This document shows, one piece after another, positions 1 to 64,000 of a DNA stretch of 64,000 nucleotides. The first letter of the stretch is position 1; every line of letters starts with the position of its first letter. A model generated the notes under the pieces. It was not told where the DNA came from. It did no database searches and was given only the letters and a program-made list of their open reading frames with translations. The stretch comes from Hyalangium ruber (GTDB taxonomy: Bacteria; Myxococcota; Myxococcia; Myxococcales; Myxococcaceae). Both the position numbers and the translations under genes were made by a program. The stretch spans positions 1 through 64,000 of the forward strand of contig NZ_JAXIVS010000026.1 of NCBI RefSeq assembly GCF_034259325.1. Reading direction: 5' to 3'.

Positions 1-46
1 GCTGCGCTTCCTGACGGAACTGCTCCAATTCCTTCTCCAACTCCAT
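1..46 (-). CDS. 5' end of a reverse-strand gene (partial)
   Basis: A reverse-strand ATG at 46-44 opens a frame reading MELEKELEQFRQEAQ and runs off the left edge of the window. A strong Shine-Dalgarno (AGGGAGGTG, around 51-59) sits four bases upstream of the ATG, which is the main support. The visible residues are charged and heptad-like, so the protein may begin with a coiled coil. Function cannot be judged from 15 residues. Confidence 0.55.
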   Translation of the reverse strand, partial: MELEKELEQFRQEAQ

Positions 47-406
47 GGACCACCTCCCTGGCGTGTGGCCAAGGGAGGTCTCATGAGAGGCCGGAGCCCG
101 TCACGACGGGGCACGGCGAGGTCTTACTCTCGAACGCATGGCGGGCCCTTTACGAGCGCCACAAGGGCCGCGCCGCCATCAGTGGCACCCGCAGACGGCG
201 GGGAGACGCACGCGGCACGCCTGCTGTGCCCGGCAGATAGGCACGGTGAAGCACGGAAGCGGGACACGCGGCCCGCTGCTGCGGGTGGCCTAGCCGCCAG
301 GCACGCGGCACCGCTGGTGCCTGACTTGTGACTCGAGGCCCCGTCGAGCGCTCACAGCGCCCGCGCCCGGTCTGCTAGGGTAGCCTACCTCGGAGGTAAC
401 GCCCGC
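47..406. other. Intergenic region with two hairpins
   Basis: This stretch separates the divergent partial gene at the left edge from the DUF2381 gene. It holds a CCCGC/GCGGG hairpin (272-285) and a longer one, AGGCAC/GTGCCT with an inner GCGG/CCGC stem (299-322). No U-run follows either, so neither is a clear terminator. The 88-codon frame at 65-331 has arginine-rich, uneven composition and no family resemblance, so I do not call it a gene. Confidence 0.4.
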
Positions 407-1255
407 TTGCTCTCACCCGCGACTCTGGCCCTTGTGCTGCTCCTCCTCGGGGGGACGCTGGCGCAAGCACAACCGGCGCCCACACGCGAGCCGCGCCGCC
501 GCTCCTTCACGCTGACAGGCTCCCCACTAGAAGCACGCATCGGCATGGGGATCCGCACGTACATTGTCTTTGCTGTCTCCATCCGGGGAAAGGCGGTGGA
601 GGTGGATCCGAAACGGATCAGGGTTGTTGATACCGGCGAGAAGTCGCTGATCATCGAGCCCTTGAGCGAACCCCGGCCCGGTGAGCGCTGGACGCTGCGT
701 GTCCCGTTGGAGGATGGGAAGGCGCCCGGAGTCGCAGAGTTCTCGCTAGTCGCGCACCCCTCCGAGGTGGACACAGAGATCGACGTTGAACGGCCCGAGG
801 AATCGCCTACAGCCTGTCCGACGTGCGCGCCATGCGCCGCCCTGAGTGCGGCGGATGCCATCGCTTCCGGCTTCATCGACAGCGACGGAGTAGGAACCCG
901 GAAGTTTCCCTCTTTCACGGACGCCGCGAGCGGCCTCCAGTCGCGAGACGGCGTGACCTATCGCGCGAAAACTTGGGTGCTGGTGGACGTGGAGATCATC
1001 ACCCCGCCTGGGCACCCAGCGTGGAGGCCAACCGGAGCCACGTTAACGAGCAAGGCCGGAGAGACGCGGGTGCGGGCAGTGAAGGTGGAGCCAAGCAAGG
1101 ACGACTCAAGATTGGTGCGGGTGCTCGTGACAACGGACGTGCCACCGTCAAGCGTGGGGCTTGAACTCACCTTGCACCTGAACGGCCCGGAGGAAGCACC
1201 GTCCTTGTCGATTCCTCATGTGACACTGCCGCCAGCAAAGGAGCCCAAGCCATGA
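407..1255 (+). CDS. DUF2381 family secreted protein
   Basis: A 282-aa protein of the DUF2381/TIGR02268 type, a paralogous family known mainly from Myxococcus and relatives and of unknown biochemical role. The TTG start at 407 is supported by GGAGGT at 392-397. Residues 1-22 form a signal peptide (hydrophobic LALVLLLLGG ending AQAQP), so the rest is probably periplasmic or outside. A Cys-rich CPTCAPC cluster lies near residues 137-143. Its stop codon overlaps the ATG of the kinase downstream (ATGA at 1252-1255), which indicates one operon with translational coupling. DUF2381 genes are often found beside Ser/Thr kinase genes in myxobacteria; a sensing or ligand role for the kinase ectodomain is inference. 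Confidence 0.8.
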   Translation: MLSPATLALVLLLLGGTLAQAQPAPTREPRRRSFTLTGSPLEARIGMGIRTYIVFAVSIRGKAVEVDPKRIRVVDTGEKSLIIEPLSEPRPGERWTLRVPLEDGKAPGVAEFSLVAHPSEVDTEIDVERPEESPTACPTCAPCAALSAADAIASGFIDSDGVGTRKFPSFTDAASGLQSRDGVTYRAKTWVLVDVEIITPPGHPAWRPTGATLTSKAGETRVRAVKVEPSKDDSRLVRVLVTTDVPPSSVGLELTLHLNGPEEAPSLSIPHVTLPPAKEPKP

Positions 1256-3117
1256 TCGGAGCGGTGGAACTTCAACCCGGCACTCTCGTTGACGGCTGGC
1301 AGATTGTCCGCGCCCTTCGCACGGGCGGCTTTGGTGCCGTTCACCATGCCGAGCAACACGGCAAGGCGTTCGCGATCAAGGTCGCAGTCCACCGGGAGCA
1401 GAGCGGCGACACGGGGAAGACGCACACGCGCGCGCTCCAAGAGGTGTCACTACTGCTCACGCTGGATCATCCCAACATCATCAAGCCGCGCGGCTTCGGA
1501 TACCTGCCCGATAGCCGCGTGTATTGCGTGCTGGAGTACGTGGACGGCTGGACGCTGGGAGAGTGGAAGGAGCGCACGTTTCCCACCTTCCGCGAGGTTG
1601 CTCGCGTGTTCGCCAAGATCGCCGGGGCCGTCGAGTACATGCACAAGCGCAAGGTGTTTCACCGTGACTTGAAGTTGTCCAACGTGATGATCCGTAGCAG
1701 CAACGGCGAGCCCGTGATCATCGACCTGGGCTGCGCGACCTACGAGAACGCCGAGGAGTTGACGACAACGCCGCTGCACCCAGGCACGGATCGCTACCGC
1801 TCTTACGAGGCGTGGGATTTCTTCTACCAGCAGGGCCGCAAGCACGGAGGGAGTTACCCGTTCAAGGTGACCGATGAACTGTTCGCCGTAGGAGTGATGC
1901 TCTACGAAATGCTCACCGCTCCGCTGCCGTCGAGGGAACCGCCGCGGCTCGACTTCTCGGATCGCGGTGGAAACCTGCCCGCAGCCCGAGACGTGAACCC
2001 GCGCGTACCGGAAGCCTTGAGCGCGCTTGTCGAGGACTTGCTAGCGCAGGACCCAGCGCAAAGGCCGGTGAACTTCAAGGCACTACGGCGCAGGCTGCTG
2101 GAGTTGGCCAAACACCCGGGGTCCGAATACGCGGCAGAGGTACACCCACCCTCAGTGCAGCGCCAGCCGTTGCCCGGTGACGGGGTACAGGCAGCGGGAA
2201 TCGCGGCGAAGGGGAAACAGGGTTGGCGCAAGGTGCTGGCTCTGGCTGACAAGCAGGCTGCGCGCCTCCGTGGCCGACTCCAGGCGCGCCCGCCTGTCGG
2301 TGTGGTGGCTGGCTCCCGCCAGCACTGGCCCAAGCCTCTTGCGCTCGCGGGCATGGTGGGTGCCGTCGTGGTGGCTGCTGCTGCCGCGTTGCTGGCGCAC
2401 GGCGAACGCCCCGCGCCCGCGTCGGCGCTCACGCTGAAAGAGGCTACCGCGCCACCCGTCCCAACTGCTCCGGCGCTTCCCCCTGAGAAGTTCCCGCCCG
2501 TGTCTGCTCCCGCTCCCGCAACTGCACCGAAGGAAGGATCCACCGTGAAGCCCAAGCCGCCCGATGCTCCCAAGTCGTCCCGTGCCGCAGGCGCGCCGAA
2601 AGCCCCCCCCGCCCCGAATGATCCCGGCTTCCCGGCGTGGTGCAAAGCGCTGCCGCTGACGGTCGCCATGGCTACCGAAGGGTGCGCATCCGTCCGCACC
2701 AAGGCTGAGCCCTTCGAGTGCCCACCCGGGGCAGCTCAAGCCATGGAGAAACTAGGCTGGAACACAGAAGATCGCTTCTCCCTCACACTCGACGAGAGAG
2801 GCCCGGATCGTGGCCTGTGGACGTTTACTCTAGGAGCCCCGGTTACCGGCGTTGCCCCTGACACGAGCCTTTCCAAGAAGGCGCCCCCTGGCACCCTGTT
2901 TTACGGCAGGGCCTACAAGACCGATGCAACCCCAGCCGCTCCCTTTGGAGAACTGGCCGTCATCTACGACCACGTAGAGATCCCCGGTAGAGGAAAGTAC
3001 CCGGTGTGCGTTGTCTCGGGCCGCAGTCCGATTACGGAACTGAAGGACGATAAGGCGACGGCTGCGGGCAACGCGTTCGCATACCCCGTCACAAGTTGGG
3101 AGCCGCCGCGCGACTAA
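1252..3117 (+). CDS. Transmembrane Ser/Thr protein kinase
   Basis: A 621-aa Hanks-type kinase. The kinase domain occupies about residues 12-290: glycine loop RTGGFG (23-28, first Gly replaced by Arg), ATP-binding Lys43 (AIK), catalytic HRDLKLSN (137-144) and DLG at 158-160 instead of DFG. The catalytic Lys, Asp and Asn are kept, so it should be active. A single transmembrane segment lies near 362-384, followed by a Pro/Ala-rich linker and a C-terminal domain of about 150 residues that should face the periplasm. It overlaps the DUF2381 gene by four bases. The stop codon lies at the very edge of the minisatellite that follows. Confidence 0.88.
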   Translation: MIGAVELQPGTLVDGWQIVRALRTGGFGAVHHAEQHGKAFAIKVAVHREQSGDTGKTHTRALQEVSLLLTLDHPNIIKPRGFGYLPDSRVYCVLEYVDGWTLGEWKERTFPTFREVARVFAKIAGAVEYMHKRKVFHRDLKLSNVMIRSSNGEPVIIDLGCATYENAEELTTTPLHPGTDRYRSYEAWDFFYQQGRKHGGSYPFKVTDELFAVGVMLYEMLTAPLPSREPPRLDFSDRGGNLPAARDVNPRVPEALSALVEDLLAQDPAQRPVNFKALRRRLLELAKHPGSEYAAEVHPPSVQRQPLPGDGVQAAGIAAKGKQGWRKVLALADKQAARLRGRLQARPPVGVVAGSRQHWPKPLALAGMVGAVVVAAAAALLAHGERPAPASALTLKEATAPPVPTAPALPPEKFPPVSAPAPATAPKEGSTVKPKPPDAPKSSRAAGAPKAPPAPNDPGFPAWCKALPLTVAMATEGCASVRTKAEPFECPPGAAQAMEKLGWNTEDRFSLTLDERGPDRGLWTFTLGAPVTGVAPDTSLSKKAPPGTLFYGRAYKTDATPAAPFGELAVIYDHVEIPGRGKYPVCVVSGRSPITELKDDKATAAGNAFAYPVTSWEPPRD

Positions 3118-3124
3118 GGCCAGC

Positions 3125-4010
3125 GGTAGCGGCACCCAGCTCGGCCCGGTGGCGAGTGCGTCGGACAGCTCCAGCTCGGCCCCGAGGGGCACCACCTCGA
3201 AGCGCTCCATCTCGGCCCGGTGGTGCCTACGTCCGACAGTTCCAGCTCGGCACCGTGGCGCCTGCGTCCAACAGCTCCAGCTTGGCCCGAGGCGCCCGCG
3301 TCCGACAGCTCCAGCTCGACCCGAGGGGGCCACCTTGAAGCGCTCCAGCTTGCCCCGGTGGTGAGCGAGTCGGACGGCTCCAGCTCGGCACCCTGGCGCA
3401 CGTCGGACAGCTCCAGCTCGGCACCGTGGCGCGCGCGTCGGGCGGCTCCGGCTCGGCACCGTGGCGCGCGCGTCGGACGGCTCCGGCTCGGCACCCTGAC
3501 GCGCGTCCGACAGCTCCAGCGCGGGCCTGGGGGGCGCCACCTCGAAGCGCTCCAGCTCGGCCCGGGTGCCGCGAACAGCTCCAGCTCGGCCCGCCCCAGT
3601 TCGGCCCAGTGGTGCGCGTCGGACAGCTCCAGCTCGGCCCGGTGGCGCGCGCGTCCGACAGCTCCGGCTCGGCATCGTGGCGCGCGTGGACAGTTCCAGC
3701 TCGGCACCGTGGCGCGCGCGTCCGACAGCTCCAGCTCGGCCCGGTGGCGTGCGCGTCCGACAGCTCCAGCTCGGCACCGTGCGCGCGCGTCTGCCAGCTC
3801 CATCTCGGGCCCGGTGGTGCGTGCGTGGACAGCTCCAACTCGGCCCGAGGCGCCCGCGTCGGACAGCTCCAGCTCGGCACGGTGGCGCCACGTCGAAGCG
3901 CTCCACCTCGGGCCGAGGGGCGCCACCTCGAAACGCCCCAACTCGGGCCTGATGGCGCGCGCGTCCGACAGCTCCAGCTCGGCCCGAGGGGCGCCCCGAC
4001 TGACAAAGAC
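3125..4010. repeat. Minisatellite of 32-36 bp GC-rich units
   Basis: About 0.9 kb of imperfect tandem repeats with two interleaved unit types. One carries GTCCGACAGCTCCAGCTCGG followed by CACCGTGGCGCGCGC. The other carries CACCTCGAAGCGCTCCAGCT. Units vary between roughly 32 and 36 bp, so no single frame runs through them cleanly; long open frames exist in several phases on both strands only because stop codons are rare in the unit. On the reverse strand single units read AELELSDARATV or ELERFEVAP, so the array may derive from a repeat-encoding gene. No spacers or conserved separate repeats are present, so it is not a CRISPR array. Confidence 0.85.
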
Positions 4011-4175
4011 TCCCGAGCGCTAGAGAGAGCGCATTTGTGCGGCACCGCTGGAAATTCGGCGGTTTTTGAGCGTGTCCGCCCAACCGGCCCTGTCGTTCCC
4101 CCCGCCCCATGTGCCGGGTAGGTTCTCCTCCCGTCGCGCGGCGCCCTGTTCGCGCGCCTCTAGGAGCCTCCCGCC

Positions 4176-5363
4176 ATGTCCACCGCCACAGGCCCCCAAA
4201 TACCCGAGGGGCTGATCCTCTTCTCCCTCGGGGATTTCTCTTATGCGTTCCTCCGAGTCCTGGAGACGACCAACCACGGCGAGACGGTGATGATCGTCCA
4301 GCAGCGTTCACGCCTCGGGCCGGAAGGCAACTACATCGCGCGGCGAGTGCTGCCCACGTCGCCCAAGCATGACCCCGAATCGCTCGCCAGGATCCGCGCT
4401 CGGCTTGAGGAGGAGGCGCGGCTGGCCACCTACCTGGATCATCCCAACATCGCCCGGGTTCTGGGGCGGGCCGAGTCTCACGGCGCCCTCTACATCCTCT
4501 GCGAGCGCGTTTCGGGCACGCGGCTAGACACCTACGTTACCGCCGCGTGCATGCGGGGCGTCTGCCTGTCTGCTGGCTTTGCGCTCTACGTGGGCACCGA
4601 AGTGGCGAGCGCTCTACACCACGCGCATACGCGCACAGACGAGAAGGGCCGCCCGCTGGGCATCATTCACCGAGACGTGAACCCCGCCCGCATCTACCTG
4701 AAGGCGGATGGCTCCGTGAGACTCACGGACTTTGCGCTTGCCCGCTCGCTTCTACCGGGCCGGGTGGCAACCACGGTGCCGCGCCCGCAGGGGGATGCCT
4801 TCTACGGCGCCCCCGAGGCACTTCTAGGCGAACCGATGGATCCGCGCTCGGACCTGTTCGCGCTCGGCTTGGTGATGCTGGAGATCGCCACGGGCAGAGG
4901 GCTCTACGGCACGCTCACGGTGCGCACGGCTGACGTAGAGGAGGCCCTAACGCTCGAGGTGCGCGCCAAGGTGGTAGCCGCTCACAACCTCGCGACGATT
5001 GCGGAACTGCCCGAGCAAGTAGACGACTACATTCTGCGGGCAGCCATGTACACCGCCCGAGAGGTGGAGGAACTGACGGAGGATGTTTTCCCCCCGCTGC
5101 GCTCCATCCTCCGAACGTTGCTCCAGCGGCGCCCGGAAGACCGCTACCCATCAGCGGCAGCCCTTGAGGACGATCTACGCAAAGGGCTGGCCGCGTTGGG
5201 CGCTGCCTACGGAGCCCCCGAAGCTATCGCGGAGGCGCGGCGTATGGCGTCAGCGGCCCGGATGCACAAGGACGTAGGCGGCCCGACTGCTCAAGATTCC
5301 GCGTCCACTACACGCAAGCTGTCCGCTGATCACGTCATCACGTCGCCGGGTAGTTCCGCCTAG
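4176..5363 (+). CDS. Ser/Thr kinase-like protein, predicted pseudokinase
   Basis: A 395-aa protein with a Hanks-type kinase fold and no transmembrane segment. Key residues differ from an active kinase: the ATP-binding Lys position (YIARRVLP, about residue 56) is Arg, the catalytic loop reads HRDVNPAR so Asn is replaced by Arg172, and DFG is DFA (185-187). HRD Asp167 and DFA Asp185 remain. There is no recognisable glycine-rich loop. The start is supported by AGGAG at 4161-4165. It follows the active kinase in the same direction after the minisatellite. A regulatory or scaffold role, perhaps with that kinase, is inference; weak catalysis cannot be excluded. Confidence 0.82.
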   Translation: MSTATGPQIPEGLILFSLGDFSYAFLRVLETTNHGETVMIVQQRSRLGPEGNYIARRVLPTSPKHDPESLARIRARLEEEARLATYLDHPNIARVLGRAESHGALYILCERVSGTRLDTYVTAACMRGVCLSAGFALYVGTEVASALHHAHTRTDEKGRPLGIIHRDVNPARIYLKADGSVRLTDFALARSLLPGRVATTVPRPQGDAFYGAPEALLGEPMDPRSDLFALGLVMLEIATGRGLYGTLTVRTADVEEALTLEVRAKVVAAHNLATIAELPEQVDDYILRAAMYTAREVEELTEDVFPPLRSILRTLLQRRPEDRYPSAAALEDDLRKGLAALGAAYGAPEAIAEARRMASAARMHKDVGGPTAQDSASTTRKLSADHVITSPGSSA

Positions 5364-5425
5364 CCCGCGCCCCACTCTTCCCGAACTCAGCCCCGCAGCC
5401 CTGCATCGGCATCGCGCCGAGAGGG

Positions 5426-5464
5426 GATCGGCTTGCCTCTGACCTGGGAGGGGGCAGGCCGATC
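5426..5464. terminator. Hairpin downstream of the pseudokinase gene
   Basis: GATCGGC at 5426-5432 pairs with GCCGATC at 5458-5464, and an inner TGCC/GGCA extends the stem. It begins about 60 bases after the pseudokinase stop. There is no T-run, so it may act only as a transcript-end stabiliser. The rest of the 5364-5658 gap holds two copies of the palindromic GGGGGCGCCC near 5528 and 5547 and no gene I can support. Confidence 0.35.
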
Positions 5465-5658
5465 ACCTCGGAGCGCGCTCCACTGGCCATACCGAGGAGG
5501 ATCGGCGTGGCTGGTGCGAAGCGACTGGGGGCGCCCTGCATCCTGGGGGCGCCCCTGGTCGCGGCAGTTCCTCCCGGTGATCCGCTTCCTCCCTCTCTCC
5601 TGTCCATGCGCCCCCGGCGTGGGTCGTTCACGCTGGCACGGCGCGCGAGGTTTCCCAG

Positions 5659-6156
5659 ATGAAAGGCCACCAAACGGCACGGCCCGCGAAGGGCCCCCCT
5701 CGAAGCAGGGCCCGCAGACGGCCTCCGTTACTTCCAGGGGACGCGAGGAGCCAAGAGCGGCGACTTGGGGCAACGCTCGGACAGACGATGCGGGCCGCAC
5801 GGATGCGTGCGGGGCTCACTCAGGCCGAGATCGCCGCGAGCGTCGGCATTGCTCCAGAGGTGTTCGGGCGGATGGAGCGCGGGAAGATGCTTCCCAGCGT
5901 GCCCACGCTGTTCCGGCTGTGCGTGGCCCTGCGCAGTGGCCCGCACGAGCTGATGGGCTTTGCCCCCCTGGCCAGTCTGCCGCAAGCGGCACAGCGTCAA
6001 GTGCCGCCCGAGTTGGCAGACACGCCCGAGACGCGGCGCCTCTTGCGGCTGCTGGGACGCCTGCAAGGGCTCCAGCTCAAGCTGATCTTGCGCCTTGTGC
6101 TGGCCTTCCTGACGGAGCCCCGGCGCCCCCGGAGCCAGAAGAGGAACCGGAGATGA
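5659..6156 (+). CDS. XRE-family transcriptional regulator
   Basis: A 165-aa protein with a Cro/C1-type helix-turn-helix at about residues 38-98 (RAGLTQAEIAASVGIAPEVF then GRMERGKMLPSVPTL). A basic, probably disordered N-terminus precedes it and a basic helical tail (TRRLLRLLGRL...) follows. It probably binds an operator near its own operon. The stop codon overlaps the ATG of the next frame (6153-6156, ATGA), so the two are coupled. The C-terminal half, including SGPHELMGF, recurs as a fragment at 8787-8978, and the recognition-helix part recurs at 16009-16136, so this family has been duplicated and has decayed locally. Confidence 0.8.
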   Translation: MKGHQTARPAKGPPRSRARRRPPLLPGDARSQERRLGATLGQTMRAARMRAGLTQAEIAASVGIAPEVFGRMERGKMLPSVPTLFRLCVALRSGPHELMGFAPLASLPQAAQRQVPPELADTPETRRLLRLLGRLQGLQLKLILRLVLAFLTEPRRPRSQKRNRR

Positions 6157-6630
6157 ACACGCCCCCGCAGCAAGACGCCCCCACGATGTTCTACCCCCTG
6201 AACCCCTGCGGCCATCTTCGCGGCCCTGGGGGCGCCTGCATCGGATTTCCAGAGTGCAGGCGTGAGCCTGTGTGCGCTGACAAGCTGGGGCCGCTTGTGC
6301 AACGAGTTGGCGAACTCCGCGCGCGGCTCCTGGCCCATCCTTCCCAGGCGTTCACGGGGGAGGGCCACGCCGCCGTGGCGGACAAGCTCGGAGCGGCGGT
6401 AACTCTGGCCGAGTGCCTTAACGCGGTGCTGATCAGCCTGCTCGAAGACAGAGCCCACCTTCAGCCTCATGTGCGTGGAGAAGCCCGCGCCGAAATCCCA
6501 CGCGGCGGCCTCCGAGGTGGTGCGCGTCTTCATGTCCCCGGAAAAGGGCAAGTCCGAGGGTGGAGCGCTGGCGAACCCTACCTACGCGGCGCTCGCCCGC
6601 TTCGCCTTCGACTTCTGGGCACGCTTATGA
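6153..6630 (+). pseudogene. Frameshifted hypothetical gene coupled to the XRE gene
   Basis: The ATG at 6153 opens a frame reading MNTPPQQDAPTMFYPLNPCG with a Cys cluster (CGHL...CIGF...CRREPVC), good to about residue 100 (LISLLEDRAHLQ). Coding character then moves to the next frame, which gives TEPTFSLMCVEKPAPKSHAA and ends FAFDFWARL at 6630. That second frame has a stop at 6430, so the simplest reading is a small indel between about 6431 and 6460 splitting one protein of about 155 aa. An alternative is a separate short ORF from ATG 6469. The 3' end overlaps the convergent gene ending at 6582. Confidence 0.5.
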
Positions 6631-7943
6631 GCTGGCGGCGGGCTGGCGGGGATGCCAGCAATAGTACACAGGTACTGGTATGCCGACTCCCGGGTCTGCC
6701 GTGTGCTGCTGAGCGACCAGACGATCTTTCTGTTGGCGTCCAGCGTCTCGATCAGGATCTTCCCCCGCCAGTCGGGGTTGGTGCGGTCCATGACCTTGCC
6801 ACTCACATTCGGGTGCTTCCCAGCGATCTTCGCGACGACCGAGCGCCACTTGTTGTTCTTCTCCCAGGTCCTGAAACCGGCCAAGTGAGGATCGCTCCAG
6901 AGCCGGAATACGAGTTTCAGCAGGGGGTGGAAGAGGATGTTCGACAACGCGAAGCTGGTCTTCCGAAGCTTGTTGCGGTCCTCGGCGGTCGCGCCGGGCT
7001 TGAACTCCGGGAAGTAATCACTCCACGCCTCGAAGAAGGCGCAGGTGAAGTCGATCAGGTCTTCGTGCCTGGTCTCGTCGGCCTCCAGTCTCGCAAGCCA
7101 CTCAGTTTCACTGCGGACGGCGCCCTCCAGGGTGGCATTGGTCGTCAGCTTCCGCGAGAGGCTACCGATGGTGGTGGAGCGGCACTCGATCTCCTCCCTG
7201 GCGAAAATCTTGGACTTCTCCATCATCCGGTACACAAACCTGCGCGACGGGTTCTTCTCCGGGTTGAGGTCGATTCCAACCGCATTGGACGGCTTCTTCG
7301 CGTCGGAGTTGAACTCGTCATACAGCTTGCCTTCCTCGACACCAGAGAGGTTGTAGATGTCGACGAAGACGAGGTCCTCTTCTGGCTCGTATTTGCCGAG
7401 GAGCTCCAGGATCTCCGCCTTGGCGACGGGGGTACCGTCGACGACAACTTCGTTCGGGACCATGTCGGGGTTGTTCTTCCACTCGGCGAGATAGAAATCG
7501 CCCAGGTGACGGTGGCCTGAATCCGGAATGGTGAGGACGGACTGGATCGTGAGGATGCCGGCCGGCTCGTCGTACGTGACCGCCTCGCCATCCTCCTCCG
7601 CCCGCGCGTTCCACGTCCGGTTGACCGTATAGAGCTTGCCCATCAGTCTCTTTACGGCGATCGCCTGGGCCCGCTTCGGGTCGATATTCAACTCCGTCGA
7701 GGTGATCGGGTAGAGGACGCTGTAGTTTTCCTCGCTGATGTCCCCGGCCGTCCTCCTGAACCCGCGCTGATACTTCGGAGAGTACAGCAGCTTGCTCGTC
7801 TTCAGGCCCTTCGCGATCTGCGCGATCGACACGGTGGCGTTGTAGACCTTCCCGCAGGGCCGGTCGACCGCAGTGACTCCCTCCAGCACCGTGTTGGCAA
7901 AGACCCTAGTCCTCTTCTTCCGCTGCATCGGTTTCCCGTTCAT
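6582..7943 (-). CDS. DGQHR/DndB-like protein
   Basis: A 453-aa protein. Near residues 130-150 it reads GILTIQSVLTIPDSGHRHLG, matching the DGQHR motif region of DndB-type proteins (ParB/sulfiredoxin-like fold), with DSGHR in place of DGQHR. Downstream the typical sequence of beta-strand plus NxD-like segment appears (VFVDIYNL...KLYDEFNSDAKKPS). Family members include DndB, which represses the dnd phosphorothioation genes, and many uncharacterised defence-linked proteins. A strong AGGAGGAG lies just upstream and overlaps the stop of the small gene before it (11-bp gap), so the two are cotranscribed. The basic tail (KRAQKSKAKRA) could bind nucleic acid. The exact role here is unknown. Confidence 0.6.
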   Translation of the reverse strand: MNGKPMQRKKRTRVFANTVLEGVTAVDRPCGKVYNATVSIAQIAKGLKTSKLLYSPKYQRGFRRTAGDISEENYSVLYPITSTELNIDPKRAQAIAVKRLMGKLYTVNRTWNARAEEDGEAVTYDEPAGILTIQSVLTIPDSGHRHLGDFYLAEWKNNPDMVPNEVVVDGTPVAKAEILELLGKYEPEEDLVFVDIYNLSGVEEGKLYDEFNSDAKKPSNAVGIDLNPEKNPSRRFVYRMMEKSKIFAREEIECRSTTIGSLSRKLTTNATLEGAVRSETEWLARLEADETRHEDLIDFTCAFFEAWSDYFPEFKPGATAEDRNKLRKTSFALSNILFHPLLKLVFRLWSDPHLAGFRTWEKNNKWRSVVAKIAGKHPNVSGKVMDRTNPDWRGKILIETLDANRKIVWSLSSTRQTRESAYQYLCTIAGIPASPPPAHKRAQKSKAKRASAA

Positions 7944-7954
7944 GTCGACTCCTC

Positions 7955-8413
7955 CTATTTCACGCAGTACCGCGACTTCTTCCCGGTCGTCTGGCGGTAG
8001 ATCTCCGCCAGCTTGGCGAACGTCCAGACCTCGACGCCCGAGTACGGGGCAGCCAGGCGCGCGACCTCGCCGGTTATTCGGTTGATCTCCTTGTCGATGG
8101 CGGCGTCAGCCCAGTTCCGCTCGGAAAGGACGCGGTGGAGTTCGCCTTCATGCACCAGGAGGATGCCGAGCGAGGCAGATACCGCATCGCGGAGCGTGCT
8201 GATGCTCCCTCTGATCGACTTCGCGTCCCAGACCTCCGAGACCAGGACTTCGATGGCCGCGAAGGGGATCCTGTCCAACTCGGCAACCTGGTGGCGGGTC
8301 AGCCAGACGCCATCAGTCGGGGCCTGCGGCGAGAAGGTCCTCTCGGCCTGGTAACCGAGAGCGGTCCCCACCTCCAAGAACATGTCGGTCGCATTTCTGT
8401 GCCCCGGTCTCAT
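7955..8413 (-). CDS. Small PD-(D/E)XK-like protein, first gene of two-gene operon
   Basis: A 152-aa protein. The pattern TDGVW (Asp34), PFAAIEVLVSE (Glu55, Glu60) and DAKSIRGSISTL (Lys65) followed by SLGILLVHE resembles small PD-(D/E)XK nuclease-fold proteins in which the catalytic Lys has moved to the following helix. I recognise the pattern but not a named family. No good Shine-Dalgarno precedes the ATG at 8413; Met11 is an alternative start. It is the promoter-proximal gene of an operon with the DGQHR-like protein, and the four-heptamer operator begins seven bases from its start. A nuclease role is inference. Confidence 0.5.
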   Translation of the reverse strand: MRPGHRNATDMFLEVGTALGYQAERTFSPQAPTDGVWLTRHQVAELDRIPFAAIEVLVSEVWDAKSIRGSISTLRDAVSASLGILLVHEGELHRVLSERNWADAAIDKEINRITGEVARLAAPYSGVEVWTFAKLAEIYRQTTGKKSRYCVK

Positions 8414-8419
8414 GCCACT

Positions 8420-8472
8420 ACGTTGCCAATTACGTTGCCGATTCGCAACGTATCCCTACGTAGTCGCAACGT
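8420..8472. promoter_or_regulatory. Four ACGTTGC heptamers, two direct and two inverted
   Basis: The heptamer ACGTTGC occurs at 8420-8426 and 8432-8438, and its complement GCAACGT at 8445-8451 and 8466-8472. The offsets are 12, 13 and 21 bp. The inner pair forms a near-palindrome, TACGTTGCcgattCGCAACGTA in essence. The cluster lies immediately upstream of the reverse-strand operon and so probably overlaps its promoter or transcript start. It looks like a multi-site operator for a dimeric regulator. Confidence 0.6.
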
Positions 8473-8536
8473 AAGGTTCGCCAGCAGACAAGCAGCCGAC
8501 CGGGTCGTACAGACGGGCTTGGCGCTCTTGCAACCT

Positions 8537-8786
8537 TCATCTGCGCGGGTTGCTGTAGAGCTCGAAGTCCAGCACGCCACCCACGGTGCCCGGTCCGGAG
8601 AAGTTGGGCACCGGGGTAGTTTCGTTCCATTTGCCCAGCACCACGGTGGCCAGGCCCGAGAACCAGTCCTCTCCCACGGTGTGCCTGGGCAGCGCGCCGA
8701 AGGGCTTCTCGGAGGCGGCGATCTGCGCGGGCCAGTCCGAGGGCACCACGTACGGGAGCAGCACGAGATTGTGCCTGATTCTCGGC
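8537..8786 (-). pseudogene. 3' fragment of an unknown reverse-strand gene
   Basis: A reverse-strand frame reads HNLVLLPYVVPSDWPAQ then ASEKPFGALPRHTVGEDWFSG and ends DFELYSNPRR at 8537. The composition is protein-like, unlike the Arg/Pro-rich text upstream in the same frame, where the strand instead carries an XRE fragment in the other direction. I read it as a truncated gene end joined at about 8780 to the XRE remnant. I do not recognise the family. Confidence 0.4.
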
Positions 8787-8978
8787 AGCGGGCCCCATGA
8801 GTTGATGGGGTTTGCCGAGGTGGAGCCTGGGCACAGCGCCCCCGGGGCAAACACGGTACCGCCAGGCCTGAATGACACGCCCGAGAAGCGCCGCCTCTTG
8901 CGCCGCCTCTCTCGCTTGGACAGTCCGAGGATCAAGGCACTGGCGCGGTTGGTCGCCTTACTTCTGCCGGGCCGCTGA
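8787..8978 (+). pseudogene. C-terminal fragment of an XRE-family regulator
   Basis: The frame reads SGPHELMGFAEVEPG, then NDTPEKRRLLRRLSRLDSPR, ending ARLVALLLPGR. It aligns with the last 73 residues of the XRE protein at 5659-6156 (SGPHELMGFAPL ... DTPETRRLLRLLGRLQ). The helix-turn-helix half is missing; the sequence to its left belongs to an opposite-strand fragment. It therefore marks a recombination junction and is not expected to give a functional regulator. Confidence 0.6.
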
Positions 8979-9014
8979 ACGCCAAGGGCTGCGGGCAACC
9001 TGGATGCGCTAGGA

Positions 9015-9260
9015 GGCCCCCAGCGCTCACGACGCGGGGCGCGTTGATGTGGCCCGCGTCCGACCTGACTGGATGCTCACCGCGAGGCCCAGCGCTCACG
9101 GCGAGGCGCCCGTCGATGTGTTTGGCCTGGACGCGCGCCACGAATCCCCAGCGCTCGCCACGCGGCCTCAGCGCTCGCTACGCGGCCCGCGCCGATATGT
9201 CCGGCCTAGGCACTCGCCACGCGGCCTCAGCGCTCACCACGACCCCCAGCGCTCGTTGGC
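9015..9260. repeat. Left cluster of CCCAGCGCTC(G/A)CCACG repeats
   Basis: At least six imperfect copies of a motif CCCAGCGCTCGCCACGCGG (variants TCAGCGCTCGCTACG, GGCACTCGCCACG, CCAGCGCTCACGACG) lie just upstream of the large STAND gene. A longer shared block, CTGGACGC..CCACGA followed by TCCCCAGCGCTCGCCACG, at 9127-9180 matches the cluster at 14607-14680 in the same orientation. No reading frame here looks coding. Confidence 0.65.
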
Positions 9261-9293
9261 GCCCGACACAGCGATGACGACTGTCGAAGACGC

Positions 9294-9299
9294 TATACT
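9294..9299 (+). promoter_or_regulatory. Candidate -10 element giving a leaderless transcript
   Basis: TATACT at 9294-9299 is close to the consensus -10 hexamer and ends six bases before the ATG at 9306, so the transcript would begin at or next to the start codon. No Shine-Dalgarno is present before this ATG, which fits a leaderless mRNA. No clear -35 hexamer is seen 17 bp upstream. Confidence 0.4.
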
Positions 9300-9305
9300 C
9301 GCAGT

Positions 9306-12300
9306 ATGCGAGTTTCTGGTGGAACGAGCCGCCGAGCCGACGTAGTAATTCTCACAGCGATCAAGCTTGAGTATGACGCCGTGCTTGCTGTCGAAGCCGG
9401 CGCATTTCCGAACTCTCCATGGGAGACGATTGAGCGGGGCCCTCATGGAATGCCCTTGGCCTTCCGCAGTTTCCAGGCGCGCGGAGGGCGTCCCCTACGT
9501 GTTGCTGTCGTGCAGGCTGCGAACATGGGGGCTGTTGAGGCCATCCAAGCATTACTTCCCGTTATTGAGGCGTATGAACCGTCGTGCGTCGCTATGTGCG
9601 GTGTATGCGCGGGACGCCGTGGTAAGACGAACTTAGGTGACGTGATCGCCGCTGACCGACTGTTCTTCCACGACACCGGTAAGCAACTTCCCAACGAAGT
9701 CCAGCAGGACATCACGACTTATAACCTGCTCAACGACTGGAAGGTTGCGATCGAGCAATTCGAATTCGCCAAGCGATTTCGCCATGAGTCTTGGTGGAAT
9801 CAACGTCCAATACCCTTCGAGTGGCAGGAGAATTGGCTCCTAGCGAAGTTGCATGAAGGCTCCTCTGAGCCTTGGAGGCTCCCCGAGTGCGACGTGCTTT
9901 GCCCACAGTGGAAGGAGGTCGTCCTGTCACTGCGGAATTCCGGCCGTCTTGAGCCGAAAGGCCCCTTCGCACTCACCACTGAAGGGCGGGAGCACATTGA
10001 GGATGTGCTGATGCTCAACCGTGGCCGTCTTCCTGACCTCTCGCCTGGGAGCACCGAGTACCCGTTCCGCGTCCATGTGGCTCCCATGGGTAGCGGCAAC
10101 AAGGTCATCGAAGACGAGACCTATTGGAACTTTATCTCCGAGCACATGCGCAAGATGCTGGGGCTGGATATGGAGGCAGCGGCGCTCGGGGTACTCGCCC
10201 ATGGATGGAAATCACGACGCGCTAGAGGTCTCGAGGCCCTAGTCATGAAGGGCGTCATGGACTTCAGCCAGCATGGCCGTGACGACCACTTCAAGGAGTT
10301 CGCCGCCCGGGCTTCGGCTGAGTGTCTACTTGCCTTCTTGCGCGAGAAACTGGAGGTCGTGGTAGTCCCTGACGTTGACGACATCCTTGTTCCTGGAACC
10401 GAACCGCTCCCTGAGCATCCGCCTCCCTCGGCGCTCCTTGTTCCGCGCTATGAGGTAGTGCCCTTCCAGGAAGCAGGGCGTGCAAGACTCCTTGAGGACC
10501 TCGACCGCTGGTGCAACGAAGGACCAGCTGTGGCCGTACGACTCATCCATGCCGAGGGAGGAGTAGGCAAAACGCGTCTGGGTATCCAGTGGACGCAGCG
10601 GCAGAGCGCCGCAGGTTGGGCTGCCGGTTTCCTCCCCCGGGACCCACCCGACGATTGGTTCAGTCGCCTGTGGGAACGGGGGCAGTCCGTTGCAGTCGTG
10701 ATTGACTACTCCGAAAGCCAAGCTTGGCTCAGCACGGCGCTAATGCGCATCCTTCGTTACCAGCAACAAGCGGAGACTGGTGTGCTTCGCCGGATGCGCT
10801 TCCTCCTCCTCGCCCGCAATTGCGGCGACTGGTGGCAGGCACTGCGTCAAACCGATGTTGCGCTACGCAACTGGCTTGATGATGCACCACCGCACGAACT
10901 GCTGCCTCTAGCGATACTAGCCGAGGAACGCGAAAAGTTGTTTCTCCAAGCAGTGGAGGCGTTCGCAAGGGTTCGGGGAAAAACTCGCATCAGCCGTCCA
11001 GGCGTTCAATTGACCGATCAGCGTTTTGCGCGAGTTCTGTATTTGCACATGGCGGCGCTAGCGTTCGTCGACGGACTGCCAATCGCGGCGGACACTCTTA
11101 TGGATGTGATCCTCGATCACGAAGAGCGATTCTGGGGAGCAAATGCCCGGGAACTTGGAGATATCTACGCGGCCCAACAACGATCACTCGCCCGTCAGAT
11201 GGTAGCCGCTGCGACCTTGCGTGGTGGAATAGCCGAAGCCGCTCTTGCCTCTGCCGTTGCCAAGCGGCTTTTCGACCGAACACTTTCTGATCGTGAGGAG
11301 TCGCAATTGCAATTATTGCATCGGGTGTATCAACGCAGCAAAGATAGCTCATACCTGCCGGCACTTGAACCCGATCTCCTTGGCGAGAGCATGGTCCTTC
11401 GCGTCGCCTACCAGCGGATCGATGAAAATCGCGTTCCCATAGATTGGATCGACCGGGTGCTTCGGCCTGACGACGATGCGTACGCCGTGAGGATAGGCCT
11501 GGAAGTGCTTGGCCGCGCATCTGCCACGAACTCCCAAGTGATACGGCCATGGATTGAGCGAATGCTGCTTGCTGCTCCGCTCATACAGCGGGCTCCACTT
11601 GCACTGGCGGCAGCGAGTGCTGTTGCGTTACGCACGGCATTCTCGACGCTCGGTGAGGTACTAGCAGATCGCTTGGAGGCAGACGGTGATCTTTCCGTGG
11701 CACGCGCACTTAAGATGGTGGGTGTACCCTATCCGACCGTATCGTTGCGCCGAGTTGCAGAGTGGGTGAGTCGCACGCTACTGGCTGCCGTGCCTGAGTC
11801 TGAAGACCCACATGTTCGAGTTGAACAGGCAGAATTGCTCTGCAATCAAGCAATTGAGTTAATCGATTTAGGCCAAGATCAGAAGGCGGTAGACGCCAGT
11901 AATCAAGCGATTCAGCATCTCCGGGGTATCGTGAAGAGCACCCCGAATGTCTTCGTCCCCCTTCTTGCGCGCAGTCTCGTCAATCTCAGCATTGGGTTGA
12001 ATAAACTCAAGCGCTACGAAGAAGCAGTGACGACTGCAACAGAGGCGGTTCAGCACTTCCGGCATCTTGCAGAGCGAAACCCCAACATCTTCCTGTCTGA
12101 CCTCCTTACAGCCCTCAACAATCTGGGTGGGAGTCTCAAGCAAATGGGAAGGTCGGAGTGTTTAGCAGTCATAACCGAGGCGGTTCAACTTGGACGCACG
12201 CTGGCCAAACGCAGCCCTGAGACAGTTCTCCGTGATTTCGCTCCCAGTTTATTCAATCTTGGCTTGATGCTGGCTGAACTGGATCGGAAGCAAGAGGCGG

Positions 12301-13313
12301 CGTCTATTATGAGCGAAGCCATCGAGCAATACCGCAAGCTCGCCGCGCGCAACCCTGATGGATTTCTTCCGCTCCTTGCAGATGCATGCAGACAGTTCGG
12401 CTTGATGTTGGGCAATGCCAGGCGACAAGAGGAAGCGCTATCCGCTCTGACTGAGGCGGTTCAGTGCTACCGCCCTCTCGCCAAGCAGAACTCTGGTGAG
12501 TTTCTTCCGCTCCTTGCAGATTGCCTGAATGGAATTGGCGCGATGCGGAGTTTGATGAGAAACAGTGATGATGCCGTATCCGCATGGGTGGATGCACGTC
12601 AATACTATCGTGCTCTCGTCCAACAGGACCCTGCTGCGTTTCTCCCGAATTTTGTGATGTGTCTCGATGCTCTCAGCCAGGAATTGTATCAACTAGGGAG
12701 AAAAGAGGAGTCGGTGTCCACCACTCTCGAAGCGGTTCAGGGTTACCGCACCCTTGCAAAGCTCAATCATGAAGTATTCCTTCCCAAGCTTGCCACCCAC
12801 CTCCACAATCTTGGCCTTGACTTGAGCGAACAGGGGAGAAGAAGTGACGCGCTAGCGGCGGCAAGCGAGGCTGTCCAAATTCGCCGGGAACTTGTCAAGC
12901 GAGACTCGGATGCGTTTCTGCCTGACCTTGCCCTAAGTCTCAACAGCCTCGGTGCGCGAATGAGTGAAGTAGGGCAGCGCAAAGAGGCGCTGGCCGTCAC
13001 GGTCGAGGCAGTTCAGTACACTCGCCCTCTAGCGAAAAGAGAGCCCAATAAATTCCTTCCTGATCTCGCTGCCAGTGTCAATAACCTCGGCGCGAGGCTT
13101 AGCGAACTGGGCCGACATGAAGAGGCGTTGACTGCTCTCCAAGAAGCTATTGATACGCTCTGGCCGTTTTTCGAGCGGGACCCACGTGCTTTTATGGGAG
13201 AGATCTCGACTCCTCTCAACAGTTTGGTGTCCATCCACAGATTCCTTCGCCGCCCTTTCCCTCCGCAACTCGTCAAACGCCTTGTTATATTTCAGCGTCT
13301 CTTGAGTCATTAA
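9306..13313 (+). CDS. Nucleoside phosphorylase-STAND NTPase-TPR protein, putative defence effector
   Basis: A 1335-aa three-part protein. Residues about 10-345 resemble the MTA/SAH nucleosidase and purine phosphorylase fold (CGVCAG..., LGDVIAADRLFF, GLDMEAAALGV, and KGVMDFS with the expected catalytic Asp). Residues about 400-800 form a STAND-type NTPase with Walker A EGGVGKT (417-423) and a Walker B-like VAVVIDYSE near 462-470. Residues about 840-1310 hold ten TPR-like units of 43 residues (SLNNLG..LSELGR.EEAL). STAND proteins with N-terminal effector domains and C-terminal repeat sensors act in antiphage and conflict systems; here the sensor would trigger nucleoside or nucleotide cleavage. 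GC is clearly lower than in neighbours, pointing to transfer. Confidence 0.8.
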   Translation: MRVSGGTSRRADVVILTAIKLEYDAVLAVEAGAFPNSPWETIERGPHGMPLAFRSFQARGGRPLRVAVVQAANMGAVEAIQALLPVIEAYEPSCVAMCGVCAGRRGKTNLGDVIAADRLFFHDTGKQLPNEVQQDITTYNLLNDWKVAIEQFEFAKRFRHESWWNQRPIPFEWQENWLLAKLHEGSSEPWRLPECDVLCPQWKEVVLSLRNSGRLEPKGPFALTTEGREHIEDVLMLNRGRLPDLSPGSTEYPFRVHVAPMGSGNKVIEDETYWNFISEHMRKMLGLDMEAAALGVLAHGWKSRRARGLEALVMKGVMDFSQHGRDDHFKEFAARASAECLLAFLREKLEVVVVPDVDDILVPGTEPLPEHPPPSALLVPRYEVVPFQEAGRARLLEDLDRWCNEGPAVAVRLIHAEGGVGKTRLGIQWTQRQSAAGWAAGFLPRDPPDDWFSRLWERGQSVAVVIDYSESQAWLSTALMRILRYQQQAETGVLRRMRFLLLARNCGDWWQALRQTDVALRNWLDDAPPHELLPLAILAEEREKLFLQAVEAFARVRGKTRISRPGVQLTDQRFARVLYLHMAALAFVDGLPIAADTLMDVILDHEERFWGANARELGDIYAAQQRSLARQMVAAATLRGGIAEAALASAVAKRLFDRTLSDREESQLQLLHRVYQRSKDSSYLPALEPDLLGESMVLRVAYQRIDENRVPIDWIDRVLRPDDDAYAVRIGLEVLGRASATNSQVIRPWIERMLLAAPLIQRAPLALAAASAVALRTAFSTLGEVLADRLEADGDLSVARALKMVGVPYPTVSLRRVAEWVSRTLLAAVPESEDPHVRVEQAELLCNQAIELIDLGQDQKAVDASNQAIQHLRGIVKSTPNVFVPLLARSLVNLSIGLNKLKRYEEAVTTATEAVQHFRHLAERNPNIFLSDLLTALNNLGGSLKQMGRSECLAVITEAVQLGRTLAKRSPETVLRDFAPSLFNLGLMLAELDRKQEAASIMSEAIEQYRKLAARNPDGFLPLLADACRQFGLMLGNARRQEEALSALTEAVQCYRPLAKQNSGEFLPLLADCLNGIGAMRSLMRNSDDAVSAWVDARQYYRALVQQDPAAFLPNFVMCLDALSQELYQLGRKEESVSTTLEAVQGYRTLAKLNHEVFLPKLATHLHNLGLDLSEQGRRSDALAAASEAVQIRRELVKRDSDAFLPDLALSLNSLGARMSEVGQRKEALAVTVEAVQYTRPLAKREPNKFLPDLAASVNNLGARLSELGRHEEALTALQEAIDTLWPFFERDPRAFMGEISTPLNSLVSIHRFLRRPFPPQLVKRLVIFQRLLSH

Positions 13314-13464
13314 CGCAGACACAGGCGAGCGGCGCACCGAGAACAAATTCGAGGCCACAGATGCCTATCAGTGTGTGTCATGAGCAGGTGTGAGGGGAAG
13401 TTGAACTGTCGAAAGCTGATCGATCTGGCCTCTGTTGCGAAATCTCGCCGGACTCCTTGAGGGA

Positions 13465-14481
13465 TCATTCGGACAACAGGATCTCCGTGAGGTTTTCGGG
13501 AGGTGACCACAAACCCGCTCGTGCCTTCACATAGCTCTGGCAAAACGACACCATCTTCTCTTGGTCCCCGAATCTTAGTTTCTGTTTGTCGATTGTGGTA
13601 AGCTGCTCGAAGGCGTTGTTGGTGAACCCGTAGGTAGACAAGAAGAGCCCGCCCTCCTTCTTCTCCTCGACGATCACCTTCAGCAGCTTCTCGACTGCCG
13701 CGCGCCCGACCCGTGTGGAGGAGCGCCAATGCTTAATCTCGACGTAATATTCAGCGCGCTTCCCCTGCACCAAGCAGGTAAGAATGATGTCCTTGCCCCC
13801 ATCTTTTGACCCGGGTGTGAGTGTCACACCGAACCCCAAGCCGTCAAAGACCTCGGCCATCACTCGTTCGACGTCACGCCATTCCAATTGGGCAAGCGCG
13901 GTCGGCGCAGCCGCGATCAGACGTGCAAGCCGACCGCTCAGCTCGCGCATCATCATACGAACCTCTGCCTCAACATCAACGTTCTGGTCGCGTAGGCGAT
14001 TGACCCAGTGCTGTAATCCGCCAATGTCGAGGAGCTCGATCCGTAGTGGCAGCGTCTTCGCAACGGCCGCATTCGCATCTTTCGAGAACTCGCCGTTGCT
14101 GACTAGAACTACTCGGCTGAGACCTTGCAGCAATGCGGCACCAATCAGCTGCTGCACGCTGGTCATGGGCACGTGTCGGGTGCCTTTGTAGAACTTGGCC
14201 TGAATTCCGATGGTCTCCCCCGCGTCAGCGGCGCCTTCAATGCTCGTCCGACGAGCCCAGAAGTCGATGCCTTGATCGCCTAGTCCCCCTGTGTATTCGA
14301 GTTCATAGCCCTCTTGCTTGAACAGCGGCTCAAGAACCTTCCCGAGCACCACCTCCGTCTCCTGCGGCTCCATGTTGGTGTCATCGCGAAGGCGGGCGAT
14401 GTGCCCATCAAGGAAGTCCCATTGGTCGGGGCTCGCGCTTTTCATGGATACCCCGAGACCGCTGAACGATTCATGTGGCAT
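13465..14481 (-). CDS. Protein with two Mrr-like restriction nuclease domains
   Basis: A 338-aa protein with two PD-(D/E)XK domains of the Mrr_cat type in tandem. Domain 1 (about 45-165) has GDQGIDFWA (Asp73) and IGIQAKFY (Gln94, Lys96). Domain 2 (about 200-310) has GGKDI (Asp231) and YYVEIKHW (Glu248, Lys250). Both triads look complete. Mrr-type enzymes cut modified foreign DNA, and this fold also serves as effector in other defence systems. It converges on the STAND gene with a 150-bp gap. The ATG at 14481 abuts GGAGGT with no spacing; Met13 at 14445 is a likely true start, overlapping the stop of a ten-codon leader frame. Confidence 0.75.
   Translation of the reverse strand: MPHESFSGLGVSMKSASPDQWDFLDGHIARLRDDTNMEPQETEVVLGKVLEPLFKQEGYELEYTGGLGDQGIDFWARRTSIEGAADAGETIGIQAKFYKGTRHVPMTSVQQLIGAALLQGLSRVVLVSNGEFSKDANAAVAKTLPLRIELLDIGGLQHWVNRLRDQNVDVEAEVRMMMRELSGRLARLIAAAPTALAQLEWRDVERVMAEVFDGLGFGVTLTPGSKDGGKDIILTCLVQGKRAEYYVEIKHWRSSTRVGRAAVEKLLKVIVEEKKEGGLFLSTYGFTNNAFEQLTTIDKQKLRFGDQEKMVSFCQSYVKARAGLWSPPENLTEILLSE
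14442..14474 (-). other. Possible ten-codon leader frame of the Mrr-like gene
   Basis: The reverse-strand GGAGGT at 14487-14482 is seven bases from an ATG at 14474 that reads MNRSAVSGYP and stops with TGA at 14444-14442. That TGA overlaps an ATG at 14445-14443, which is Met13 of the Mrr-like protein (ATGA overlap). The spacing is better for this short frame than for the longest nuclease start, suggesting translational coupling. This could be chance. Confidence 0.35.
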
Positions 14482-14599
14482 ACCTCCACTAATACTACCT
14501 AGTGATTTCGAGGCGTCCCCAGCGGAGATTCCCGCCGGAAAACCGCTGGAGAGCCCGAAGAAAGTGCCCGAGTAGTACTAGCACCACAAGGCCCGCATC

Positions 14600-14685
14600 C
14601 GGTCCGTCTGGACGCACCACGAGATCCCAGCGCTCGCCACGAGGCCCCAGCGCCCGCCACGAGCCCAAGCGCTCGCCACGTCCAC
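14600..14685. repeat. Right cluster of CCCAGCGCTCGCCACG repeats
   Basis: Three copies (CCCAGCGCTCGCCACGAGG, CCCAGCGCCCGCCACGAG, CCAAGCGCTCGCCACG) preceded by CTGGACGCACCACGAGA. The block is in the same orientation as the left cluster near 9127-9180. The two clusters bracket the STAND gene and the Mrr-like gene. Confidence 0.65.
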
Positions 14686-14809
14686 CATGTTGCACGTATG
14701 TCGCAGGAGCCTGCGGAATGTGCTGGGACAGGACGGGACGACACGGGACGCGGCGGGACAACGACTCCGAGTCATTCCGGGCGGTTACGAGGTAAGGGCG
14801 CGATTCTGC
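14686..14809 (+). repeat. 124-bp direct repeat, copy A
   Basis: The block starts CATGTTGCACGTATGTCGCA and ends AGGGCGCGATTCTGC. It matches copy B at 16162-16285 over its full 124-bp length with scattered substitutions and no net length change. Direct orientation and equal length suggest a duplicated element end or attachment-type sequence. In copy A the block runs straight into the tRNA-like fragment. Confidence 0.75.
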
Positions 14810-14814
14810 TAGAG

Positions 14815-14856
14815 GTTTCGCACCGCCCGGCGCGGGTTCGATTCCCGCCGCTTCCA
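14815..14856 (+). tRNA. 3' end of a tRNA- or tmRNA-like gene (fragment)
   Basis: A perfect T-arm, GCGGG-TTCGATT-CCCGC (14832-14848), is followed by a seven-base acceptor-type strand CGCTTCC and a discriminator A at 14856, then TGCA instead of CCA. No matching 5' half (GGAAGCG...) is visible upstream; that place is occupied by the direct repeat. This is what remains when a mobile element inserts into the 3' end of a tRNA or tmRNA gene. The amino acid identity cannot be told, and a function is unlikely. Confidence 0.55.
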
Positions 14857-14890
14857 TGCAGTCGGTGTGCCCCCCCCGTAGCCCTGTGCG

Positions 14891-15115
14891 GTGCCGGACA
14901 AGCCGGACATGGTCTACGTCCGGGGCACGGACGGGGACTACTTCAAGGTGGACGGCACGCGGCTCTCCGAGTGGCCGTCCGCACCGGACGACCTGCTCGC
15001 GGTTGCGGAGACTCCGGACGCGGGGACGCCGGAGACGGTCTTTGAGCCTCGGGGACCGGGCCCTAGGAGTCTGGAGCTGGCCCCGGCGAACTCGGCGAGC
15101 TCCGCTTCGCGCTGA
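14891..15115 (+). CDS. Hypothetical small protein
   Basis: A 74-aa frame with GTG start reading MPDKPDMVYVRGTDGDYFKV then DGTRLSEWPSAPDDLLAVAE. The balanced, acidic N-terminal two thirds look protein-like; the tail is less convincing. No Shine-Dalgarno is visible before the GTG, and Met7 is another option. It stops just before the converging lipoprotein gene at 15119. I do not recognise a family. Confidence 0.4.
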   Translation: MPDKPDMVYVRGTDGDYFKVDGTRLSEWPSAPDDLLAVAETPDAGTPETVFEPRGPGPRSLELAPANSASSASR

Positions 15116-15118
15116 GGG

Positions 15119-15802
15119 TTAGAAGCTCTCCATCCACCACTTCGGACGCGTCTCGTCGATCACCTGGCAGGTGGCGCTCGCTTGGCGCTGCACCGCCACG
15201 CCCAGGGCATTCGTCCTGTGCTGCCACTCCTTCTGGTAATAGATGCGCGCGGTCGGGCCGCAGAGGTCCTGGAGGCCAGCGTGCGCCGATTCGAAATCCT
15301 TGCTGGGAGGAGGCGGGGCCGCCTCCTCCATCTTGTCGCACGGCTTCGGAATGTAGTTGTCATCCTGCGCCTGGAGAATCGGGCGCGTCCAGGCACCCGT
15401 CCCATCCACATTGCTCGTCAGGTAGATGCGCCTCTCACCACAGCCGCGATAGTGCTGGGCGCGAATCTTCTTCTCCATCTCTGCACACTCATCGGCCATC
15501 TGTTTGAGGGTCTTGGTGCCGCGGGAGGTCTGCACCTCGACATCCGGATAGTCCCGGACCTCGCTCGTGTGGTCCTCCCGGCAGTGGCGGACTTGCTGGT
15601 AGGGCACTCGGATGTTTGCGGCTGCGTCGGGCGAGTCGGGCGAGACTCTCTCGGCGGCGGACATGCCCTCGTCGTACTCGCTCACCATGCGGGCAATTCT
15701 CTCGTTTGTCCCCTGGCCGCGCATGGCGGCGCATCCACCCATCACTGCACAGCTCACCACCGCAATGACTCCGACCCGTGCTCCCTGAATCCAGCGAACC
15801 AT
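15119..15802 (-). CDS. Hypothetical lipoprotein
   Basis: A 227-aa protein from the ATG at 15802, which has TTGGAGA upstream; a longer frame to 15937 is rejected because the lipoprotein signal starts here. The N-terminus (WIQGARVGVIAVVSCAVMGGC) gives a short basic region, a hydrophobic stretch and a lipobox VMGGC, so the protein should be membrane-anchored. The mature part has several Cys residues (CREDH, DECAEMEKK, YRGCGERR, KPCDKMEE, DLCGPT, ATCQVI), suggesting disulfides outside the cytoplasm. Family and function are not recognised. It is probably monocistronic. Confidence 0.7.
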   Translation of the reverse strand: MVRWIQGARVGVIAVVSCAVMGGCAAMRGQGTNERIARMVSEYDEGMSAAERVSPDSPDAAANIRVPYQQVRHCREDHTSEVRDYPDVEVQTSRGTKTLKQMADECAEMEKKIRAQHYRGCGERRIYLTSNVDGTGAWTRPILQAQDDNYIPKPCDKMEEAAPPPPSKDFESAHAGLQDLCGPTARIYYQKEWQHRTNALGVAVQRQASATCQVIDETRPKWWMESF

Positions 15803-16008
15803 GTGTGTCTCCAAGCCGTGGCTAATGGGCGGCCTGGGCGCGCATCCTCTTGCGAGAAGTTCCGGGCGTGCAAGCCGTTTCGAGCCGCTGCCGACGCGCC
15901 GGCGCATCAGAAGGGTAAGTCTCCCCGCAGGCCCCACTTCGGCGCGACGCCAAAGACGGGAGCGGTTTGTGTACGACGAGGACGGCAGACGATTGGCACA
16001 GTGACCAA

Positions 16009-16136
16009 ACTCACCCCGAGGTGTACGGGCGCATGGAACGGGGGGAGTGATGCCGAGTGTCCCAGCGCTGATGCATATGCGTCTGACGCTCGGCTGTGGG
16101 CAGGATGAGATGATGGGGTTCTCTGCAGGCTGCCTC
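16009..16136 (+). pseudogene. Decayed XRE-family regulator fragment
   Basis: The text THPEVYGRMERG followed, after a one-base frame change in a run of six G residues, by VMPSVPALMHMRLTLGCGQD and EMMGFSAG matches the recognition-helix half of the XRE protein at 5659-6156 (PEVFGRMERGKMLPSVPTLF ... HELMGF). A stop precedes it and no C-terminal helices follow. It lies beside copy B of the 124-bp repeat. Confidence 0.5.
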
Positions 16137-16161
16137 TACGTCACACGATGACGGGCGCCGT

Positions 16162-16285
16162 CATGTTGCACGTATGTCGCAGGAGCGCGCGGAACGGGAT
16201 GGACCAGGACGGGACGAAACGGGACGCGGCGGGATAACGACTCTGAAGCATTCCGGGCGGTCACGAGGTAAGGGCGCGATTCTGC
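16162..16285 (+). repeat. 124-bp direct repeat, copy B
   Basis: The block starts CATGTTGCACGTATGTCGCA and ends AGGGCGCGATTCTGC, the same as copy A at 14686-14809. After the shared GATTCTGC, the flank is CCTGGCGGGCTGAGCGCCCG instead of the tRNA-like fragment. That flank itself forms a GGGCTGAGCGCCC hairpin. Confidence 0.75.
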
Positions 16286-16337
16286 CCTGGCGGGCTGAGC
16301 GCCCGGGCACCTCGGCATGGGCTCAGCCCCACTTCGC

Positions 16338-16910
16338 TCAGAACTGATAGCCGATGCGCAGGCTCGTCTCCGACACATCCGACACGTCGTGGACGAGCTC
16401 GATCATCCAGGGGATGAGCGGAGGGCAGTTGCGGCTCAAGGACTCGAACTGCACCGCCCCGAAGGCCGGGATTGCAAGCCCTGCTCCCACCCGCAGCGCC
16501 GAGCCTCGTATCGAGTTGGGCGCGCGGAACCCGCCCAACATATAGAGCTCCAGGTAGGGGAAGAACTCCCAGAAGGGCTCGCCCAGCAGCGCCAGCCCGC
16601 CTCGTACCTCCGGCACATACTCCATCGAGATCAGCCGGCCGTCATCGGGCGCGAACACGCCATTGATCTCCATGCCCGCCGCCAGGAACAGCGAGGCGGT
16701 GTCCGGCCGCGGGTGCAGCGTCACGCCAATCCACCCGCCGACCAGACCCATTCCCTCATCGTCCCCCAGATACTCGTTGCCCCGGGCGAACACCGCGCCC
16801 GCGCTGAGCCCCAGCGTCAGCGCCACCGCCGGCTGCCCCGAGCCCCGGCTCCCTCCCCCCGCGCTCGCCAGCACGGGCCATAACAGCAGGAAACAGATCA
16901 GTGGTCGCAT
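16338..16910 (-). CDS. Secreted beta-barrel-like outer membrane protein
   Basis: A 190-aa protein from the ATG at 16910 with CAGGTG upstream (a GTG six bases earlier is possible). Residues 1-18 form a signal peptide (PLICFLLLWPVLASA). The mature protein alternates Gly/aromatic-rich strands (VGGWIGVTLHP, YLELYMLGGF) and ends RIGYQF with a C-terminal Phe, the usual outer-membrane barrel signature. It probably forms a small beta barrel of about eight strands. No specific family is recognised. It is transcribed in the same direction as the secreted genes to its right, with a 160-bp gap. Confidence 0.65.
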   Translation of the reverse strand: MRPLICFLLLWPVLASAGGGSRGSGQPAVALTLGLSAGAVFARGNEYLGDDEGMGLVGGWIGVTLHPRPDTASLFLAAGMEINGVFAPDDGRLISMEYVPEVRGGLALLGEPFWEFFPYLELYMLGGFRAPNSIRGSALRVGAGLAIPAFGAVQFESLSRNCPPLIPWMIELVHDVSDVSETSLRIGYQF

Positions 16911-17073
16911 GCGCACCTGCGAGGCGGGGGATGACGCGCTCAGATGAGCGATGATACCTCACCCGGAAGCCCACCTCCGGCACCTCGGACACGTCGCAGC
17001 ACTGGCTCGTCCCCACCCCCGGAAGCGCACTTGCTCGCGGCGGTGCTTCGTGACCTCGGAGACGTGGAGGGCT

Positions 17074-17826
17074 TCAGGGAGGATCCACACAGAGGTAGTT
17101 CTGCGACGACACGACGGTGCTGCTCATGCCCGCGAAGTCGACGACCCGGAGCTGAAGCTGGGCATTCCAATAGTACGCGTCCACGTAGAAGCCTCGAGGG
17201 CAATACTCCGAGTAGCTCGTACCGTTCGAGAACCAGCCACTCTCCCAGCTCGAGTAGTCATTGCTGTAGCGGATATTCCACTGGTACTGGTAGGACGGCT
17301 CGCCACCCGAGCCGCTACCCGTGCAGTTCACATACCCGGTAGCGAGGTTGCGCGAGCAGGAGAGGGAGGCGGTCGGGCAGGTCTGGACGACGCTCTGGGA
17401 GAGTGTCATCGGGCTGCTCCAGCACACGGTCCGATTGTTATTGCTGTCGATGACCATCGGGTAGGCCCGCACCTCGAAGCTGTGCGAGCCGCAGCCATAG
17501 CCGCCACCGCTGTAGTACCAGTAGCCGGACGTGCCTGGGCGCTCGTCCGAAGCCCTCAAGGATCCATCGACGTAGTAGTCCAGGTGTAGCGCGTTGGCGA
17601 GCGTGGACACCGCCCAGGTTCCGTTGCCGGCGATCTCCCCGGCGTAGGAGCTCACGCCATTGTTCGTGAGATTGGTCACGCTCAGGCTGCTGCACAGGGC
17701 TGATTCCTGGGTCCCCAGGGTCTCCGAGCTCGGGTCCACTTCGGCCTCTTGGGAGCCGCCGCAAGCCATCAGAACCAGACCGCAGAGCAACAGGGGAAGC
17801 CGGGGGGAAACCAAACCAGGTTGCAT
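17074..17826 (-). CDS. Cys-rich lipoprotein, paralogue 2
   Basis: A 250-aa protein from the ATG at 17826 (Met12 of the longest frame). The N-terminus (RLPLLLCGLVLMAC) has a lipobox LMAC, so it is a lipoprotein. The mature region shares with its neighbour at 17874-18596 the blocks GTWAVS..ANA, YYVDG, RPG.SG.WY, HSFEVRAYPMVIDSN and QTCPTASLSCS. These are repeated immunoglobulin-like or adhesin-like beta domains with paired Cys residues. A tandem duplication is clear; the function is unknown. It is probably cotranscribed with the next three genes to the right. Confidence 0.7.
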   Translation of the reverse strand: MQPGLVSPRLPLLLCGLVLMACGGSQEAEVDPSSETLGTQESALCSSLSVTNLTNNGVSSYAGEIAGNGTWAVSTLANALHLDYYVDGSLRASDERPGTSGYWYYSGGGYGCGSHSFEVRAYPMVIDSNNNRTVCWSSPMTLSQSVVQTCPTASLSCSRNLATGYVNCTGSGSGGEPSYQYQWNIRYSNDYSSWESGWFSNGTSYSEYCPRGFYVDAYYWNAQLQLRVVDFAGMSSTVVSSQNYLCVDPP

Positions 17827-17873
17827 CGATGTTTCCAGGTAGAACAGGGTTGTTCTCATCGGCAGCAGTCCTC

Positions 17874-18596
17874 TCAGGGTGCGCAGATATAGCTGTCGCT
17901 CACTGTGGGCGATTCCATTCCTTGGCTGTCACGCACCTTGAACTGGATTCCCTTCCGGACGAAGGAATCCCTGCCGGAAGCGGTGGCGCAGTAGAAGCTG
18001 TTGGTCGACGCGCCCTGGTTCCAGGTGCCGGAGGACAGGTCGACCGTCTTTTTCCAGAACAGCGTATAGGGTGCATAGCCGCCGCTGGCGCTCCCAGTGC
18101 AACTCACATTGGTGCCGCTCTTCGAGCACGAGAGGCTGGCGGTGGGGCAAGGCTGGGTCACCGTCTGGGTGACGGACCGAGGGCTGCTGCTGCAGACGGT
18201 CTGGTTGCCGTTGCTGTCAATGACCATCGGGTAGGCACGCACCTCCAGGGTGTGGGTGCCGCAGGAGAGCCCACTGCTGCTGTGGTACCAGGAGCCGGAG
18301 TTGCCGGGTCGCTGCGGATCATAGTTCTTCAGCACGCCGTCGACGTAGTACTCCACCCGGACGGCATTGGCGTAGAGCGACACCGCCCAGGTGCCTAGCG
18401 CCGCCAGGTCGCCTCCATAGGAGTTGGCGTCGGTGATGGCCAGGCTCGAGACGCTCAGGGCCGCGCAGATCGGCGCCTCGCTCGTGCCCACGGGCTCCTC
18501 GCCCGTGGTGTCTTCAGGTGGAGCTCCACAGGCGGACAGCAACAACCCACACGCCAGGAGGGCTCTCGGAGCAAACCGATGCGATTTGCGTGACAT
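17874..18596 (-). CDS. Cys-rich lipoprotein, paralogue 1
   Basis: A 240-aa lipoprotein from ATG 18596, with AAAGG upstream, and lipobox-type LLLSAC after a hydrophobic stretch. The mature part matches the adjacent paralogue in the YYVDGVLKNYD, TLEVRAYPMVIDSNGNQTVC and QPCPTASLSCSKS blocks, then diverges at the C-terminus (DLSSGTWNQGA, KVRDSQGMESP). Even-numbered Cys residues suggest disulfide-bonded domains at the cell surface. It lies between its paralogue and a pair of small secreted proteins on the same strand. Confidence 0.7.
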   Translation of the reverse strand: MSRKSHRFAPRALLACGLLLSACGAPPEDTTGEEPVGTSEAPICAALSVSSLAITDANSYGGDLAALGTWAVSLYANAVRVEYYVDGVLKNYDPQRPGNSGSWYHSSSGLSCGTHTLEVRAYPMVIDSNGNQTVCSSSPRSVTQTVTQPCPTASLSCSKSGTNVSCTGSASGGYAPYTLFWKKTVDLSSGTWNQGASTNSFYCATASGRDSFVRKGIQFKVRDSQGMESPTVSDSYICAP

Positions 18597-18641
18597 GGAC
18601 TGACCTTTCACCCGTCAAGAGGGACGGCGGCTGAAGCCTGC

Positions 18642-19199
18642 TCAGGGGGAGGCCTCGCAGTAGCCGTTGACGTAGAAGTCATAGCCCGTCGCGGGCTGTG
18701 TCCCATTCTTGTCCAGATAGAGCGTGCAACTGAACTGCGTGGGGTGGAGGAAGAGCTGCTTGTTGGTGGGGCTCGCGAGGTCGTATTGGCTGCCATAGAT
18801 GGGGTAGAGCGGCCGCGTCTTCCGCCGACTCTCGGGCCTTGACCACTTGCAATAGCCGTCCGCATCGATGAAGGAGCCGGTGGCCCCGCTGAGGTACTGG
18901 GTAAAGAGGTAGGTGCTATTGACGCCCTGGTAAGAAGAAGAGAAATAGACATTCTTCCCCCAGGGGTTGGTGTTGAAGTCTGTCTCGTAATAGTCCCCGT
19001 CGCAGCTCCAGTTCGGATAGCCGACATTGCGGGTCAGCGCACACCAGCGCGCCACCTCCACCCGCTGAATGGCCTGGGAAACACTCAGGCTGTCCGCAGC
19101 GCAGCGCGGAAGGAGGACCGGCTGCGCATGGGCCGGCGTTGGAAGAAGCAGGGCCCCAGCAACGCACAGCACCACTCCGGCGATCGCATGTCTCATCAT
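18642..19199 (-). CDS. Small secreted protein, second pair, paralogue 2
   Basis: A 185-aa protein with signal peptide (HAIAGVVLCVAGALLLPTPAHA, cleavage after AHA). It shares with its neighbour the motifs RWCALTRNVG, NPWGKN, FIDADGYCK and a nearly identical C-terminal block (LFLHPTQFSCTLYLDKNGTQ, PATGYDFY). Six or so Cys residues suggest disulfides. The family is not recognised. The DNA of the shared 3' block is also very similar, indicating recent duplication or gene conversion. Confidence 0.7.
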   Translation of the reverse strand: MMRHAIAGVVLCVAGALLLPTPAHAQPVLLPRCAADSLSVSQAIQRVEVARWCALTRNVGYPNWSCDGDYYETDFNTNPWGKNVYFSSSYQGVNSTYLFTQYLSGATGSFIDADGYCKWSRPESRRKTRPLYPIYGSQYDLASPTNKQLFLHPTQFSCTLYLDKNGTQPATGYDFYVNGYCEASP

Positions 19200-19214
19200 G
19201 GGTCGAATCTCCTT

Positions 19215-19760
19215 CTAGGGCACGCAAAAGGCATTGAGATAGAAGTCATAGCCGGTGGCCGGCTGCGTCCCGTTCTTGTCGAGATAGAGGGTGCAGGAGA
19301 ACTGCGTGGGGTGGAGGAAGAGCTGCCGGTTGTGGGTGTCGTAGATGTTGGCAGTGGTGCCAAAGATCGCGTAGTACGGGCGCGCCCTCCGAGTGCTCAG
19401 CCACGGCTTGCAGTAGCCATCCGCGTCGACGAAATAGGACGTGGGGTAGCTGTTGGACAGGAGCATGGCGTAGGTGGCATTGACGTCGAAGCCATCATTC
19501 ACGCTGGAGTAGGTATTCTTGCCCCACGGATTGGTGACGGGGTTCGCCTCGATGTACTCGCTCGGGCAGGTCCAGTCCGCGGGACCTACGTTCCGGGTCA
19601 GCCCACACCAACGCATCAGCTCCGCCCGGAACACGGCCTGCTCGCCCGTCTGGTAATCCGCGGCGCAGCGCTGCCCGACAGGCTGTGCGTGGGCAGGCGT
19701 CGGGAGGAGCAGGGCTCCGGTCACGAGCATCACCACTCCTACGATCCCATGTCTCAGCAT
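19215..19760 (-). CDS. Small secreted protein, second pair, paralogue 1
   Basis: A 181-aa protein with signal peptide (VGVVMLVTGALLLPTPAHA). It is the tandem paralogue of the protein at 18642-19199: RWCGLTRNVG, NPWGKNTY, YFVDADGYCK and the same C-terminal LFLHPTQFSC block. It is the first gene of the four-gene secreted cluster, 15 bp from the next. Function unknown. Confidence 0.7.
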   Translation of the reverse strand: MLRHGIVGVVMLVTGALLLPTPAHAQPVGQRCAADYQTGEQAVFRAELMRWCGLTRNVGPADWTCPSEYIEANPVTNPWGKNTYSSVNDGFDVNATYAMLLSNSYPTSYFVDADGYCKPWLSTRRARPYYAIFGTTANIYDTHNRQLFLHPTQFSCTLYLDKNGTQPATGYDFYLNAFCVP

Positions 19761-20081
19761 CGGTAGAATCTCCTAGCGATTGAGCTTCGAGGCTCGGCCG
19801 AATACGAACAGAGAGATTACCTATATCTAAAGCCGGAATCCACGCTTTTTTTGACTTCTTTGGAATCGGCCGAGTTCTGATGCTGGCACCTGGTTCTTCA
19901 CGCACAGCCAGTGCCGCCGTGAGCTTCACCGTCGTCGCCACCACTCCAGACACGCCGGCCCCCCACCCCTCCAGGGGAAGGCTGCGGATGCGGAGCAGGC
20001 TCGGGGGACTCCTCGTGGATGCTGGCAGGGCTCGCCCTGTTGGCAGGTATGGTCTCCCGCCGGCGCCGACTCCTGGCCTGA
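19761..20081. other. Upstream region of the secreted-gene cluster
   Basis: An AT-richer patch around 19810-19865 carries, on the reverse strand, GATATAGGTAAT, a possible -10 for the four secreted genes; I see no convincing -35. GGAATC occurs twice there, 27 bp apart. The rest, to 20081, has long but compositionally poor frames that I do not call genes. Confidence 0.3.
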
Positions 20082-20321
20082 TCCTCGCGCCTCGATGGCC
20101 TTGGGTCGCAGGCGCACCTCGAAGAGCCACAGCAAGGCTCGCCCCCAAGCATTCTCGCTCGGTGGCCGGATCGCGAGGCACGCACCCGCTGCTTCGAGCG
20201 TGCCGATCTCGACGCTGAGGCTGGCCAGCGCATGCGCGAGGCGATCCTCGAGAAGTTCGAGGATCTAGAGCTGGAGTCCTCCAACGACCTCTGGGTCTTC
20301 CCGGAGCCGAACCGGTCTTGA
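20082..20321 (+). pseudogene. C-terminal gene fragment without a start
   Basis: An open frame follows the TGA at 20079-20081 and reads SILARWPDREARTRCFERAD, then RMREAILEKFEDLELESSND, and ends LWVFPEPNRS at 20321. It has normal amino acid composition but no start codon with a ribosome site; the first ATG (20232) leaves only 29 residues. I take it as the truncated end of a gene. The family is unknown. Confidence 0.35.
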
Positions 20322-20450
20322 GCCATCGGCTTGGACTCAGTACCCGAGTAGCACCAGATCATGCCTGGATGCAGATGCGACCTGGGGCGTCATCGTCCCC
20401 GAGATGACGTTCCCGTAGGCTGCCCCCCTCCTCACTCTGGAGGGTGTCTC

Positions 20451-20939
20451 ATGGCTCCTCGTCGACTGGTCGGCGTGGTCCTCCTCTTGGCCCTGTCCAC
20501 CGCTTGCAACAGCACGCGCGTGGTACGCCTCGACACGGGCCAAGGCGTGTCCGTCTTCCACACCCCTCGCACGACCGAAACCAGACCGGTGGACCTGGGG
20601 GAAGAGGAATTCACGCAGGCCATCGCGAGAGAAGTCCGGCGAAAGAGGCCCTCGGCCAATCCCGAGCAGACCGCACGGGAACTGCTCGAAGTTCCACCGC
20701 GCAGTGGCTGGTACGGCTACACCCGGCGCCAGGGTGTCGTTCCCCTGGATGGACAGCCCCTCGCTTCGCAGTGGGCTGAGATGGATAGGCGGGTGACCCA
20801 GGAATACCTGCGCTTCTGCACGGCCCTCCGGACACCGGGAGACTGTCGGAAGGCGCTGATGAACAGCCCTGTCCTCACCGGAGATAGTCGTTACGCCCTG
20901 GCCATGTCTTTCGCTCTCGAGGAGGTCATTCCGAGATGA
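20451..20939 (+). CDS. SitA-like lipoprotein toxin, N-terminal part (frameshifted gene)
   Basis: A 162-aa lipoprotein from ATG 20451 with GGAGGG upstream; the hydrophobic N-terminus ends in a lipobox STAC. The block RVVRLDTGQG..VFHTPR and the following charged helices are typical of SitA5/SitA6-type polymorphic toxins of myxobacteria, lipoproteins passed between cells by TraA/TraB outer membrane exchange. The frame stops at 20939 just after VIPR, whereas the next frame continues naturally as EMMEAFKDMADPEA: one C appears lost in ATTCC-GAG near 20932. The product is thus only the delivery half. Confidence 0.6.
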   Translation: MAPRRLVGVVLLLALSTACNSTRVVRLDTGQGVSVFHTPRTTETRPVDLGEEEFTQAIAREVRRKRPSANPEQTARELLEVPPRSGWYGYTRRQGVVPLDGQPLASQWAEMDRRVTQEYLRFCTALRTPGDCRKALMNSPVLTGDSRYALAMSFALEEVIPR

Positions 20940-21241
20940 TGGAGGCCTTCAAGGACATGGCCGATCCCGAAGCGATCAAGGCGTCCATCCTCTGGACGAT
21001 GACGATCTACGCCGCGATGTGGCTGGCGCCCGAGCCGGTGTTCTCCAAGGGCTTGGCTACGGTCGTGACCGCCAGCTTCATCTGCTACGTCGGGGTGGAT
21101 ACCTTCTGGACGCTCATCCAGGGTTGGAGACGGATGGTGGAGGTTGCGGACCTCGCCACCTCTTTCCATGTCGCTGAACGACCCGGCCAACAAGGTCCGC
21201 GTCAGGGGGCACGTGGGCCCCCACCCTCAGGAGTATCATGA
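20936..21241 (+). pseudogene. SitA-like toxin, middle part in second frame
   Basis: The frame from ATG 20936 gives MMEAFKDMADPEAIKASILW, a hydrophobic segment (TMTIYAAMWLAPEPVFSKGL, ICYVGVDTFWTLIQGWRRMV) and VADLATSF, the expected continuation of the lipoprotein at 20451-20939. After ATSF (about 21168) the frame turns into non-homologous text and ends at 21241. The ATG overlaps the previous stop, so it could still be translated, but the gene is broken. Confidence 0.55.
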
Positions 21242-21392
21242 GGAGGTATTCGAGCGGCTGCGAAGGGCCATGCAGGACTGCAGCAGCATCCAGCGTTGTC
21301 AGCAGGCGCTCAGGGCGGAGTTACGAGAGCTGGCCCAGGAGATCGCCGCTGAGAGCTCCTACCTCAACAAGTTGGTCACCCGGAGCGAATGA
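21171..21392 (+). pseudogene. SitA-like toxin, C-terminal AHH-type remnant in third frame
   Basis: The frame reads MSLNDPANKVRVRGHVGPHP, QEYHEEVFERLRRAMQD and ends YLNKLVTRSE at 21392. This resembles the C-terminal half of AHH-type nuclease toxin domains. The upstream part with the catalytic HH is absent, and the preceding middle part is in another frame, so an internal deletion with a frame change occurred near 21170. It lies 17 bp before the immunity gene. Confidence 0.55.
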
Positions 21393-21409
21393 CGTAAGGA
21401 ACACCGACG

Positions 21410-21976
21410 ATGCCGCATCGGTATTTCAAGCTGACAGACGACGTGTACATCACGGGGCGATGGGAGCTCGGAGAGCCCATGGATCCACAGGGGCAGGAGG
21501 TTGATCCCTGGCAGTTCACCAAGGGAAAGGCTGTCCACGTCAGTGAACGCATGCGGGTCCCCATCAAGCGTCCGGGGAAACCGCTCGACTTCTCATTCAC
21601 CTCATTGGCGACCCCCGTCGTCCACATCCCAGTAGCCGCGATGTTGAGCAAACTGGCTCCTGGCGACGCGCAGTTCATCCCCGTGAACATTGACTCCCAA
21701 CCGGATCAGTTCTGCATCTTCGTAGCCACACGACTTATCCGGTGCATCGATGAGCAGAGATCCACCGAGGTGCGGTACTGGAAACCGGAAGATGGACGCC
21801 CCGAGAAGACAGGGCAATACCGCTCCGTCTACAGGCTCCGCATCGACCCTTCGCAGGTAGGAGACGCCAAGATCTTCCGGACGTGGGGATGGGACATCGC
21901 CCTCATCGTCTCGGAGGAGATCAAGGAGGCCCTGGAGCGCCTTGGCGCCACGGGGACGAAGTTCAAAGAGGTGTAG
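21410..21976 (+). CDS. Imm11-family immunity protein
   Basis: A 188-aa cytoplasmic protein from ATG 21410 with AAGGA upstream. The pattern HRYFKLTDDVYITGRWELGE, RCIDEQRSTEVRYW, YRSVYRLRIDPSQVGDAKIF and WGWDIALIVSEEIKEALE fits the Imm11/DUF1629 immunity family found downstream of myxobacterial SitA-type toxins. It would neutralise the matching toxin delivered by sister cells. It is intact while the toxin gene in front is broken, so the cell keeps protection without making the toxin. Confidence 0.7.
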   Translation: MPHRYFKLTDDVYITGRWELGEPMDPQGQEVDPWQFTKGKAVHVSERMRVPIKRPGKPLDFSFTSLATPVVHIPVAAMLSKLAPGDAQFIPVNIDSQPDQFCIFVATRLIRCIDEQRSTEVRYWKPEDGRPEKTGQYRSVYRLRIDPSQVGDAKIFRTWGWDIALIVSEEIKEALERLGATGTKFKEV

Positions 21977-21982
21977 CCGCAG

Positions 21983-24268
21983 CTACACGTAGCCGAACCG
22001 GCGCCTCGCGAACCACTCGGCTCCCAGCAGCGCCACAAGCACCACCAGGTAGTACCAGCGATCCCACAGCGGACGGTCCTTCGCCCGGCCCACTTCCACC
22101 ACCGGCGGATCCAGCAGCGGCACGTCCGGCAGTCCGTCCTGCGGCAGCCGGAACGCCTTGCCGCCCGTCACCTTGGCGATCTGCTCCATCAGCTCCGGCC
22201 GCACCGAGGCGTCCGACAGCTCCGGGCCCACCGCGCGCACCGCTACCGCGTCCTCGCCCGAGCCCAGGTCCGTCTCACCCTTCTTCGCCGTCGCCAACAG
22301 CTTGTACGGGCCCGGTGCCGGCGGCGGGAACTCCAGCCGCACCACCCCGTCCGGCCCCGTCGTCCCCGTCTGCACCGCCACCGCCTTCTGCGTCGCCACC
22401 GAGAACAGCTCCACCCGCACCTGCGCGTCCTGCGCCGCCTGGTAGTCCGACGTCCGCGCCGACACCACCACGCCCACCGGCCGCCCCGGCTCCACCGACG
22501 GCGGATCCGCCGACACCTTCAGCGTCGTCAGGTCCGGGTCTCGCACCAGCCACCGCAGCGCGTTGCTCCAGAAGCGGTCATACGTCCGGTTCGGCGAGCC
22601 CTCCTTGTGCGACGTGAACGCCCAGTACCAGCTCGCATCCGTCGCCAGCGTCAGCGCCCTGCCCCGCCCGTAGTCCCACACCGACACCAGCGGCGCGTTC
22701 TTCCCGTCCACCGTGTGGAACGGGTGCTCCAACAGCACCGTCGCCCCAGGCCTCGCCCGCGTCGTGTTGATGCCCGGAATCGGCGGCAGCTCGCCCCACG
22801 CCGCCTCCGTGCTCGCGAAGCCGCTCCCCAGCGCCGTCACCGGGTGCCGCAACCCTTCCTGCGTCAGCCGCGCCTTGAACGGCTCCGTGTTCGCCGGCCC
22901 CGCCGCTTCCACCGGCAGCGCCTCCATCAACGTCGGCATCGACGCCCGCCCCTCGCCCAGCACGCTGTCGCCGCCGATCATCACGAACGCGCCACCGTTG
23001 AACACGTAGCGCTCCAGGTTCCGCTCGTACTCCGTGATCGCCAGCTGCGGATCCGCGTACCCGAAGTTCTGGAAGATGACGACGTCGAACGTGTCCAGCT
23101 TCGTGTCGAAGATCTCCTCCATCGGGAACGGGATCAGCGACAGCTCCCGCTCCTGGCTCACCACGCCCGGATCATCCGACATGGAGCGAAGGATGTAGAA
23201 CGACACCATGTCCACGTTCGCGTCCTGCCGCAGCAGCCCGCGCAGGAAGCGCTCGTCCCACGAGGGCCGCCCCACCACCAGCAGCACCCGCACCCGGTCC
23301 CGAATCACCTTCAGCGTGAACGAGCGCGTGTTGTTGTCGCTCACCGCCTCGTCCGGGAACGTCGGCACCGTCACCGTGTAGACGAAGCGCCCCGTCTGGT
23401 CCGGCGTGAACGTGAACGCCACCGGCTGCACGTCGTCCGATGAGCCGAAGCGCACCGACTTGCTCGCCACCGTCTTGCCTTCCTGGCTGAGCACCACCGG
23501 GATGTCCTTGCCCGAAAACCCGCGGCCGTGGATCTCCACCTCCACCGTGAGCGAGTTGCGCACGAAGGCGAAGTCGTCCACCTTCAGCCCCTCGATCGCC
23601 AGGTCCTTCAGCGCCTCCTTGCCCACCAGGAACGTGGACACCGGCACGTTCAGGTCCGCCAGCGCCGAGCGCGCCTTGCCCACCGCTCCCGCCGCCAGCT
23701 CCGCGTTGTCCGCCCCGTCACTCAGCAGCAACACCCCGGACAGCTTGCGCGAGCCCTGGGAGCCCGCCGACACCGAGCGCAGCGCCGAGAGGAGGTCCGA
23801 GGTACCCGCCCGCGGAGGCTCGCCCCGCAGCGAGGCCGACGTCACCGGCGACAGCTCCGGGTCGAACCCGTACACCTCCACCGTGAACCGGTCCTGCAGC
23901 GCCGACAGCCCCGGCGCCGCCTTCTCCAGAAAGTCGGCCACCTGCGCCGAGCGCGTGGGGCCTCCCGGCTCTCCCGGGAAGCTCATCGAGGCCGAGCGGT
24001 CCACCAGCACCGCCACCCGGTTCTTCATCCGCGCCACCTGCAGCAGCCGCACCCCGGGCTCCAGCAGGAAGAAGAGCGCGGCCACTCCCGCCGCCACCCG
24101 GAGCGCCCACAAGACCACTTTGCGCGCCCGCGAGGGCTCGCGCCGCACGCCCCACGCCGCCAGGGCAATGCCCAGCACGAGGCCTACCCCCAGGAGCACC
24201 AGGGCCCATATCGGCAGGGGGGAGAGGCTGACCAGCTTCCAGGCGTTGAAGGGCTGTGAGTTCATCAA
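21983..24268 (-). CDS. Membrane protein with VWA and glutamine-amidotransferase-like domains
   Basis: A 761-aa protein. Two transmembrane segments lie near residues 15-37 and 50-68, then a VWA domain with MIDAS motif DRSASMS (about 90-96), Ig-like modules (VEVEIHGRGFSGKDIPV), a large domain of class I amidotransferase-like fold (RVLLVVGRPSWDERFLRGLL ... VMIGGD) and a C-terminal transmembrane helix (WYYLVVLVALLGAEW) ending RRRFGYV. Such proteins occur in MoxR/Bat-type clusters. The gene follows the DUF4159 gene by 30 bp on the same strand, so they form an operon. The exact job is unknown; cell-envelope function is likely. Confidence 0.75.
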   Translation of the reverse strand: MMNSQPFNAWKLVSLSPLPIWALVLLGVGLVLGIALAAWGVRREPSRARKVVLWALRVAAGVAALFFLLEPGVRLLQVARMKNRVAVLVDRSASMSFPGEPGGPTRSAQVADFLEKAAPGLSALQDRFTVEVYGFDPELSPVTSASLRGEPPRAGTSDLLSALRSVSAGSQGSRKLSGVLLLSDGADNAELAAGAVGKARSALADLNVPVSTFLVGKEALKDLAIEGLKVDDFAFVRNSLTVEVEIHGRGFSGKDIPVVLSQEGKTVASKSVRFGSSDDVQPVAFTFTPDQTGRFVYTVTVPTFPDEAVSDNNTRSFTLKVIRDRVRVLLVVGRPSWDERFLRGLLRQDANVDMVSFYILRSMSDDPGVVSQERELSLIPFPMEEIFDTKLDTFDVVIFQNFGYADPQLAITEYERNLERYVFNGGAFVMIGGDSVLGEGRASMPTLMEALPVEAAGPANTEPFKARLTQEGLRHPVTALGSGFASTEAAWGELPPIPGINTTRARPGATVLLEHPFHTVDGKNAPLVSVWDYGRGRALTLATDASWYWAFTSHKEGSPNRTYDRFWSNALRWLVRDPDLTTLKVSADPPSVEPGRPVGVVVSARTSDYQAAQDAQVRVELFSVATQKAVAVQTGTTGPDGVVRLEFPPPAPGPYKLLATAKKGETDLGSGEDAVAVRAVGPELSDASVRPELMEQIAKVTGGKAFRLPQDGLPDVPLLDPPVVEVGRAKDRPLWDRWYYLVVLVALLGAEWFARRRFGYV

Positions 24269-24298
24269 TCGCGCTCGGCGGGGTACGGGGCCCCGCGG

Positions 24299-25057
24299 TC
24301 AGCGCCGCTTGTTGAGGATGATGGGCAGGTGGACGGCGTCGTCCTTGTAATCCAGGCACAGGGCGTACATGCAGATATTGATGCCCGTGCGGATGGCCAG
24401 CTCCCGCTGGGGCTCGCCCCCAGGAGACACGTCGAACTCGTAATCCCCGGTCTCCGTGCGGCTCCAGGCGCCGGCCAGGTCGTTCTGCGAGTACATCACC
24501 GCCGCGCGCTTGCCCAGCGTACACGCCATCAGGTGTGGCTTGTTGAGCAGCCGCCCCGGCGCCGCGTCCAGCAGGAAGAAGGACTTGAAGACCACGTGGG
24601 TGGAGGGCACCACCGCCAGCGGGTTCTGCGGCAGCACCCGCTCCATCTCCCGGCGGAAGCTCCTGTCGAAGCCGTCCCCATCGCTGCCGTCGTTGGCGTC
24701 GGCCAGCAGGAAGCCCCCAAAGGTGAGGTAGCGCCGGAGGTTCTCCACCTCCGCGCCCGTGAAGGCCGGGAACTCGCCCTCCCCGCCCAGGTAGAGGAAG
24801 GGGTACTCGAAGATCTCCGGGCTGCTGAGCATCACCGCCCGCGCGTCCGGCAGCACCTCCACGGAGGTGCGCTTCTGCATCTCCCAGGCGATCCGCCGCA
24901 GGCCGCCCAGGCGCGCGTCCCACCGGCCCCCGTGGCGGACCACCGCGGGGATGAAGCGGCTCTTCTCGCCAAAGGCCGAGGCCCGGTGCGACAGGAAGGG
25001 GACCAGCGCGGCCGTGCCGAGCAGGAGATTTCGACGGGTAACGCGCCGCGTGCTCAT
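24299..25057 (-). CDS. DUF4159 family protein with Tat signal
   Basis: A 252-aa protein. The N-terminus (TRRVTRRNLLLGTAALVPFL) has a twin-arginine-like signal, so it is probably exported folded. The body matches DUF4159: EYPFLYLGGEGEF, FGGFLLADANDGSDGDGF and a C-terminal NICMYALCLDYKDDAVHLP. This family usually sits with MoxR, DUF58 and BatA/VWA genes, and here the VWA gene follows directly. A divergent gene starts 57 bp upstream. TATATAG is found about a dozen bases ahead of the ATG, and no Shine-Dalgarno is visible, so the transcript may be near-leaderless. Confidence 0.75.
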   Translation of the reverse strand: MSTRRVTRRNLLLGTAALVPFLSHRASAFGEKSRFIPAVVRHGGRWDARLGGLRRIAWEMQKRTSVEVLPDARAVMLSSPEIFEYPFLYLGGEGEFPAFTGAEVENLRRYLTFGGFLLADANDGSDGDGFDRSFRREMERVLPQNPLAVVPSTHVVFKSFFLLDAAPGRLLNKPHLMACTLGKRAAVMYSQNDLAGAWSRTETGDYEFDVSPGGEPQRELAIRTGINICMYALCLDYKDDAVHLPIILNKRR

Positions 25058-25114
25058 AGGAGGCTTCTATATACCGTCGACGCGTCGTTGCATTCCCCGC
25101 TATAGAGGCCCCTC

Positions 25115-25375
25115 ATGGCGAAAGGCGGACAAACGCCGAAGGATCCGGCCTCTCCGGAAATGCTCGCGGCCTGGAGGCAGATGGAGGCCGGAGACGTGGC
25201 CGGCGCCCGCCGGGAGGCCCGTCGCATCCTCGCCACTCAACCGAGCCCCGAGGACCGCGCCCAGGCCGAGGAGCTGCTGCGCCGCACCCAGACTCCACTT
25301 CCCGTGTATGGCTTCGCCGTGCTGGTGCTGGCCATCCTCGGGCTTCTCGTCGCGCTGGCGCTCTCGCGCTATTAA
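25115..25375 (+). CDS. Small membrane protein with TPR-like N-terminus
   Basis: An 86-aa protein. Residues 15-55 (MLAAWRQMEAGDVAGARREA) look like one or two TPR-like helices facing the cytoplasm; residues 62-83 (VYGFAVLVLAILGLLVALAL) form a transmembrane anchor. A TATAGA box ends about eight bases before the ATG. The next gene begins nine bases after the stop, so the two share an operon. Function unknown. Confidence 0.65.
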   Translation: MAKGGQTPKDPASPEMLAAWRQMEAGDVAGARREARRILATQPSPEDRAQAEELLRRTQTPLPVYGFAVLVLAILGLLVALALSRY

Positions 25376-25384
25376 GGAGACGCC

Positions 25385-26092
25385 GTGGAAGGTCTCATCC
25401 AAGCCCTCAAGGCCTATCAGTCCTTCAACCCCCAGGGCTGGGTGGCCATCTACCGCCTCCTGCCCATGTGGGCGGGCATCGTGTGCTGTGTGCTGGGCCT
25501 CTCCCTGCTGCTGTTCGGCGGCGGGCGCTTCTTCCGGGTGGTGTCCGGCCCCGTGGGCGCCCTCATGGGGCTGATGTGGACGCCCGTCATCGCCGCCCGC
25601 TTCGGCCTGGCGGAGATAGACCCGCGCGCCCCCACCGTGGTGGCCACCATGCTGGCCATCGTGGGCTTCGTCGTCCCGCCGGCCATCACCTTCCTGGGCG
25701 TGGGCATCCCGCTCGGGCTGGCCGCCGGGCAACTGGCCGGGCCCTCGGACTTCATGCTCGGCTTCGCCCCCGCCCTCATCATCGGCGGCCTGGTGGGCGC
25801 CATCCTCCACCGATTCGTGGGGGCCATCGTGGCTTCCATCGTCGGCGCCTGGATTCTCGTCATCGGCGCCCTGGCGGCGCTGCACCAGTTCGGCGGGCTG
25901 GTGGAGACCATGGCCAGCCAGCCCTGGGGCGTCATCATCGCCGCGGGCCTGTTCGCCCTGGCCGGCAGTGTCTACCAGATCGCCGTGCGCCCCTCTCCCG
26001 AGGAGATGGAGAAGATGCGCGCCCAGAAGGAGCGCCTGAGGCTGCGCAAGGCCGAGGAGAAGGCGCTCGAGAAGCGTTGGGGCGTCAAGTAG
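25385..26092 (+). CDS. Multi-pass membrane protein of unknown function
   Basis: A 235-aa protein with GTG start preceded by AAGGAGA. About six to seven transmembrane segments are visible (MWAGIVCCVLGLSLLLFGGG; TVVATMLAIVGFVVPPAITF; IIGGLVGAILHRFVGAIVAS; IVGAWILVIGALAAL; WGVIIAAGLFALAGSVY). The C-terminus is a charged cytoplasmic helix rich in Lys/Glu. It follows the small TPR-like membrane protein by nine bases. No family name is certain. Confidence 0.7.
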   Translation: MEGLIQALKAYQSFNPQGWVAIYRLLPMWAGIVCCVLGLSLLLFGGGRFFRVVSGPVGALMGLMWTPVIAARFGLAEIDPRAPTVVATMLAIVGFVVPPAITFLGVGIPLGLAAGQLAGPSDFMLGFAPALIIGGLVGAILHRFVGAIVASIVGAWILVIGALAALHQFGGLVETMASQPWGVIIAAGLFALAGSVYQIAVRPSPEEMEKMRAQKERLRLRKAEEKALEKRWGVK

Positions 26093-26169
26093 TCGGCATG
26101 CTTTACGTGCCGCGGTGCGGCGCGTAGAGTCCGCGCCCTTTCCCCCTCCAGGAAACACCACCGACGGCG

Positions 26170-27660
26170 ATGGGTAAGGCCAAGCGCAAGGAGAAGGCAA
26201 AGGCGAAGCAGGCGCGCGAGGAGAGTCCCCCCAGCGCCGAGAGCTCGCCAGAGGCGGCGCCAGCCGTCAGCGAGACGGCGCCCACCGCTCCCATGCCCTG
26301 GGTAAAGCCCGAAGGCCTGTCCGGCCGGGGCTGGGCGGTGCTCGTCGTCGTCATCCTGCTGACGCAGCTGCCGCTGCTCCACTACGTGTTCCTGCGCGGC
26401 AAACCCGCCGCCACCGCCCAGGTGCCGTACACCCAGGACTTCTCGGACCCATCCGTGGTGGGGCGTGACTTCCATGCCGTCGGCGCCTACTGGCGCGTGG
26501 TGAATGGCGAGCTGATTGCCCCCACCGTGAAGAACAACCCGCTCTGGCTCCAGGCCCGGTTGCCGGACGACGTGGCCGTCGAGTTCGACGTGCGCTCGGA
26601 TTACCCCGGCGGCGACATCCGCCTGGAGCTGTTCGGCGATGGCTCGGACCCGGGCTCCGGCTACGTGCTGGTGCATGGCGGGTGGAACAACTCCCTGTCG
26701 GTCATCGCCCGCAAGGAGCTCAACGCGCCCTCTCTGCAGTCACTCCAGCGCCAGGCCGCCCGCCTGGCTGAGAACGTAGGGCGGAACGAGGTAGATCTCG
26801 TCAGCGCGGGGCTGTTCAAGCCCGGAACCCAAGTGCGTGTCGAGTCCAACACCCTCCCGGTCCAGGTGCAGCGCACCTACCATTGGCGCGTCGAGCGACG
26901 TGGCTCGCTGCTGCGTTGGAGCATCGATGGTCAGCCCTTCCTCGAGCTGAACGACCCCTTCCCCTTCAAGGGTCCGGGGCATGACCGGCTCGGCCTCTCG
27001 GGCTTCGAGTCCAACCTCGTCTTCGACAACCTGCGCGTCGTGCCGCTGGATGGCTCGCAGCCCACCTTCGTGGCCCCGCCTCCTCCGCCCACTCCCCCGC
27101 CCGGGCCGTTCGCCGACTCCTTCGATCGCGACACGCTGGGAGAGGACTGGAACGCCACCGGCCCCTCGGCGGTGAAGCTGGAGAACGGCGCGCTCACCCT
27201 GCAGCTGACGCACAACCGGCCCGTGTGGCTCAAGCGTCCCATCCCCACCAACGCCACCATCGAGTTCGACGCCTGGACGGACGATCCCGAAGGCGACATC
27301 AAGGTCGAGGCCTGGGGCGACGGCCGGGGCTTCTACGCCGGAGACCTGCGCTTCCAGTACACGGCCAGCGGCTACGTCTTCATCTTCGGCGGCTGGCGCA
27401 ACACCCAGTCGGCCATCGCCCGGCAGAACGAGCACACCCCTGATCGCGCGGTCCGTGACGGCGCGGCCGTGGTGCCCGGCAAGCGTTACCACTTCACCAT
27501 CACCCGCCGTGACGGCTCCATCAGCTGGAGCGTCGACGGCCAGCCCTTCCTCTCCCTCCAAGACCCCTCTCCCCTCGAAGGAGCGCGGAACCAATACTTC
27601 GGGTTCTCGGGTTGGAAGACGAAGGTTCACTTCGACAACTTGAAGATACAGCCGCTGTAG
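26170..27660 (+). CDS. Membrane-anchored protein with two beta-sandwich (DUF1080/LamG-like) domains
   Basis: A 496-aa protein. A short charged cytoplasmic N-terminus (KAKRKEKAKAKQA) is followed by a transmembrane segment near residues 57-77 (WAVLVVVILLTQLPLLHYVF). Two similar domains of about 190 residues follow, separated by a Pro-rich linker (APPPPPTPPPGP). Both contain F.DSFD/FSDPS...W, LxLxxxNNPLWL, VEFDVRSDYPGGDIRLELFG, a GYVxxxGGW block, IARxNEH/KEL, YHWRVERRG..W.IDGQPFLEL and a closing FxNL. This is the concanavalin-like sandwich seen in DUF1080/farnesoic-acid-methyltransferase-like proteins, often carbohydrate-binding. The ligand here is unknown. Confidence 0.7.
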   Translation: MGKAKRKEKAKAKQAREESPPSAESSPEAAPAVSETAPTAPMPWVKPEGLSGRGWAVLVVVILLTQLPLLHYVFLRGKPAATAQVPYTQDFSDPSVVGRDFHAVGAYWRVVNGELIAPTVKNNPLWLQARLPDDVAVEFDVRSDYPGGDIRLELFGDGSDPGSGYVLVHGGWNNSLSVIARKELNAPSLQSLQRQAARLAENVGRNEVDLVSAGLFKPGTQVRVESNTLPVQVQRTYHWRVERRGSLLRWSIDGQPFLELNDPFPFKGPGHDRLGLSGFESNLVFDNLRVVPLDGSQPTFVAPPPPPTPPPGPFADSFDRDTLGEDWNATGPSAVKLENGALTLQLTHNRPVWLKRPIPTNATIEFDAWTDDPEGDIKVEAWGDGRGFYAGDLRFQYTASGYVFIFGGWRNTQSAIARQNEHTPDRAVRDGAAVVPGKRYHFTITRRDGSISWSVDGQPFLSLQDPSPLEGARNQYFGFSGWKTKVHFDNLKIQPL

Positions 27661-27691
27661 CCCCTGGCAGGCGGCCTCGAGGTACAGACAC

Positions 27692-29251
27692 GTGCGCAGA
27701 GTGGGAATCTTCGGCTGGGGCGTCGTTGCTCCCCGATCCAAGGACATCGAGGCGTTCGAGCGGAACCTGGCCTCCACCGAGAGCTGGCTCTCCCCGTTCA
27801 ACGGCTTCGGCCCGGACAACTTCCTGGTGGGGATGCCGGACTTCCACTTCTCCGACTACAAGCCGTGGATCGACGAGCGCTTCCCCGCCAGCCGCTTCTC
27901 CCAGCTGGAGAAGAAGATGGGGCTGCCCACCCAGTACGCCCTGGCGGCCTTCATCCAGTCGCTGCGTCAGAACCCCGGCCTCGAGCAGGAGCTCCAGGCC
28001 CTGGGCATCCAGTCCCATGTCTACGTCGGCACGGGCCTGGGCGACCTGCCCACCATCTATGACATCAGCCTGGATCACCACCGCGCCCAGCGGCGGTGGA
28101 ACCGCTTCTGGTCGGAGCCCTCGCGCAACGCGGCGCTGAGGCAGTGGCTGGAGACGCGCGAGGCGCGCCCGGACATGCCCCCCGCCCCGGAGACGGTCGC
28201 GGAGGCCGATCGCGACATGGCCGAGGAGGCCTGGTGGGAGTACTGGACGGCCCAGTCCCCCGAGCTGCGCGAGTACCTGGGCGAGCTGCGCGAGATTGAA
28301 GGCATGGGCGTGGAGGGCGATGTCGAGTCCGCCAAGCTCGCCGTCATCAAGGAGAAGCGCACCCGCACCGCGAAGCTGCAGAAGAAGTGGAACGCGCCCG
28401 AGCCGCCGTGGAACTCGGTGTCCGCCAACGTGCTGTGGAACATCCACAACGGCCCGGCGGCGCAGGTGTCCATGCTGGGCAAGCTCACCGGCATGACGTT
28501 CGCCCCGGTGGCGGCGTGCTCCTCGTTCGGCTACGGGCTGAAGCTGGCGATGGATGCCATCCAGCGCGGGGATGCCAAGGCCGTGGTGCTGGGGATGACG
28601 GATCCGCCGCCGCACGCGCTCACCGTGGGCGGCTTCTACAACGCGCGCGTGCTCGCCGCCGATGGCACCGTGTCCAAGCCGCTCACCGCCCTGCGCGGCA
28701 CGCACGTGTCGGGCGGCGCGGTGGTGTGGGTGGTGGGAGACCTGGAGCACTTCACCGCCAAGGGCTTCAAGCCGCTGGGCATGGAGCCGGTGGCCGTGGG
28801 CCTCACCGCGGACGCCGACCACATCATCACTCCCTCGAAGGAGGGCCCCACGGCGGCCATCCGCTCGGCGCTCGCCTCCGCGCGCTGCGCGCCCACCGAG
28901 GTGGGCAGCTGGGACCTGCACGCCACCGCCACTCCAGGCGACTTCCTCGAGGTGGAGACGCTGCGCGGGATGATGCCCGAGTCGGTGCTCGTCACCGCGC
29001 GCAAGGGCACCTTCGGCCACGGCATGTCCGCCGGCGGCGGGTGGGAGCTGACGGCCCAGTACCTGGGCTATGCCCGCGGCAAGCTCTTCGCCACCCCGCT
29101 GCAGGAGACGGAGCTGAACAAGGAGATCGGCAAGGTCCACGGCCGCTTCGTCTACAACCGCGAGACGCCGGTGCCCGAGGGCTTCGCCGGCAAGCTCTCC
29201 ATGGGCGTGGGCGGCCTCAACGCCTGCGTCATCTCCCGCTCCTGGCGCTGA
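27692..29251 (+). CDS. Beta-ketoacyl synthase homologue
   Basis: A 519-aa protein with GTG start and GAGGT eight bases upstream. It keeps the KAS I/II catalytic set: Cys in VAACSSFGYGL, His in DLHATATPGDF, and Lys/His in RKGTFGHGMSAGG. Insertions before the active site (Trp-rich helices RRWNRFWSEP, AWWEYWTAQSP) make it longer than standard FabF (about 410 aa). The Cys environment differs from the usual DTACSS, so substrate and acceptor are uncertain. No acyl carrier protein or other fatty acid genes lie nearby. Confidence 0.8.
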   Translation: MRRVGIFGWGVVAPRSKDIEAFERNLASTESWLSPFNGFGPDNFLVGMPDFHFSDYKPWIDERFPASRFSQLEKKMGLPTQYALAAFIQSLRQNPGLEQELQALGIQSHVYVGTGLGDLPTIYDISLDHHRAQRRWNRFWSEPSRNAALRQWLETREARPDMPPAPETVAEADRDMAEEAWWEYWTAQSPELREYLGELREIEGMGVEGDVESAKLAVIKEKRTRTAKLQKKWNAPEPPWNSVSANVLWNIHNGPAAQVSMLGKLTGMTFAPVAACSSFGYGLKLAMDAIQRGDAKAVVLGMTDPPPHALTVGGFYNARVLAADGTVSKPLTALRGTHVSGGAVVWVVGDLEHFTAKGFKPLGMEPVAVGLTADADHIITPSKEGPTAAIRSALASARCAPTEVGSWDLHATATPGDFLEVETLRGMMPESVLVTARKGTFGHGMSAGGGWELTAQYLGYARGKLFATPLQETELNKEIGKVHGRFVYNRETPVPEGFAGKLSMGVGGLNACVISRSWR

Positions 29252-29259
29252 GCGGGCGT

Positions 29260-29826
29260 CTACTTCTTCAGCGGGTAGCGGGCCTGGGCCTCCGCGTCCA
29301 ACGCGGCGGCCGCCTCCGGGTCGATGGCGCGCAGCAGCTCCAGCTCCAACTCCAGGTCCCGGGAGGCCCGATGCTGCGTCTGCGTCATCCCCGTGGTGTT
29401 GCTGTTGGCGGCGTTCGTCAGCGAATCATTGATGGCCCGGGTGCTGTTGTTGCCGGTGCTCGGCGCGTACACCACCGCCGTGGGCTGCGAGGAGGCATCC
29501 GCGCGCATCACCCGCAGCAGCGAGCCCCCACTGCGCAGCACCATCCCCTCGATGAGGTACTTGGTGAACGAGTGGGCCAGCGTGCCGCCCCCGTTCTCCT
29601 TCCACTCCGTCTCCAGCACGAAGCGGTTGGGCACCTCGCGCCACGAGTAGCCCCGCGCCTCCAGCGCCGCCTTCACCGGCGGCCAGATCTCGTACAGGGG
29701 CTTCGCGTACACGTGCTCCGCCGCCCGGTCCCTCAGGAAGTTCTCCCGACGCTGGGCCGCGCTGCACCCCGTCAGCATGACCATGGCCAGCACCACGGTC
29801 CATCCACATCGCTCGAGACGCGGCAT
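29260..29826 (-). CDS. Hypothetical lipoprotein
   Basis: A 188-aa protein from the ATG at 29826. The N-terminus has a basic start, a hydrophobic stretch and a lipobox LTGC. The mature part begins SAAQRRENFLRDRAAEHVY and resembles envelope lipoproteins that carry a short globular domain (EIWPPVKAALEARGYSWREV) and a polar Asn/Thr-rich segment. It ends nine bases from the convergent ketosynthase-like gene and starts 37 bp after the sigma factor gene on the same strand. Function unknown. Confidence 0.65.
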   Translation of the reverse strand: MPRLERCGWTVVLAMVMLTGCSAAQRRENFLRDRAAEHVYAKPLYEIWPPVKAALEARGYSWREVPNRFVLETEWKENGGGTLAHSFTKYLIEGMVLRSGGSLLRVMRADASSQPTAVVYAPSTGNNSTRAINDSLTNAANSNTTGMTQTQHRASRDLELELELLRAIDPEAAAALDAEAQARYPLKK

Positions 29827-29862
29827 ATGGCACCCCCTCTTACGGCGTAACCCCACCGTGGC

Positions 29863-30957
29863 TCAGCCCTTGGGCACGGCCACCAGGTCGAAGTCCGGAA
29901 TGCGCTCGCGCATGAAGTCCCGCATCCGGTTGATGAGCGCCGCTTCGATCTGCCGGGCCCGCTCGCGGCTCACCCCGTACTTGTCCCCGATGTCCTGCAG
30001 GGTGAGCGGCTCGTCGGAGGTGAGCCGGTTCTCGAAGATGAAGCGCTCCTTGCCCTCCAGCGACTGGGCGAACTCGGCCAGCTTCTCGCGGAACAGCTCC
30101 TTGAGCTCCTCGTTGCCCAGGCGCTCCTCGGCCCCCGCCGCGGACGAGGGCAGGAAGCGGTCCGCCCGCGTGCTCTTCGAGTCGTCCCCCAGCGGCGCGT
30201 CGATGGACATCTCGTCGTGCCCCAGCCGCTGGTCCATCTCCACCACGTCCTGCTCGGTGACGTTGAGCCGCTCGGCCAACAGCTTGGGGCTGGGCTCGAA
30301 GCCCTGGGCGACGAGCTTGTCCTGCTCCTGCCGCAGCTTGAAGAAGAGCTTCCGCTGGGCCTCCGTCGTCCCCAGCTTCACCATCTTCCAGTTGTCCATG
30401 ATGTAGCGGAGGATGTACGCGCGAATCCACCACGCGGCGTACGAGCTGAGCTTCACTCCGCGATCGGGGTCGTACTTCTTCACCGCCTGCATCAGCCCGA
30501 TGTTGCCCTCCTGGATGAGGTCCAGCAGGGACAGGGGGTTGCGGTGGTACTCGTGGGCCAGCTTCACCACCAGCCGCAGGTTGGAGGCCACCAGCCGGTA
30601 GGCCGCCTTCACATCCTGGGTCTGCTGGTAGTTCTTGGCGAGCGCGTACTCCTCCTCCCGCGTCAGCAGGGGGTGGCGCGTCACCTCGGCCATGTAGGCC
30701 TGGAGCGGATCCCTCCGGGTAATTCCCGACTCGCCCGCGGGCACCAGCGCGCTCGTGGTGACGGGGGCTTCCACGTCCCCCACCTCGGCCTCCGCCTCGA
30801 CCAGCTCCTCGGGCGCGGGCTCGAGGGCCTCCGGCTCCGCTGCCTCGACTTCCACCTCGGCCTCGGCCTCGGAGGCCTCCGCCTCGGAGGGGGCGCCCGG
30901 CCGCTTCGCACGGGGCCGGGAGGTCGTTCCTTTGGTTCTCTTCCTCCCAATCGCCAT
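29863..30957 (-). CDS. RNA polymerase sigma factor (RpoH/sigma-70 group)
   Basis: A 364-aa protein from ATG 30957, which has GGAG seven bases upstream (the longer frame to 30975 lacks this). The first 80 residues are an acidic low-complexity region (EAEASEAEAEVEVEAAEPEA). Region 1.2 (DPLQAYMAEVTRHPLLT), region 2 (ASNLRLVVKLAHEYHRNP; DLIQEGNIGLMQAVKKYDPD; AAWWIRAYILRYIMDNWKMV), region 3 and region 4 (TLQDIGDKYGVSRERARQIE) follow. The overall layout is that of RpoH-like factors; myxobacteria have several paralogues with an acidic N-terminal extension (SigB/SigC type). I cannot say which. It is divergent from the helicase gene with about 70 bp between starts. Confidence 0.88.
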   Translation of the reverse strand: MAIGRKRTKGTTSRPRAKRPGAPSEAEASEAEAEVEVEAAEPEALEPAPEELVEAEAEVGDVEAPVTTSALVPAGESGITRRDPLQAYMAEVTRHPLLTREEEYALAKNYQQTQDVKAAYRLVASNLRLVVKLAHEYHRNPLSLLDLIQEGNIGLMQAVKKYDPDRGVKLSSYAAWWIRAYILRYIMDNWKMVKLGTTEAQRKLFFKLRQEQDKLVAQGFEPSPKLLAERLNVTEQDVVEMDQRLGHDEMSIDAPLGDDSKSTRADRFLPSSAAGAEERLGNEELKELFREKLAEFAQSLEGKERFIFENRLTSDEPLTLQDIGDKYGVSRERARQIEAALINRMRDFMRERIPDFDLVAVPKG

Positions 30958-31003
30958 GGGGACTCCATACAGCAAAGAAAGTCGAATGTTGCCAGAGGGT
31001 AAT

Positions 31004-31022
31004 GCAGGGGTTATGCCCCTGC
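31004..31022 (+). promoter_or_regulatory. Hairpin at the start of the helicase mRNA
   Basis: GCAGGGG at 31004-31010 pairs perfectly with CCCCTGC at 31016-31022 around a TTATG loop. It ends three bases before the ATG at 31026 and covers any ribosome site for that start. It could control translation of the RNA helicase that follows. It would also fall within the coding part if the upstream ATG at 31002 were used. Confidence 0.4.
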
Positions 31023-31025
31023 TTG

Positions 31026-33467
31026 ATGAGCGACATTCCGCAAGACCCGACCGCGTCAGGCACCCCCGACACCGAAGCTTCGAGCCGTCCCGCCGAGTAC
31101 ATCGCGGACATCAGCTTCGAGGACATGAACCTCTCCGAGCCCATCCGGCGCGCCATCACGGAGCGGGGCTACACCCACCCCACCCCCGTGCAGGCCAAGG
31201 CCTTCAAGCCCGCCATGGAGGGACGGGACCTCATCGTTCGCAGCAAGACGGGCACGGGCAAGACGGCTGCCTTCGGCCTGCCGCTGCTGGAGAAGATTCC
31301 CGCTGACGAGCGCCGGGTTCGCGCCCTCATCCTCTGCCCCACGCGCGAGCTGGCGCTCCAGGTGGCCGACGAGCTGAAGCAGCTCGGCAAGCACAAGGGC
31401 ATCAAGGTCGCGGCCATCTACGGTGGCGCCTCCATGAAGCAGCAGGAGGACGCGCTGGAGGAAGGCACCCCCATCATCGTCGGCACGCCCGGGCGCGTCT
31501 TCGACCACATCAACCGCGGCAACCTCAAGCTCGACGGGTGCGACCACGCGGTGCTGGATGAGGCCGACGAGATGCTCAACCAGGGCTTCTACGAGGAAGT
31601 CACCCGCATCCTCGACCGCCTCCCGAAGAACCGCCAGGTGCTGCTCTTCAGCGCCACGGTGCCCACGGACATCCAGAACCTGATTGCCCGCTACACCACC
31701 AACGCGGAGACGCTGCTGCTCTCGGGCGACGTCTTCACGGTGGAGCACATCCACCACATCCGCTACGACGTGTCGGACGCCTTCCCCAAGCCGCGCAACC
31801 TCATCTACGTGCTGGAGAAGGAAGAGCCCCAGAACGCCATCATCTTCTGCAACACGCGGGACGACACGGCGCTGGTGACGGCGGTGCTCAACCGCAACGG
31901 CTTCGACGCGGACCTGCTCAACGGAGACCTGCCGCAGAAGGAGCGCGAGCGGGTGATGGGCAAGGTGAAGCGCGGCGAGGTGGCCTTCATGGTCGCCACC
32001 GACATCGCCGCCCGCGGCATCGACATCTCCGGGCTGGAGTACGTCATCAACTACTCGCTGCCCGAGGACCCGGCGGTGTACCTGCACCGCGTGGGCCGCA
32101 CCGGCCGCATCGGCAACAAGGGCACCGCCATCAACCTCTTCTCCGGTCGCGAGCTGGCCACCTACACCGTGCTCGAGAAGAAGTACGGCATCAAGTTCGA
32201 GAAGCGTGACATGCCTGCTCCTGAAGAAGCGATGCACCTGTGGACCGAGCGCCACCTGAGGGAGATCCGCGAGGGCGCCTCGGGCAGCGTCTTCGAGGGC
32301 TTCCTCCCGCTGGCCGCTCAGCTCAAGCAGCGCTCGGACGCCGATGACCTGGTGGCCTTCCTGCTCAAGTACTTCTTCAGCCACCTGCGCATGGAGAAGG
32401 TGCAGGCCGCGCAGGAGACCGAGAAGCAGGCCCCGGAGCGCAAGCCCGAGGGCCGGCGCGAGGAGCGCGAGCGTCGGGAAGGCCGCGAGGGCCGCGAGGG
32501 CCGCAAGGAGCGGGGCGAGCGCGGTGAGCGGGGTGAACGCCGAGAGCGCGACCGCGACCGTGACAAGGAGCGTCCTCCGCGCGGTGAGCACGGCGAGCGC
32601 CAGCCGCGTCCTCCCCGTCGGGATGAGCCCCGGCGCCCCGGTGTGTCGCTGGAGGCGGGCCCCGGCGAGGCCAAGCTGTGGGTGAACCTGGGCACCGCGG
32701 ATGGCATGGGCCCGGGCAGCATCGCCACGGCCATGGAGGAGGCGGGCGCGCCGGTGGGCAAGATCGTCCGCGCGGAGCTGCGCCCCACCTTCGGCTACGT
32801 CTTCGTCGCCGAGGAGGACTCCGCCGCCTTCGAGGCCCTCAACGGCAAGCAGCACGGCACCAAGACGCTGCGGGTGGAGAAGAGCCGCCCGCGCAGCGAG
32901 CGCCCAGAGGGAGCCCCCCGCCCCGCGCCCTCGCCCGACGCCGGCCCCGGCGAGGTGAAGCTCTGGGTGAACCTGGGCACGGATGACGGCCTGGACGACG
33001 CGAAGTTCGTCGCGGCGCTGGAAGCCGCGGGTGCTCCGGCTGGCAAGGTGCTCCGGCCCCTGCTGCGGCCCACCTATGGCTATGCCTACGTGGCCGAGAC
33101 CGATGCTCCCGCCTTCGAGACCGTCAACGGCAAGCCGCATGGCGAGAAGGCCCTGAAGATCGAGCGCCACCGCCCTCGTGGCTCCCGCGACGACCGTCGC
33201 CGCGAGCGCAAGGAGGAGGCGCCCGAGGTGCCGGGGCAGACCCGCATGTGGGTCGGCCTGGGCAAGCAGGACGGGCTGGATGACGCCGCTGTCACCGCCG
33301 CGCTCGAGGGGCTCGGCGCTCCGGCGGGCAAGGTGGTCCGCGTGGAGCTGCGCACCACGTACGCCTACGTCTTCGTCGCCGATGAGGACGCCGCCGCCTT
33401 CGAGGCCCTCAACGGCAAGCAGCACGGCGAGAAGGCCCTCAAGATCGAACGGGCGAGGAAGCGGTAA
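31026..33467 (+). CDS. DEAD-box RNA helicase with three DbpA-like RNA-binding domains
   Basis: An 813-aa protein (an ATG at 31002 would add eight residues). The Q motif region (YTHPTPVQ), motif I SKTGTGKT, PTRELALQ, GTPGRV, DEAD (VLDEADEML), SAT, TDIAARGID and HRVGRTGR are all present, so it should be an active ATP-dependent helicase. An Arg/Glu-rich linker follows (about 465-540). Then come three tandem copies of a domain of about 75 residues starting near 547, 643 and 738 (KLWVNLGTADGMG, KLWVNLGTDDGLD, RMWVGLGKQDGLD), each with GKI/GKV and FGYVFVA-type strands. They resemble the DbpA/CsdA RNA-binding domain, usually single. Likely roles are ribosome assembly or cold adaptation. Confidence 0.88.
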   Translation: MSDIPQDPTASGTPDTEASSRPAEYIADISFEDMNLSEPIRRAITERGYTHPTPVQAKAFKPAMEGRDLIVRSKTGTGKTAAFGLPLLEKIPADERRVRALILCPTRELALQVADELKQLGKHKGIKVAAIYGGASMKQQEDALEEGTPIIVGTPGRVFDHINRGNLKLDGCDHAVLDEADEMLNQGFYEEVTRILDRLPKNRQVLLFSATVPTDIQNLIARYTTNAETLLLSGDVFTVEHIHHIRYDVSDAFPKPRNLIYVLEKEEPQNAIIFCNTRDDTALVTAVLNRNGFDADLLNGDLPQKERERVMGKVKRGEVAFMVATDIAARGIDISGLEYVINYSLPEDPAVYLHRVGRTGRIGNKGTAINLFSGRELATYTVLEKKYGIKFEKRDMPAPEEAMHLWTERHLREIREGASGSVFEGFLPLAAQLKQRSDADDLVAFLLKYFFSHLRMEKVQAAQETEKQAPERKPEGRREERERREGREGREGRKERGERGERGERRERDRDRDKERPPRGEHGERQPRPPRRDEPRRPGVSLEAGPGEAKLWVNLGTADGMGPGSIATAMEEAGAPVGKIVRAELRPTFGYVFVAEEDSAAFEALNGKQHGTKTLRVEKSRPRSERPEGAPRPAPSPDAGPGEVKLWVNLGTDDGLDDAKFVAALEAAGAPAGKVLRPLLRPTYGYAYVAETDAPAFETVNGKPHGEKALKIERHRPRGSRDDRRRERKEEAPEVPGQTRMWVGLGKQDGLDDAAVTAALEGLGAPAGKVVRVELRTTYAYVFVADEDAAAFEALNGKQHGEKALKIERARKR

Positions 33468-33514
33468 CCGTCTCGATGTATCGACAGCTCAACCGGGGTG
33501 GGGGCCTGAGCTCC

Positions 33515-34027
33515 TCACTCCGCCCCTCTTCCGGAGGGAGTCCTGGCCCTGCGGGCGCGGTGGTAGTGCGCCACGCACAGCCCGCGCGCCAGCACGGGGC
33601 GTCCACACCCGGGCTCCGCGCAGCCCTCCGGCTCCGGGGGCCTGAGCTCCGGACGGGGCCGCGACTCGCTGAACATCAGCTCCGCCACCGCCATCAGCCG
33701 GTCCACGTCCCCACGCGACAGCCCGCGCGCGCGGGCGAAGTGTACCAGCCGCTCCGCTCCGGCCTCGTCCTCCTCCTCGGCCCGGAACAGCTCGGACAGC
33801 GGCAGCCCCAGCGCCGCCGCCACCTGGAGCAGCGTCTCGTAGCTGGGGCTGCGCTCCCCTCGCTCCAGCAGCGAGGCGAAGCTCACGGAGATGCCGCAGC
33901 GCGCGGCGAAGTCCTCCTGAGTCAGCCCACTCCGCTCGCGCAGGGCACGAATTCGGCGCGCGAGCCCTTGCAGGTAACCGCTCGTCTCCGGGGCGTGCGT
34001 CGGACCGGGCCGCATTCCGTCCGTCAT
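33515..34027 (-). CDS. XRE-family regulator with C-terminal Cys/His motif
   Basis: A 170-aa protein. A Cro/C1-type helix-turn-helix spans about residues 24-82 (ERSGLTQEDFAARCGISVSF, ASLLERGERSPSYETLLQVA). The C-terminal 40 residues hold CAEPGCGRPVLARGLCVAHY with HRARR, a CX4C...CX2H pattern likely to bind zinc and nucleic acid. It converges on the helicase gene (47 bp apart) and diverges from glutamate dehydrogenase with about 90 bp between starts, so it could control either. Targets are unknown. Confidence 0.78.
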   Translation of the reverse strand: MTDGMRPGPTHAPETSGYLQGLARRIRALRERSGLTQEDFAARCGISVSFASLLERGERSPSYETLLQVAAALGLPLSELFRAEEEDEAGAERLVHFARARGLSRGDVDRLMAVAELMFSESRPRPELRPPEPEGCAEPGCGRPVLARGLCVAHYHRARRARTPSGRGAE

Positions 34028-34116
34028 GCTAGCCCACCCCCGCGGCTAATTTCTCGCGCCCGCTCCACCTGCACCCCACAATCGCCCCTGATCCGTCGGG
34101 AGGGAGTCACTCACCC

Positions 34117-35346
34117 ATGAACGCCTTCGAGGAGACCAACTACTACTTCCGCAAGGCCGCGCGCATCATGGACGTGGGCACTCCCATCGAGACGCTGCTC
34201 GCCACGCCCCTGCGCGAGGTGAAGGTGCAGGTCTCCATCGAGATGGACTCCGGGGAGATCCGCACCTTCCCCGGCTACCGCATCCAGCACGACAACAGCC
34301 GCGGCCCCATGAAGGGCGGCCTGCGCTTCCACCCCCGGCTCGATCAGGCCGAGTGCGTCTCGCTCGCCTCGCTGATGACGTGGAAGACGGCCGTGGCCAA
34401 CCTGCCCTACGGCGGCGCCAAGGGCGGCATTACGTGCGACCCCAGCCAGCTGTCGCTCAAGGAGCTGGAGCGCCTGACGCGCAAGTACGTGGACCAGGTG
34501 CAGGACGTCATCGGCCCCACCCGGGACATCCCCGCCCCGGACGTCAACACCAACCCCCAGGTGATGGCGTGGATCATGGACCAGTACTCGCGCTTCCATG
34601 GCCACTCGCCGGCGGTGGTGACGGGCAAGCCGCTAGAGCTCTACGGCTCCAAGGGCCGCGAGGCCGCCACCGGCCGCGGGCTGCTCTACATCTGCCGGGA
34701 GATCCTCCGCGACGTACACCTGCCGATGAAGGGGGCGCGCTTCGCGATCCAGGGCTTCGGCAACGTGGGCAGCCACGTGGCGCGGTTGCTCTGGGAGGAC
34801 GGCGCCACGGTGGTGGCGGTGGCGGACGTGCTCGGCGGCGTGAAGAACCCGCAGGGGCTCGACATCCCCAGCCTCTTCGAGCACGTGCAGCGCACCGGCA
34901 CGGTGACGGGCTACTCCAGCGGCCAGCCCTGCTCCAACGAGGAGGTGCTGGCCACCGATTGCGAGGTGCTCATCCCCGCGGCGCTCGGCCACGTGCTCAC
35001 CCGGGAGAACGCCAACGCCGTGCGCGCCCGCCTCATCATCGAGGGCGCCAACGGCCCCACCACCCCCGAGGCGGACGATCTGCTGGAGAAGCGCGGCATC
35101 CTCGTGGTGCCCGACATCCTCGCCAGCATCGGCGGCGTCACGGTGAGCTACTTCGAGTGGGTGCAGAACCTGCAGCACATGGCGTGGGAAGAAGAGCGGG
35201 TGAACGCCGAGCTGGAGCGCACCATCAAGGAGGCCTACGAGCGCGTGGCGCAGATCGCCCGCTCGCGCAAGGTGCCGCTGCGCACCGCCGCCTTCATCCT
35301 CGCCATCGGCCGGGTGGGCAAGGCCACGGTGATGCGCGGCATCTAA
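34117..35346 (+). CDS. gdhA: Glu/Leu/Phe/Val dehydrogenase, probably glutamate dehydrogenase
   Basis: A 409-aa protein of normal length for hexameric NAD(P)-glutamate dehydrogenase, which interconverts glutamate and 2-oxoglutarate plus ammonia. Visible motifs: the substrate Lys region SRGPMKGGLRFHP, the catalytic Lys region PYGGAKGGI, DIPAPDVNTNPQVMAW, the Rossmann motif IQGFGNVGSHVA and EGANGPTTPEAD. It is transcribed alone, divergent from the XRE regulator. The coenzyme cannot be told from sight; amino acid dehydrogenases of the same family with other substrates are a small possibility. Confidence 0.92.
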   Translation: MNAFEETNYYFRKAARIMDVGTPIETLLATPLREVKVQVSIEMDSGEIRTFPGYRIQHDNSRGPMKGGLRFHPRLDQAECVSLASLMTWKTAVANLPYGGAKGGITCDPSQLSLKELERLTRKYVDQVQDVIGPTRDIPAPDVNTNPQVMAWIMDQYSRFHGHSPAVVTGKPLELYGSKGREAATGRGLLYICREILRDVHLPMKGARFAIQGFGNVGSHVARLLWEDGATVVAVADVLGGVKNPQGLDIPSLFEHVQRTGTVTGYSSGQPCSNEEVLATDCEVLIPAALGHVLTRENANAVRARLIIEGANGPTTPEADDLLEKRGILVVPDILASIGGVTVSYFEWVQNLQHMAWEEERVNAELERTIKEAYERVAQIARSRKVPLRTAAFILAIGRVGKATVMRGI

Positions 35347-35350
35347 CGGC

Positions 35351-37924
35351 TCACGAGGGCAGCAGCGGCAGACTCACCGTGAAGGTGGCGCCCTGGTGGG
35401 GCGCGCTCTCCACGGCGATGGTGCCGCCCAGCGCCTCGACGATCTGCCGGGTGATGTAGAGCCCCAGCCCGAGCCCGCCATAGTGGCGGTCGGACACCGC
35501 GCGCTCGAACTTCTCGAAGATGCGCCCCACGAGCTTGGCCTCGACGCCGATGCCCTCGTCTCGCACCGTCAGCCGGGCGTGGCCGTCCACCGCCTCCACG
35601 CGCACGTGGATGGGCTTGCCCGCACCGTACTTGAGGGCATTGGACAAGAGGTTCGTCACCACCTGCTCCAGCCGCAGCCGGTCCCAGTTCCCCAGGATGG
35701 GCTCCTCGGCATGCACCTCCAGCCGGCCCCCTGTCCGCTCTGCCTCCAGCTCGAAGCGGGAGACCACCTCGAGCACCAGGCCCAGCAGGTCCACCTCCTC
35801 CAGCACCAGCTTCAGGCGCCCGCCGCTGATGCGCGCCACGTCGAGCAGATCATTGATGAGGTCCGACAGGCGCTTGACCTGACGGCGCATCATCTCCACG
35901 TCACGGGCCAGTTGCTCGGTGGCATCCACGGCCTGCTCTCCCGCGGTCATCCGCTCCAGGGACTGGAGCTTGAGGCTCAGCGGGGTGAGGGGCGTCTTCA
36001 GCTCGTGGCTGGCGACGGACAGGAAGTCATCCCTCAGCCGCACGGCTTCCTGCGCCGTCTTGAGCAGGCGCATGTTCTGGATGGTGAGCCCCGCCCGGTC
36101 CGCCATCTCCTGCAGGAAGTCCTGATCCTCCAGCGTGTAGGGGTGTCCGGGCTGCCCTCGGGACACCCCCAGCGTGCCGATGATTCGTCCCTGGGCGCGC
36201 AGCGGTACGAGGAGGGAGCTGTGCAGACCGAAGCGCTCCACGAACTCGCGCGTCGGGGGCGGCATGGACTCGAGCAGCCCCTCCTGGGGAATCCGTACCT
36301 GCAGGATGGGGCGGCCCGTCTTCACCACCTTCACGGCCGGTCCCTCGGCATGCTGGAAGGGCCCATACATGGCGGTCTTGATCAGCTTCCGGGCCGCGGG
36401 GTCCGGATGGTAGGCGGCCACGACATCAAGGGTCCCGCTCTCCTCATCGAGCAGCGTCAGCACGCAGCACTCGCCCAGCGTCTCCCCGCCCAGCCGCGCC
36501 AGCTGCTCCAGGGCCGCGTTGAAGTCCGTCGTCGCCTGGGCCAGCACCGTCGAGGTATCCGCCAGGGCGCGCAGCCGCGCCTGCGCCCGCTTCTCCTGCT
36601 GAATGTCGTAGAAGGCGACCACGCCCCCGGTGATGCGGCCCTCGTGGCGGATGGGCGCCCCACCTACCCGGACCCAGGCCATGACGCCGTCCCCTCTGCG
36701 TAAGAGGATGTCATCGCCATCCACCGTCTCTCCCTGGAGCGTCCGCGCCAGGGGCCACTCGTGCGCCTCCACCCGCTGCCCATCCCCGCGGAAGCCCACC
36801 CACTTCTGATAGCTCTCCAGGTTCTCCGCGGCGGGCGGGGGCTTGCGCAGGATGCGCTCGACCTGCGCATTGGCGAAGGTGATGCGCCCGTTGGGAGCCT
36901 CCGCGAGGATGACGCCCGCCGGCAGGTTGTCCAACACCTCCTGGAGCCGCGCCCGCTCCTCGGCCAGCTCGCGCACCAGCCGCGCGCGCTCTCCCTCGGC
37001 CTTCCGCAGCTCGGTGACGTCCAGGGTGATGCCCGTCATCGCCACCACGGTGCCATCCGCCCCGCGCACCGGGCTGCCCCGCGCCACGACCCAGCGCAGC
37101 GCGCCCTCGGGCGTCCGCACCCGGTACTCGGCCGCGTAGTCCACGCCCTGGGAGATGGCCCGCTCCATGGCCTCGCTCATGGCGGGCTGGTCCTCGGGGT
37201 GGATCAGCGGGCACAGCTTCGGCAAGGAGGACAGGTCGGCCTCCGGCGGCAGCTCGAAGGTGGCCTTGAAGCCCTCGGAGCACTGGAGCTTCCCCGTGGC
37301 CAGCTCGAGCTGCCAGTGGCCCAGGCCGCCCGCCTTCAGCACGCGCTGCAGCCGCGCCTCCTCCGCGTCGCGGATCGTCAGCTCGGCCGTCACGTCCTTG
37401 TAGGCGATGGCGACGTGGCGCACCTCGTTTCCCGGGCCCTTCAGCGGGAACAAGGAGCAGGAGATGGCGGCGCGCTTCGCCTCCGGCACCTGGATGTGCT
37501 TCAGCTCCTTCGGGTCGTACCAGAAGATGGGCGTCTGCAGCGTCTCGCCCTGGAAGGCCCGGCGGAAGAGCGCGTCCACGCCCTGCCGACGCGTCACCTC
37601 ATCCTGGAAGAGGTTGTACTCGGGCGGAGGCTCGGCGCCGAACATCTCCCGGTAGGCGGGGTTGATGAGCAGGCATTGCCCCTCGGCGCTGAAGACGGCG
37701 TAGGGCACGGGCGAGTGGGTGAACAGGCCCTCTAGCAGGCCCAGCGGATCCGCCATGGCCGCCAGCTGGTTCCGCACGGAAGCCTCGGGCTTCAGGCTCC
37801 GTTTGGGAGCCTTCGGCTTCTTGCGCGGGGCCACGCGCGGCGCGTTGCCTCCCGAACGTCTCGAGAGAACCGTGGAGCCTTTCTTCCTGCGTTGCTGGGG
37901 CTTGCCCCCCTTGGCCCTGGGCAT
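35351..37924 (-). CDS. Hybrid-sensor-type histidine kinase with PAS and GAF domains
   Basis: An 857-aa protein from ATG 37924 with AGGGGGT upstream. After a basic N-terminus (RAKGGKPQQRRKKGS) come a PAS domain (about 60-165), a second with PAC (about 180-300), a third (about 320-450), a GAF domain (about 465-610), HisKA with phospho-acceptor His in SVASHELKTPLTPLSL, and HATPase_c (NLLSNALKYG, DEGIGVE, GGLGLGLYI). No transmembrane helix and no receiver domain, so it is a cytoplasmic sensor kinase with a partner encoded elsewhere. The GAF or PAS ligand is unknown. It converges with glutamate dehydrogenase, four bases apart. Confidence 0.88.
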   Translation of the reverse strand: MPRAKGGKPQQRRKKGSTVLSRRSGGNAPRVAPRKKPKAPKRSLKPEASVRNQLAAMADPLGLLEGLFTHSPVPYAVFSAEGQCLLINPAYREMFGAEPPPEYNLFQDEVTRRQGVDALFRRAFQGETLQTPIFWYDPKELKHIQVPEAKRAAISCSLFPLKGPGNEVRHVAIAYKDVTAELTIRDAEEARLQRVLKAGGLGHWQLELATGKLQCSEGFKATFELPPEADLSSLPKLCPLIHPEDQPAMSEAMERAISQGVDYAAEYRVRTPEGALRWVVARGSPVRGADGTVVAMTGITLDVTELRKAEGERARLVRELAEERARLQEVLDNLPAGVILAEAPNGRITFANAQVERILRKPPPAAENLESYQKWVGFRGDGQRVEAHEWPLARTLQGETVDGDDILLRRGDGVMAWVRVGGAPIRHEGRITGGVVAFYDIQQEKRAQARLRALADTSTVLAQATTDFNAALEQLARLGGETLGECCVLTLLDEESGTLDVVAAYHPDPAARKLIKTAMYGPFQHAEGPAVKVVKTGRPILQVRIPQEGLLESMPPPTREFVERFGLHSSLLVPLRAQGRIIGTLGVSRGQPGHPYTLEDQDFLQEMADRAGLTIQNMRLLKTAQEAVRLRDDFLSVASHELKTPLTPLSLKLQSLERMTAGEQAVDATEQLARDVEMMRRQVKRLSDLINDLLDVARISGGRLKLVLEEVDLLGLVLEVVSRFELEAERTGGRLEVHAEEPILGNWDRLRLEQVVTNLLSNALKYGAGKPIHVRVEAVDGHARLTVRDEGIGVEAKLVGRIFEKFERAVSDRHYGGLGLGLYITRQIVEALGGTIAVESAPHQGATFTVSLPLLPS

Positions 37925-38051
37925 AACCCCCTGAGTAACACAGGGAAAAGTCGAAGGCCCGGTGCCCCACCTCAATTCTTCGCACCTGCAACTTCATTCC
38001 CATACTCCCTGCCCCTTTCGCGCACGGGCGGCTTCCGCTATGGGGCGCGCC

Positions 38052-39272
38052 ATGGTGAACCTTCAGGACATCCTCGCCGCGCGCGAGCGCATCCGCGGCG
38101 CCATCCGGCCCTCGCCCTGCCCCGCCTCGGACTATTTCAAGGAGCGCACGGGCTGCGCGGCCCTGTGGTTCAAGATGGAGAACCTGCAGCGCACCGGCGC
38201 CTTCAAGGAGCGCGGGGCGCTCAACAAGCTGCTGACGCTCAGCGCCGAGGAGAAGGCGCGCGGAGTCATTGCCGCCTCGGCGGGCAACCACGCGCAGGGG
38301 CTCGCCTACCACGCGCTGCGGCTGGGGGTGAAGGCGACCATCGTCATGCCCGAGCGCACCCCGCTCATCAAGGTGGCGCGCACGCGAGATGAGTACAAGG
38401 CGCACGTGGTGCTCAAGGGCACCAACTTCGACGAGGCCTACGCCGAGGCCGTGCGCCTGCAGAAAGAGCGGGACCTCGTCTTCGTCCACCCCTTCAATGA
38501 TCCGCAGGTGATCGCGGGCCAGGGCACCATCGGGCTGGAGTTGCTGGAGCAGACGCCGTTCGTGGACATGGTGGTGGTGCCCATCGGTGGTGGCGGACTC
38601 ATCTCCGGCATCGCCTGCGCGCTGAAGGAGACCAACCCGCGCATCCAGGTGGTGGGCGTGCAGACCGAGGCGCTGGCCAGCATGAAGGCCTCGCTGGACG
38701 CGGGGAGCGTGGTGGAGGTCGCCCCAGGCAGCACCATCGCCGAGGGCATCGCGGTGCGACGGCCGGGCGAGCTTACCTACGCCATGGTGCGCAAGTACGT
38801 GGACCAGGTCGTCACGGTGGATGAGGAGGAGATCGCCAACGCCATCCTGATGATGCTGGAGCAGGAGAAGAGCGTGGTGGAGGGCGCGGGCGCGGTGGGC
38901 GTGGCCGCGCTGCTGAACAACCACGTGCCCCAGGCGGCGGGCAAGGGCGTGGTGGTGCTGCTGGGCGGCGGCAACATCGACATGAACGTCATCAGCCGCA
39001 TCATCGAGCGCGGCCTGGTGAAGGCCGGGCGTCTGGTTCGGCTGGAGGTGCGCTTGCCGGACCGGCCGGGAATGCTCGCGCGACTGACGACGCAGATCGC
39101 CGAGCAGCGCGCCAACATCGTGGAGATCCACCACAACCGCGCCTTCTCGAAGAAGGCAGGGCTGGGCGAGGTGATGGTGGAGGTGACGCTGGAGACCACC
39201 GGCCGCCCCCACATCCAGGAGCTGATGGAGGGCCTGGGCGGTCAGGGCTGGCAGGTGTCGGAGGAGACGTAA
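38052..39272 (+). CDS. ilvA: Threonine ammonia-lyase with ACT-type domain
   Basis: A 406-aa PLP enzyme from ATG 38052 (ATG 38040 also possible). It converts threonine to 2-oxobutanoate plus ammonia. The PLP-lysine motif is ENLQRTGAFKERGALNKL, Gly-rich phosphate loop IGGGGLISG, and SAGNHAQG is conserved. The last 75 residues (LVRLEVRLPDRPGMLARLTT) form one ACT-like regulatory domain. This is the medium-length form found in many bacteria, in which the ACT domain may bind isoleucine or valine. It is divergent from the sensor kinase gene with about 125 bp between starts and followed within 50 bp by the next gene. Confidence 0.9.
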   Translation: MVNLQDILAARERIRGAIRPSPCPASDYFKERTGCAALWFKMENLQRTGAFKERGALNKLLTLSAEEKARGVIAASAGNHAQGLAYHALRLGVKATIVMPERTPLIKVARTRDEYKAHVVLKGTNFDEAYAEAVRLQKERDLVFVHPFNDPQVIAGQGTIGLELLEQTPFVDMVVVPIGGGGLISGIACALKETNPRIQVVGVQTEALASMKASLDAGSVVEVAPGSTIAEGIAVRRPGELTYAMVRKYVDQVVTVDEEEIANAILMMLEQEKSVVEGAGAVGVAALLNNHVPQAAGKGVVVLLGGGNIDMNVISRIIERGLVKAGRLVRLEVRLPDRPGMLARLTTQIAEQRANIVEIHHNRAFSKKAGLGEVMVEVTLETTGRPHIQELMEGLGGQGWQVSEET

Positions 39273-39323
39273 GCGGGAGGGGGTCTTCTACGCCCCATGC
39301 CTGCTCGGCCATACTGGCCCCTC

Positions 39324-40694
39324 ATGAGCCCCCTGCTCCTCGCCCTCCTGCTCACCGCCGCGCCCCCGCCCCAGCAAGCCCAGCAGCTCGCCAAGGCAAA
39401 GAAGTGGGAGGACCTGTACCTCGCCTATTCCTCCGCGGACCCCACCGGCTACTCGGACGAGCAGCGCAAGGCCATCGCCGGTCCGCTGCTCAAGGGCTGC
39501 GAGGCGCTCGTCGCCAATGACGCGGTGATGGCGTTCTCGCTCGGCGATCGCTCCGTCGCCTTCGAGGAGACCGCCTCCGGCCTCCGCTGCCTGGCCCGCG
39601 CCGCGCTCGCCACGGATCAACGCGGCACCGCCGAAGAGGCCCTGCGCAAGGGCCTGGAGCGCTTCCCCAAGGAAGGTGCCTTCGGGCTGGAGCTAGGCAA
39701 GCTGCTCCTGGGCGACAAGGACGCGCCCGGCGCCATCGAGGCCCTGAGCAAGGTTCCCACCAAGGGCCCCCAGGCCGCCGAGGCGAAGAAGCTGCTCCAG
39801 AAGGCCAAGAGCCTCTCGGCCGAGGAAGGCAAGGCCCGCGCCGAGGTCGAGAACATCGAGCGGCGCATGTCCGGAGAGGGCCCCGGCCCCCGCGGCTCGA
39901 CGCAGCCCGCTATCGCCCGGGACGAGGGCAACACGCAGCCCACCAGCCTCACCTACGAGTCCGGCGTGGGCGAGGACGGCATGCGAACCCGCGCCAACCG
40001 GCGCTTCGTCATGAAGTACTTCAACAACAACCGCGACTTCGGCCAGCGCGCCGAGTACGAGGGCCGCGTCATCGCCACCCTCGAGGAGGCCTACGAGCAC
40101 ACCCGGAGCATCCTCGGCGAGGCGCGCGAGGGCCCCGTGGACGTCATCCTCTACACCCGCCAGGAGTTCCGCACCCACATGGGCTCCAGCCTGGCCAACG
40201 CCGCCGCCGGCCTGTACTCGGACCAGGCCATCCGCATCAACGATGCGGCCGAGCTCACCCAGCAGACCAAGGCCACCCTCGTCCACGAGTACGTCCACGC
40301 CGCCGTGGATGAATTCTGCGGCGGCGGCCACCGCCTGCCCACCTGGCTCAACGAGGGCCTGGCCGAGTACGTGGAATGGCGCTACCTCGGCGGCGACGGC
40401 CCCCCTGTCCTGGTGGGTAACGCCCTGCGAGGCGCCGCCCGCGCCGGCCGCCTGCCCAGCCTCACCGCCCTGTCCCAGGGAGCCCTCATCCAGACCTCGG
40501 ACCCCGCCATGGCTTACGCCACCTCGGCCGTGGCCGTCCGGGAGTTGATGAACCGGGGCGGCGCCGCCCGGCTGCTCGCCCTCATCCGCGACGTCGGCCA
40601 GGGCACCCCCTTCGACCAGGCGCTCCAGTCCCAGTATGGGATGGACGTCGCCAAGCTGGACGAAGAGGTGAAGTCCTCCCTCTCCAAGAGGTAG
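39324..40694 (+). CDS. Secreted TPR protein with gluzincin (peptidase MA-like) domain
   Basis: A 456-aa protein from ATG 39324, whose first residues (SPLLLALLLTAAPPP) form a signal peptide. Residues about 20-190 are TPR-like helices. The C-terminal part has LVHEYVHAAVDEFCG and WLNEGLAEYVEW, the HEXXH plus NEGXAEY arrangement of peptidase MA-like gluzincins. The metal ligands would be the two His residues and the second Glu. It may act on envelope proteins. It could be cotranscribed with the threonine ammonia-lyase, but a functional link is not evident. Confidence 0.78.
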   Translation: MSPLLLALLLTAAPPPQQAQQLAKAKKWEDLYLAYSSADPTGYSDEQRKAIAGPLLKGCEALVANDAVMAFSLGDRSVAFEETASGLRCLARAALATDQRGTAEEALRKGLERFPKEGAFGLELGKLLLGDKDAPGAIEALSKVPTKGPQAAEAKKLLQKAKSLSAEEGKARAEVENIERRMSGEGPGPRGSTQPAIARDEGNTQPTSLTYESGVGEDGMRTRANRRFVMKYFNNNRDFGQRAEYEGRVIATLEEAYEHTRSILGEAREGPVDVILYTRQEFRTHMGSSLANAAAGLYSDQAIRINDAAELTQQTKATLVHEYVHAAVDEFCGGGHRLPTWLNEGLAEYVEWRYLGGDGPPVLVGNALRGAARAGRLPSLTALSQGALIQTSDPAMAYATSAVAVRELMNRGGAARLLALIRDVGQGTPFDQALQSQYGMDVAKLDEEVKSSLSKR

Positions 40695-40831
40695 CGGGCG
40701 GGCGAGCCATTCTGATCCGTTTACCCACCGCTCCGAGTCTGCCTACACTCCCCCCCTCAAAATTTGCGCTTCAGGCGTTCTGGCGGGAACCTCGGCCTGC
40801 CCTTATGCCCTACCCGTAGCAAGGTGGACGG

Positions 40832-43800
40832 ATGTCCGACACGCGCGCGGCGATGAGAGAGTTTCGCTTCCTGGATGAGAAGCGGAAGATGGGGAGTCTT
40901 TCCCCTGTGGAGGAGGCTCGCTGGAACGAGCTGCGTGGACTTCTCGGAGTCCAGGACGCGTACGTTCCCGAGCCGCCTGCGGCCGAGGCTTATCCTCAGC
41001 AGCCCCAGGGCTACTACGGCGCGGATGGCCAGTGGTACGCCTACCCCCAGCAGGGTTACCCACCTCCGCAACCCCAGGGCTACTACGGCGCCGATGGCCA
41101 GTGGTACGCCTACCCCCAGCAGGGCTATCCGCCTCCGCAGCCCCAGGGCTACTACGGTGCCGACGGCCAGTGGTACGCCTATCCCCAGCAGGGTTATCCG
41201 CCTCCGCAGCCCCAGGGCTACTACGGCGCTGACGGCCAGTGGTACGCCTACCCCCAGCAGGGTTACCCCCAGGGTTACGATCCGAACCAGGCGCAGGGCT
41301 ACGATCCGAACCAGGCCTACGCCGGCTACCCCCAGCAGGGCTATGACCCCAACCAGGGCTATGACCCCAACCAGGGCTACGCCGCCCAGGGGCAGCCCTA
41401 CCCGGCCGATCCGAACCAAGCCTACGCCGGTGGCTACGCGCAGCCGTACTACCCGGAGCAGGCTCCGGCCCAGGCCGCGTACCCCGCTGAGTCCGACACC
41501 TGGGCGCAGCCGGCCGAAGCCCTCGCGCCCGAGAACCTCCAGCCCGCGGCGGAAGAGCTCGATATCCCCGCGGTGAGCGAGTCCGCCTCCTGGCAGACGC
41601 CCGCCGAGCCCACGCCCTCCGCGGAAGCAGCGCAAGAGGCCGAGGCCCCGGTGACCGGGGATGACGATGTGCTCGAGGTGTCCGCCGACGAAGTCACGGA
41701 CGTGGAGAGCGCTCCGGAGCCCGAGGCATCATTCGCGGAGCCGGACAGCACGCTCCAGGCCGAGCCCTCTCAGGAGGTGAGCGCCGTGGCCGCCGAGGCG
41801 ACGGACAGCCTCGATCTGACGAGCGCCGACTTCGAGACCCCGCAGGCCTCCGCGAGCGCGCAGGAGTCCTCGGAGCCCATCGAGCTGGGCGCGGAGGAAG
41901 TCGCCCTGCTCGACGCGGAGCCCGAGCCCGAGCCCGAGGCCCCCGTGGCCGCGCAGCCCGTGGTCGAGGCCGCGCCGCAGCCCGCCTCCGAGGTGGTGCT
42001 GGAAGCGTCCTTCGACGATCTCTCGGTCGAGGAGGCTCCCGCGCAGCCCGAGCCACAGCCCCTCCAGGCCTCCGTCGAGGAGGTCTCCCTGGACGACGTG
42101 CAGCCGGAGGCCCCCGCTCCCGCGCATGACGGGTGGGACTCCGCGCCCCTCGCGGTGGACCCCACCCCGGCACCCGCTCCCGCCAGCGCCGGGCCGCAGC
42201 CGTTTGGCCCGCCGCCCGTCCCGTTCGAGGCCGAGCCTCCCGTCGAGGAGATCTCCCTCACCTCCTCGGAGGAAGAGATCCCTCTCAGCGCCTCGGACAT
42301 GGAAGAGGCGCCAGCCCCCGCCATCGCGCTGGCCCCTCCGCCGCCTGCCGCCAGCGCCGCCCCGGTGCCCGAGGCCGAAACGCCGACGCTCGAGGTCTCC
42401 GACTTCGAGATGGAGCCGGTGAGTTCGCCGCAGGCCGCCGCCGCGCCCGCTGAGACCGCTACGCCGGCGGAGGAGCCCACCTTCGACGTCGCCGATCTCG
42501 GCGCCGAGGCCGAGCCGGAGCCCTCGCCCTTCACGGGCAACGCGGAGCCTCCTTCCCTGGAGCTCCGCCCGGTGCAGGTGGGACCGGACCTCCAGGCAGA
42601 CACCATCGAGCTGTCCGACGACACCGGCACCTCCGACAGCGCCTCGATGCAGCCCTGGGACACCGGGGATGCCAGCGCGCAAGGCGAGGATGGCCAAGCG
42701 TCCCAGGCCCGGGCCTCCATCGATGTCGACCTCTCCGGCAACCCGGAGGATGTCGTCCCGCTGGCCACCAACGCGGACCTCACGCCGGACATGCCGTCGA
42801 CGGGCGCCTCGTGGGAGTCGTCGGATCGCTCGCTGTCGCTCGGCACCGAGCCCGCGCAGGGGCAGGCGCAGGACGACGTCATCGAGCTCACCGACGCGAA
42901 CGAGGAGTTGGCCCAGCCGCCCCAGCCCTCCACCTCTGCGGAGGATGGCTGGAGCACCGAGGCGACCGCCACGCCTGCTCCGGCTCCCGCGGCCGGACTG
43001 TCCGCCGAGTGGGCCGCGGCCGCGACGGATACCCAATCGGACTGGACGCAGGCGGCGCAGGCCGAGGCTCCGGCTCCGGCCATCGCGCCCGAGTGGGGAG
43101 ACGCCTCCGGCCAGGAAACGCCGTGGACCGGCTCCGCGGCCGCCACTCCGACCGAGTGGGGCACGATTCCCGCCGCGGAGCCTACGCCCGCCCACGTCCC
43201 CTCGGAGTGGGCAGGCGCCGAGGGAGAGACTCCCGCCCCGGCCACGCCCTCCGAGTGGGGCGCCTCGCCCGGCGAGGCCGCTGCTTCCTCCACGCCTTCT
43301 GAGTGGGGCACCGTTCCCGCCGAGCCCGCCGCCGAACCCACGCCTTCTGAGTGGGGTACCGCTCCCGCCGAGCTTGCCGCCGAGCCCGCGCCTTCCGAGT
43401 GGGGCGCTGCCCCCACCGAGCCCGCTGCCGAGCCCGCGCCTTCCGAGTGGGGTGCTGCTCCCGCTGAGGCCGCCGCTGAGCCCGCGCCTTCCGAGTGGGG
43501 TGCTGCTCCCGCTGAGGCCGCCGCCGAGCCCGCGCCTTCCGAGTGGGGCGCTGCCCCCACCGAGCCCGCCGCCGAGCCTGCCCCCGAGTGGACGACCGCC
43601 GAGCCAGCCCCCGAGGCTCAGGAGTCCCAGTGGGCCGCGCCCGAGGCCAGCGCTTCCTCCGATTGGAGCGCCCCGGCCCCAGAGGCCGAGCCAGTCCTCG
43701 AGGCCATGCCCGGCGAGCAGGAGCAGCCCTGGGCCGCACAGCCCGAGGCCAGCGCTCAGTCCGAGTGGTCCAGCACGCCCGAGGCTCCCGCCGCCGCCGA

Positions 43801-45133
43801 GCCCGCCTGGGAGGCCACGCCCGTGGAGCCCGCGCAGGCCTCGCCCGAGCGCGCCGAGTGGGCCGAGCCCGAGCCCGAGTGGGCCAACGAGCCCCCACAG
43901 GCGGACCTGTTCGGCCCGGCCACGGAGATCTCCAAGCTGGCCGCCGAGCAGGAAGTACACGAGGCGCCGCCGCAGCCAGGCCTGTTCGGTCAGACCACGG
44001 AGATCTCCAAGCTCTCGTCGGAGGAGCAGCAGCGGGAGTTCACCCCGGAAGAGGTGAACTGGACGGCCTCCCCGCCGAACCTCTTCGACGCGCCGATGGC
44101 GGATCTCAACGCCGGCCAGCCGCCCGTGCAGCACTTCGAGGCGGACCCCAATGCCTTTGGGGCGCCGATGCAGAACCTCTCCGAGCCGGAGCCCAGCCTC
44201 GACGCCAGCGTCGCGCTGCCGCCTCCCGCTCCCGTCGAGGAAGTCTCGATGGAGCCGGAGCCCAGCATCGACGTGAGCTTCGAGGACGCCCCGCCACCTC
44301 CGCCCCCGGCCGTCGCCGAGGAGCTGCCCGTGGTGGACCTCGCCGAGGCCGAGTTCGAGGAGGAGCCCGCGGTGGCCCTGCCGCCTCCGCCTCCCGCGCA
44401 GGCCGTGGCGGCCATCCCGCTGCCGCCTCCCCCGCCCCCGCCGGCTCGCATGACGGCGCAGCCCAGCGCCGCGCCCATGGCCGTGCCGCTGCCCGCGCCG
44501 ACGCCGCCGCGCCCGGCCACCCAGCCCATGGGAGCCTCGGCCGTCGCGGTCCCGCTGCCCCCGGCCATGCCCGTGGTGCCGATGCCGCCTCCGCCTCCCG
44601 CGCCGGCGCGCGCCTCCTTCGCGACACGGCCGCCCGTGGCCGCGCCGCCTCCGCCTCCCCGCGCGATGCCCGCGAGTGACGCGGCCGTCGTCATCGAGGA
44701 GGCCTCCGCCTTCGAGCCGCTGGGAGCCCCGCTCGCGCCGAGCTCGGGCGCTCCGACCTCCTGCTTCGTGGAGGGGGAGCACCGCGTCATCATCCACACC
44801 GTGGAAGGCCAGGTGAAGCGCGGCATCATCCGCGACGTGGACCTGCTCGACGAGGCCATCGCCCTGGAGCAGCAGACGGGCTTCACGCCGGAGCGCATCC
44901 CCGGCAAGCGCGTGAAGGCCATCTTCTTCATGCTTCCGGCGGGCGCGCGTCAGCCGCAGGCGGATGGGCAGAAGATCCGCGTCACCTTCAACGATGGGCG
45001 CCAGGTGGCGGGCTTCTCGCGGGACTTCAAGAGCGGCGGGCAGGGCTTCTTCCTCATCCCCGCCGACAACCGCACCAACACCGCGCGCATCTTCGTCTAC
45101 CGCTCGAGCGTGCAGGCCGTCGCCGAGGGGTAG
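40832..45133 (+). CDS. Large low-complexity repeat protein with conserved C-terminal domain
   Basis: A 1433-aa protein from ATG 40832, AAGGTGG upstream. Residues 1-40 form a conserved helical start (MREFRFLDEKRKMGSLSPVE). Residues about 50-150 hold four near-identical 22-residue units (QPQGYYGADGQWYAYPQQGY), then YDPNQ/GY repeats. Most of the middle is acidic and Ala/Pro/Glu-rich, including about ten copies of EPAPSEWGAAP near 770-910. The C-terminal domain of about 115 residues (FVEGEHRVIIHTVEGQVKRG, IPADNRTNTARIFVYRSSVQ) looks globular and conserved. The N-terminal tract resembles FG- or YG-type disordered regions. I do not recognise the function; a structural or polar-scaffold role is possible. 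Confidence 0.8.
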   Translation: MSDTRAAMREFRFLDEKRKMGSLSPVEEARWNELRGLLGVQDAYVPEPPAAEAYPQQPQGYYGADGQWYAYPQQGYPPPQPQGYYGADGQWYAYPQQGYPPPQPQGYYGADGQWYAYPQQGYPPPQPQGYYGADGQWYAYPQQGYPQGYDPNQAQGYDPNQAYAGYPQQGYDPNQGYDPNQGYAAQGQPYPADPNQAYAGGYAQPYYPEQAPAQAAYPAESDTWAQPAEALAPENLQPAAEELDIPAVSESASWQTPAEPTPSAEAAQEAEAPVTGDDDVLEVSADEVTDVESAPEPEASFAEPDSTLQAEPSQEVSAVAAEATDSLDLTSADFETPQASASAQESSEPIELGAEEVALLDAEPEPEPEAPVAAQPVVEAAPQPASEVVLEASFDDLSVEEAPAQPEPQPLQASVEEVSLDDVQPEAPAPAHDGWDSAPLAVDPTPAPAPASAGPQPFGPPPVPFEAEPPVEEISLTSSEEEIPLSASDMEEAPAPAIALAPPPPAASAAPVPEAETPTLEVSDFEMEPVSSPQAAAAPAETATPAEEPTFDVADLGAEAEPEPSPFTGNAEPPSLELRPVQVGPDLQADTIELSDDTGTSDSASMQPWDTGDASAQGEDGQASQARASIDVDLSGNPEDVVPLATNADLTPDMPSTGASWESSDRSLSLGTEPAQGQAQDDVIELTDANEELAQPPQPSTSAEDGWSTEATATPAPAPAAGLSAEWAAAATDTQSDWTQAAQAEAPAPAIAPEWGDASGQETPWTGSAAATPTEWGTIPAAEPTPAHVPSEWAGAEGETPAPATPSEWGASPGEAAASSTPSEWGTVPAEPAAEPTPSEWGTAPAELAAEPAPSEWGAAPTEPAAEPAPSEWGAAPAEAAAEPAPSEWGAAPAEAAAEPAPSEWGAAPTEPAAEPAPEWTTAEPAPEAQESQWAAPEASASSDWSAPAPEAEPVLEAMPGEQEQPWAAQPEASAQSEWSSTPEAPAAAEPAWEATPVEPAQASPERAEWAEPEPEWANEPPQADLFGPATEISKLAAEQEVHEAPPQPGLFGQTTEISKLSSEEQQREFTPEEVNWTASPPNLFDAPMADLNAGQPPVQHFEADPNAFGAPMQNLSEPEPSLDASVALPPPAPVEEVSMEPEPSIDVSFEDAPPPPPPAVAEELPVVDLAEAEFEEEPAVALPPPPPAQAVAAIPLPPPPPPPARMTAQPSAAPMAVPLPAPTPPRPATQPMGASAVAVPLPPAMPVVPMPPPPPAPARASFATRPPVAAPPPPPRAMPASDAAVVIEEASAFEPLGAPLAPSSGAPTSCFVEGEHRVIIHTVEGQVKRGIIRDVDLLDEAIALEQQTGFTPERIPGKRVKAIFFMLPAGARQPQADGQKIRVTFNDGRQVAGFSRDFKSGGQGFFLIPADNRTNTARIFVYRSSVQAVAEG
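41000..41270 (+). repeat. 66-bp tandem repeats inside the repeat protein gene
   Basis: Four units of 66 bp, each encoding the 22-residue block starting QPQGYYGADGQWYAY. DNA identity is high with only synonymous changes visible (GGCGCGGAT, GGCGCCGAT, GGTGCCGAC, GGCGCTGAC at the same place), so the array is recent or selected. Unit number may vary between strains. Confidence 0.85.
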
Positions 45134-45149
45134 TCGCCCCGCAAATGAA

Positions 45150-45178
45150 AGAGGGGCCTCATCCACCGAGGCCCCTCT
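45150..45178. terminator. Bidirectional hairpin terminator
   Basis: AGAGGGGCCTC (45150-45160) pairs perfectly over 11 bp with GAGGCCCCTCT (45168-45178) around a seven-base loop. It lies between the stop of the repeat protein gene and the stop of the convergent YceI gene. The AAA before the stem gives a short U-run for the reverse transcript. Confidence 0.75.
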
Positions 45179-45211
45179 GAGGTGAGTCCGCGAGTCCTCG
45201 CGAACGCGGGC

Positions 45212-45838
45212 TTACTTCTTGACCGGAGCCGCCGGAGCCGCCGCGGGGGCCTTCTTCACGCCCTCGAGGTCGATCGACACGCGCACCTCGTCACCCACCA
45301 CCACGCCGCCGGTCTCGATGGCCTTGTTCCAGTTCAGGCCGAAGTCCTTGCGGTTGAGCGTGGTGGTCGCCGAGGCGCCGATGCGGGTGTCACCGAACGG
45401 GCTCTTCACCTCGGGGGTGGGGCCCTCTACGTCGAGGACGACCGGCTTGGTGACGCCGTGCAGGGTGAGGTTGCCGGTGACCTTGAGCTTGCCGTCGGCG
45501 CCCTTCTCCACCTTCGTCGACTTGAAGGTGATGTTCGGGTGGTTCTTCACGTCGAAGAAGTCCGGGCTCCGCAGGTGGTTGTCACGCTGCTCGTTGCGCG
45601 TGTTGATGGTGGTCGCGTCGATGGTGACGTCGACGGTGGACTTGGTGATGTCCTTCTCGTCGATGTTGAAGGTGCCGGCGAGCTTGCCGAACTCGCCCTT
45701 CACGTTCGACACCATCATGTGCTTGACGGAGAACTGCGCGCCCGAGTGAGCGGGATCAATTTCCCACGCGGCCGCCAGCGCGAGCGAGGGGGCGGCCAGG
45801 ACAGCGGCGGCGACAACGGACTTCAGCAGGGTCTTCAT
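45212..45838 (-). CDS. YceI-family periplasmic lipid-binding protein
   Basis: A 208-aa protein with signal peptide (SVVAAAVLAAPSLALA) and GGAGGAA upstream. YceI family marks are present: WEIDPAHSGAQFSVKHMMVS near the N-terminus, NEQRDNHLRSPDFFDVKNHP in the middle and LNRKDFGLNWNKAIETGGVV towards the end. These proteins form a lipocalin-like barrel that binds isoprenoids. An Ala/Pro-rich tail (APAAAPAAPVKK) is extra. Function in the host is not known. Confidence 0.88.
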   Translation of the reverse strand: MKTLLKSVVAAAVLAAPSLALAAAWEIDPAHSGAQFSVKHMMVSNVKGEFGKLAGTFNIDEKDITKSTVDVTIDATTINTRNEQRDNHLRSPDFFDVKNHPNITFKSTKVEKGADGKLKVTGNLTLHGVTKPVVLDVEGPTPEVKSPFGDTRIGASATTTLNRKDFGLNWNKAIETGGVVVGDEVRVSIDLEGVKKAPAAAPAAPVKK

Positions 45839-45862
45839 TGTTTTTTCCTCCAGAGATGCGGT

Positions 45863-46756
45863 TCAGGCGCGCAGCGCGAAGCTGCGCATGGACAAGGTTC
45901 CGTGATGGAAGCCCTCGTAGACGGGGGTGACCCGGTCCTCGGGGAGGGCAGCTCCGAGAACAAAATAGAGCGGCAGCAGGTGCTCGTGGGTTGGATGCGC
46001 GAGCCGCGCGTTCGGTGCGTTCAACCAGTCCTGCATACCCGAAAAGTCGCGCGCCGCGATGCGCTCGGCGGCCCAGGAGTCGAAGGCCTGCGCCCAGGGC
46101 ACCACCGGCGCGGCCTTGTTGTGGAAGACCACCTGGCGGAGGTTGTGCGTCATGCTCCCGCTGCCCACCAGCAGCACGCCCTGGGAGCGCAGCGGCCGCA
46201 GCGCCTCGCCCATCCGCGCCACGTCCCGGGCCGAGGCGCCCACCGGCATGGACACCTGCACCACGGGGAGGTTCGCCGCGGGCAGCGCCAGCCGCAGCGG
46301 CACCCAGGTGCCATGGTCCAACCCGCGCCGTGAGTCCTCCACCGCCGGAATGCCCGCGGCGGAGAGCCGGGAGACCACCTCGCGCGCCAGCACGGGCTCT
46401 CCGGGGCACGGATAGGTCAGCTGGTAGAGGGCCTCGGGGAAGCCGCCGAAGTCATGGATGGTGGATGGCGCCTCGCTGGCGGTGACCCGCACCTCGCCCC
46501 GCGTCTCCCAGTGGGCGGAGACCACCACGAGGGCGTGGACGGCGCCTACCCCTTGCCCGAACGCACGGAGGGCTTTCGGGTAGTCGTCCGTGTCCAGCGC
46601 CACCATGGGCGAGCCATGCGAAACGAAGAACGCCGGAGCCGTGGCGGGCCGCGCCACCTTCCGCTCTCCCGCCTCGGCCGCTCCCGCCACGCCGACCGCC
46701 GCCGCCGCTTGGAGTACCTCTCGCCTGTGGAGTTCAGAGCCCATCCCGGAGGCCAT
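45863..46756 (-). CDS. LigB-type extradiol dioxygenase (YgiD-like) with Tat-like signal
   Basis: A 297-aa protein from ATG 46756 (46744 also possible). Class III extradiol motifs are SHGSPMVAL, SAHWETRG, LDHGTWVPL and GSGSMTHNL, giving the His ligands for iron or zinc as in 4,5-DOPA dioxygenase. Unlike YgiD, the N-terminus carries HRREVLQAAAAVGVAGAAEA, which looks like a twin-arginine export signal. The natural phenolic substrate is unknown. It lies 24 bp before the YceI gene on the same strand and could share its transcript. Confidence 0.8.
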   Translation of the reverse strand: MASGMGSELHRREVLQAAAAVGVAGAAEAGERKVARPATAPAFFVSHGSPMVALDTDDYPKALRAFGQGVGAVHALVVVSAHWETRGEVRVTASEAPSTIHDFGGFPEALYQLTYPCPGEPVLAREVVSRLSAAGIPAVEDSRRGLDHGTWVPLRLALPAANLPVVQVSMPVGASARDVARMGEALRPLRSQGVLLVGSGSMTHNLRQVVFHNKAAPVVPWAQAFDSWAAERIAARDFSGMQDWLNAPNARLAHPTHEHLLPLYFVLGAALPEDRVTPVYEGFHHGTLSMRSFALRA

Positions 46757-46886
46757 ATAGCAACCGCCACGCCATACTTCCAAACGCTCCAAGCACCTGA
46801 AATGACGGCGGCCCTCTGACTTGGGCTCGCGTAGCGGCTCTCAGATTGATAGTCCAACCCATCGTTCTGGAAGAAGGAGAGAGCCG

Positions 46887-48527
46887 ATGTCGGGCCGTTT
46901 GGAGCTGGATCTTCGGGAGTTGCTGAGCTTCGAGCCAGGAGGAGGGCTCATCCACTTCGCGGGCCAGCGGGCGATGCTGATGGACCCGGTGGCGCTGGGG
47001 CTGCTGCGCAAGGAGCTCATCAGCACGCTGGGGATGACGGCGGTGCGAGGCATCTTCACCCGGCTGGGCTTCGCGCACGGCTGGCGGATGGCCGAGACGA
47101 TGAAGACGGCCCTGCCCTGGCCGGATGAGAGTGCGTGGCGCCGAGCGGGCGGCCGGCTGCATACCTTGCAGGGACAGGTGCTCTTCGAGCCCGTCGAGCG
47201 CCGCCCCGAGGATGGGCCCGCGCCATTCGCGGAGGCGTACTGGCGCGACTCCTACGAGGCCGAGCAGCACCTGCTCCACCTGGGGCGGGCGGATCAACCG
47301 GTGTGCTGGAGCCTCACGGGCTTCGCCAGCGGGTACATGAGCTACTGCAACGGCAAGCCCATCTACTGCCTGGAGACGCGGTGCGTGGGCCAGGGAGACG
47401 CCGTCTGCCAGATCGTCGGCAAGTCCGCCGAGGAGTGGGGCACCGAGTGCGTGGAGGCGCTGCGCTTCTACGAGACGCAGTGCATGGAGGGCGTGCTGGG
47501 GCAGGTGACGGAGGCGCTCAAGCAGGCCGAGCAGCAGCTCCGAGCGCGGCGCCGGACGCTGGCGCGGGTGGTGGGAGAGGCGGAGGACGCGTCCGGGCTG
47601 GTGGCGCGCACGGAGGAGATGAAGCGGGTGCTGGGACTGGGGCGCCGCGCGGCGAAGGTGGACAGCACCGTGCTGATTACGGGCGAGAGCGGCGTGGGCA
47701 AGGAGCGCATCGCCCGGCTGATCCACGACGAGTCGGGCCGGGCGCACAAGGCCTTCGTGGCGGTCAACTGCGCGGCCGTCACCGAGAGCCTGCTGGAGAG
47801 CGAGCTGTTCGGCCACGCCAAGGGAGCCTTCACGGGGGCCACGAGTGACCGGCCGGGCCTGTTCGAGGCGGCCAGCGGCGGCACGCTCTTCCTGGACGAG
47901 GTGGGCGAGGTGCCGCCGTCGATGCAGGCCAAGCTCCTGCGCGTGCTGCAGGAGAAGGAGGTGCGGCGGGTGGGCGAGAACCAGAGCCGCAAGGTGGACG
48001 TGCGCGTGGTGGCGGCCACCAACCGCCACCTGCTGGAGGAGGTGAACGCGGGGCGCTTCCGGCAGGACCTCTACTATCGGCTGCGGGTCATCGAGCTGAA
48101 GATTCCGCCCCTGCGCGAGCGGCGCGAGGACATCCTGCCCCTGGCGCGGCTGCTGCTCTCGGAGGCGTCGGAGCGACTGGGGCGCAAGGTGTCCGCCTTC
48201 TCACCGGAGGCGGCGGATCAACTCCTGCGCTACGGATGGCCGGGCAACGTGCGCGAGCTGTCCAACGCCATCGAGCGCGCGGTGGCGCTGTGCGAGGGCG
48301 CGCGGGTGGAGCGGGACGACCTGCCCGAGGAGGTGCGCGAGGCACCGCCGAGCTTCCTGCCGGGCGCCACGCCGCGGACGCTGGAGGACATGGAGCGCGA
48401 GTACATCCTCGCGGTGCTGGCGCGCAACGAGGGCAACCGCTCGCGCACGGCGGAGCAACTGGACATCGGGCTGGCCACGCTCTACCGCAAGCTCAAGCAG
48501 TACGGGCAGCTGGACGCGCCGAACTGA
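46887..48527 (+). CDS. Sigma-54 dependent activator with XylR_N/V4R sensor domain
   Basis: A 546-aa protein from ATG 46887 with AAGGAGAG upstream. The N-terminal 200 residues match XylR_N and V4[21 protein letters not shown], ...[20 protein letters not shown], with Cys residues in the usual cluster for a small-molecule-binding domain. The AAA+ domain has [11 protein letters not shown] (Walker A), GAFTGA and LFLDEVGE. The C-terminal Fis-type helix-turn-helix reads [20 protein letters not shown]. It would activate sigma-54 promoters after an aromatic-type or other ligand binds. It diverges from the dioxygenase gene with 130 bp between starts; control of that gene is plausible but unproven. Confidence 0.88.
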
Positions 48528-49244
48528 TCAGTTGAGGTACTGGTCGTCCGAGCGGTTCGACGAGACGACGCGCAGGTTGCGAGAGCGGTTGCGCAGCTGG
48601 CGCTGCAGCCGCCAGTGCTGCAGGTGCAGCCACAGCCGCCGCGGGCTGCCTCCGCGCACGTAACCGAAGGCGATGACCAGGCCGAACAGGTCCGGCAGCT
48701 GGGCGGCCCAGCCCACCTGCAGCGTGCGCAGCAGCACGAAGCCCGCGCCGATGAGGGCCAGCATGTTGCCCGACAGCGGGATGCCCCAGAAGTTCGCCTG
48801 CCCCCGGCCGATGACCAGGCCGTAGGTCACCCAGAGGATGGAGGCCATCACGGTGCCGCCCGTGAACGCCGGAGCCACCGGCGTGACGAGGTCCACCAGC
48901 ACGGTGAGCACCCCCGCCAGGGCGGTGCCGCCCACCGCGATGAGCAGCAACCGCTTCGCGCCCCAGGTGCTCTCCAGGAAGCCGCCGATGGAATAGATGA
49001 TGAGCGCGCCGAAGATGATGCCCAGGGCATCCGCCTCGATGAAGGCGTAGGTCAGCGGCTGCCAGAGGAAGAAGCGCTGCACGGCATCGGGTACCAGCAG
49101 CAGGAGCGGCCCTCCTCCGCTCTTGGTCGCCAGGAACAGGACCGAACCCGCCACCAACCCGAGCGTGAGCTTGGCTGCCATGGACTGAATGCTGGGGAAG
49201 CCAAAGCCGCCGCCCCTGCCGCCGAAACTCCGCATCGGTCGCAT
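48528..49244 (-). CDS. Rhomboid-like membrane protein, probably not a protease
   Basis: A 238-aa protein from ATG 49244 with GGAGGAG five bases upstream. About six transmembrane helices are visible. The region IIYSIGGFLESTWGAKRLLL resembles the rhomboid L1/TM2-3 area (LE..WG), and FTGGTVMASILWVTYGL sits where rhomboid proteases have the catalytic GxSG. Here that Ser is lacking (GGTV). A basic C-terminal tail (HWRLQRQLRNRSRNLRVVSS) faces the cytoplasm. It is best called a rhomboid-related pseudoprotease with unknown client. Confidence 0.6.
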   Translation of the reverse strand: MRPMRSFGGRGGGFGFPSIQSMAAKLTLGLVAGSVLFLATKSGGGPLLLLVPDAVQRFFLWQPLTYAFIEADALGIIFGALIIYSIGGFLESTWGAKRLLLIAVGGTALAGVLTVLVDLVTPVAPAFTGGTVMASILWVTYGLVIGRGQANFWGIPLSGNMLALIGAGFVLLRTLQVGWAAQLPDLFGLVIAFGYVRGGSPRRLWLHLQHWRLQRQLRNRSRNLRVVSSNRSDDQYLN

Positions 49245-49342
49245 CCTCACTCCTCCGTGCTCGAACGCCGAGCCGTCCAAAGGTGGTGGAAGGAGCGCCA
49301 GTTCGCAACCACTTCGTCATCTGTTGGTCGCATCAAAACGAT

Positions 49343-49379
49343 GAAGGGCGCCCATCCCCGCCTGGGGAGAGCGCCCTTC
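49343..49379. terminator. Hairpin terminator
   Basis: GAAGGGCGC (49343-49351) pairs with GCGCCCTTC (49371-49379), with an inner CCCC/GGGG stem. It lies downstream of the small gene at 49413-49610 on the reverse strand, and upstream of the rhomboid-like gene. AAAACGAT precedes it, giving a partial U-run for the reverse transcript. Confidence 0.6.
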
Positions 49380-49412
49380 CAGTATCGCCCGCCCAACAGG
49401 CGAGCGACGGAC

Positions 49413-49610
49413 TCAGGTCTTGAAGCGGTAGAACAGCGTGATGGTCAGGCAGTGGAACTCTTTGTCCGACGACTGCGTGACGACCTTGTCCACCACGTCA
49501 ACGTTGGTGTTCTCCTTGAGCCACTTGGTGATGTTCTCCCCCATGTTCTCGCGGTCGCGCGCGAGTGTGGTGGAGAACACCTTCACTCCAGTGAAGCTGA
49601 TAACGCCCAT
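49413..49610 (-). CDS. Conserved-looking small protein
   Basis: A 65-aa protein reading MGVISFTGVKVFSTTLARDR then ENMGENITKWLKENTNVDVV and ending HCLTITLFYRFKT. The ATG has GAGGGTCGGA upstream and a terminator follows the stop. The alternation of beta strands and one amphipathic helix suggests a compact alpha/beta domain. Composition is unlike neighbouring random frames. The family is unknown. Confidence 0.6.
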   Translation of the reverse strand: MGVISFTGVKVFSTTLARDRENMGENITKWLKENTNVDVVDKVVTQSSDKEFHCLTITLFYRFKT

Positions 49611-49707
49611 TCCGACCCTCGTCTAAACCAGAGATTCCGCACGTTTACCCCGAGTCCGGACGCCCATCAAGAAACGGCGCCGAATTCCGGCTTTTGGACG
49701 ACGCTTT

Positions 49708-49917
49708 TCAGCGGGTTGCGCGGCGCGCCTGGCAGGTCATCTCGTCCTTGCAGGCGGGGCCGATGCCATCCGGGTGTGCGTGGAAGGGCGTCTTGTCGCT
49801 CTCCTCTACCCCGCACAGCACACACTTGCGCTTGCGGTTGCGGCGCTCGGCCCTGCGCTGCTCGGCGATTTCCTTGGCCCGCTCGCGGGCCGTCTTCGCG
49901 TCCACCTCGTTGCTCAT
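49708..49917 (-). CDS. Small Cys-rich, probably zinc-binding protein
   Basis: A 69-aa protein. The N-terminal half is a charged helix (DAKTARERAKEIAEQRRAER); the C-terminal half has KCVLCGVEESDKTPFHAHPD and CKDEMTCQARR, a CX2C...H...CX5C pattern typical of a zinc ribbon or small nucleic-acid-binding protein. It follows the thiolase gene by 30 bp on the same strand and may be its last operon member. Function unknown. Confidence 0.6.
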   Translation of the reverse strand: MSNEVDAKTARERAKEIAEQRRAERRNRKRKCVLCGVEESDKTPFHAHPDGIGPACKDEMTCQARRATR

Positions 49918-49947
49918 CTCACATCCCGTTTGAAAAGCGGTGCCTGC

Positions 49948-51144
49948 TCAGAGCGCCTCGACCAGGACCGCGATCCCCTGGCCACCGCCGATGCACGCCG
50001 AACCGATACCATAGCGGGCACCCCGGCGCTTCAGTTCGTAAATGAGGCTCATGGTGATGCGCGCGCCCGAGGCCCCCAGCGGGTGGCCCACGGCGATGGC
50101 CCCGCCGTTGACGTTGGTGTGCTCGCGTGGCAGCCCCAGCTCCTTCTCCACCGCGAGGTACTGCGGGGCGAAGGCCTCGTTCACCTCGAAGAGCTCCACG
50201 TCGCTCAGCTTGCACTCGGCGCGCTCCAGGAGCCGCCGGATGGCGGGCGCCGGGCCGATGCCCATCACCTTTGGATCACACCCGGAGATGCCCCAGTTGA
50301 TGAGCCGGGCCAGCGGCTTGAGCCCGTGCTTGTCGGCGTAGGAGCGCGTGGCCATGACCATGGAGCCGGCGCCATCGCAGATGCCGCTGGCGGCGCCCGC
50401 GTGGACCACGCCGTCCTTCTTGAAGACCTTGGGCAGCTTCTTGAGCCCCTCCACCGTGGTGTCCGGGCGGTTGTGCTCGTCACGCGCGAACACCGTCTCG
50501 CCCTTCTTCCCCTTGAGGGTGACGGGAGAGATTTCATCCTGCAGGCGCCCGGCCTCCTGAGCCGCGGCGAAGCGCTTCTGCGTGAGCACGGCGTACGCGT
50601 CCACCTCGTCCTGCGTGAGCTGGTAGTCGACCGCGAGCTGCTCGGCCGTGAGCGCCATGGCCTGGCCGGTGTAGCTGTCGGTCAGCGCGCTCCACAGCAT
50701 GTCCTCCATGCCGCCCTTGCCCAGGGGGATGCCCCAGCGCGCGCCGCGGATGACGTGGGGCGCCTGGCTCATGGACTCGGTGCCGCCGGCCAGCACGCAC
50801 GCGGCCTGCTCGGTGAGCATCATCTCCGCGGCGGTAACGAAGGCCTGGAAGCCCGAGCCGCACAGCCGGTTGACGCCCAGTGCGGGCACCGGCACCGGTA
50901 CGCCCGTGCGCAGCCCCACGTGCCGAGGCAGATAGATGGCGTCGGCGCTCGTCTGCACCACGTTGCCGTACACCACGTGCTGGATCTGCTCGGGGGACAC
51001 CTTCGCCTGGGCGAGGGCCGCCTTGGCCGACTCCACCGCCAGCTCCGTGGCGCTCAGGTCCTTCAGGGCGCCGCCATACGTGCCGAACGGGGTGCGCTTG
51101 CCGGACAGGAAATAGATCTCTTCGCTCTTGGATACGCTCTTCAT
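49948..51144 (-). CDS. Thiolase (acetyl-CoA acetyltransferase type)
   Basis: A 398-aa protein of normal length for thiolase II/I. It carries the acyl-enzyme Cys in NRLCGSGFQAF, GGTESMSQAP, NEAFAPQYLAVE, the active-site His in GGAIAVGHPLGASGAR and the base Cys in GSACIGGGQG. It condenses two acyl-CoA units or cleaves 3-ketoacyl-CoA; direction and chain length cannot be told. No beta-oxidation or PHB genes are adjacent. Confidence 0.9.
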   Translation of the reverse strand: MKSVSKSEEIYFLSGKRTPFGTYGGALKDLSATELAVESAKAALAQAKVSPEQIQHVVYGNVVQTSADAIYLPRHVGLRTGVPVPVPALGVNRLCGSGFQAFVTAAEMMLTEQAACVLAGGTESMSQAPHVIRGARWGIPLGKGGMEDMLWSALTDSYTGQAMALTAEQLAVDYQLTQDEVDAYAVLTQKRFAAAQEAGRLQDEISPVTLKGKKGETVFARDEHNRPDTTVEGLKKLPKVFKKDGVVHAGAASGICDGAGSMVMATRSYADKHGLKPLARLINWGISGCDPKVMGIGPAPAIRRLLERAECKLSDVELFEVNEAFAPQYLAVEKELGLPREHTNVNGGAIAVGHPLGASGARITMSLIYELKRRGARYGIGSACIGGGQGIAVLVEAL

Positions 51145-51236
51145 GGGGGCTGACGCTCCAGGACGGGGCTCGGGCTTCCTTACCTACTCACAAGAAGCGC
51201 GCGGTGCACGCATGACGTGAACGGCGCTTCACCTTC

Positions 51237-51884
51237 TCAGTGAGGACGCCCGCCCAGAAAGGCGCTGGCGACGATGGCAAGCGCTGCCACCGTCCACAAC
51301 AGCCCGGGCAGGTTCTGCCTCCGGATCTCCTTCTGGCCGAGCCCTCGGTACCATGAACGCCCGGCCTCCACCCGGCCTTCCCAGGTGAACTCTCCACTGG
51401 GAGTCAGCCCCTCCAGGCGCTTGAGGTGGGCGCGCAGCAGCCGGTCCGCCGAGGCATCCTCCAGGCTCCCGGAGCGGTAGCGCCCGGGCAGCTCGAGCGC
51501 CGGGCGGCGATAGCCCGAGGTGATGACGAAGCCCTCGGGCGAGAGCGGCGTGAGCAGGTAGAGGCGCGGCGCTCCATCCGGAGACAGGTGGAGCGTGGCG
51601 AAGACGCGCTCGGCGGGGTGCGCGAAGTCATAGGAGCGGGTGGCGCGTCGCAAGCGGGGCTTCTCCTCATGGCTGCCGAGCGGCACGAAGCCCACGGCCT
51701 TCAGCTCGTGAGCCAGCGGGAAGAGCTCCTCGGGCAAGTCCATCTGGTCGGCGGGGGCCTCGGCCTCCACGCGCACGCTGGCCGGAAAGAGGAAGAGCAC
51801 GGCGCGCCAGAGGTTGAGGGACACCAGTGTCACGGCGAGTCCGAGTCCCGCGAGCACGGTGGCCAGTTCGACGAAGACGTTCAT
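51237..51884 (-). CDS. Membrane protein of unknown function
   Basis: A 215-aa protein with an N-terminal transmembrane helix (VELATVLAGLGLAVTLVSLN) and a C-terminal one (LLWTVAALAIVASAFLGG). The middle 150 residues form a soluble domain (HELKAVGFVPLGSHEEKPRL; VFATLHLSPDGAPRLYLLTP) that would face one side. The family is not recognised. It diverges from the short gene at 51955, about 70 bp between starts. Confidence 0.65.
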   Translation of the reverse strand: MNVFVELATVLAGLGLAVTLVSLNLWRAVLFLFPASVRVEAEAPADQMDLPEELFPLAHELKAVGFVPLGSHEEKPRLRRATRSYDFAHPAERVFATLHLSPDGAPRLYLLTPLSPEGFVITSGYRRPALELPGRYRSGSLEDASADRLLRAHLKRLEGLTPSGEFTWEGRVEAGRSWYRGLGQKEIRRQNLPGLLWTVAALAIVASAFLGGRPH

Positions 51885-51954
51885 GGGCCCAGGAGCCTAC
51901 CCCTGCTGCAAATCGCGCGGAGGCAATGTATGACCAGGGACCACGAGGTACGCC

Positions 51955-52368
51955 ATGAGCCCCGACCCGTCCTCTCCTCCCGTCTCTCGCGTCCTTCGCA
52001 AGGACGAGCTGGAGCTGCGCGCCTCCTCCGAGGAGCTGGAGGTACACATCTGGGACTACCACGCCGCTCCGGTCCACCTCTCGCTCGAGGAGCTCGAAGA
52101 GCTTGGCCTGATGGCGACTCCAGAGCGAGAGGAGAGCGCCGTGAGCCAGGTGGCGCCCTGGCGCCGGGCGATGCGGGAGGGCCGGCGAGACATGACCACC
52201 CCCCGGCTGAGCGAAGAGGCCAGCGCGCGAGCCCTGCATGTCGGAGGGGTGGCCTGGCTGCCCGTGGCCGAGGGCTTGGACGTTTATGTCGTCAGCTATC
52301 ACACCGGGCCGGTGCGGCTGGGGTTGGCGCACCTGGCGCGGCTCGGCCTGCGGTACCGGAACGCCTGA
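51955..52368 (+). CDS. Hypothetical protein
   Basis: A 137-aa soluble protein with GAGGT upstream of ATG 51955. Two segments repeat a pattern: LRASSEELEVHIWDYHAAPVHL..LEELGL and WLPVAEGLDVYVVSYHTGPVRL..LARLGL. This looks like an internal duplication of an about 35-residue beta-beta-alpha unit with conserved YH. It converges on the kinase-AAA gene, 12 bp apart. Function unknown. Confidence 0.6.
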   Translation: MSPDPSSPPVSRVLRKDELELRASSEELEVHIWDYHAAPVHLSLEELEELGLMATPEREESAVSQVAPWRRAMREGRRDMTTPRLSEEASARALHVGGVAWLPVAEGLDVYVVSYHTGPVRLGLAHLARLGLRYRNA

Positions 52369-52380
52369 AGCCCGCGCGGC

Positions 52381-55300
52381 CTACGCCGTCGTGCGCAGCC
52401 CCAGCTGTCGCATCACATCGCCGCGCAAGGTGGTGACGCGGCCCAGCAGGCCGGGGGCGCTGGCGGCGAGGAACGCCTTCTCCGCCGCATCCAGGGCCTG
52501 GGAGGCCTCCAGCGGCTCGCACGCGAGCCACAGCTCCGCCAGGGCCAGGTTCACCAGCCCCACCTGCAGCACGTTGCGCGACTCCTGGGCGACCACCAGC
52601 GCTCGCTTCAGGTGGGCGATGCCCTCCTCGGTGGGCACGAGCGGCGCCAGCGCGCGGCGGGCGAGGATCTCGTCGAAGGGGTTCTCCAGCTCCGAGTCCA
52701 GCGCGCGCGCCAGGGCCACCTCCGCGGCCTCGCGCGCGGCGGCCTCGCGCCCCTGGGCCCGCTCGAAGCGCGACTGGTAGACGCGCAGCAGCGTCTCCAT
52801 GCGGAACTCGCCGGTACGCGCCAGGGCCAGGGCCTGGGGCAGCGACTCGCGAGCGGCGCGCACGTCATCGCAGAGCACGTCCCGGCAGGCGCCGTACACC
52901 TGGACATAGAGCTGCAGCCACCGGTCCCCGGGCAGCAGCTTGACCAGGGACTGGCCCCGGGCGAGCACGGCGTCCACCAGCTCGAGCTCGCCGCGCTCCA
53001 GGTAATAAGGAGGCGTGTAGATGGCGAGGTTGCGCTCGGGCAGGCGCGGGTTGCCCAGGCGGCGGATCAGCTCCAGCTTCTCGGCGAGCACCGGGGCCAG
53101 CGCGGCACCATCGCCCGTGAAGGCGGCGCGGACGATCTGCGAAAACAGGTGGTACACGCGCACGTCGGTGAAGCCGTACACCTCGGCCACCTCGAACCCG
53201 TCGCGCATGGCGTCTTCATCGAGCGGCTCGCCGCGCAGGGCGCGGTTCATGTTGAGGAAGTAGGCGCCCATGCCCAGCGCCCACGCCAGGCGGGGAGACA
53301 GCCGGCCCACCGCGTCCCGGAAGGAGCGCAGCCGCTCCACCTGCTCGCGCTGGGCCTTGAGCACGCCGGCGAAGTTGCCCGTGTGCGCGCTGGCCGCCGC
53401 CCGGGCGATGAGCACGGCGGCCCGGAAGGGCGAGTCCACCGGGTGCTCGGCCTCCACGCGCTCCAGCAGCGCCTGGAAGTCCTCGGTGCGGCCCATGATG
53501 GCCATGGCGGTGCTCTGGAGGATCTGCAGCTCGGCCTTCTTCCAGAAGACCTCCACGGGCGGCATGCGCTCGGACAGGGGGATGTGCCGGAAGACCTGGC
53601 GCAGCAGCTTGGTCCGCTCCAGCCCCGTGGCGGTGCGCGCCGCGTCGAGCTGCTCCAGGGCCTCCTGGCGGCCGGCGGCCAGATCCACCGTGTCCGCCCA
53701 GTGCGCGAAGAGCTTCTCGGCGTACTCCAGCGTGGTGGGCGGATCGCTCGTGTAGCCCACCTCGATGAGCGTGGCCCAGATGCGAACGGTCTGGTCGATG
53801 CGCTCGGGCGTGCGGGGCTCCAGCTCCAGGAGCTGCGCGGCCTCCTTCAAGAGGAGCGTGGCGTCCAGCATCGCCTGGGCCTCGATGGCGGCCTGGCCCG
53901 CGCGCATCAGCGGCTCGATGGCGCGGCGCGGCTGGGTGGAGCGAGCGAAGTGATAGCCCACCACGCGGTCGGCGGCCGGGTTGTCGCGCCCCATCGACTG
54001 CAGCACCTCGGCGACGCGGCCGTGGTAGGCCCGGCGCGCCTCCTCGGGCGTGCTCTCGTAGATGGCCTGGTGCACGGTGTCGTGCGTGAAGACGTAGCGG
54101 CCCTCGGAGAGCTGGAGGAACTGCCGGGCGACGATGTCATCGAGCGCCTGGAACAGGTCGACCTCGAGCATGCCCGCCAGGGCGCGCACCATGGGCAAGC
54201 CCAGCGCGCGTCCCGCGGGAGCCAGCCGCCGCAGCAGCGCCACGCGGTCCGAGGGCACCGCCGAGAGCCGCGCCAGGATGGCCCCCTCGATGGTCGCCGG
54301 CAGGGCGCGGGTGGCCAGGTCCCCATCCGCCATCCACCGGCCGCCCACGCGGCGCAGCGCGCCCTGCTCCACCAGCGCGCGCAGACACTCGGTGGCGAAG
54401 AAGGCATTGCCTCCGGTGATGGTGTGCAGCCGCTCCACGAAGCCGGTGGGTACCTGGAGGCCGCGCAGCGCCAGCGCCACCAGCTTCTCCACGTGCTCGG
54501 CCGTCAGCGGCGCCAGGTCCATGCGCACCGTGAGGCCCTCATCCACCGTCTGGAAGGCCAGGCTCAGGCGGCTGAGGGCATCGGGGCGGAACGAGCCCAC
54601 CACCAACCCGCGCGTGCGGTGGAGCGCGCGGATGATGACGTTGAGCATCTCCAGGGTGGCGGAGTCCGCCCACTGGAGGTCCTCGAAGCACAGGACGAAG
54701 GCCTGGCGCTTGGAGAGGGCCTGGAGCCACTCGGTGAGCGCGCCGAAGACGGCGATCTTCTCCGCGCCCGTGTCCTTGAAGGCCGGGGCGGGCACGGTGG
54801 CGAGCGCGGGCAGAACGCGGCCCAGCAGCGGCCCCAGCCGCTCGGTCAGCTCCGCGGGAGTCAGGGGCACCAGGCAGCGCAAGGCCTGGGAGATGGGAGC
54901 CAGCGGCGCCAGTCCCTCCACGCGGCACTGGCCCAGGCCGAAGGGCATCTCCGCCAGCTTGGCCTGCAGCTCGAACTCCTGGAGTAGCCGCGACTTGCCC
55001 ACGCCCGCGGGAGCGCCGATGAGGATGGCGCGCGACTGGCCCCAGTCGGCCTCCGCCAGCGAGTTCATGAGCTGCTCCAGCTCCGCCTCGCGGCCTACGA
55101 CTTCGGGCACGTGCAGGTAGCTGGCGCGAACCGAGAGCGGCTCCTCGGGCAGGGGCTCTCCGCTGGCGCGACAGAGCGCCTCCAGGAGCTGGCCGGCGTC
55201 CTGGAAGCGCTTCTGCGGATCCTTGGCCAGCAGCACGAGGATGATCTCCTCCAGCGCCGGCTCCACGGGGCAGAGGGAGGAGGGCCGAGGCGGTGGCCGG

Positions 55301-56097
55301 GTGAGGTGATCCGCCAGTAGGGCCGCGGGGCTCTGGCGCTTGAAGGGCAGCCTTCGCGTGGCCAGGTAGTACGCGGTGACACCCAGCGAGTACAGGTCCG
55401 CGCGCCCGTCGATGCTGGCGCCGCGCTGCCACTCGGGGGCCATGTACTCGAGGGTGCCCTTGAGCTTGCCAGGGCTCGGGGTGCCGAGCTGGTGCATGAC
55501 CCCGAAGTCCATCAGCTTCACCGTGCCGTCATCGGTGATGCGGACGTTGCTGGCCTTGATGTCACAGTGGACGTACAGGCGCGCGTGGATGAAGGCGAGC
55601 ACCTGCGCCATCTGGATCAGGATGCGATAGATGGTGCGCGCATCCAGCGGCTGCTCACGCGTGAGGGTGCTGAGGTCCCTTCCGCTGACCACCTCCATGG
55701 TGATGAAGCGGTTGCCCGACTCGGTCATGCCGCAGTCGAAGACGCGCAGGGTGCCGGGGTGCTGCAGCTTGGTCATCGCGAAGAACTCGTGCCGGAACAT
55801 CAGCACCAGCTCCTCCACCTTGGCCGGGCTCAGACCCTCGGGGACCTGCATCTCCTTGAGGGCCACCTGACGCAGCTCCTGGAGGTCCTCCGCCAGCCAG
55901 ATGCGCCCCATGCCGCCCTCGCCCAGCACCCGCTCGATGCGGTAGCGGCCCTTGACCAGGGTGCCGGGCTCGAGCAGCGAGCGGCGCTCCCCGGTCCTCA
56001 GGCTCGGCATGGTGATGGGGGTGCGGGTTCGCTCCTCCAGGGCCGTCGACGGTCGGCTGCTCTCGTCGAGGACTGAAGTCTTGTCTTCGTCGCTCAT
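52381..56097 (-). CDS. Ser/Thr protein kinase fused to AAA ATPase and TPR-like region
   Basis: A 1238-aa protein from ATG 56097; the longer frame to 56352 is rejected because the extra 85 residues lack kinase-family character and cover an operator-like region. The kinase domain (about residues 45-310) has GEGGMGRIWLAE, VALKEM, HCDIKASN in place of HRD, DFG in LMDFGVMHQ and APEWQ. The HRD Arg is Cys, which is usual in RD-negative kinases. An AAA_16-type ATPase follows (GAPAGVGKSRLLQEF, LCFEDLQWADS) and then a helical TPR-like region to the end. Such three-part proteins are common signalling and developmental regulators in myxobacteria. Confidence 0.85.
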   Translation of the reverse strand: MSDEDKTSVLDESSRPSTALEERTRTPITMPSLRTGERRSLLEPGTLVKGRYRIERVLGEGGMGRIWLAEDLQELRQVALKEMQVPEGLSPAKVEELVLMFRHEFFAMTKLQHPGTLRVFDCGMTESGNRFITMEVVSGRDLSTLTREQPLDARTIYRILIQMAQVLAFIHARLYVHCDIKASNVRITDDGTVKLMDFGVMHQLGTPSPGKLKGTLEYMAPEWQRGASIDGRADLYSLGVTAYYLATRRLPFKRQSPAALLADHLTRPPPRPSSLCPVEPALEEIILVLLAKDPQKRFQDAGQLLEALCRASGEPLPEEPLSVRASYLHVPEVVGREAELEQLMNSLAEADWGQSRAILIGAPAGVGKSRLLQEFELQAKLAEMPFGLGQCRVEGLAPLAPISQALRCLVPLTPAELTERLGPLLGRVLPALATVPAPAFKDTGAEKIAVFGALTEWLQALSKRQAFVLCFEDLQWADSATLEMLNVIIRALHRTRGLVVGSFRPDALSRLSLAFQTVDEGLTVRMDLAPLTAEHVEKLVALALRGLQVPTGFVERLHTITGGNAFFATECLRALVEQGALRRVGGRWMADGDLATRALPATIEGAILARLSAVPSDRVALLRRLAPAGRALGLPMVRALAGMLEVDLFQALDDIVARQFLQLSEGRYVFTHDTVHQAIYESTPEEARRAYHGRVAEVLQSMGRDNPAADRVVGYHFARSTQPRRAIEPLMRAGQAAIEAQAMLDATLLLKEAAQLLELEPRTPERIDQTVRIWATLIEVGYTSDPPTTLEYAEKLFAHWADTVDLAAGRQEALEQLDAARTATGLERTKLLRQVFRHIPLSERMPPVEVFWKKAELQILQSTAMAIMGRTEDFQALLERVEAEHPVDSPFRAAVLIARAAASAHTGNFAGVLKAQREQVERLRSFRDAVGRLSPRLAWALGMGAYFLNMNRALRGEPLDEDAMRDGFEVAEVYGFTDVRVYHLFSQIVRAAFTGDGAALAPVLAEKLELIRRLGNPRLPERNLAIYTPPYYLERGELELVDAVLARGQSLVKLLPGDRWLQLYVQVYGACRDVLCDDVRAARESLPQALALARTGEFRMETLLRVYQSRFERAQGREAAAREAAEVALARALDSELENPFDEILARRALAPLVPTEEGIAHLKRALVVAQESRNVLQVGLVNLALAELWLACEPLEASQALDAAEKAFLAASAPGLLGRVTTLRGDVMRQLGLRTTA

Positions 56098-56202
56098 CGG
56101 AGAGTGTGGGGGGAGAAGGCTCACGGATCGAACCGGCGCGGGAGAGATATCACCTTTCGATGTAACCTCCGCATTCTGAGCATACCGCTTTTCCAGATCC
56201 AG

Positions 56203-56221
56203 CCCTACCCGGTGTGTAGGG
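56203..56221. promoter_or_regulatory. CCCTAC/GTAGGG inverted repeat
   Basis: CCCTAC at 56203-56208 and GTAGGG at 56216-56221 form a six-bp dyad about 105 bp upstream of the kinase-AAA start. The window also has CCCTACCCGG overlapping it. It could be a binding site or a leader hairpin; nothing further supports a choice. Confidence 0.3.
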
Positions 56222-56349
56222 TTAACAGGAGAAGCGGTCGTGAGCTCCGCGGGGTGGCCCCAGTCCCCTGCGGCTCCCTCGGTTTCACACCGAGCAGACA
56301 AGCCCTCAACCATCCTGATGGGTCGGGCATGAGCCAGGGCGCGGTGCGT

Positions 56350-56376
56350 CATATCGGGCGCCTGTCACCCGATATG
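56350..56376. promoter_or_regulatory. CATATCGGG/CCCGATATG operator-like dyad
   Basis: A perfect nine-bp inverted repeat, CATATCGGG (56350-56358) and CCCGATATG (56368-56376), with a nine-base centre (CGCCTGTCA). It lies between the divergent kinase-AAA gene and the giant protein gene. Each arm contains an AT-rich step suited to a dimeric regulator with 18-bp centre spacing. Confidence 0.5.
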
Positions 56377-56403
56377 TCTCACGAAAGTCGCACCGTCTCA
56401 CGG

Positions 56404-56439
56404 CGTGGACTCCCCGTCCGGATTCGTGGACTCCCCGTC
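56404..56439. promoter_or_regulatory. Two 15-bp direct repeats 21 bp apart
   Basis: CGTGGACTCCCCGTC occurs at 56404-56418 and again, without change, at 56425-56439. The period of 21 bp is two helical turns, so both copies face the same side of the DNA. It lies about 125 bp upstream of the giant protein start and 30 bp from the CATATCGGG dyad. Confidence 0.45.
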
Positions 56440-56564
56440 TCGGGCTGAGGAGGTCCTGTCACGTCCAAGTCCTTGAAAGCACAGACAGGGCTCGGTCGCG
56501 GGGCGAGCGGACCGGCGGATGCATTGCGCGCCGGCTGCTTCGACTGACCGCACCGAGAGAACCG

Positions 56565-59500
56565 ATGCCTAGCCGCCAAGAAGGATGGAAGTGGATCCGC
56601 CCCGTGATGCTCGCGTGGGTGCTCGTCTTCACCGTGCTGCCTGGAGTGGGCCATGCCAGTGGGGACATCGTCGTCATCGCCCACGATGGCACCCCATACA
56701 GCGGAGGGAGCGATAACGCCTCGTGGTACCTGCCTCGCCAGCGCGTCGCGAATCATTTCTATGCGACGCACGGCGACGAATACGACTTCCTGGTGGTGCT
56801 GCCGACGTTCTTCAGCTCGCTCGGAGAGGATGCGGCGGGCCTGTATACGCTGGTCCGCAATGACGTGAGCGGCATCGGCAAGCCGCTCTACAACAGCAGC
56901 GCCGCCTTCGGCAGTGCGGGGCGCCTCAAGGGCTACATCGACCTGCGGTCGCTGATGTCCGGGGTGCCTTCCTCGCCGGAGACCGAGGCCATCGTGCTGG
57001 CCCACGAGGTAGCCCACCAGTGGTCGGGCCAGGTCGGCTACCGGGAGACGACCTCCAGCCAACGCAGCGAGGAGCTGCTGGGCCGGGATGGGGCGCACTG
57101 GAGCTTCTTCCTCGACTCACAAGCCTCGGTGCTCTACGGCTCGGACTGGGAGGCGCGAGGCCCGGGGAGCTTCGAGTCCATCGGCGCGCGGCGTCGCCTC
57201 TCGGAGTTGGATCTGTACCTCATGGGCTTCCTGAGCCCCTGGGAGGTCGGGCCGCTGACCCTGCTCTCGCCAGCGCCTGGAGAGAGCCATACCGCGCAGG
57301 ACATTCCTCCGCCGGATGGCACCCGGGTCTCCGTCACCTCGCGGCAGTTGAGCCTGGAGGGCATCATCCGCGCCGAGGGCGCACGGTGGCCGGACAGCGC
57401 GGGTTCCCAGAAGCAGTTCCGGGCGGCCTTCATCTTGCTGACCGCTCCGGGGCAGTCCGCGACGCCCGCACAGCGGACCTTCGCTGAGTCGCTGCGACGC
57501 TCCTTCGAGAACCACTTCTTCTTCCTCACGCGAGGGCGGGGCCTGTTCGAGACGGATCTTGTCGAGCGGCCGCCCGCGCCGGTGGCGGAGGCCCCCAGCG
57601 TGCAGCTTGGCGTCTCCTATCTGCTGTCCCGGCAGCGGGCCGAGGGGGACTGGGCGACCCGACCGGAGGCCTCGCTGCGAGAGACGCAGCAGGCGCTCGA
57701 CGCGCTCCGCCTGTTCCTCTCCAACCCGGGCGTACCGGCCTCCGTGGATCGGGCGTGGAACCACCTGGAAACGCGCCAGCCCGTGGATGTGGATGGCCTG
57801 GCGCGGCTGTCTCTGTCGATGCGGGGAGAGAGCCCGACGACGCTGGCGCGCCTGAATGCGTACCGCCAGAACTCGGGGAGCGTGGGACTGTCTCCCGGCT
57901 ACCGCTCGACCCTGCTCGACACGGCGTTGTTGGGGCTGGCGCTGACGCAGGCCTCCCTCGCGCCGGACCCAACGCCCGAGGTGACGGCCTTCCTGCTCGA
58001 GCAGCAGAACGCGGACGGCGGCTGGCCCGCGCTGCCGGGAGGCCCCAGCCGGTTCGAGCCCACGGCCCTGGTGCTGGAATACCTGGCGCGGATTCCACGG
58101 ACGCCGGCCATCACCGCCGCGGCGCAGGAGGCGTTCGCGTTCTTCCGCCAGCACCGTGACTCGCGGGGCTTCTTCGTGGAGGCGGGTACGCGGGTGGCCA
58201 CCACGGGGTGGGCGCTCATGTCGCTGGCCACGTGGCGGCAGCTCACTGCCGAGGAGGCCTCGCGCGCCACGAGCGCCCTGCTCTCCCGGCAGCGGCCGGA
58301 TGGGAGCTGGGAGGGCTCGGTGGTGGACACGGCGCTGGCGCTCAGGGCGCTGCGCATCGCGCTGACGCCCAACCTGACGCTGTCGCCGGGGAGCATCCAC
58401 CTCTCGGCCACACAGGTGACCGCGGGAGAGACGGTCCTCGCCACGGTGCAGCTCTCCAACACCGGGCACGCGGAGGCCCAGAACGTCCTCGTCCAGGGCT
58501 TCGACTCGTTCGGCAGACCGCTGGGCACCGGCGTGCGGGTGGCCTCCCTCGCAGGCGGCGCCACCACCTCGGTGGTGCTGGCCTTCGACACGCGCGACTC
58601 CGGAGGCTCGACGCAGGTGTTCCTGGTAGCGGATCCGGCGGGCACCCTCGATGAAGGACAGGAGGATGACAACCGGGCCGCGGTGCCCCTCCTGGTCGCG
58701 GAGGCACCGCTGGCGCCGGACCTGTTCGTCCACTCGGGCGGCGTCACGCTGTCGCCGTCCAGCATCAACCGGCTGCCGTCGCAGGTGGTGGTGACGGCGC
58801 GAGTGGGCAACCTGGGCAGGACCGACGCTGCCGCCGTGGAGGTCGTCGTCCGGATGGGAGCGCAGGTGCTGGCCACCTCGCAGCTGACACTGGAGGCGCA
58901 GTCGAGCCAGCTGGCGAGCTGGACCGTCCAGGTCTCCGCCCTGCAGGACGCTGGTCGCATCACTGTGGAGGTGGATCCGAGCAACGTGGTGCAGGAGCCG
59001 ATCGAGACCAACAACGCACAGTCGCTGCGACTCGGGGTGTCGCCGGGAGTGGACCTGCGAGTCGTCCGCGTGACGGCGCCAGCAACGGTGGACCAAGGTC
59101 GGGATGCCATCGTCCAGTACGAGCTGGTCAACGGAGGAACCGCCGAGGGAGTCATCGCCGGCAGCCTGGAGATCACCTCCGAAAGTGGGGCCCTCCTCGG
59201 GACGGTGGTGCTGCCCTCGCGGTCCGTGAGCGCGGGAGGCACCATCACGGGCCAGCTCGTCTGGCGCGCGAATGTCGTGGGCTCGCTGCGCGCCACGCTG
59301 CGCGCGCAGCACCCGGGTGACCTGGACCGGAGCAACGACACGGGCTCCACGACATTCGAGGTGCAGCCCTCATCGCTGGCCAACCTGGTGGCGGCGATCG
59401 GCACCCTGTCCATCACCCCCGAGCCGCCCCAGGAGACGAAGCCGGCCACCGTCTCGGTGACGGTCCGCAACAGCGGCCAGGGCCAGGCCCAGAACTTCAC

Positions 59501-62500
59501 CGTGGACTTCTACCTCGGTGTACCCGAGTCGGGTGGCACGCGGTTCCACCGTGAGCAGGTGGCGACGCTGGCGCCTGGAGCCACGCTGCAGCTGAGCGGG
59601 ACACTCACCCTGCCCCAGGAGGCTCCGGAGACGGTCTACGTCATCCTGGATGGAGAGCAGTCGGTCTCCGAGTTCGATGAGGAGGACAACCGGACCTTCC
59701 TCTCCATCTCGCCCGCGGCCATCGCGGATCTGGTGGTGTCGGCGGCGGACATCCGGCCGAGTCCCATCTTCCCGCGAGAGAACACCTCCGTGCCGGTAAC
59801 GGTGTCAGTGATGAACGCGGGCGGCCAGCGCGCGGAGGGCGTCTCCGTGGAGTTGCTGCGAGTGGGAACCAACGGGAGCGAGGAGCTCATCGGCCAGACG
59901 GTCATCGCCGCCATCGAGCCAGGGCAGCGAGGCGAGCCCATCCTCTCCTGGAGCACCACGGGCCTGCGGGGTGCGCAGCGACTGGTCGCGCGGGTGAACG
60001 GCCAGGGAACCGTGCCCGAGCAGCGCGCGGACAACAACCGGGCCGAGCGACAGATCTCGGTCCAGGACGCGGCGCTCGCCCTCTCGGAGCTCTATTTCTC
60101 CCCCAACGGGGACGGCGTCCGGGACGTGACCGACATCTCCTACCGCCTCGCGACGGAGGCAGCCGTGGAGGCGCGCATCGAGGATGCCCAGGGGCGTACG
60201 GTCCAGCTGCTGACGGCGCCTTCGGCGATCGCATCGAGCCTTTCGTGGGATGGCCGCTCCACAGCGGGGCGCATCGTCCCAGATGGCACCTATCGCATCC
60301 ATGTACGGACTCTGGCGCCTTCTCCCGAGCTGCTGCTGGGCACCTTGGAAGCTGTGGTGGATACCAACCGGACGCCGCTGGACACCTCCGAGCCCTCTGC
60401 GCTCGAGGTGGAGAGCCTGGAAGGCACCGCGAGCGCGGACATGCTCTTTGGCCCGGCGGGCGCCATGCCGGACGAGAGTGGCGTGGTGTTTCGGGGGCGC
60501 GAGCCCGGCAAGAGCGGGTGCGGGCTGTACCACCAGTCCCTCGGCGGGGCACCGGCCAGGCGCCTCACGCCCGATGCGTGGCCGTGTGACGCCTACTCCC
60601 CTGGCTCGGGTGGCATGGCCGTCAGTCCGAACGCGCGCTGGATCGCCTTCCATGGCCGGACGACCTGCGCATCGACTGAGAGCACCTGCGGCACCCTGGA
60701 GCTCTTGTCGACCCCAGAGCGCCAGCTCCGCAGGCTCGTGCTCGATGAGGAGTCTCCGCGGAGGGCCATCCTCTTCGCGGTTGCTCCTGTCTTCAGCGCG
60801 GAGGCTTCGCGGGTGTTCTTCGCGACCCTCGATGAATCCCTGGACGTCACCGAGTTTCGCATCGAGGAGATCCGCGTTGATGGGACCCAGCGGCGCATCC
60901 TGGCACGAAGCAGCCATGAACCCGTCGAGCTGAGCCTGTCTCCTGATGGAAGCCAGCTCGCGCTCCTCGATTCGACGGGAGCCGTCTCCCTCCTGGCCCT
61001 CTCGGACGAGAGCCGACGCGCGGTCCTCACGGCCGGTACCATCGCCAAGGGCATCACCCCGAGCGGAACCCCCACTGGAGCCGGAACCAGCGAGGATCTT
61101 CGCCACGGCTGGACGACTTCCGGAGAGGCGCTCATCTATCCGACCCTGGGCTGGCTGCAGTATGCGCCACCGGGCTCGGACTCTATCTACGTCACCGTCG
61201 ATCCCCGGCTGGAGCACAAGGACCTGGTGACGGGAGAGGTTCGCAGACTCTTCACGGGGCCTCCGGGCTCATGGGACTTCGAGGAGAATCAAGCCGCCCT
61301 CGCGGTCCATCCCGTCAGCGGCGGCACGGTGTTCCGTTACAAGCCCCTGCTGAGCATGAATCCTCAGCTCTGGACGGTCTCGCCGATGGGCACGGCACGC
61401 ATGCTTCACCCCTACGACGTGCGCGGAATGCGCTGGTCGCCCGGAGGCAGCTTCCTGTTCGGCTTCAGGGATGCGGAATCGAGCGGTGGGCTTTCGCTGA
61501 GCGCGGTCACCACCCGGGACAACCTCTCCGTGCGGCTGACGGCGACCCGAACACCCGGAGCACCGAGCATCACCTTCCAGGGAACGGCGACGGACCGGAA
61601 CTTCGAGGAGTGGCAGATCAGCGTGCGCGCCTACGCCTCCTCGGAGCCCTTCGTCGTCATTGCCCGCTCCACCACGCCCGTGGCGGCGGGGCAGTTGGCG
61701 GAGTGGATTCCGCCGCAGCCTGGCATGTACGAGGCGCAGCTTCTGGCCAGGGACCGCGCGGGCAATGTCCGCACGAGGACGACGGTCTTCGGCTACAGCC
61801 TGAGCCCTGCCGTGGCCAACGTGTCGCGGACGCCGGAGCTCTTCTCTCCCAATGGCGATGGTGTCCTCGACAAGGTCGAGATCCACTACACGGCCACGCG
61901 GGCCACCCTCGTGGACTTCCAGATCCTCGATGCTCGCAACCAGGTAGTCCGGCAGCACGCGCTGCAGCACGAGCAGCCGGGAAACTTCCACGTGAGCTGG
62001 GATGGACGCGACGCCAGTGGGGTGAGTGTCCCGGACGGTGAGTACACCGTGAGCCTCGATGGGACGCGCCTCTCGGTGGAGATCGACAATACGCCTCCCA
62101 TGGCGATGCTGGCCCTCGACACGAGCGGCGTCGCGAACCTGCCCGCGCCCTATCGATACAGCGATGTCATGCCCGTGGACCTCGACCCTCGTGCGTCCAC
62201 GGATGAGGGCGCGCGGACGAACACACCGGTGCGCATCGTGGTGGCGGGCACCTCCCTGAAGGTTCAGGACGCGCACCTGCAGGAGTGGGCACTCGAAGTC
62301 TCTTCCCCCGAGGATCCTTCCCTGGGACGGACCCTCCTCACGGGGATGCAGGCCGTCGACGAGACGCGCAACCTCGCAGTGGAATCCCTGCGCGGCACCT
62401 TCCGCCTCAGGGTCAAGGATCGGGCCGGAAACAAGGCCCTTACGACGCCCGTTCACCTCGATGACCGGCTGTTCATCACGCTCGTAGGTGCTCCGGAACA

Positions 62501-64000
62501 GATCCACCTGAGCTGGCTGCTGCCTGGCCAGGTGATGCCTCGCGTGCGACCGTTCACCCTCGCCCGGATGAATGTGGCGGGAATCACCGTCCTGCCAAGG
62601 CTGCCCGGTGGGCGCTATGCCTTGGGCCTCAACACCACCCGTGGCGCGCACCTGGTGTCCTTCTCGGTCGCCTACCGCACGGGAACGGCGCCGTGGATCA
62701 TCATCGATACCCAGAACGTGACAGCGCTGGGCGAGGCGATGGTCGTATGGGATGCGCGTTCCGCGGGGACTCCCTCCGAGTTCGAGCTTCGGGCCGTCGA
62801 TTCGGAGGGCAGGCTCTTCAGCACCCCATTCACCTTCTCGGGCCCCGAAGACACGCAGCGCACGCGCTTTGCGTGCGTGAAGACGCGGCACGGCGAGGCC
62901 ACCGTGCTCTCCGCCTTCGTGGGAGACGCCCTCACGCGGGGAGCGGACCTCGCACCTGGCGCGAGCTGGCGCTTCACCTCGGTGGAGACGGGTCGGGTGA
63001 CGAACTTCACCGCTGCGCCGGGCCGGCTCGTTCCCACGTCCGCGGGCCTTCAGGTGCTCCAGGATCTCCCCACGGCGAGCCTGAGTGGCTGCCGGTACGA
63101 GGTGGACTTTCTCGGCACTCACCAGAACGGACAGCCGCTCACGGATCGCGGCACGGTCGATCTCTGCAAGCTCCAACTCACCGCGAGCGACGACGGCATC
63201 GTCCTCACGGAGTCCTTCCGCCAGGCGCTTCGCTCGGTGGAGGTGTTCGTCGATGACACCGCACCAGGGGTGGTGGCGCGCTTCGGCCCCTTCGAGGGCA
63301 CCTCGCCGCTGCACCCGATCGATCGCTCTCGATTCCCGACCGGTTCACGGCACACGCTCCGGGCGAAGACCACGCTCGCGGATGGGACACAGGTTCTCAC
63401 TCAGGCAAACCTGGTGCCCGAGGACCCCAACCTGCTGGACCGGGGCTGCAACGACCAGGGCGAGCTCCAGCTCGCGCAGAGCACCCTGAGCCTCTCGATC
63501 CCCCAACGAGACGCGGATGCCAGCCTGTGCGGCATCCACACGCCAACGTACACGGCGAAGCTCACCGGCGGCGCGGGGAGCGGCCAGCACCTCCAGAGCC
63601 TCGGCGTGGAGATTGTGTCCGCCCAGGGCGAGGTCGTCTCGCGGCCCGCGGTGTCCGGCGTTCCCATGGGAGCCTCGGTGGTGAACACGTCATTCGCCAT
63701 CGACGCCCAGACGTTGCCAGAGGGCTCCTATCGGGTCCGTGCCTCGGCCACCTGGTCCGACGGCTCGCTCACCCATACGGAGGCGCAGCCCCTCTTCATT
63801 GATCGGACTCCGGCCTACACCGTCGTGACACGCCCTGCGGCCACGGGACGCGTCTGTCCCGAGAGTCGCCGAGGGACAGATGGTGCGATCAAGAAGTATC
63901 TGGTCGTGGAGGGAGCCGTCGCGGATCGCCATCTGGAGTCGTACGAACTGCTCCTGCGTGAGGCTGGAGGAGAGCCCCAGCAGATCGCCAAGGCGAGCTT
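56565..64000 (+). CDS. Giant secreted multidomain protein (partial, runs off the window)
   Basis: An open frame of more than 2478 codons from ATG 56565 (weak GAGAG upstream) to the right edge with no stop. Residues 1-32 are a signal peptide. A metalloprotease motif AHEVAHQW lies at 146-153. Terpenoid-cyclase-like helical repeats with QNADGGW and RQRPDGSW follow (about 346-598). Five CARDB-like Ig units start near 602, 718, 829, 939 and 1055. FlgD-like Ig domains with SPNGDG lie near 1171 and 1756, and a TolB/WD40-like propeller between them (about 1285-1630). More Ig-like modules follow to the edge. It is probably surface-exposed or secreted. Its C-terminus, which would reveal an RHS or sorting domain, is outside the window. 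Confidence 0.85.
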   Translation, partial: MPSRQEGWKWIRPVMLAWVLVFTVLPGVGHASGDIVVIAHDGTPYSGGSDNASWYLPRQRVANHFYATHGDEYDFLVVLPTFFSSLGEDAAGLYTLVRNDVSGIGKPLYNSSAAFGSAGRLKGYIDLRSLMSGVPSSPETEAIVLAHEVAHQWSGQVGYRETTSSQRSEELLGRDGAHWSFFLDSQASVLYGSDWEARGPGSFESIGARRRLSELDLYLMGFLSPWEVGPLTLLSPAPGESHTAQDIPPPDGTRVSVTSRQLSLEGIIRAEGARWPDSAGSQKQFRAAFILLTAPGQSATPAQRTFAESLRRSFENHFFFLTRGRGLFETDLVERPPAPVAEAPSVQLGVSYLLSRQRAEGDWATRPEASLRETQQALDALRLFLSNPGVPASVDRAWNHLETRQPVDVDGLARLSLSMRGESPTTLARLNAYRQNSGSVGLSPGYRSTLLDTALLGLALTQASLAPDPTPEVTAFLLEQQNADGGWPALPGGPSRFEPTALVLEYLARIPRTPAITAAAQEAFAFFRQHRDSRGFFVEAGTRVATTGWALMSLATWRQLTAEEASRATSALLSRQRPDGSWEGSVVDTALALRALRIALTPNLTLSPGSIHLSATQVTAGETVLATVQLSNTGHAEAQNVLVQGFDSFGRPLGTGVRVASLAGGATTSVVLAFDTRDSGGSTQVFLVADPAGTLDEGQEDDNRAAVPLLVAEAPLAPDLFVHSGGVTLSPSSINRLPSQVVVTARVGNLGRTDAAAVEVVVRMGAQVLATSQLTLEAQSSQLASWTVQVSALQDAGRITVEVDPSNVVQEPIETNNAQSLRLGVSPGVDLRVVRVTAPATVDQGRDAIVQYELVNGGTAEGVIAGSLEITSESGALLGTVVLPSRSVSAGGTITGQLVWRANVVGSLRATLRAQHPGDLDRSNDTGSTTFEVQPSSLANLVAAIGTLSITPEPPQETKPATVSVTVRNSGQGQAQNFTVDFYLGVPESGGTRFHREQVATLAPGATLQLSGTLTLPQEAPETVYVILDGEQSVSEFDEEDNRTFLSISPAAIADLVVSAADIRPSPIFPRENTSVPVTVSVMNAGGQRAEGVSVELLRVGTNGSEELIGQTVIAAIEPGQRGEPILSWSTTGLRGAQRLVARVNGQGTVPEQRADNNRAERQISVQDAALALSELYFSPNGDGVRDVTDISYRLATEAAVEARIEDAQGRTVQLLTAPSAIASSLSWDGRSTAGRIVPDGTYRIHVRTLAPSPELLLGTLEAVVDTNRTPLDTSEPSALEVESLEGTASADMLFGPAGAMPDESGVVFRGREPGKSGCGLYHQSLGGAPARRLTPDAWPCDAYSPGSGGMAVSPNARWIAFHGRTTCASTESTCGTLELLSTPERQLRRLVLDEESPRRAILFAVAPVFSAEASRVFFATLDESLDVTEFRIEEIRVDGTQRRILARSSHEPVELSLSPDGSQLALLDSTGAVSLLALSDESRRAVLTAGTIAKGITPSGTPTGAGTSEDLRHGWTTSGEALIYPTLGWLQYAPPGSDSIYVTVDPRLEHKDLVTGEVRRLFTGPPGSWDFEENQAALAVHPVSGGTVFRYKPLLSMNPQLWTVSPMGTARMLHPYDVRGMRWSPGGSFLFGFRDAESSGGLSLSAVTTRDNLSVRLTATRTPGAPSITFQGTATDRNFEEWQISVRAYASSEPFVVIARSTTPVAAGQLAEWIPPQPGMYEAQLLARDRAGNVRTRTTVFGYSLSPAVANVSRTPELFSPNGDGVLDKVEIHYTATRATLVDFQILDARNQVVRQHALQHEQPGNFHVSWDGRDASGVSVPDGEYTVSLDGTRLSVEIDNTPPMAMLALDTSGVANLPAPYRYSDVMPVDLDPRASTDEGARTNTPVRIVVAGTSLKVQDAHLQEWALEVSSPEDPSLGRTLLTGMQAVDETRNLAVESLRGTFRLRVKDRAGNKALTTPVHLDDRLFITLVGAPEQIHLSWLLPGQVMPRVRPFTLARMNVAGITVLPRLPGGRYALGLNTTRGAHLVSFSVAYRTGTAPWIIIDTQNVTALGEAMVVWDARSAGTPSEFELRAVDSEGRLFSTPFTFSGPEDTQRTRFACVKTRHGEATVLSAFVGDALTRGADLAPGASWRFTSVETGRVTNFTAAPGRLVPTSAGLQVLQDLPTASLSGCRYEVDFLGTHQNGQPLTDRGTVDLCKLQLTASDDGIVLTESFRQALRSVEVFVDDTAPGVVARFGPFEGTSPLHPIDRSRFPTGSRHTLRAKTTLADGTQVLTQANLVPEDPNLLDRGCNDQGELQLAQSTLSLSIPQRDADASLCGIHTPTYTAKLTGGAGSGQHLQSLGVEIVSAQGEVVSRPAVSGVPMGASVVNTSFAIDAQTLPEGSYRVRASATWSDGSLTHTEAQPLFIDRTPAYTVVTRPAATGRVCPESRRGTDGAIKKYLVVEGAVADRHLESYELLLREAGGEPQQIAKAS

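What the first reader, a model, noticed from the sequence alone, without database searches (positions are those of the whole stretch)
6582..8413. Two-gene operon: small PD-(D/E)XK-like protein plus DGQHR/DndB-like protein
Seen: an 11-bp gap with the stop of gene 1 inside the Shine-Dalgarno of gene 2, an IPDSGHRHLG motif, and a D34...E55...K65 nuclease-like pattern. Known: DGQHR proteins include DndB and relatives beside DNA modification or defence genes. Here no dnd, ssp or methylase genes accompany them. Inferred: a compact stand-alone module, perhaps a self-contained restriction or sensing system.
Basis: partly seen in the sequence, partly recalled or inferred. Interest (0 to 1): 0.75.

Follow-up and report, generated by a model that had tools for sequence, protein, structure and literature searches.

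The report
Orphan self-regulated ParB-like gene pair
Two tightly coupled bacterial genes, sitting behind an unusual DNA control site, encode a small protein of unknown type and a nucleotide-switch-type protein whose closest kin found control dormancy in Bacillus viruses; it looks like a small, self-controlled acquired module, but that it cuts DNA is unproven.

Summary
The operon is real: both frames show coding statistics, 11 bp separate the genes, and gene 2's Shine-Dalgarno overlaps gene 1's stop. Gene 2 is a ParB/sulfiredoxin-fold protein of the DGQHR/DndB superfamily, but below the DGQHR cut-off and without a Pfam DndB hit; its nearest kin found are YopQ proteins of SPbeta-like phages, encoded in a lysogeny-control operon. 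Gene 1's nuclease label rests on a D-E-K pattern that 1690 of 2000 shuffles also contain; no family, PDB or fold match supports it, although a low-confidence model has a compatible strand/helix order. It resembles, with different spacing, the TACGN10CGTA sites through which DndB represses its own operon. The pair lies in about 2.3 kb that interrupts a repeated kinase/regulator cassette; single-protein searches found neither gene in 194 other genomes of the phylum. Best reading: an acquired, autoregulated two-gene module in which gene 2 is an NTP-responsive DNA-binding regulator and gene 1 its effector or partner. New variant of a known kind; function inferred.

The parts
7955..8413 (-). gene 1, 152 aa, orphan small protein; candidate PD-(D/E)XK-like effector (unproven)
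   Evidence: ORF; GC3 0.856; no family match; low-confidence model with helix, three strands, helix, strand order
6582..7943 (-). gene 2, 453 aa, ParB/Srx-fold protein of the DGQHR superfamily, YopQ branch (fold at residues about 22-222; QR at 59-60, DSGHR at 141-145, YxxxN at 208-212)
   Evidence: TIGR03187, 24.8 bits; YopQ profile; fold
7944..7954 (-). 11-bp gap; Shine-Dalgarno AGGAGG of gene 2 overlaps the stop of gene 1
8419..8473 (.). predicted operator: half-sites TACGTTGC at 8419 and 8431, GCAACGTA at 8445 and 8466, TACGTA at 8457; five bases upstream of gene 1's start
   Evidence: six TACG/CGTA words in 64 bp, at most 4 elsewhere in the window
8431..8452 (.). perfect dyad TACGTTGC-N6-GCAACGTA, no other copy within 2 mismatches in the genome assembly
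   Evidence: (0.05 expected in the window at up to 3 mismatches)
6456..8769 (.). stretch carrying the pair that is missing from paralogous kinase/XRE/third-gene cassettes; its outer edges may be host-gene remnants

Best explanation
An acquired, autoregulated two-gene module. Shown by sequence: a tightly coupled pair behind a multi-copy inverted-repeat site. Supported by profile and model: gene 2 has a ParB/sulfiredoxin-type domain followed by a mostly helical part, as in phage YopQ. Inferred: gene 2, like DndB, binds the upstream inverted repeats as an NTP-responsive autorepressor and keeps gene 1, the small effector or partner, at a low level. A change in nucleotide state or invading DNA (phage or plasmid) would release or activate gene 1. 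Gene 1 may be a PD-(D/E)XK-like nuclease, making the pair a minimal restriction or toxin-antitoxin-like device, but this last step is only weakly supported.
For: Coding statistics and coupling. Gene 2: DGQHR model E 1.7e-5; YopQ profile 25.3 bits against at most 1.3 in 200 shuffles; hhalign over 302 columns, probability 84.8; rows 1-24 of the 28 fold rows shown are ParB, Noc, KorB, Srx, BrxU, SspE, DndI or Spo0J (Z 7.0 to 2.3). Operator: perfect dyad, single in the assembly, just before gene 1. DndB binds two regions of its own promoter, each with a TACGN10CGTA palindrome (PMC4507180, abstract and passages). Junctions with repeated cassettes and absence from 194 other genomes of the phylum in single-protein searches fit acquisition. 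YopQ lies in the yopM-yopR operon that PMC8612738 links to SPbeta lysogeny control (passages and section 11).
Against: No test shows which protein binds the site. The dyad is TACG-N14-CGTA, not N10, and no TACGN10CGTA exists in the window. Upstream of other DGQHR genes of the phylum such a site was not seen (at most 3 words per 64 bp in 39 regions, though many of these genes may lie inside operons), so the likeness to DndB's site may be coincidence. Gene 1 has no detected homologue and its motif is at chance level. Another regulator, for example the XRE protein at 5659-6156, could use the operator. Fold support is moderate: all Z are under 8, and Foldseek alone had no PDB match at E <= 0.001. 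NTP binding is inferred from fold and kin only. The YopR-type partner conserved beside YopQ is missing here.
Confidence: 0.45

Rival explanations
1. Minimal restriction or abortive-infection system: gene 1 is a PD-(D/E)XK nuclease and gene 2 the NTP-using sensor or targeting subunit.
For: Helix, strand, strand, strand, helix, strand order with D34 before the second and E55 in the third strand in the low-confidence model; proteins with the same fold are joined to nuclease domains in GmrSD and DndI/SspE (PMC4619093 and PMC11662687, passages); Mrr and PNP-TPR genes within 6 kb.
Against: Model mean pLDDT 53 with no PDB fold match at E <= 0.001; motif at chance; no family or PDB sequence match; no DNA modification gene among 18 window proteins scanned.
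Confidence: 0.25
2. Remnant of a prophage or integrative-element control cassette: gene 2 is a YopQ-type lysogeny or maintenance regulator and gene 1 its small regulatory partner.
For: Nearest relatives of gene 2 found are YopQ proteins of SPbeta-like phages, which lie in a lysogeny-control operon; operator-type repeats.
Against: In 9 of 9 loci checked the YopQ gene is followed by a YopR-type gene (six of them built the profile; the three divergent ones score 213, 124 and 24 bits), and 0 of 303 window frames match that profile at E <= 10. Eight neighbouring proteins show no phage structural family in PHROGs, only kinase, regulator, restriction and unknown ones. Gene 2 has about 85 fewer N-terminal residues than YopQ.
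Confidence: 0.2
3. Decayed or neutral insertion: an orphan pair without present function.
For: No close relative found: both genes in 194 other genomes of the phylum, phages, plasmids and viral contigs (the one phage match to gene 2 is remote), gene 2 alone in two scans of the genome collection.
Against: Intact frames, strong GC3 pattern, intact Shine-Dalgarno and intact dyad.
Confidence: 0.1

Closest known systems
YopQ of SPbeta-like phages (ParB_N_Srx superfamily protein)
   Same: Colinear over gene 2 residues 32-408 (hhalign 302 columns, 20% identity); shared Q59-R60, N112, D141, H144, R145 columns; ParB/Srx-type domain.
   Different: YopQ has about 85 more N-terminal residues and is followed by a YopR/MrpR-type gene and preceded by an integrase- or recombinase-annotated gene (6 of 6 annotated loci); here the partner is gene 1 with its own repeats upstream.
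DndB (phosphorothioation regulator)
   Same: Same superfamily; DndB represses its own operon through inverted repeats with TACG/CGTA half-sites (PMC4507180); similar outer half-site here.
   Different: No Pfam DndB match at E <= 1, no DndC in the genome, dyad spacing N14 not N10, DSGHR in place of DGQHR.
GmrSD / SspE / DndI / BrxU (DUF262 plus HNH)
   Same: ParB/Srx-fold domain with a nuclease partner; rows for BrxU, SspE and DndI in the fold comparison (the BrxU rows have rmsd near 18).
   Different: No DUF262 or HNH match in gene 2 at E <= 1; the partner is a separate 152-aa protein of unproven type.
dpd-like 7-deazaguanine cluster of the same genome (contig C15; name recalled)
   Same: Carries three further DGQHR-family proteins over the cut-off.
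   Different: Full-cut-off members in a multi-gene cluster on another contig; different neighbours.

Membership tests
DGQHR domain (TIGR03187) | Score above the curated cut-off of 58.85 bits | tested here: not met
   24.8 bits, E 1.7e-5, residues 185-340; 25.2 bits by genome search
DGQHR domain (TIGR03187) | QR pair, DGQHR pentapeptide, FxxxN (as listed in PMC4619093) | tested here: inconclusive
   Q59-R60 present; DSGHR instead of DGQHR; Y208-x3-N212 instead of FxxxN (sequence, alignment)
ParB/sulfiredoxin fold | Fold of the N-terminal NTP-binding domain | tested here: met
   Rows 1-24 of 28 shown are of this superfamily, Z 7.0 to 2.3, residues about 22-222; the four other rows have Z 2.0-2.3. 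Caveats: every Z under 8; Foldseek's best PDB match is ParB at E 0.22
DndB | Match to Pfam DndB (PF14072) and linkage to dnd genes | tested here: not met
   No Pfam DndB hit at E <= 1; no DndC match in the genome
DndB | TACGN10CGTA operator | tested here: not met
   0 in the window; TACG-N14-CGTA at 8431
YopQ branch | Colinear sequence similarity to YopQ | tested here: met
   hhalign probability 84.8, 302 columns; 25.3 bits vs at most 1.3 in 200 shuffles
YopQ branch | YopR/MrpR-type gene directly downstream | tested here: not met
   0 of 303 window frames of 100 aa or more match a profile of six such proteins at E <= 10
PD-(D/E)XK nuclease | alpha-beta-beta-beta-alpha-beta core | tested here: inconclusive
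   Compatible order in a model of mean pLDDT 53 from one sequence; no PDB match at E <= 0.001
PD-(D/E)XK nuclease | D in strand 2 and (D/E)xK in strand 3 | tested here: inconclusive
   D34 and E55 placed so in a poor model, but E55-V-L lacks K; D63-A-K65 lies later; pattern common in shuffles
PD-(D/E)XK nuclease | DNA cleavage | not testable with these tools
   bench assay needed
Toxin-antitoxin-like autoregulated pair | Tight two-gene operon with a dyad at its start | tested here: met
   that the dyad regulates is not tested
Toxin-antitoxin-like autoregulated pair | One product toxic, the other neutralising | not testable with these tools
   expression assay needed

The most novel reading that the evidence does not exclude
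A stand-alone two-gene conflict system in which a YopQ/DndB-like ParB-fold protein, acting as a nucleotide-gated switch on its own TACGTTGC operator, senses invading DNA or nucleotide change and unleashes a small nuclease, without any DNA modification machinery: a restriction-like device built from a regulator family so far known from phosphorothioation control and phage lysogeny.
Probability: 0.17. Interest if true: 0.75.

Novelty: new variant of a known kind. Interest (0 to 1): 0.45.

Why it matters
What YopQ does in SPbeta lysogeny, and what stand-alone DGQHR proteins do, is open as far as the passages I read go. A two-gene operon with an intact, single-copy operator gives a very small testable setting: one regulator, one partner, one site. 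If gene 2 binds it in a nucleotide-dependent way, DndB-type regulation would extend beyond phosphorothioation; if gene 1 cuts nucleic acid, a minimal new defence module would follow.

Tried and rejected
PADLOC PDC-S05 hits to gene 1 (E 0.04 and 0.053) looked like a lead to a defence family. A phylum search with one of the two models (39 of 193 genomes at E <= 0.01) and a look at 7 loci (two came out in a wrong frame) showed VWLTQxxxAEL in four and AWLSLGQMAEL in one, like gene 1's VWLTRHQVAEL (RhuM-type proteins, name recalled). The match is this short stretch and no evidence for a nuclease.

Gene 1 matches at E <= 0.1 (12 other places in 11 other genomes of 193) were translated and read: unrelated frames or proteins (two look like sigma factors); rejected by eye as chance, as expected for that threshold. 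Gene 1 model against PDB: 289 matches at E <= 10, none at E <= 0.001; not used.

Foldseek for gene 2 against PDB gave none at E <= 0.001 (best ParB, 0.22); the second look supports the fold, and the viral library gave 6 at E <= 0.001, among them a DUF262 and an HNH-annotated protein. Four further below-cut-off DGQHR matches of the phylum were fetched (G089, G082, G122, G103): three are ordinary DGQHR proteins, the fourth showed no long frame with the motif; none is BLAST-similar to gene 2 at E <= 1. hhalign of gene 2 to ten DGQHR proteins of the phylum is weak (probability 3.8, E 0.011). A profile of gene 2 plus 23 YopQ proteins hit 2 other of 193 genomes (G136 E 3e-11, at the place of one of its DGQHR matches; G112 E 4e-4, an ordinary DGQHR protein).

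TACG-type operators at other DGQHR genes: 39 upstream regions (some genes twice, one region only 34 bp) had at most 3 words in 64 bp, and 1 of 39 a TACG-N8-16-CGTA; of 51 YopQ loci 1 had one. Promoter/terminator scan of 6400-8700: none. Rfam on 4000-14600: none. The insert in plasmids: none.

Dropped rows: A9 used 23 and A10 20 of the 51 YopQ loci; L100 was left out because its stated range ran over a stop codon; the profile used the 44 distinct of 51 proteins, one of them short. The DNA search scored 14 of 209 candidates in the own genome, so a weak further copy of the insert could be missed.

Full report
What is there. Gene 1 (8413-7955, minus strand, 152 aa) and gene 2 (7943-6582, 453 aa) are separated by 11 bp, with AGGAGG starting within gene 1's TAG and ending 7 nt before gene 2's ATG. 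Both have the same codon signature (GC3 0.86 highest, GC2 0.43-0.46 lowest), an order that no other frame over them shows. Gene 1 shows no Shine-Dalgarno, so its start is a little uncertain (leaderless, or M11).

Gene 2. It matches the DGQHR model weakly (24.8 bits, cut-off 58.85), phrog_5732 (E 4e-4) and no Pfam DndB model at E <= 1. A protein search of phages found one relative, in Psychrobacillus phage Perkons (33% over a quarter of the protein, E 8e-4). That protein's family is YopQ of SPbeta-like phages (34 records). A profile from 44 distinct proteins of 51 viral loci scores gene 2 at 25.3 bits; 200 shuffles reach at most 1.3, and of 303 window frames only gene 2's own stands out. Profile comparison aligns 302 columns in order (probability 84.8, E 6.5e-6 for this one comparison), much better than with ten DGQHR proteins of the same phylum (3.8). 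A model from 24 sequences (mean pLDDT 71.9) aligns at residues about 22-222 with ParB, Noc, KorB, sulfiredoxin, BrxU, SspE, DndI and Spo0J; these fill rows 1-24 of the 28 shown (Z 7.0 to 2.3; the other four 2.0-2.3). This is moderate support: every Z is under 8, the BrxU rows have rmsd near 18, and Foldseek alone was not significant. The residues that PMC4619093 (passages) names for the DGQHR domain are present in variant form: Q59-R60, DSGHR for DGQHR, YxxxN for FxxxN. So gene 2 is a divergent ParB/Srx-fold protein of the YopQ branch. NTP and DNA binding are inferred from kin (one DndB-like protein was seen to bind ATP and GTP, PMC12704722, passages).

Gene 1. No match in Pfam, NCBIfam, PHROGs or PDB sequences; 0 of 194 other genomes of the phylum at E <= 0.001; the 12 weak places at E <= 0.1 were judged noise. 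It was also sought in phages, plasmids and viral contigs, but not in the large genome collection. A single-sequence model (pLDDT 53) has the helix, three strands, helix, strand order expected of PD-(D/E)XK enzymes with D34 and E55 at suitable places, but no fold match. I put the nuclease reading at about one in three.

The operator. Directly upstream of gene 1 lie TACGTTGC at 8419 and 8431 and GCAACGTA at 8445 and 8466, with TACGTA at 8457. Positions 8431-8452 form a perfect dyad with 8-bp arms, expected 0.05 times in the window even with 3 mismatches. In the genome assembly the eight other places within 3 mismatches all have 3, and 9 found in all against 14 for the control means that those eight are chance. 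DndB of Salmonella represses its own operon by binding two regions with TACGN10CGTA palindromes (PMC4507180, abstract and passages). Here the same outer half-site appears with 14 rather than 10 bases between. The likeness could be coincidence: upstream of other DGQHR genes of the phylum it was not seen.

Origin. Window 4000-6455 is a kinase/XRE/third-gene cassette repeated at 94% and 87% identity on two other contigs, and 8770-9028 is the tail of another XRE gene also found elsewhere. Three paralogous copies continue alike beyond the point at which the window departs (6455/6456). For the 2314 bases between, no second copy in the genome was listed (which scored 14 of 209 candidates). Their GC (about 0.58-0.64 over most of the stretch) is lower than just outside (0.66-0.70), though the PNP-TPR gene further on is lower still. 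Short matches in two related genomes at 6472-6520 and 8702-8745 (44-49 bp, 82%) suggest that the edges are host-gene remnants and the acquired part is smaller. The stretch matches no plasmid. Close relatives were not found in viral contigs (both genes) or, for gene 2's motif region only, in two scans of the genome collection that reach only close relatives. The pair is therefore probably a recent, rare acquisition; a wider distribution is not excluded.

Surroundings. Eighteen window proteins were scanned with Pfam and eight each with PADLOC and PHROGs: kinases, the XRE protein, a PNP-TPR protein (9306-13313, PADLOC PDC-M60C), an Mrr-type restriction protein (13465-14481) and, further on, housekeeping and regulatory proteins; no DNA methylase and no phage structural family. 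DndC has no match in the genome. Three other DGQHR proteins sit on contig C15 in what looks like a 7-deazaguanine DNA modification cluster (name recalled).

Mechanism and verdict. The anatomy (tight pair, dyad, ParB-fold regulator-like gene 2) best fits an autoregulated module in which gene 2 controls gene 1 in response to nucleotides or foreign DNA. YopQ kin lie in an operon linked to SPbeta lysogeny control (PMC8612738, passages and section 11); PMC10516654 (passages) counts yopQ among the core genes probably active in lysogeny. In the six annotated phage loci an integrase- or recombinase-annotated gene precedes YopQ (6 of 6), and the gene after it is annotated as integrase in 4 of 6; by profile the following gene is YopR-type in 9 of 9 loci checked, six of them used to build the profile. 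No window frame matches that profile (0 of 303), so gene 2 has lost, or never had, that partner. Whether the pair is a defence system is open. The paper searches listed no title or abstract describing such a pair; full texts were not read for this.

Noticed in passing
locus L022 (contig C15, about 91-100 kb): Cluster with a QueE-like gene, a DpdA-like gene and three DGQHR/DGQQR proteins plus an HNH-like protein: looks like a 7-deazaguanine DNA modification (dpd-type) cluster; functions judged by eye and recalled, only the DGQHR matches tested. Two DGQHR matches about 2.4 kb apart occur in several other genomes of the phylum.
   Followed up: partly
window 9306-14481, with repeats at 9132-9241 and 14617-14680: A PNP-TPR gene (PDC-M60C match) and a divergent Mrr restriction gene lie between two arrays of a similar roughly 20-bp repeat, which also occurs on contig C22; may mark a mobile defence cassette.
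   Followed up: partly
window 3136-3994: Degenerate 35-bp tandem array (about 25 copies) that keeps long ORFs open in several frames.
   Followed up: no
window 4000-6455 and contigs C16, C22, C13, C1: Repeated kinase/XRE/third-gene cassettes or parts of them, 84-94% alike, which seem to serve as insertion neighbourhoods.
   Followed up: partly
L102, L103, L099: Divergent YopQ-like viral proteins, each followed at once by a YopR-type gene (124, 24 and 213 bits to a profile of six): the pairing extends beyond the annotated SPbeta-like phages.
   Followed up: yes
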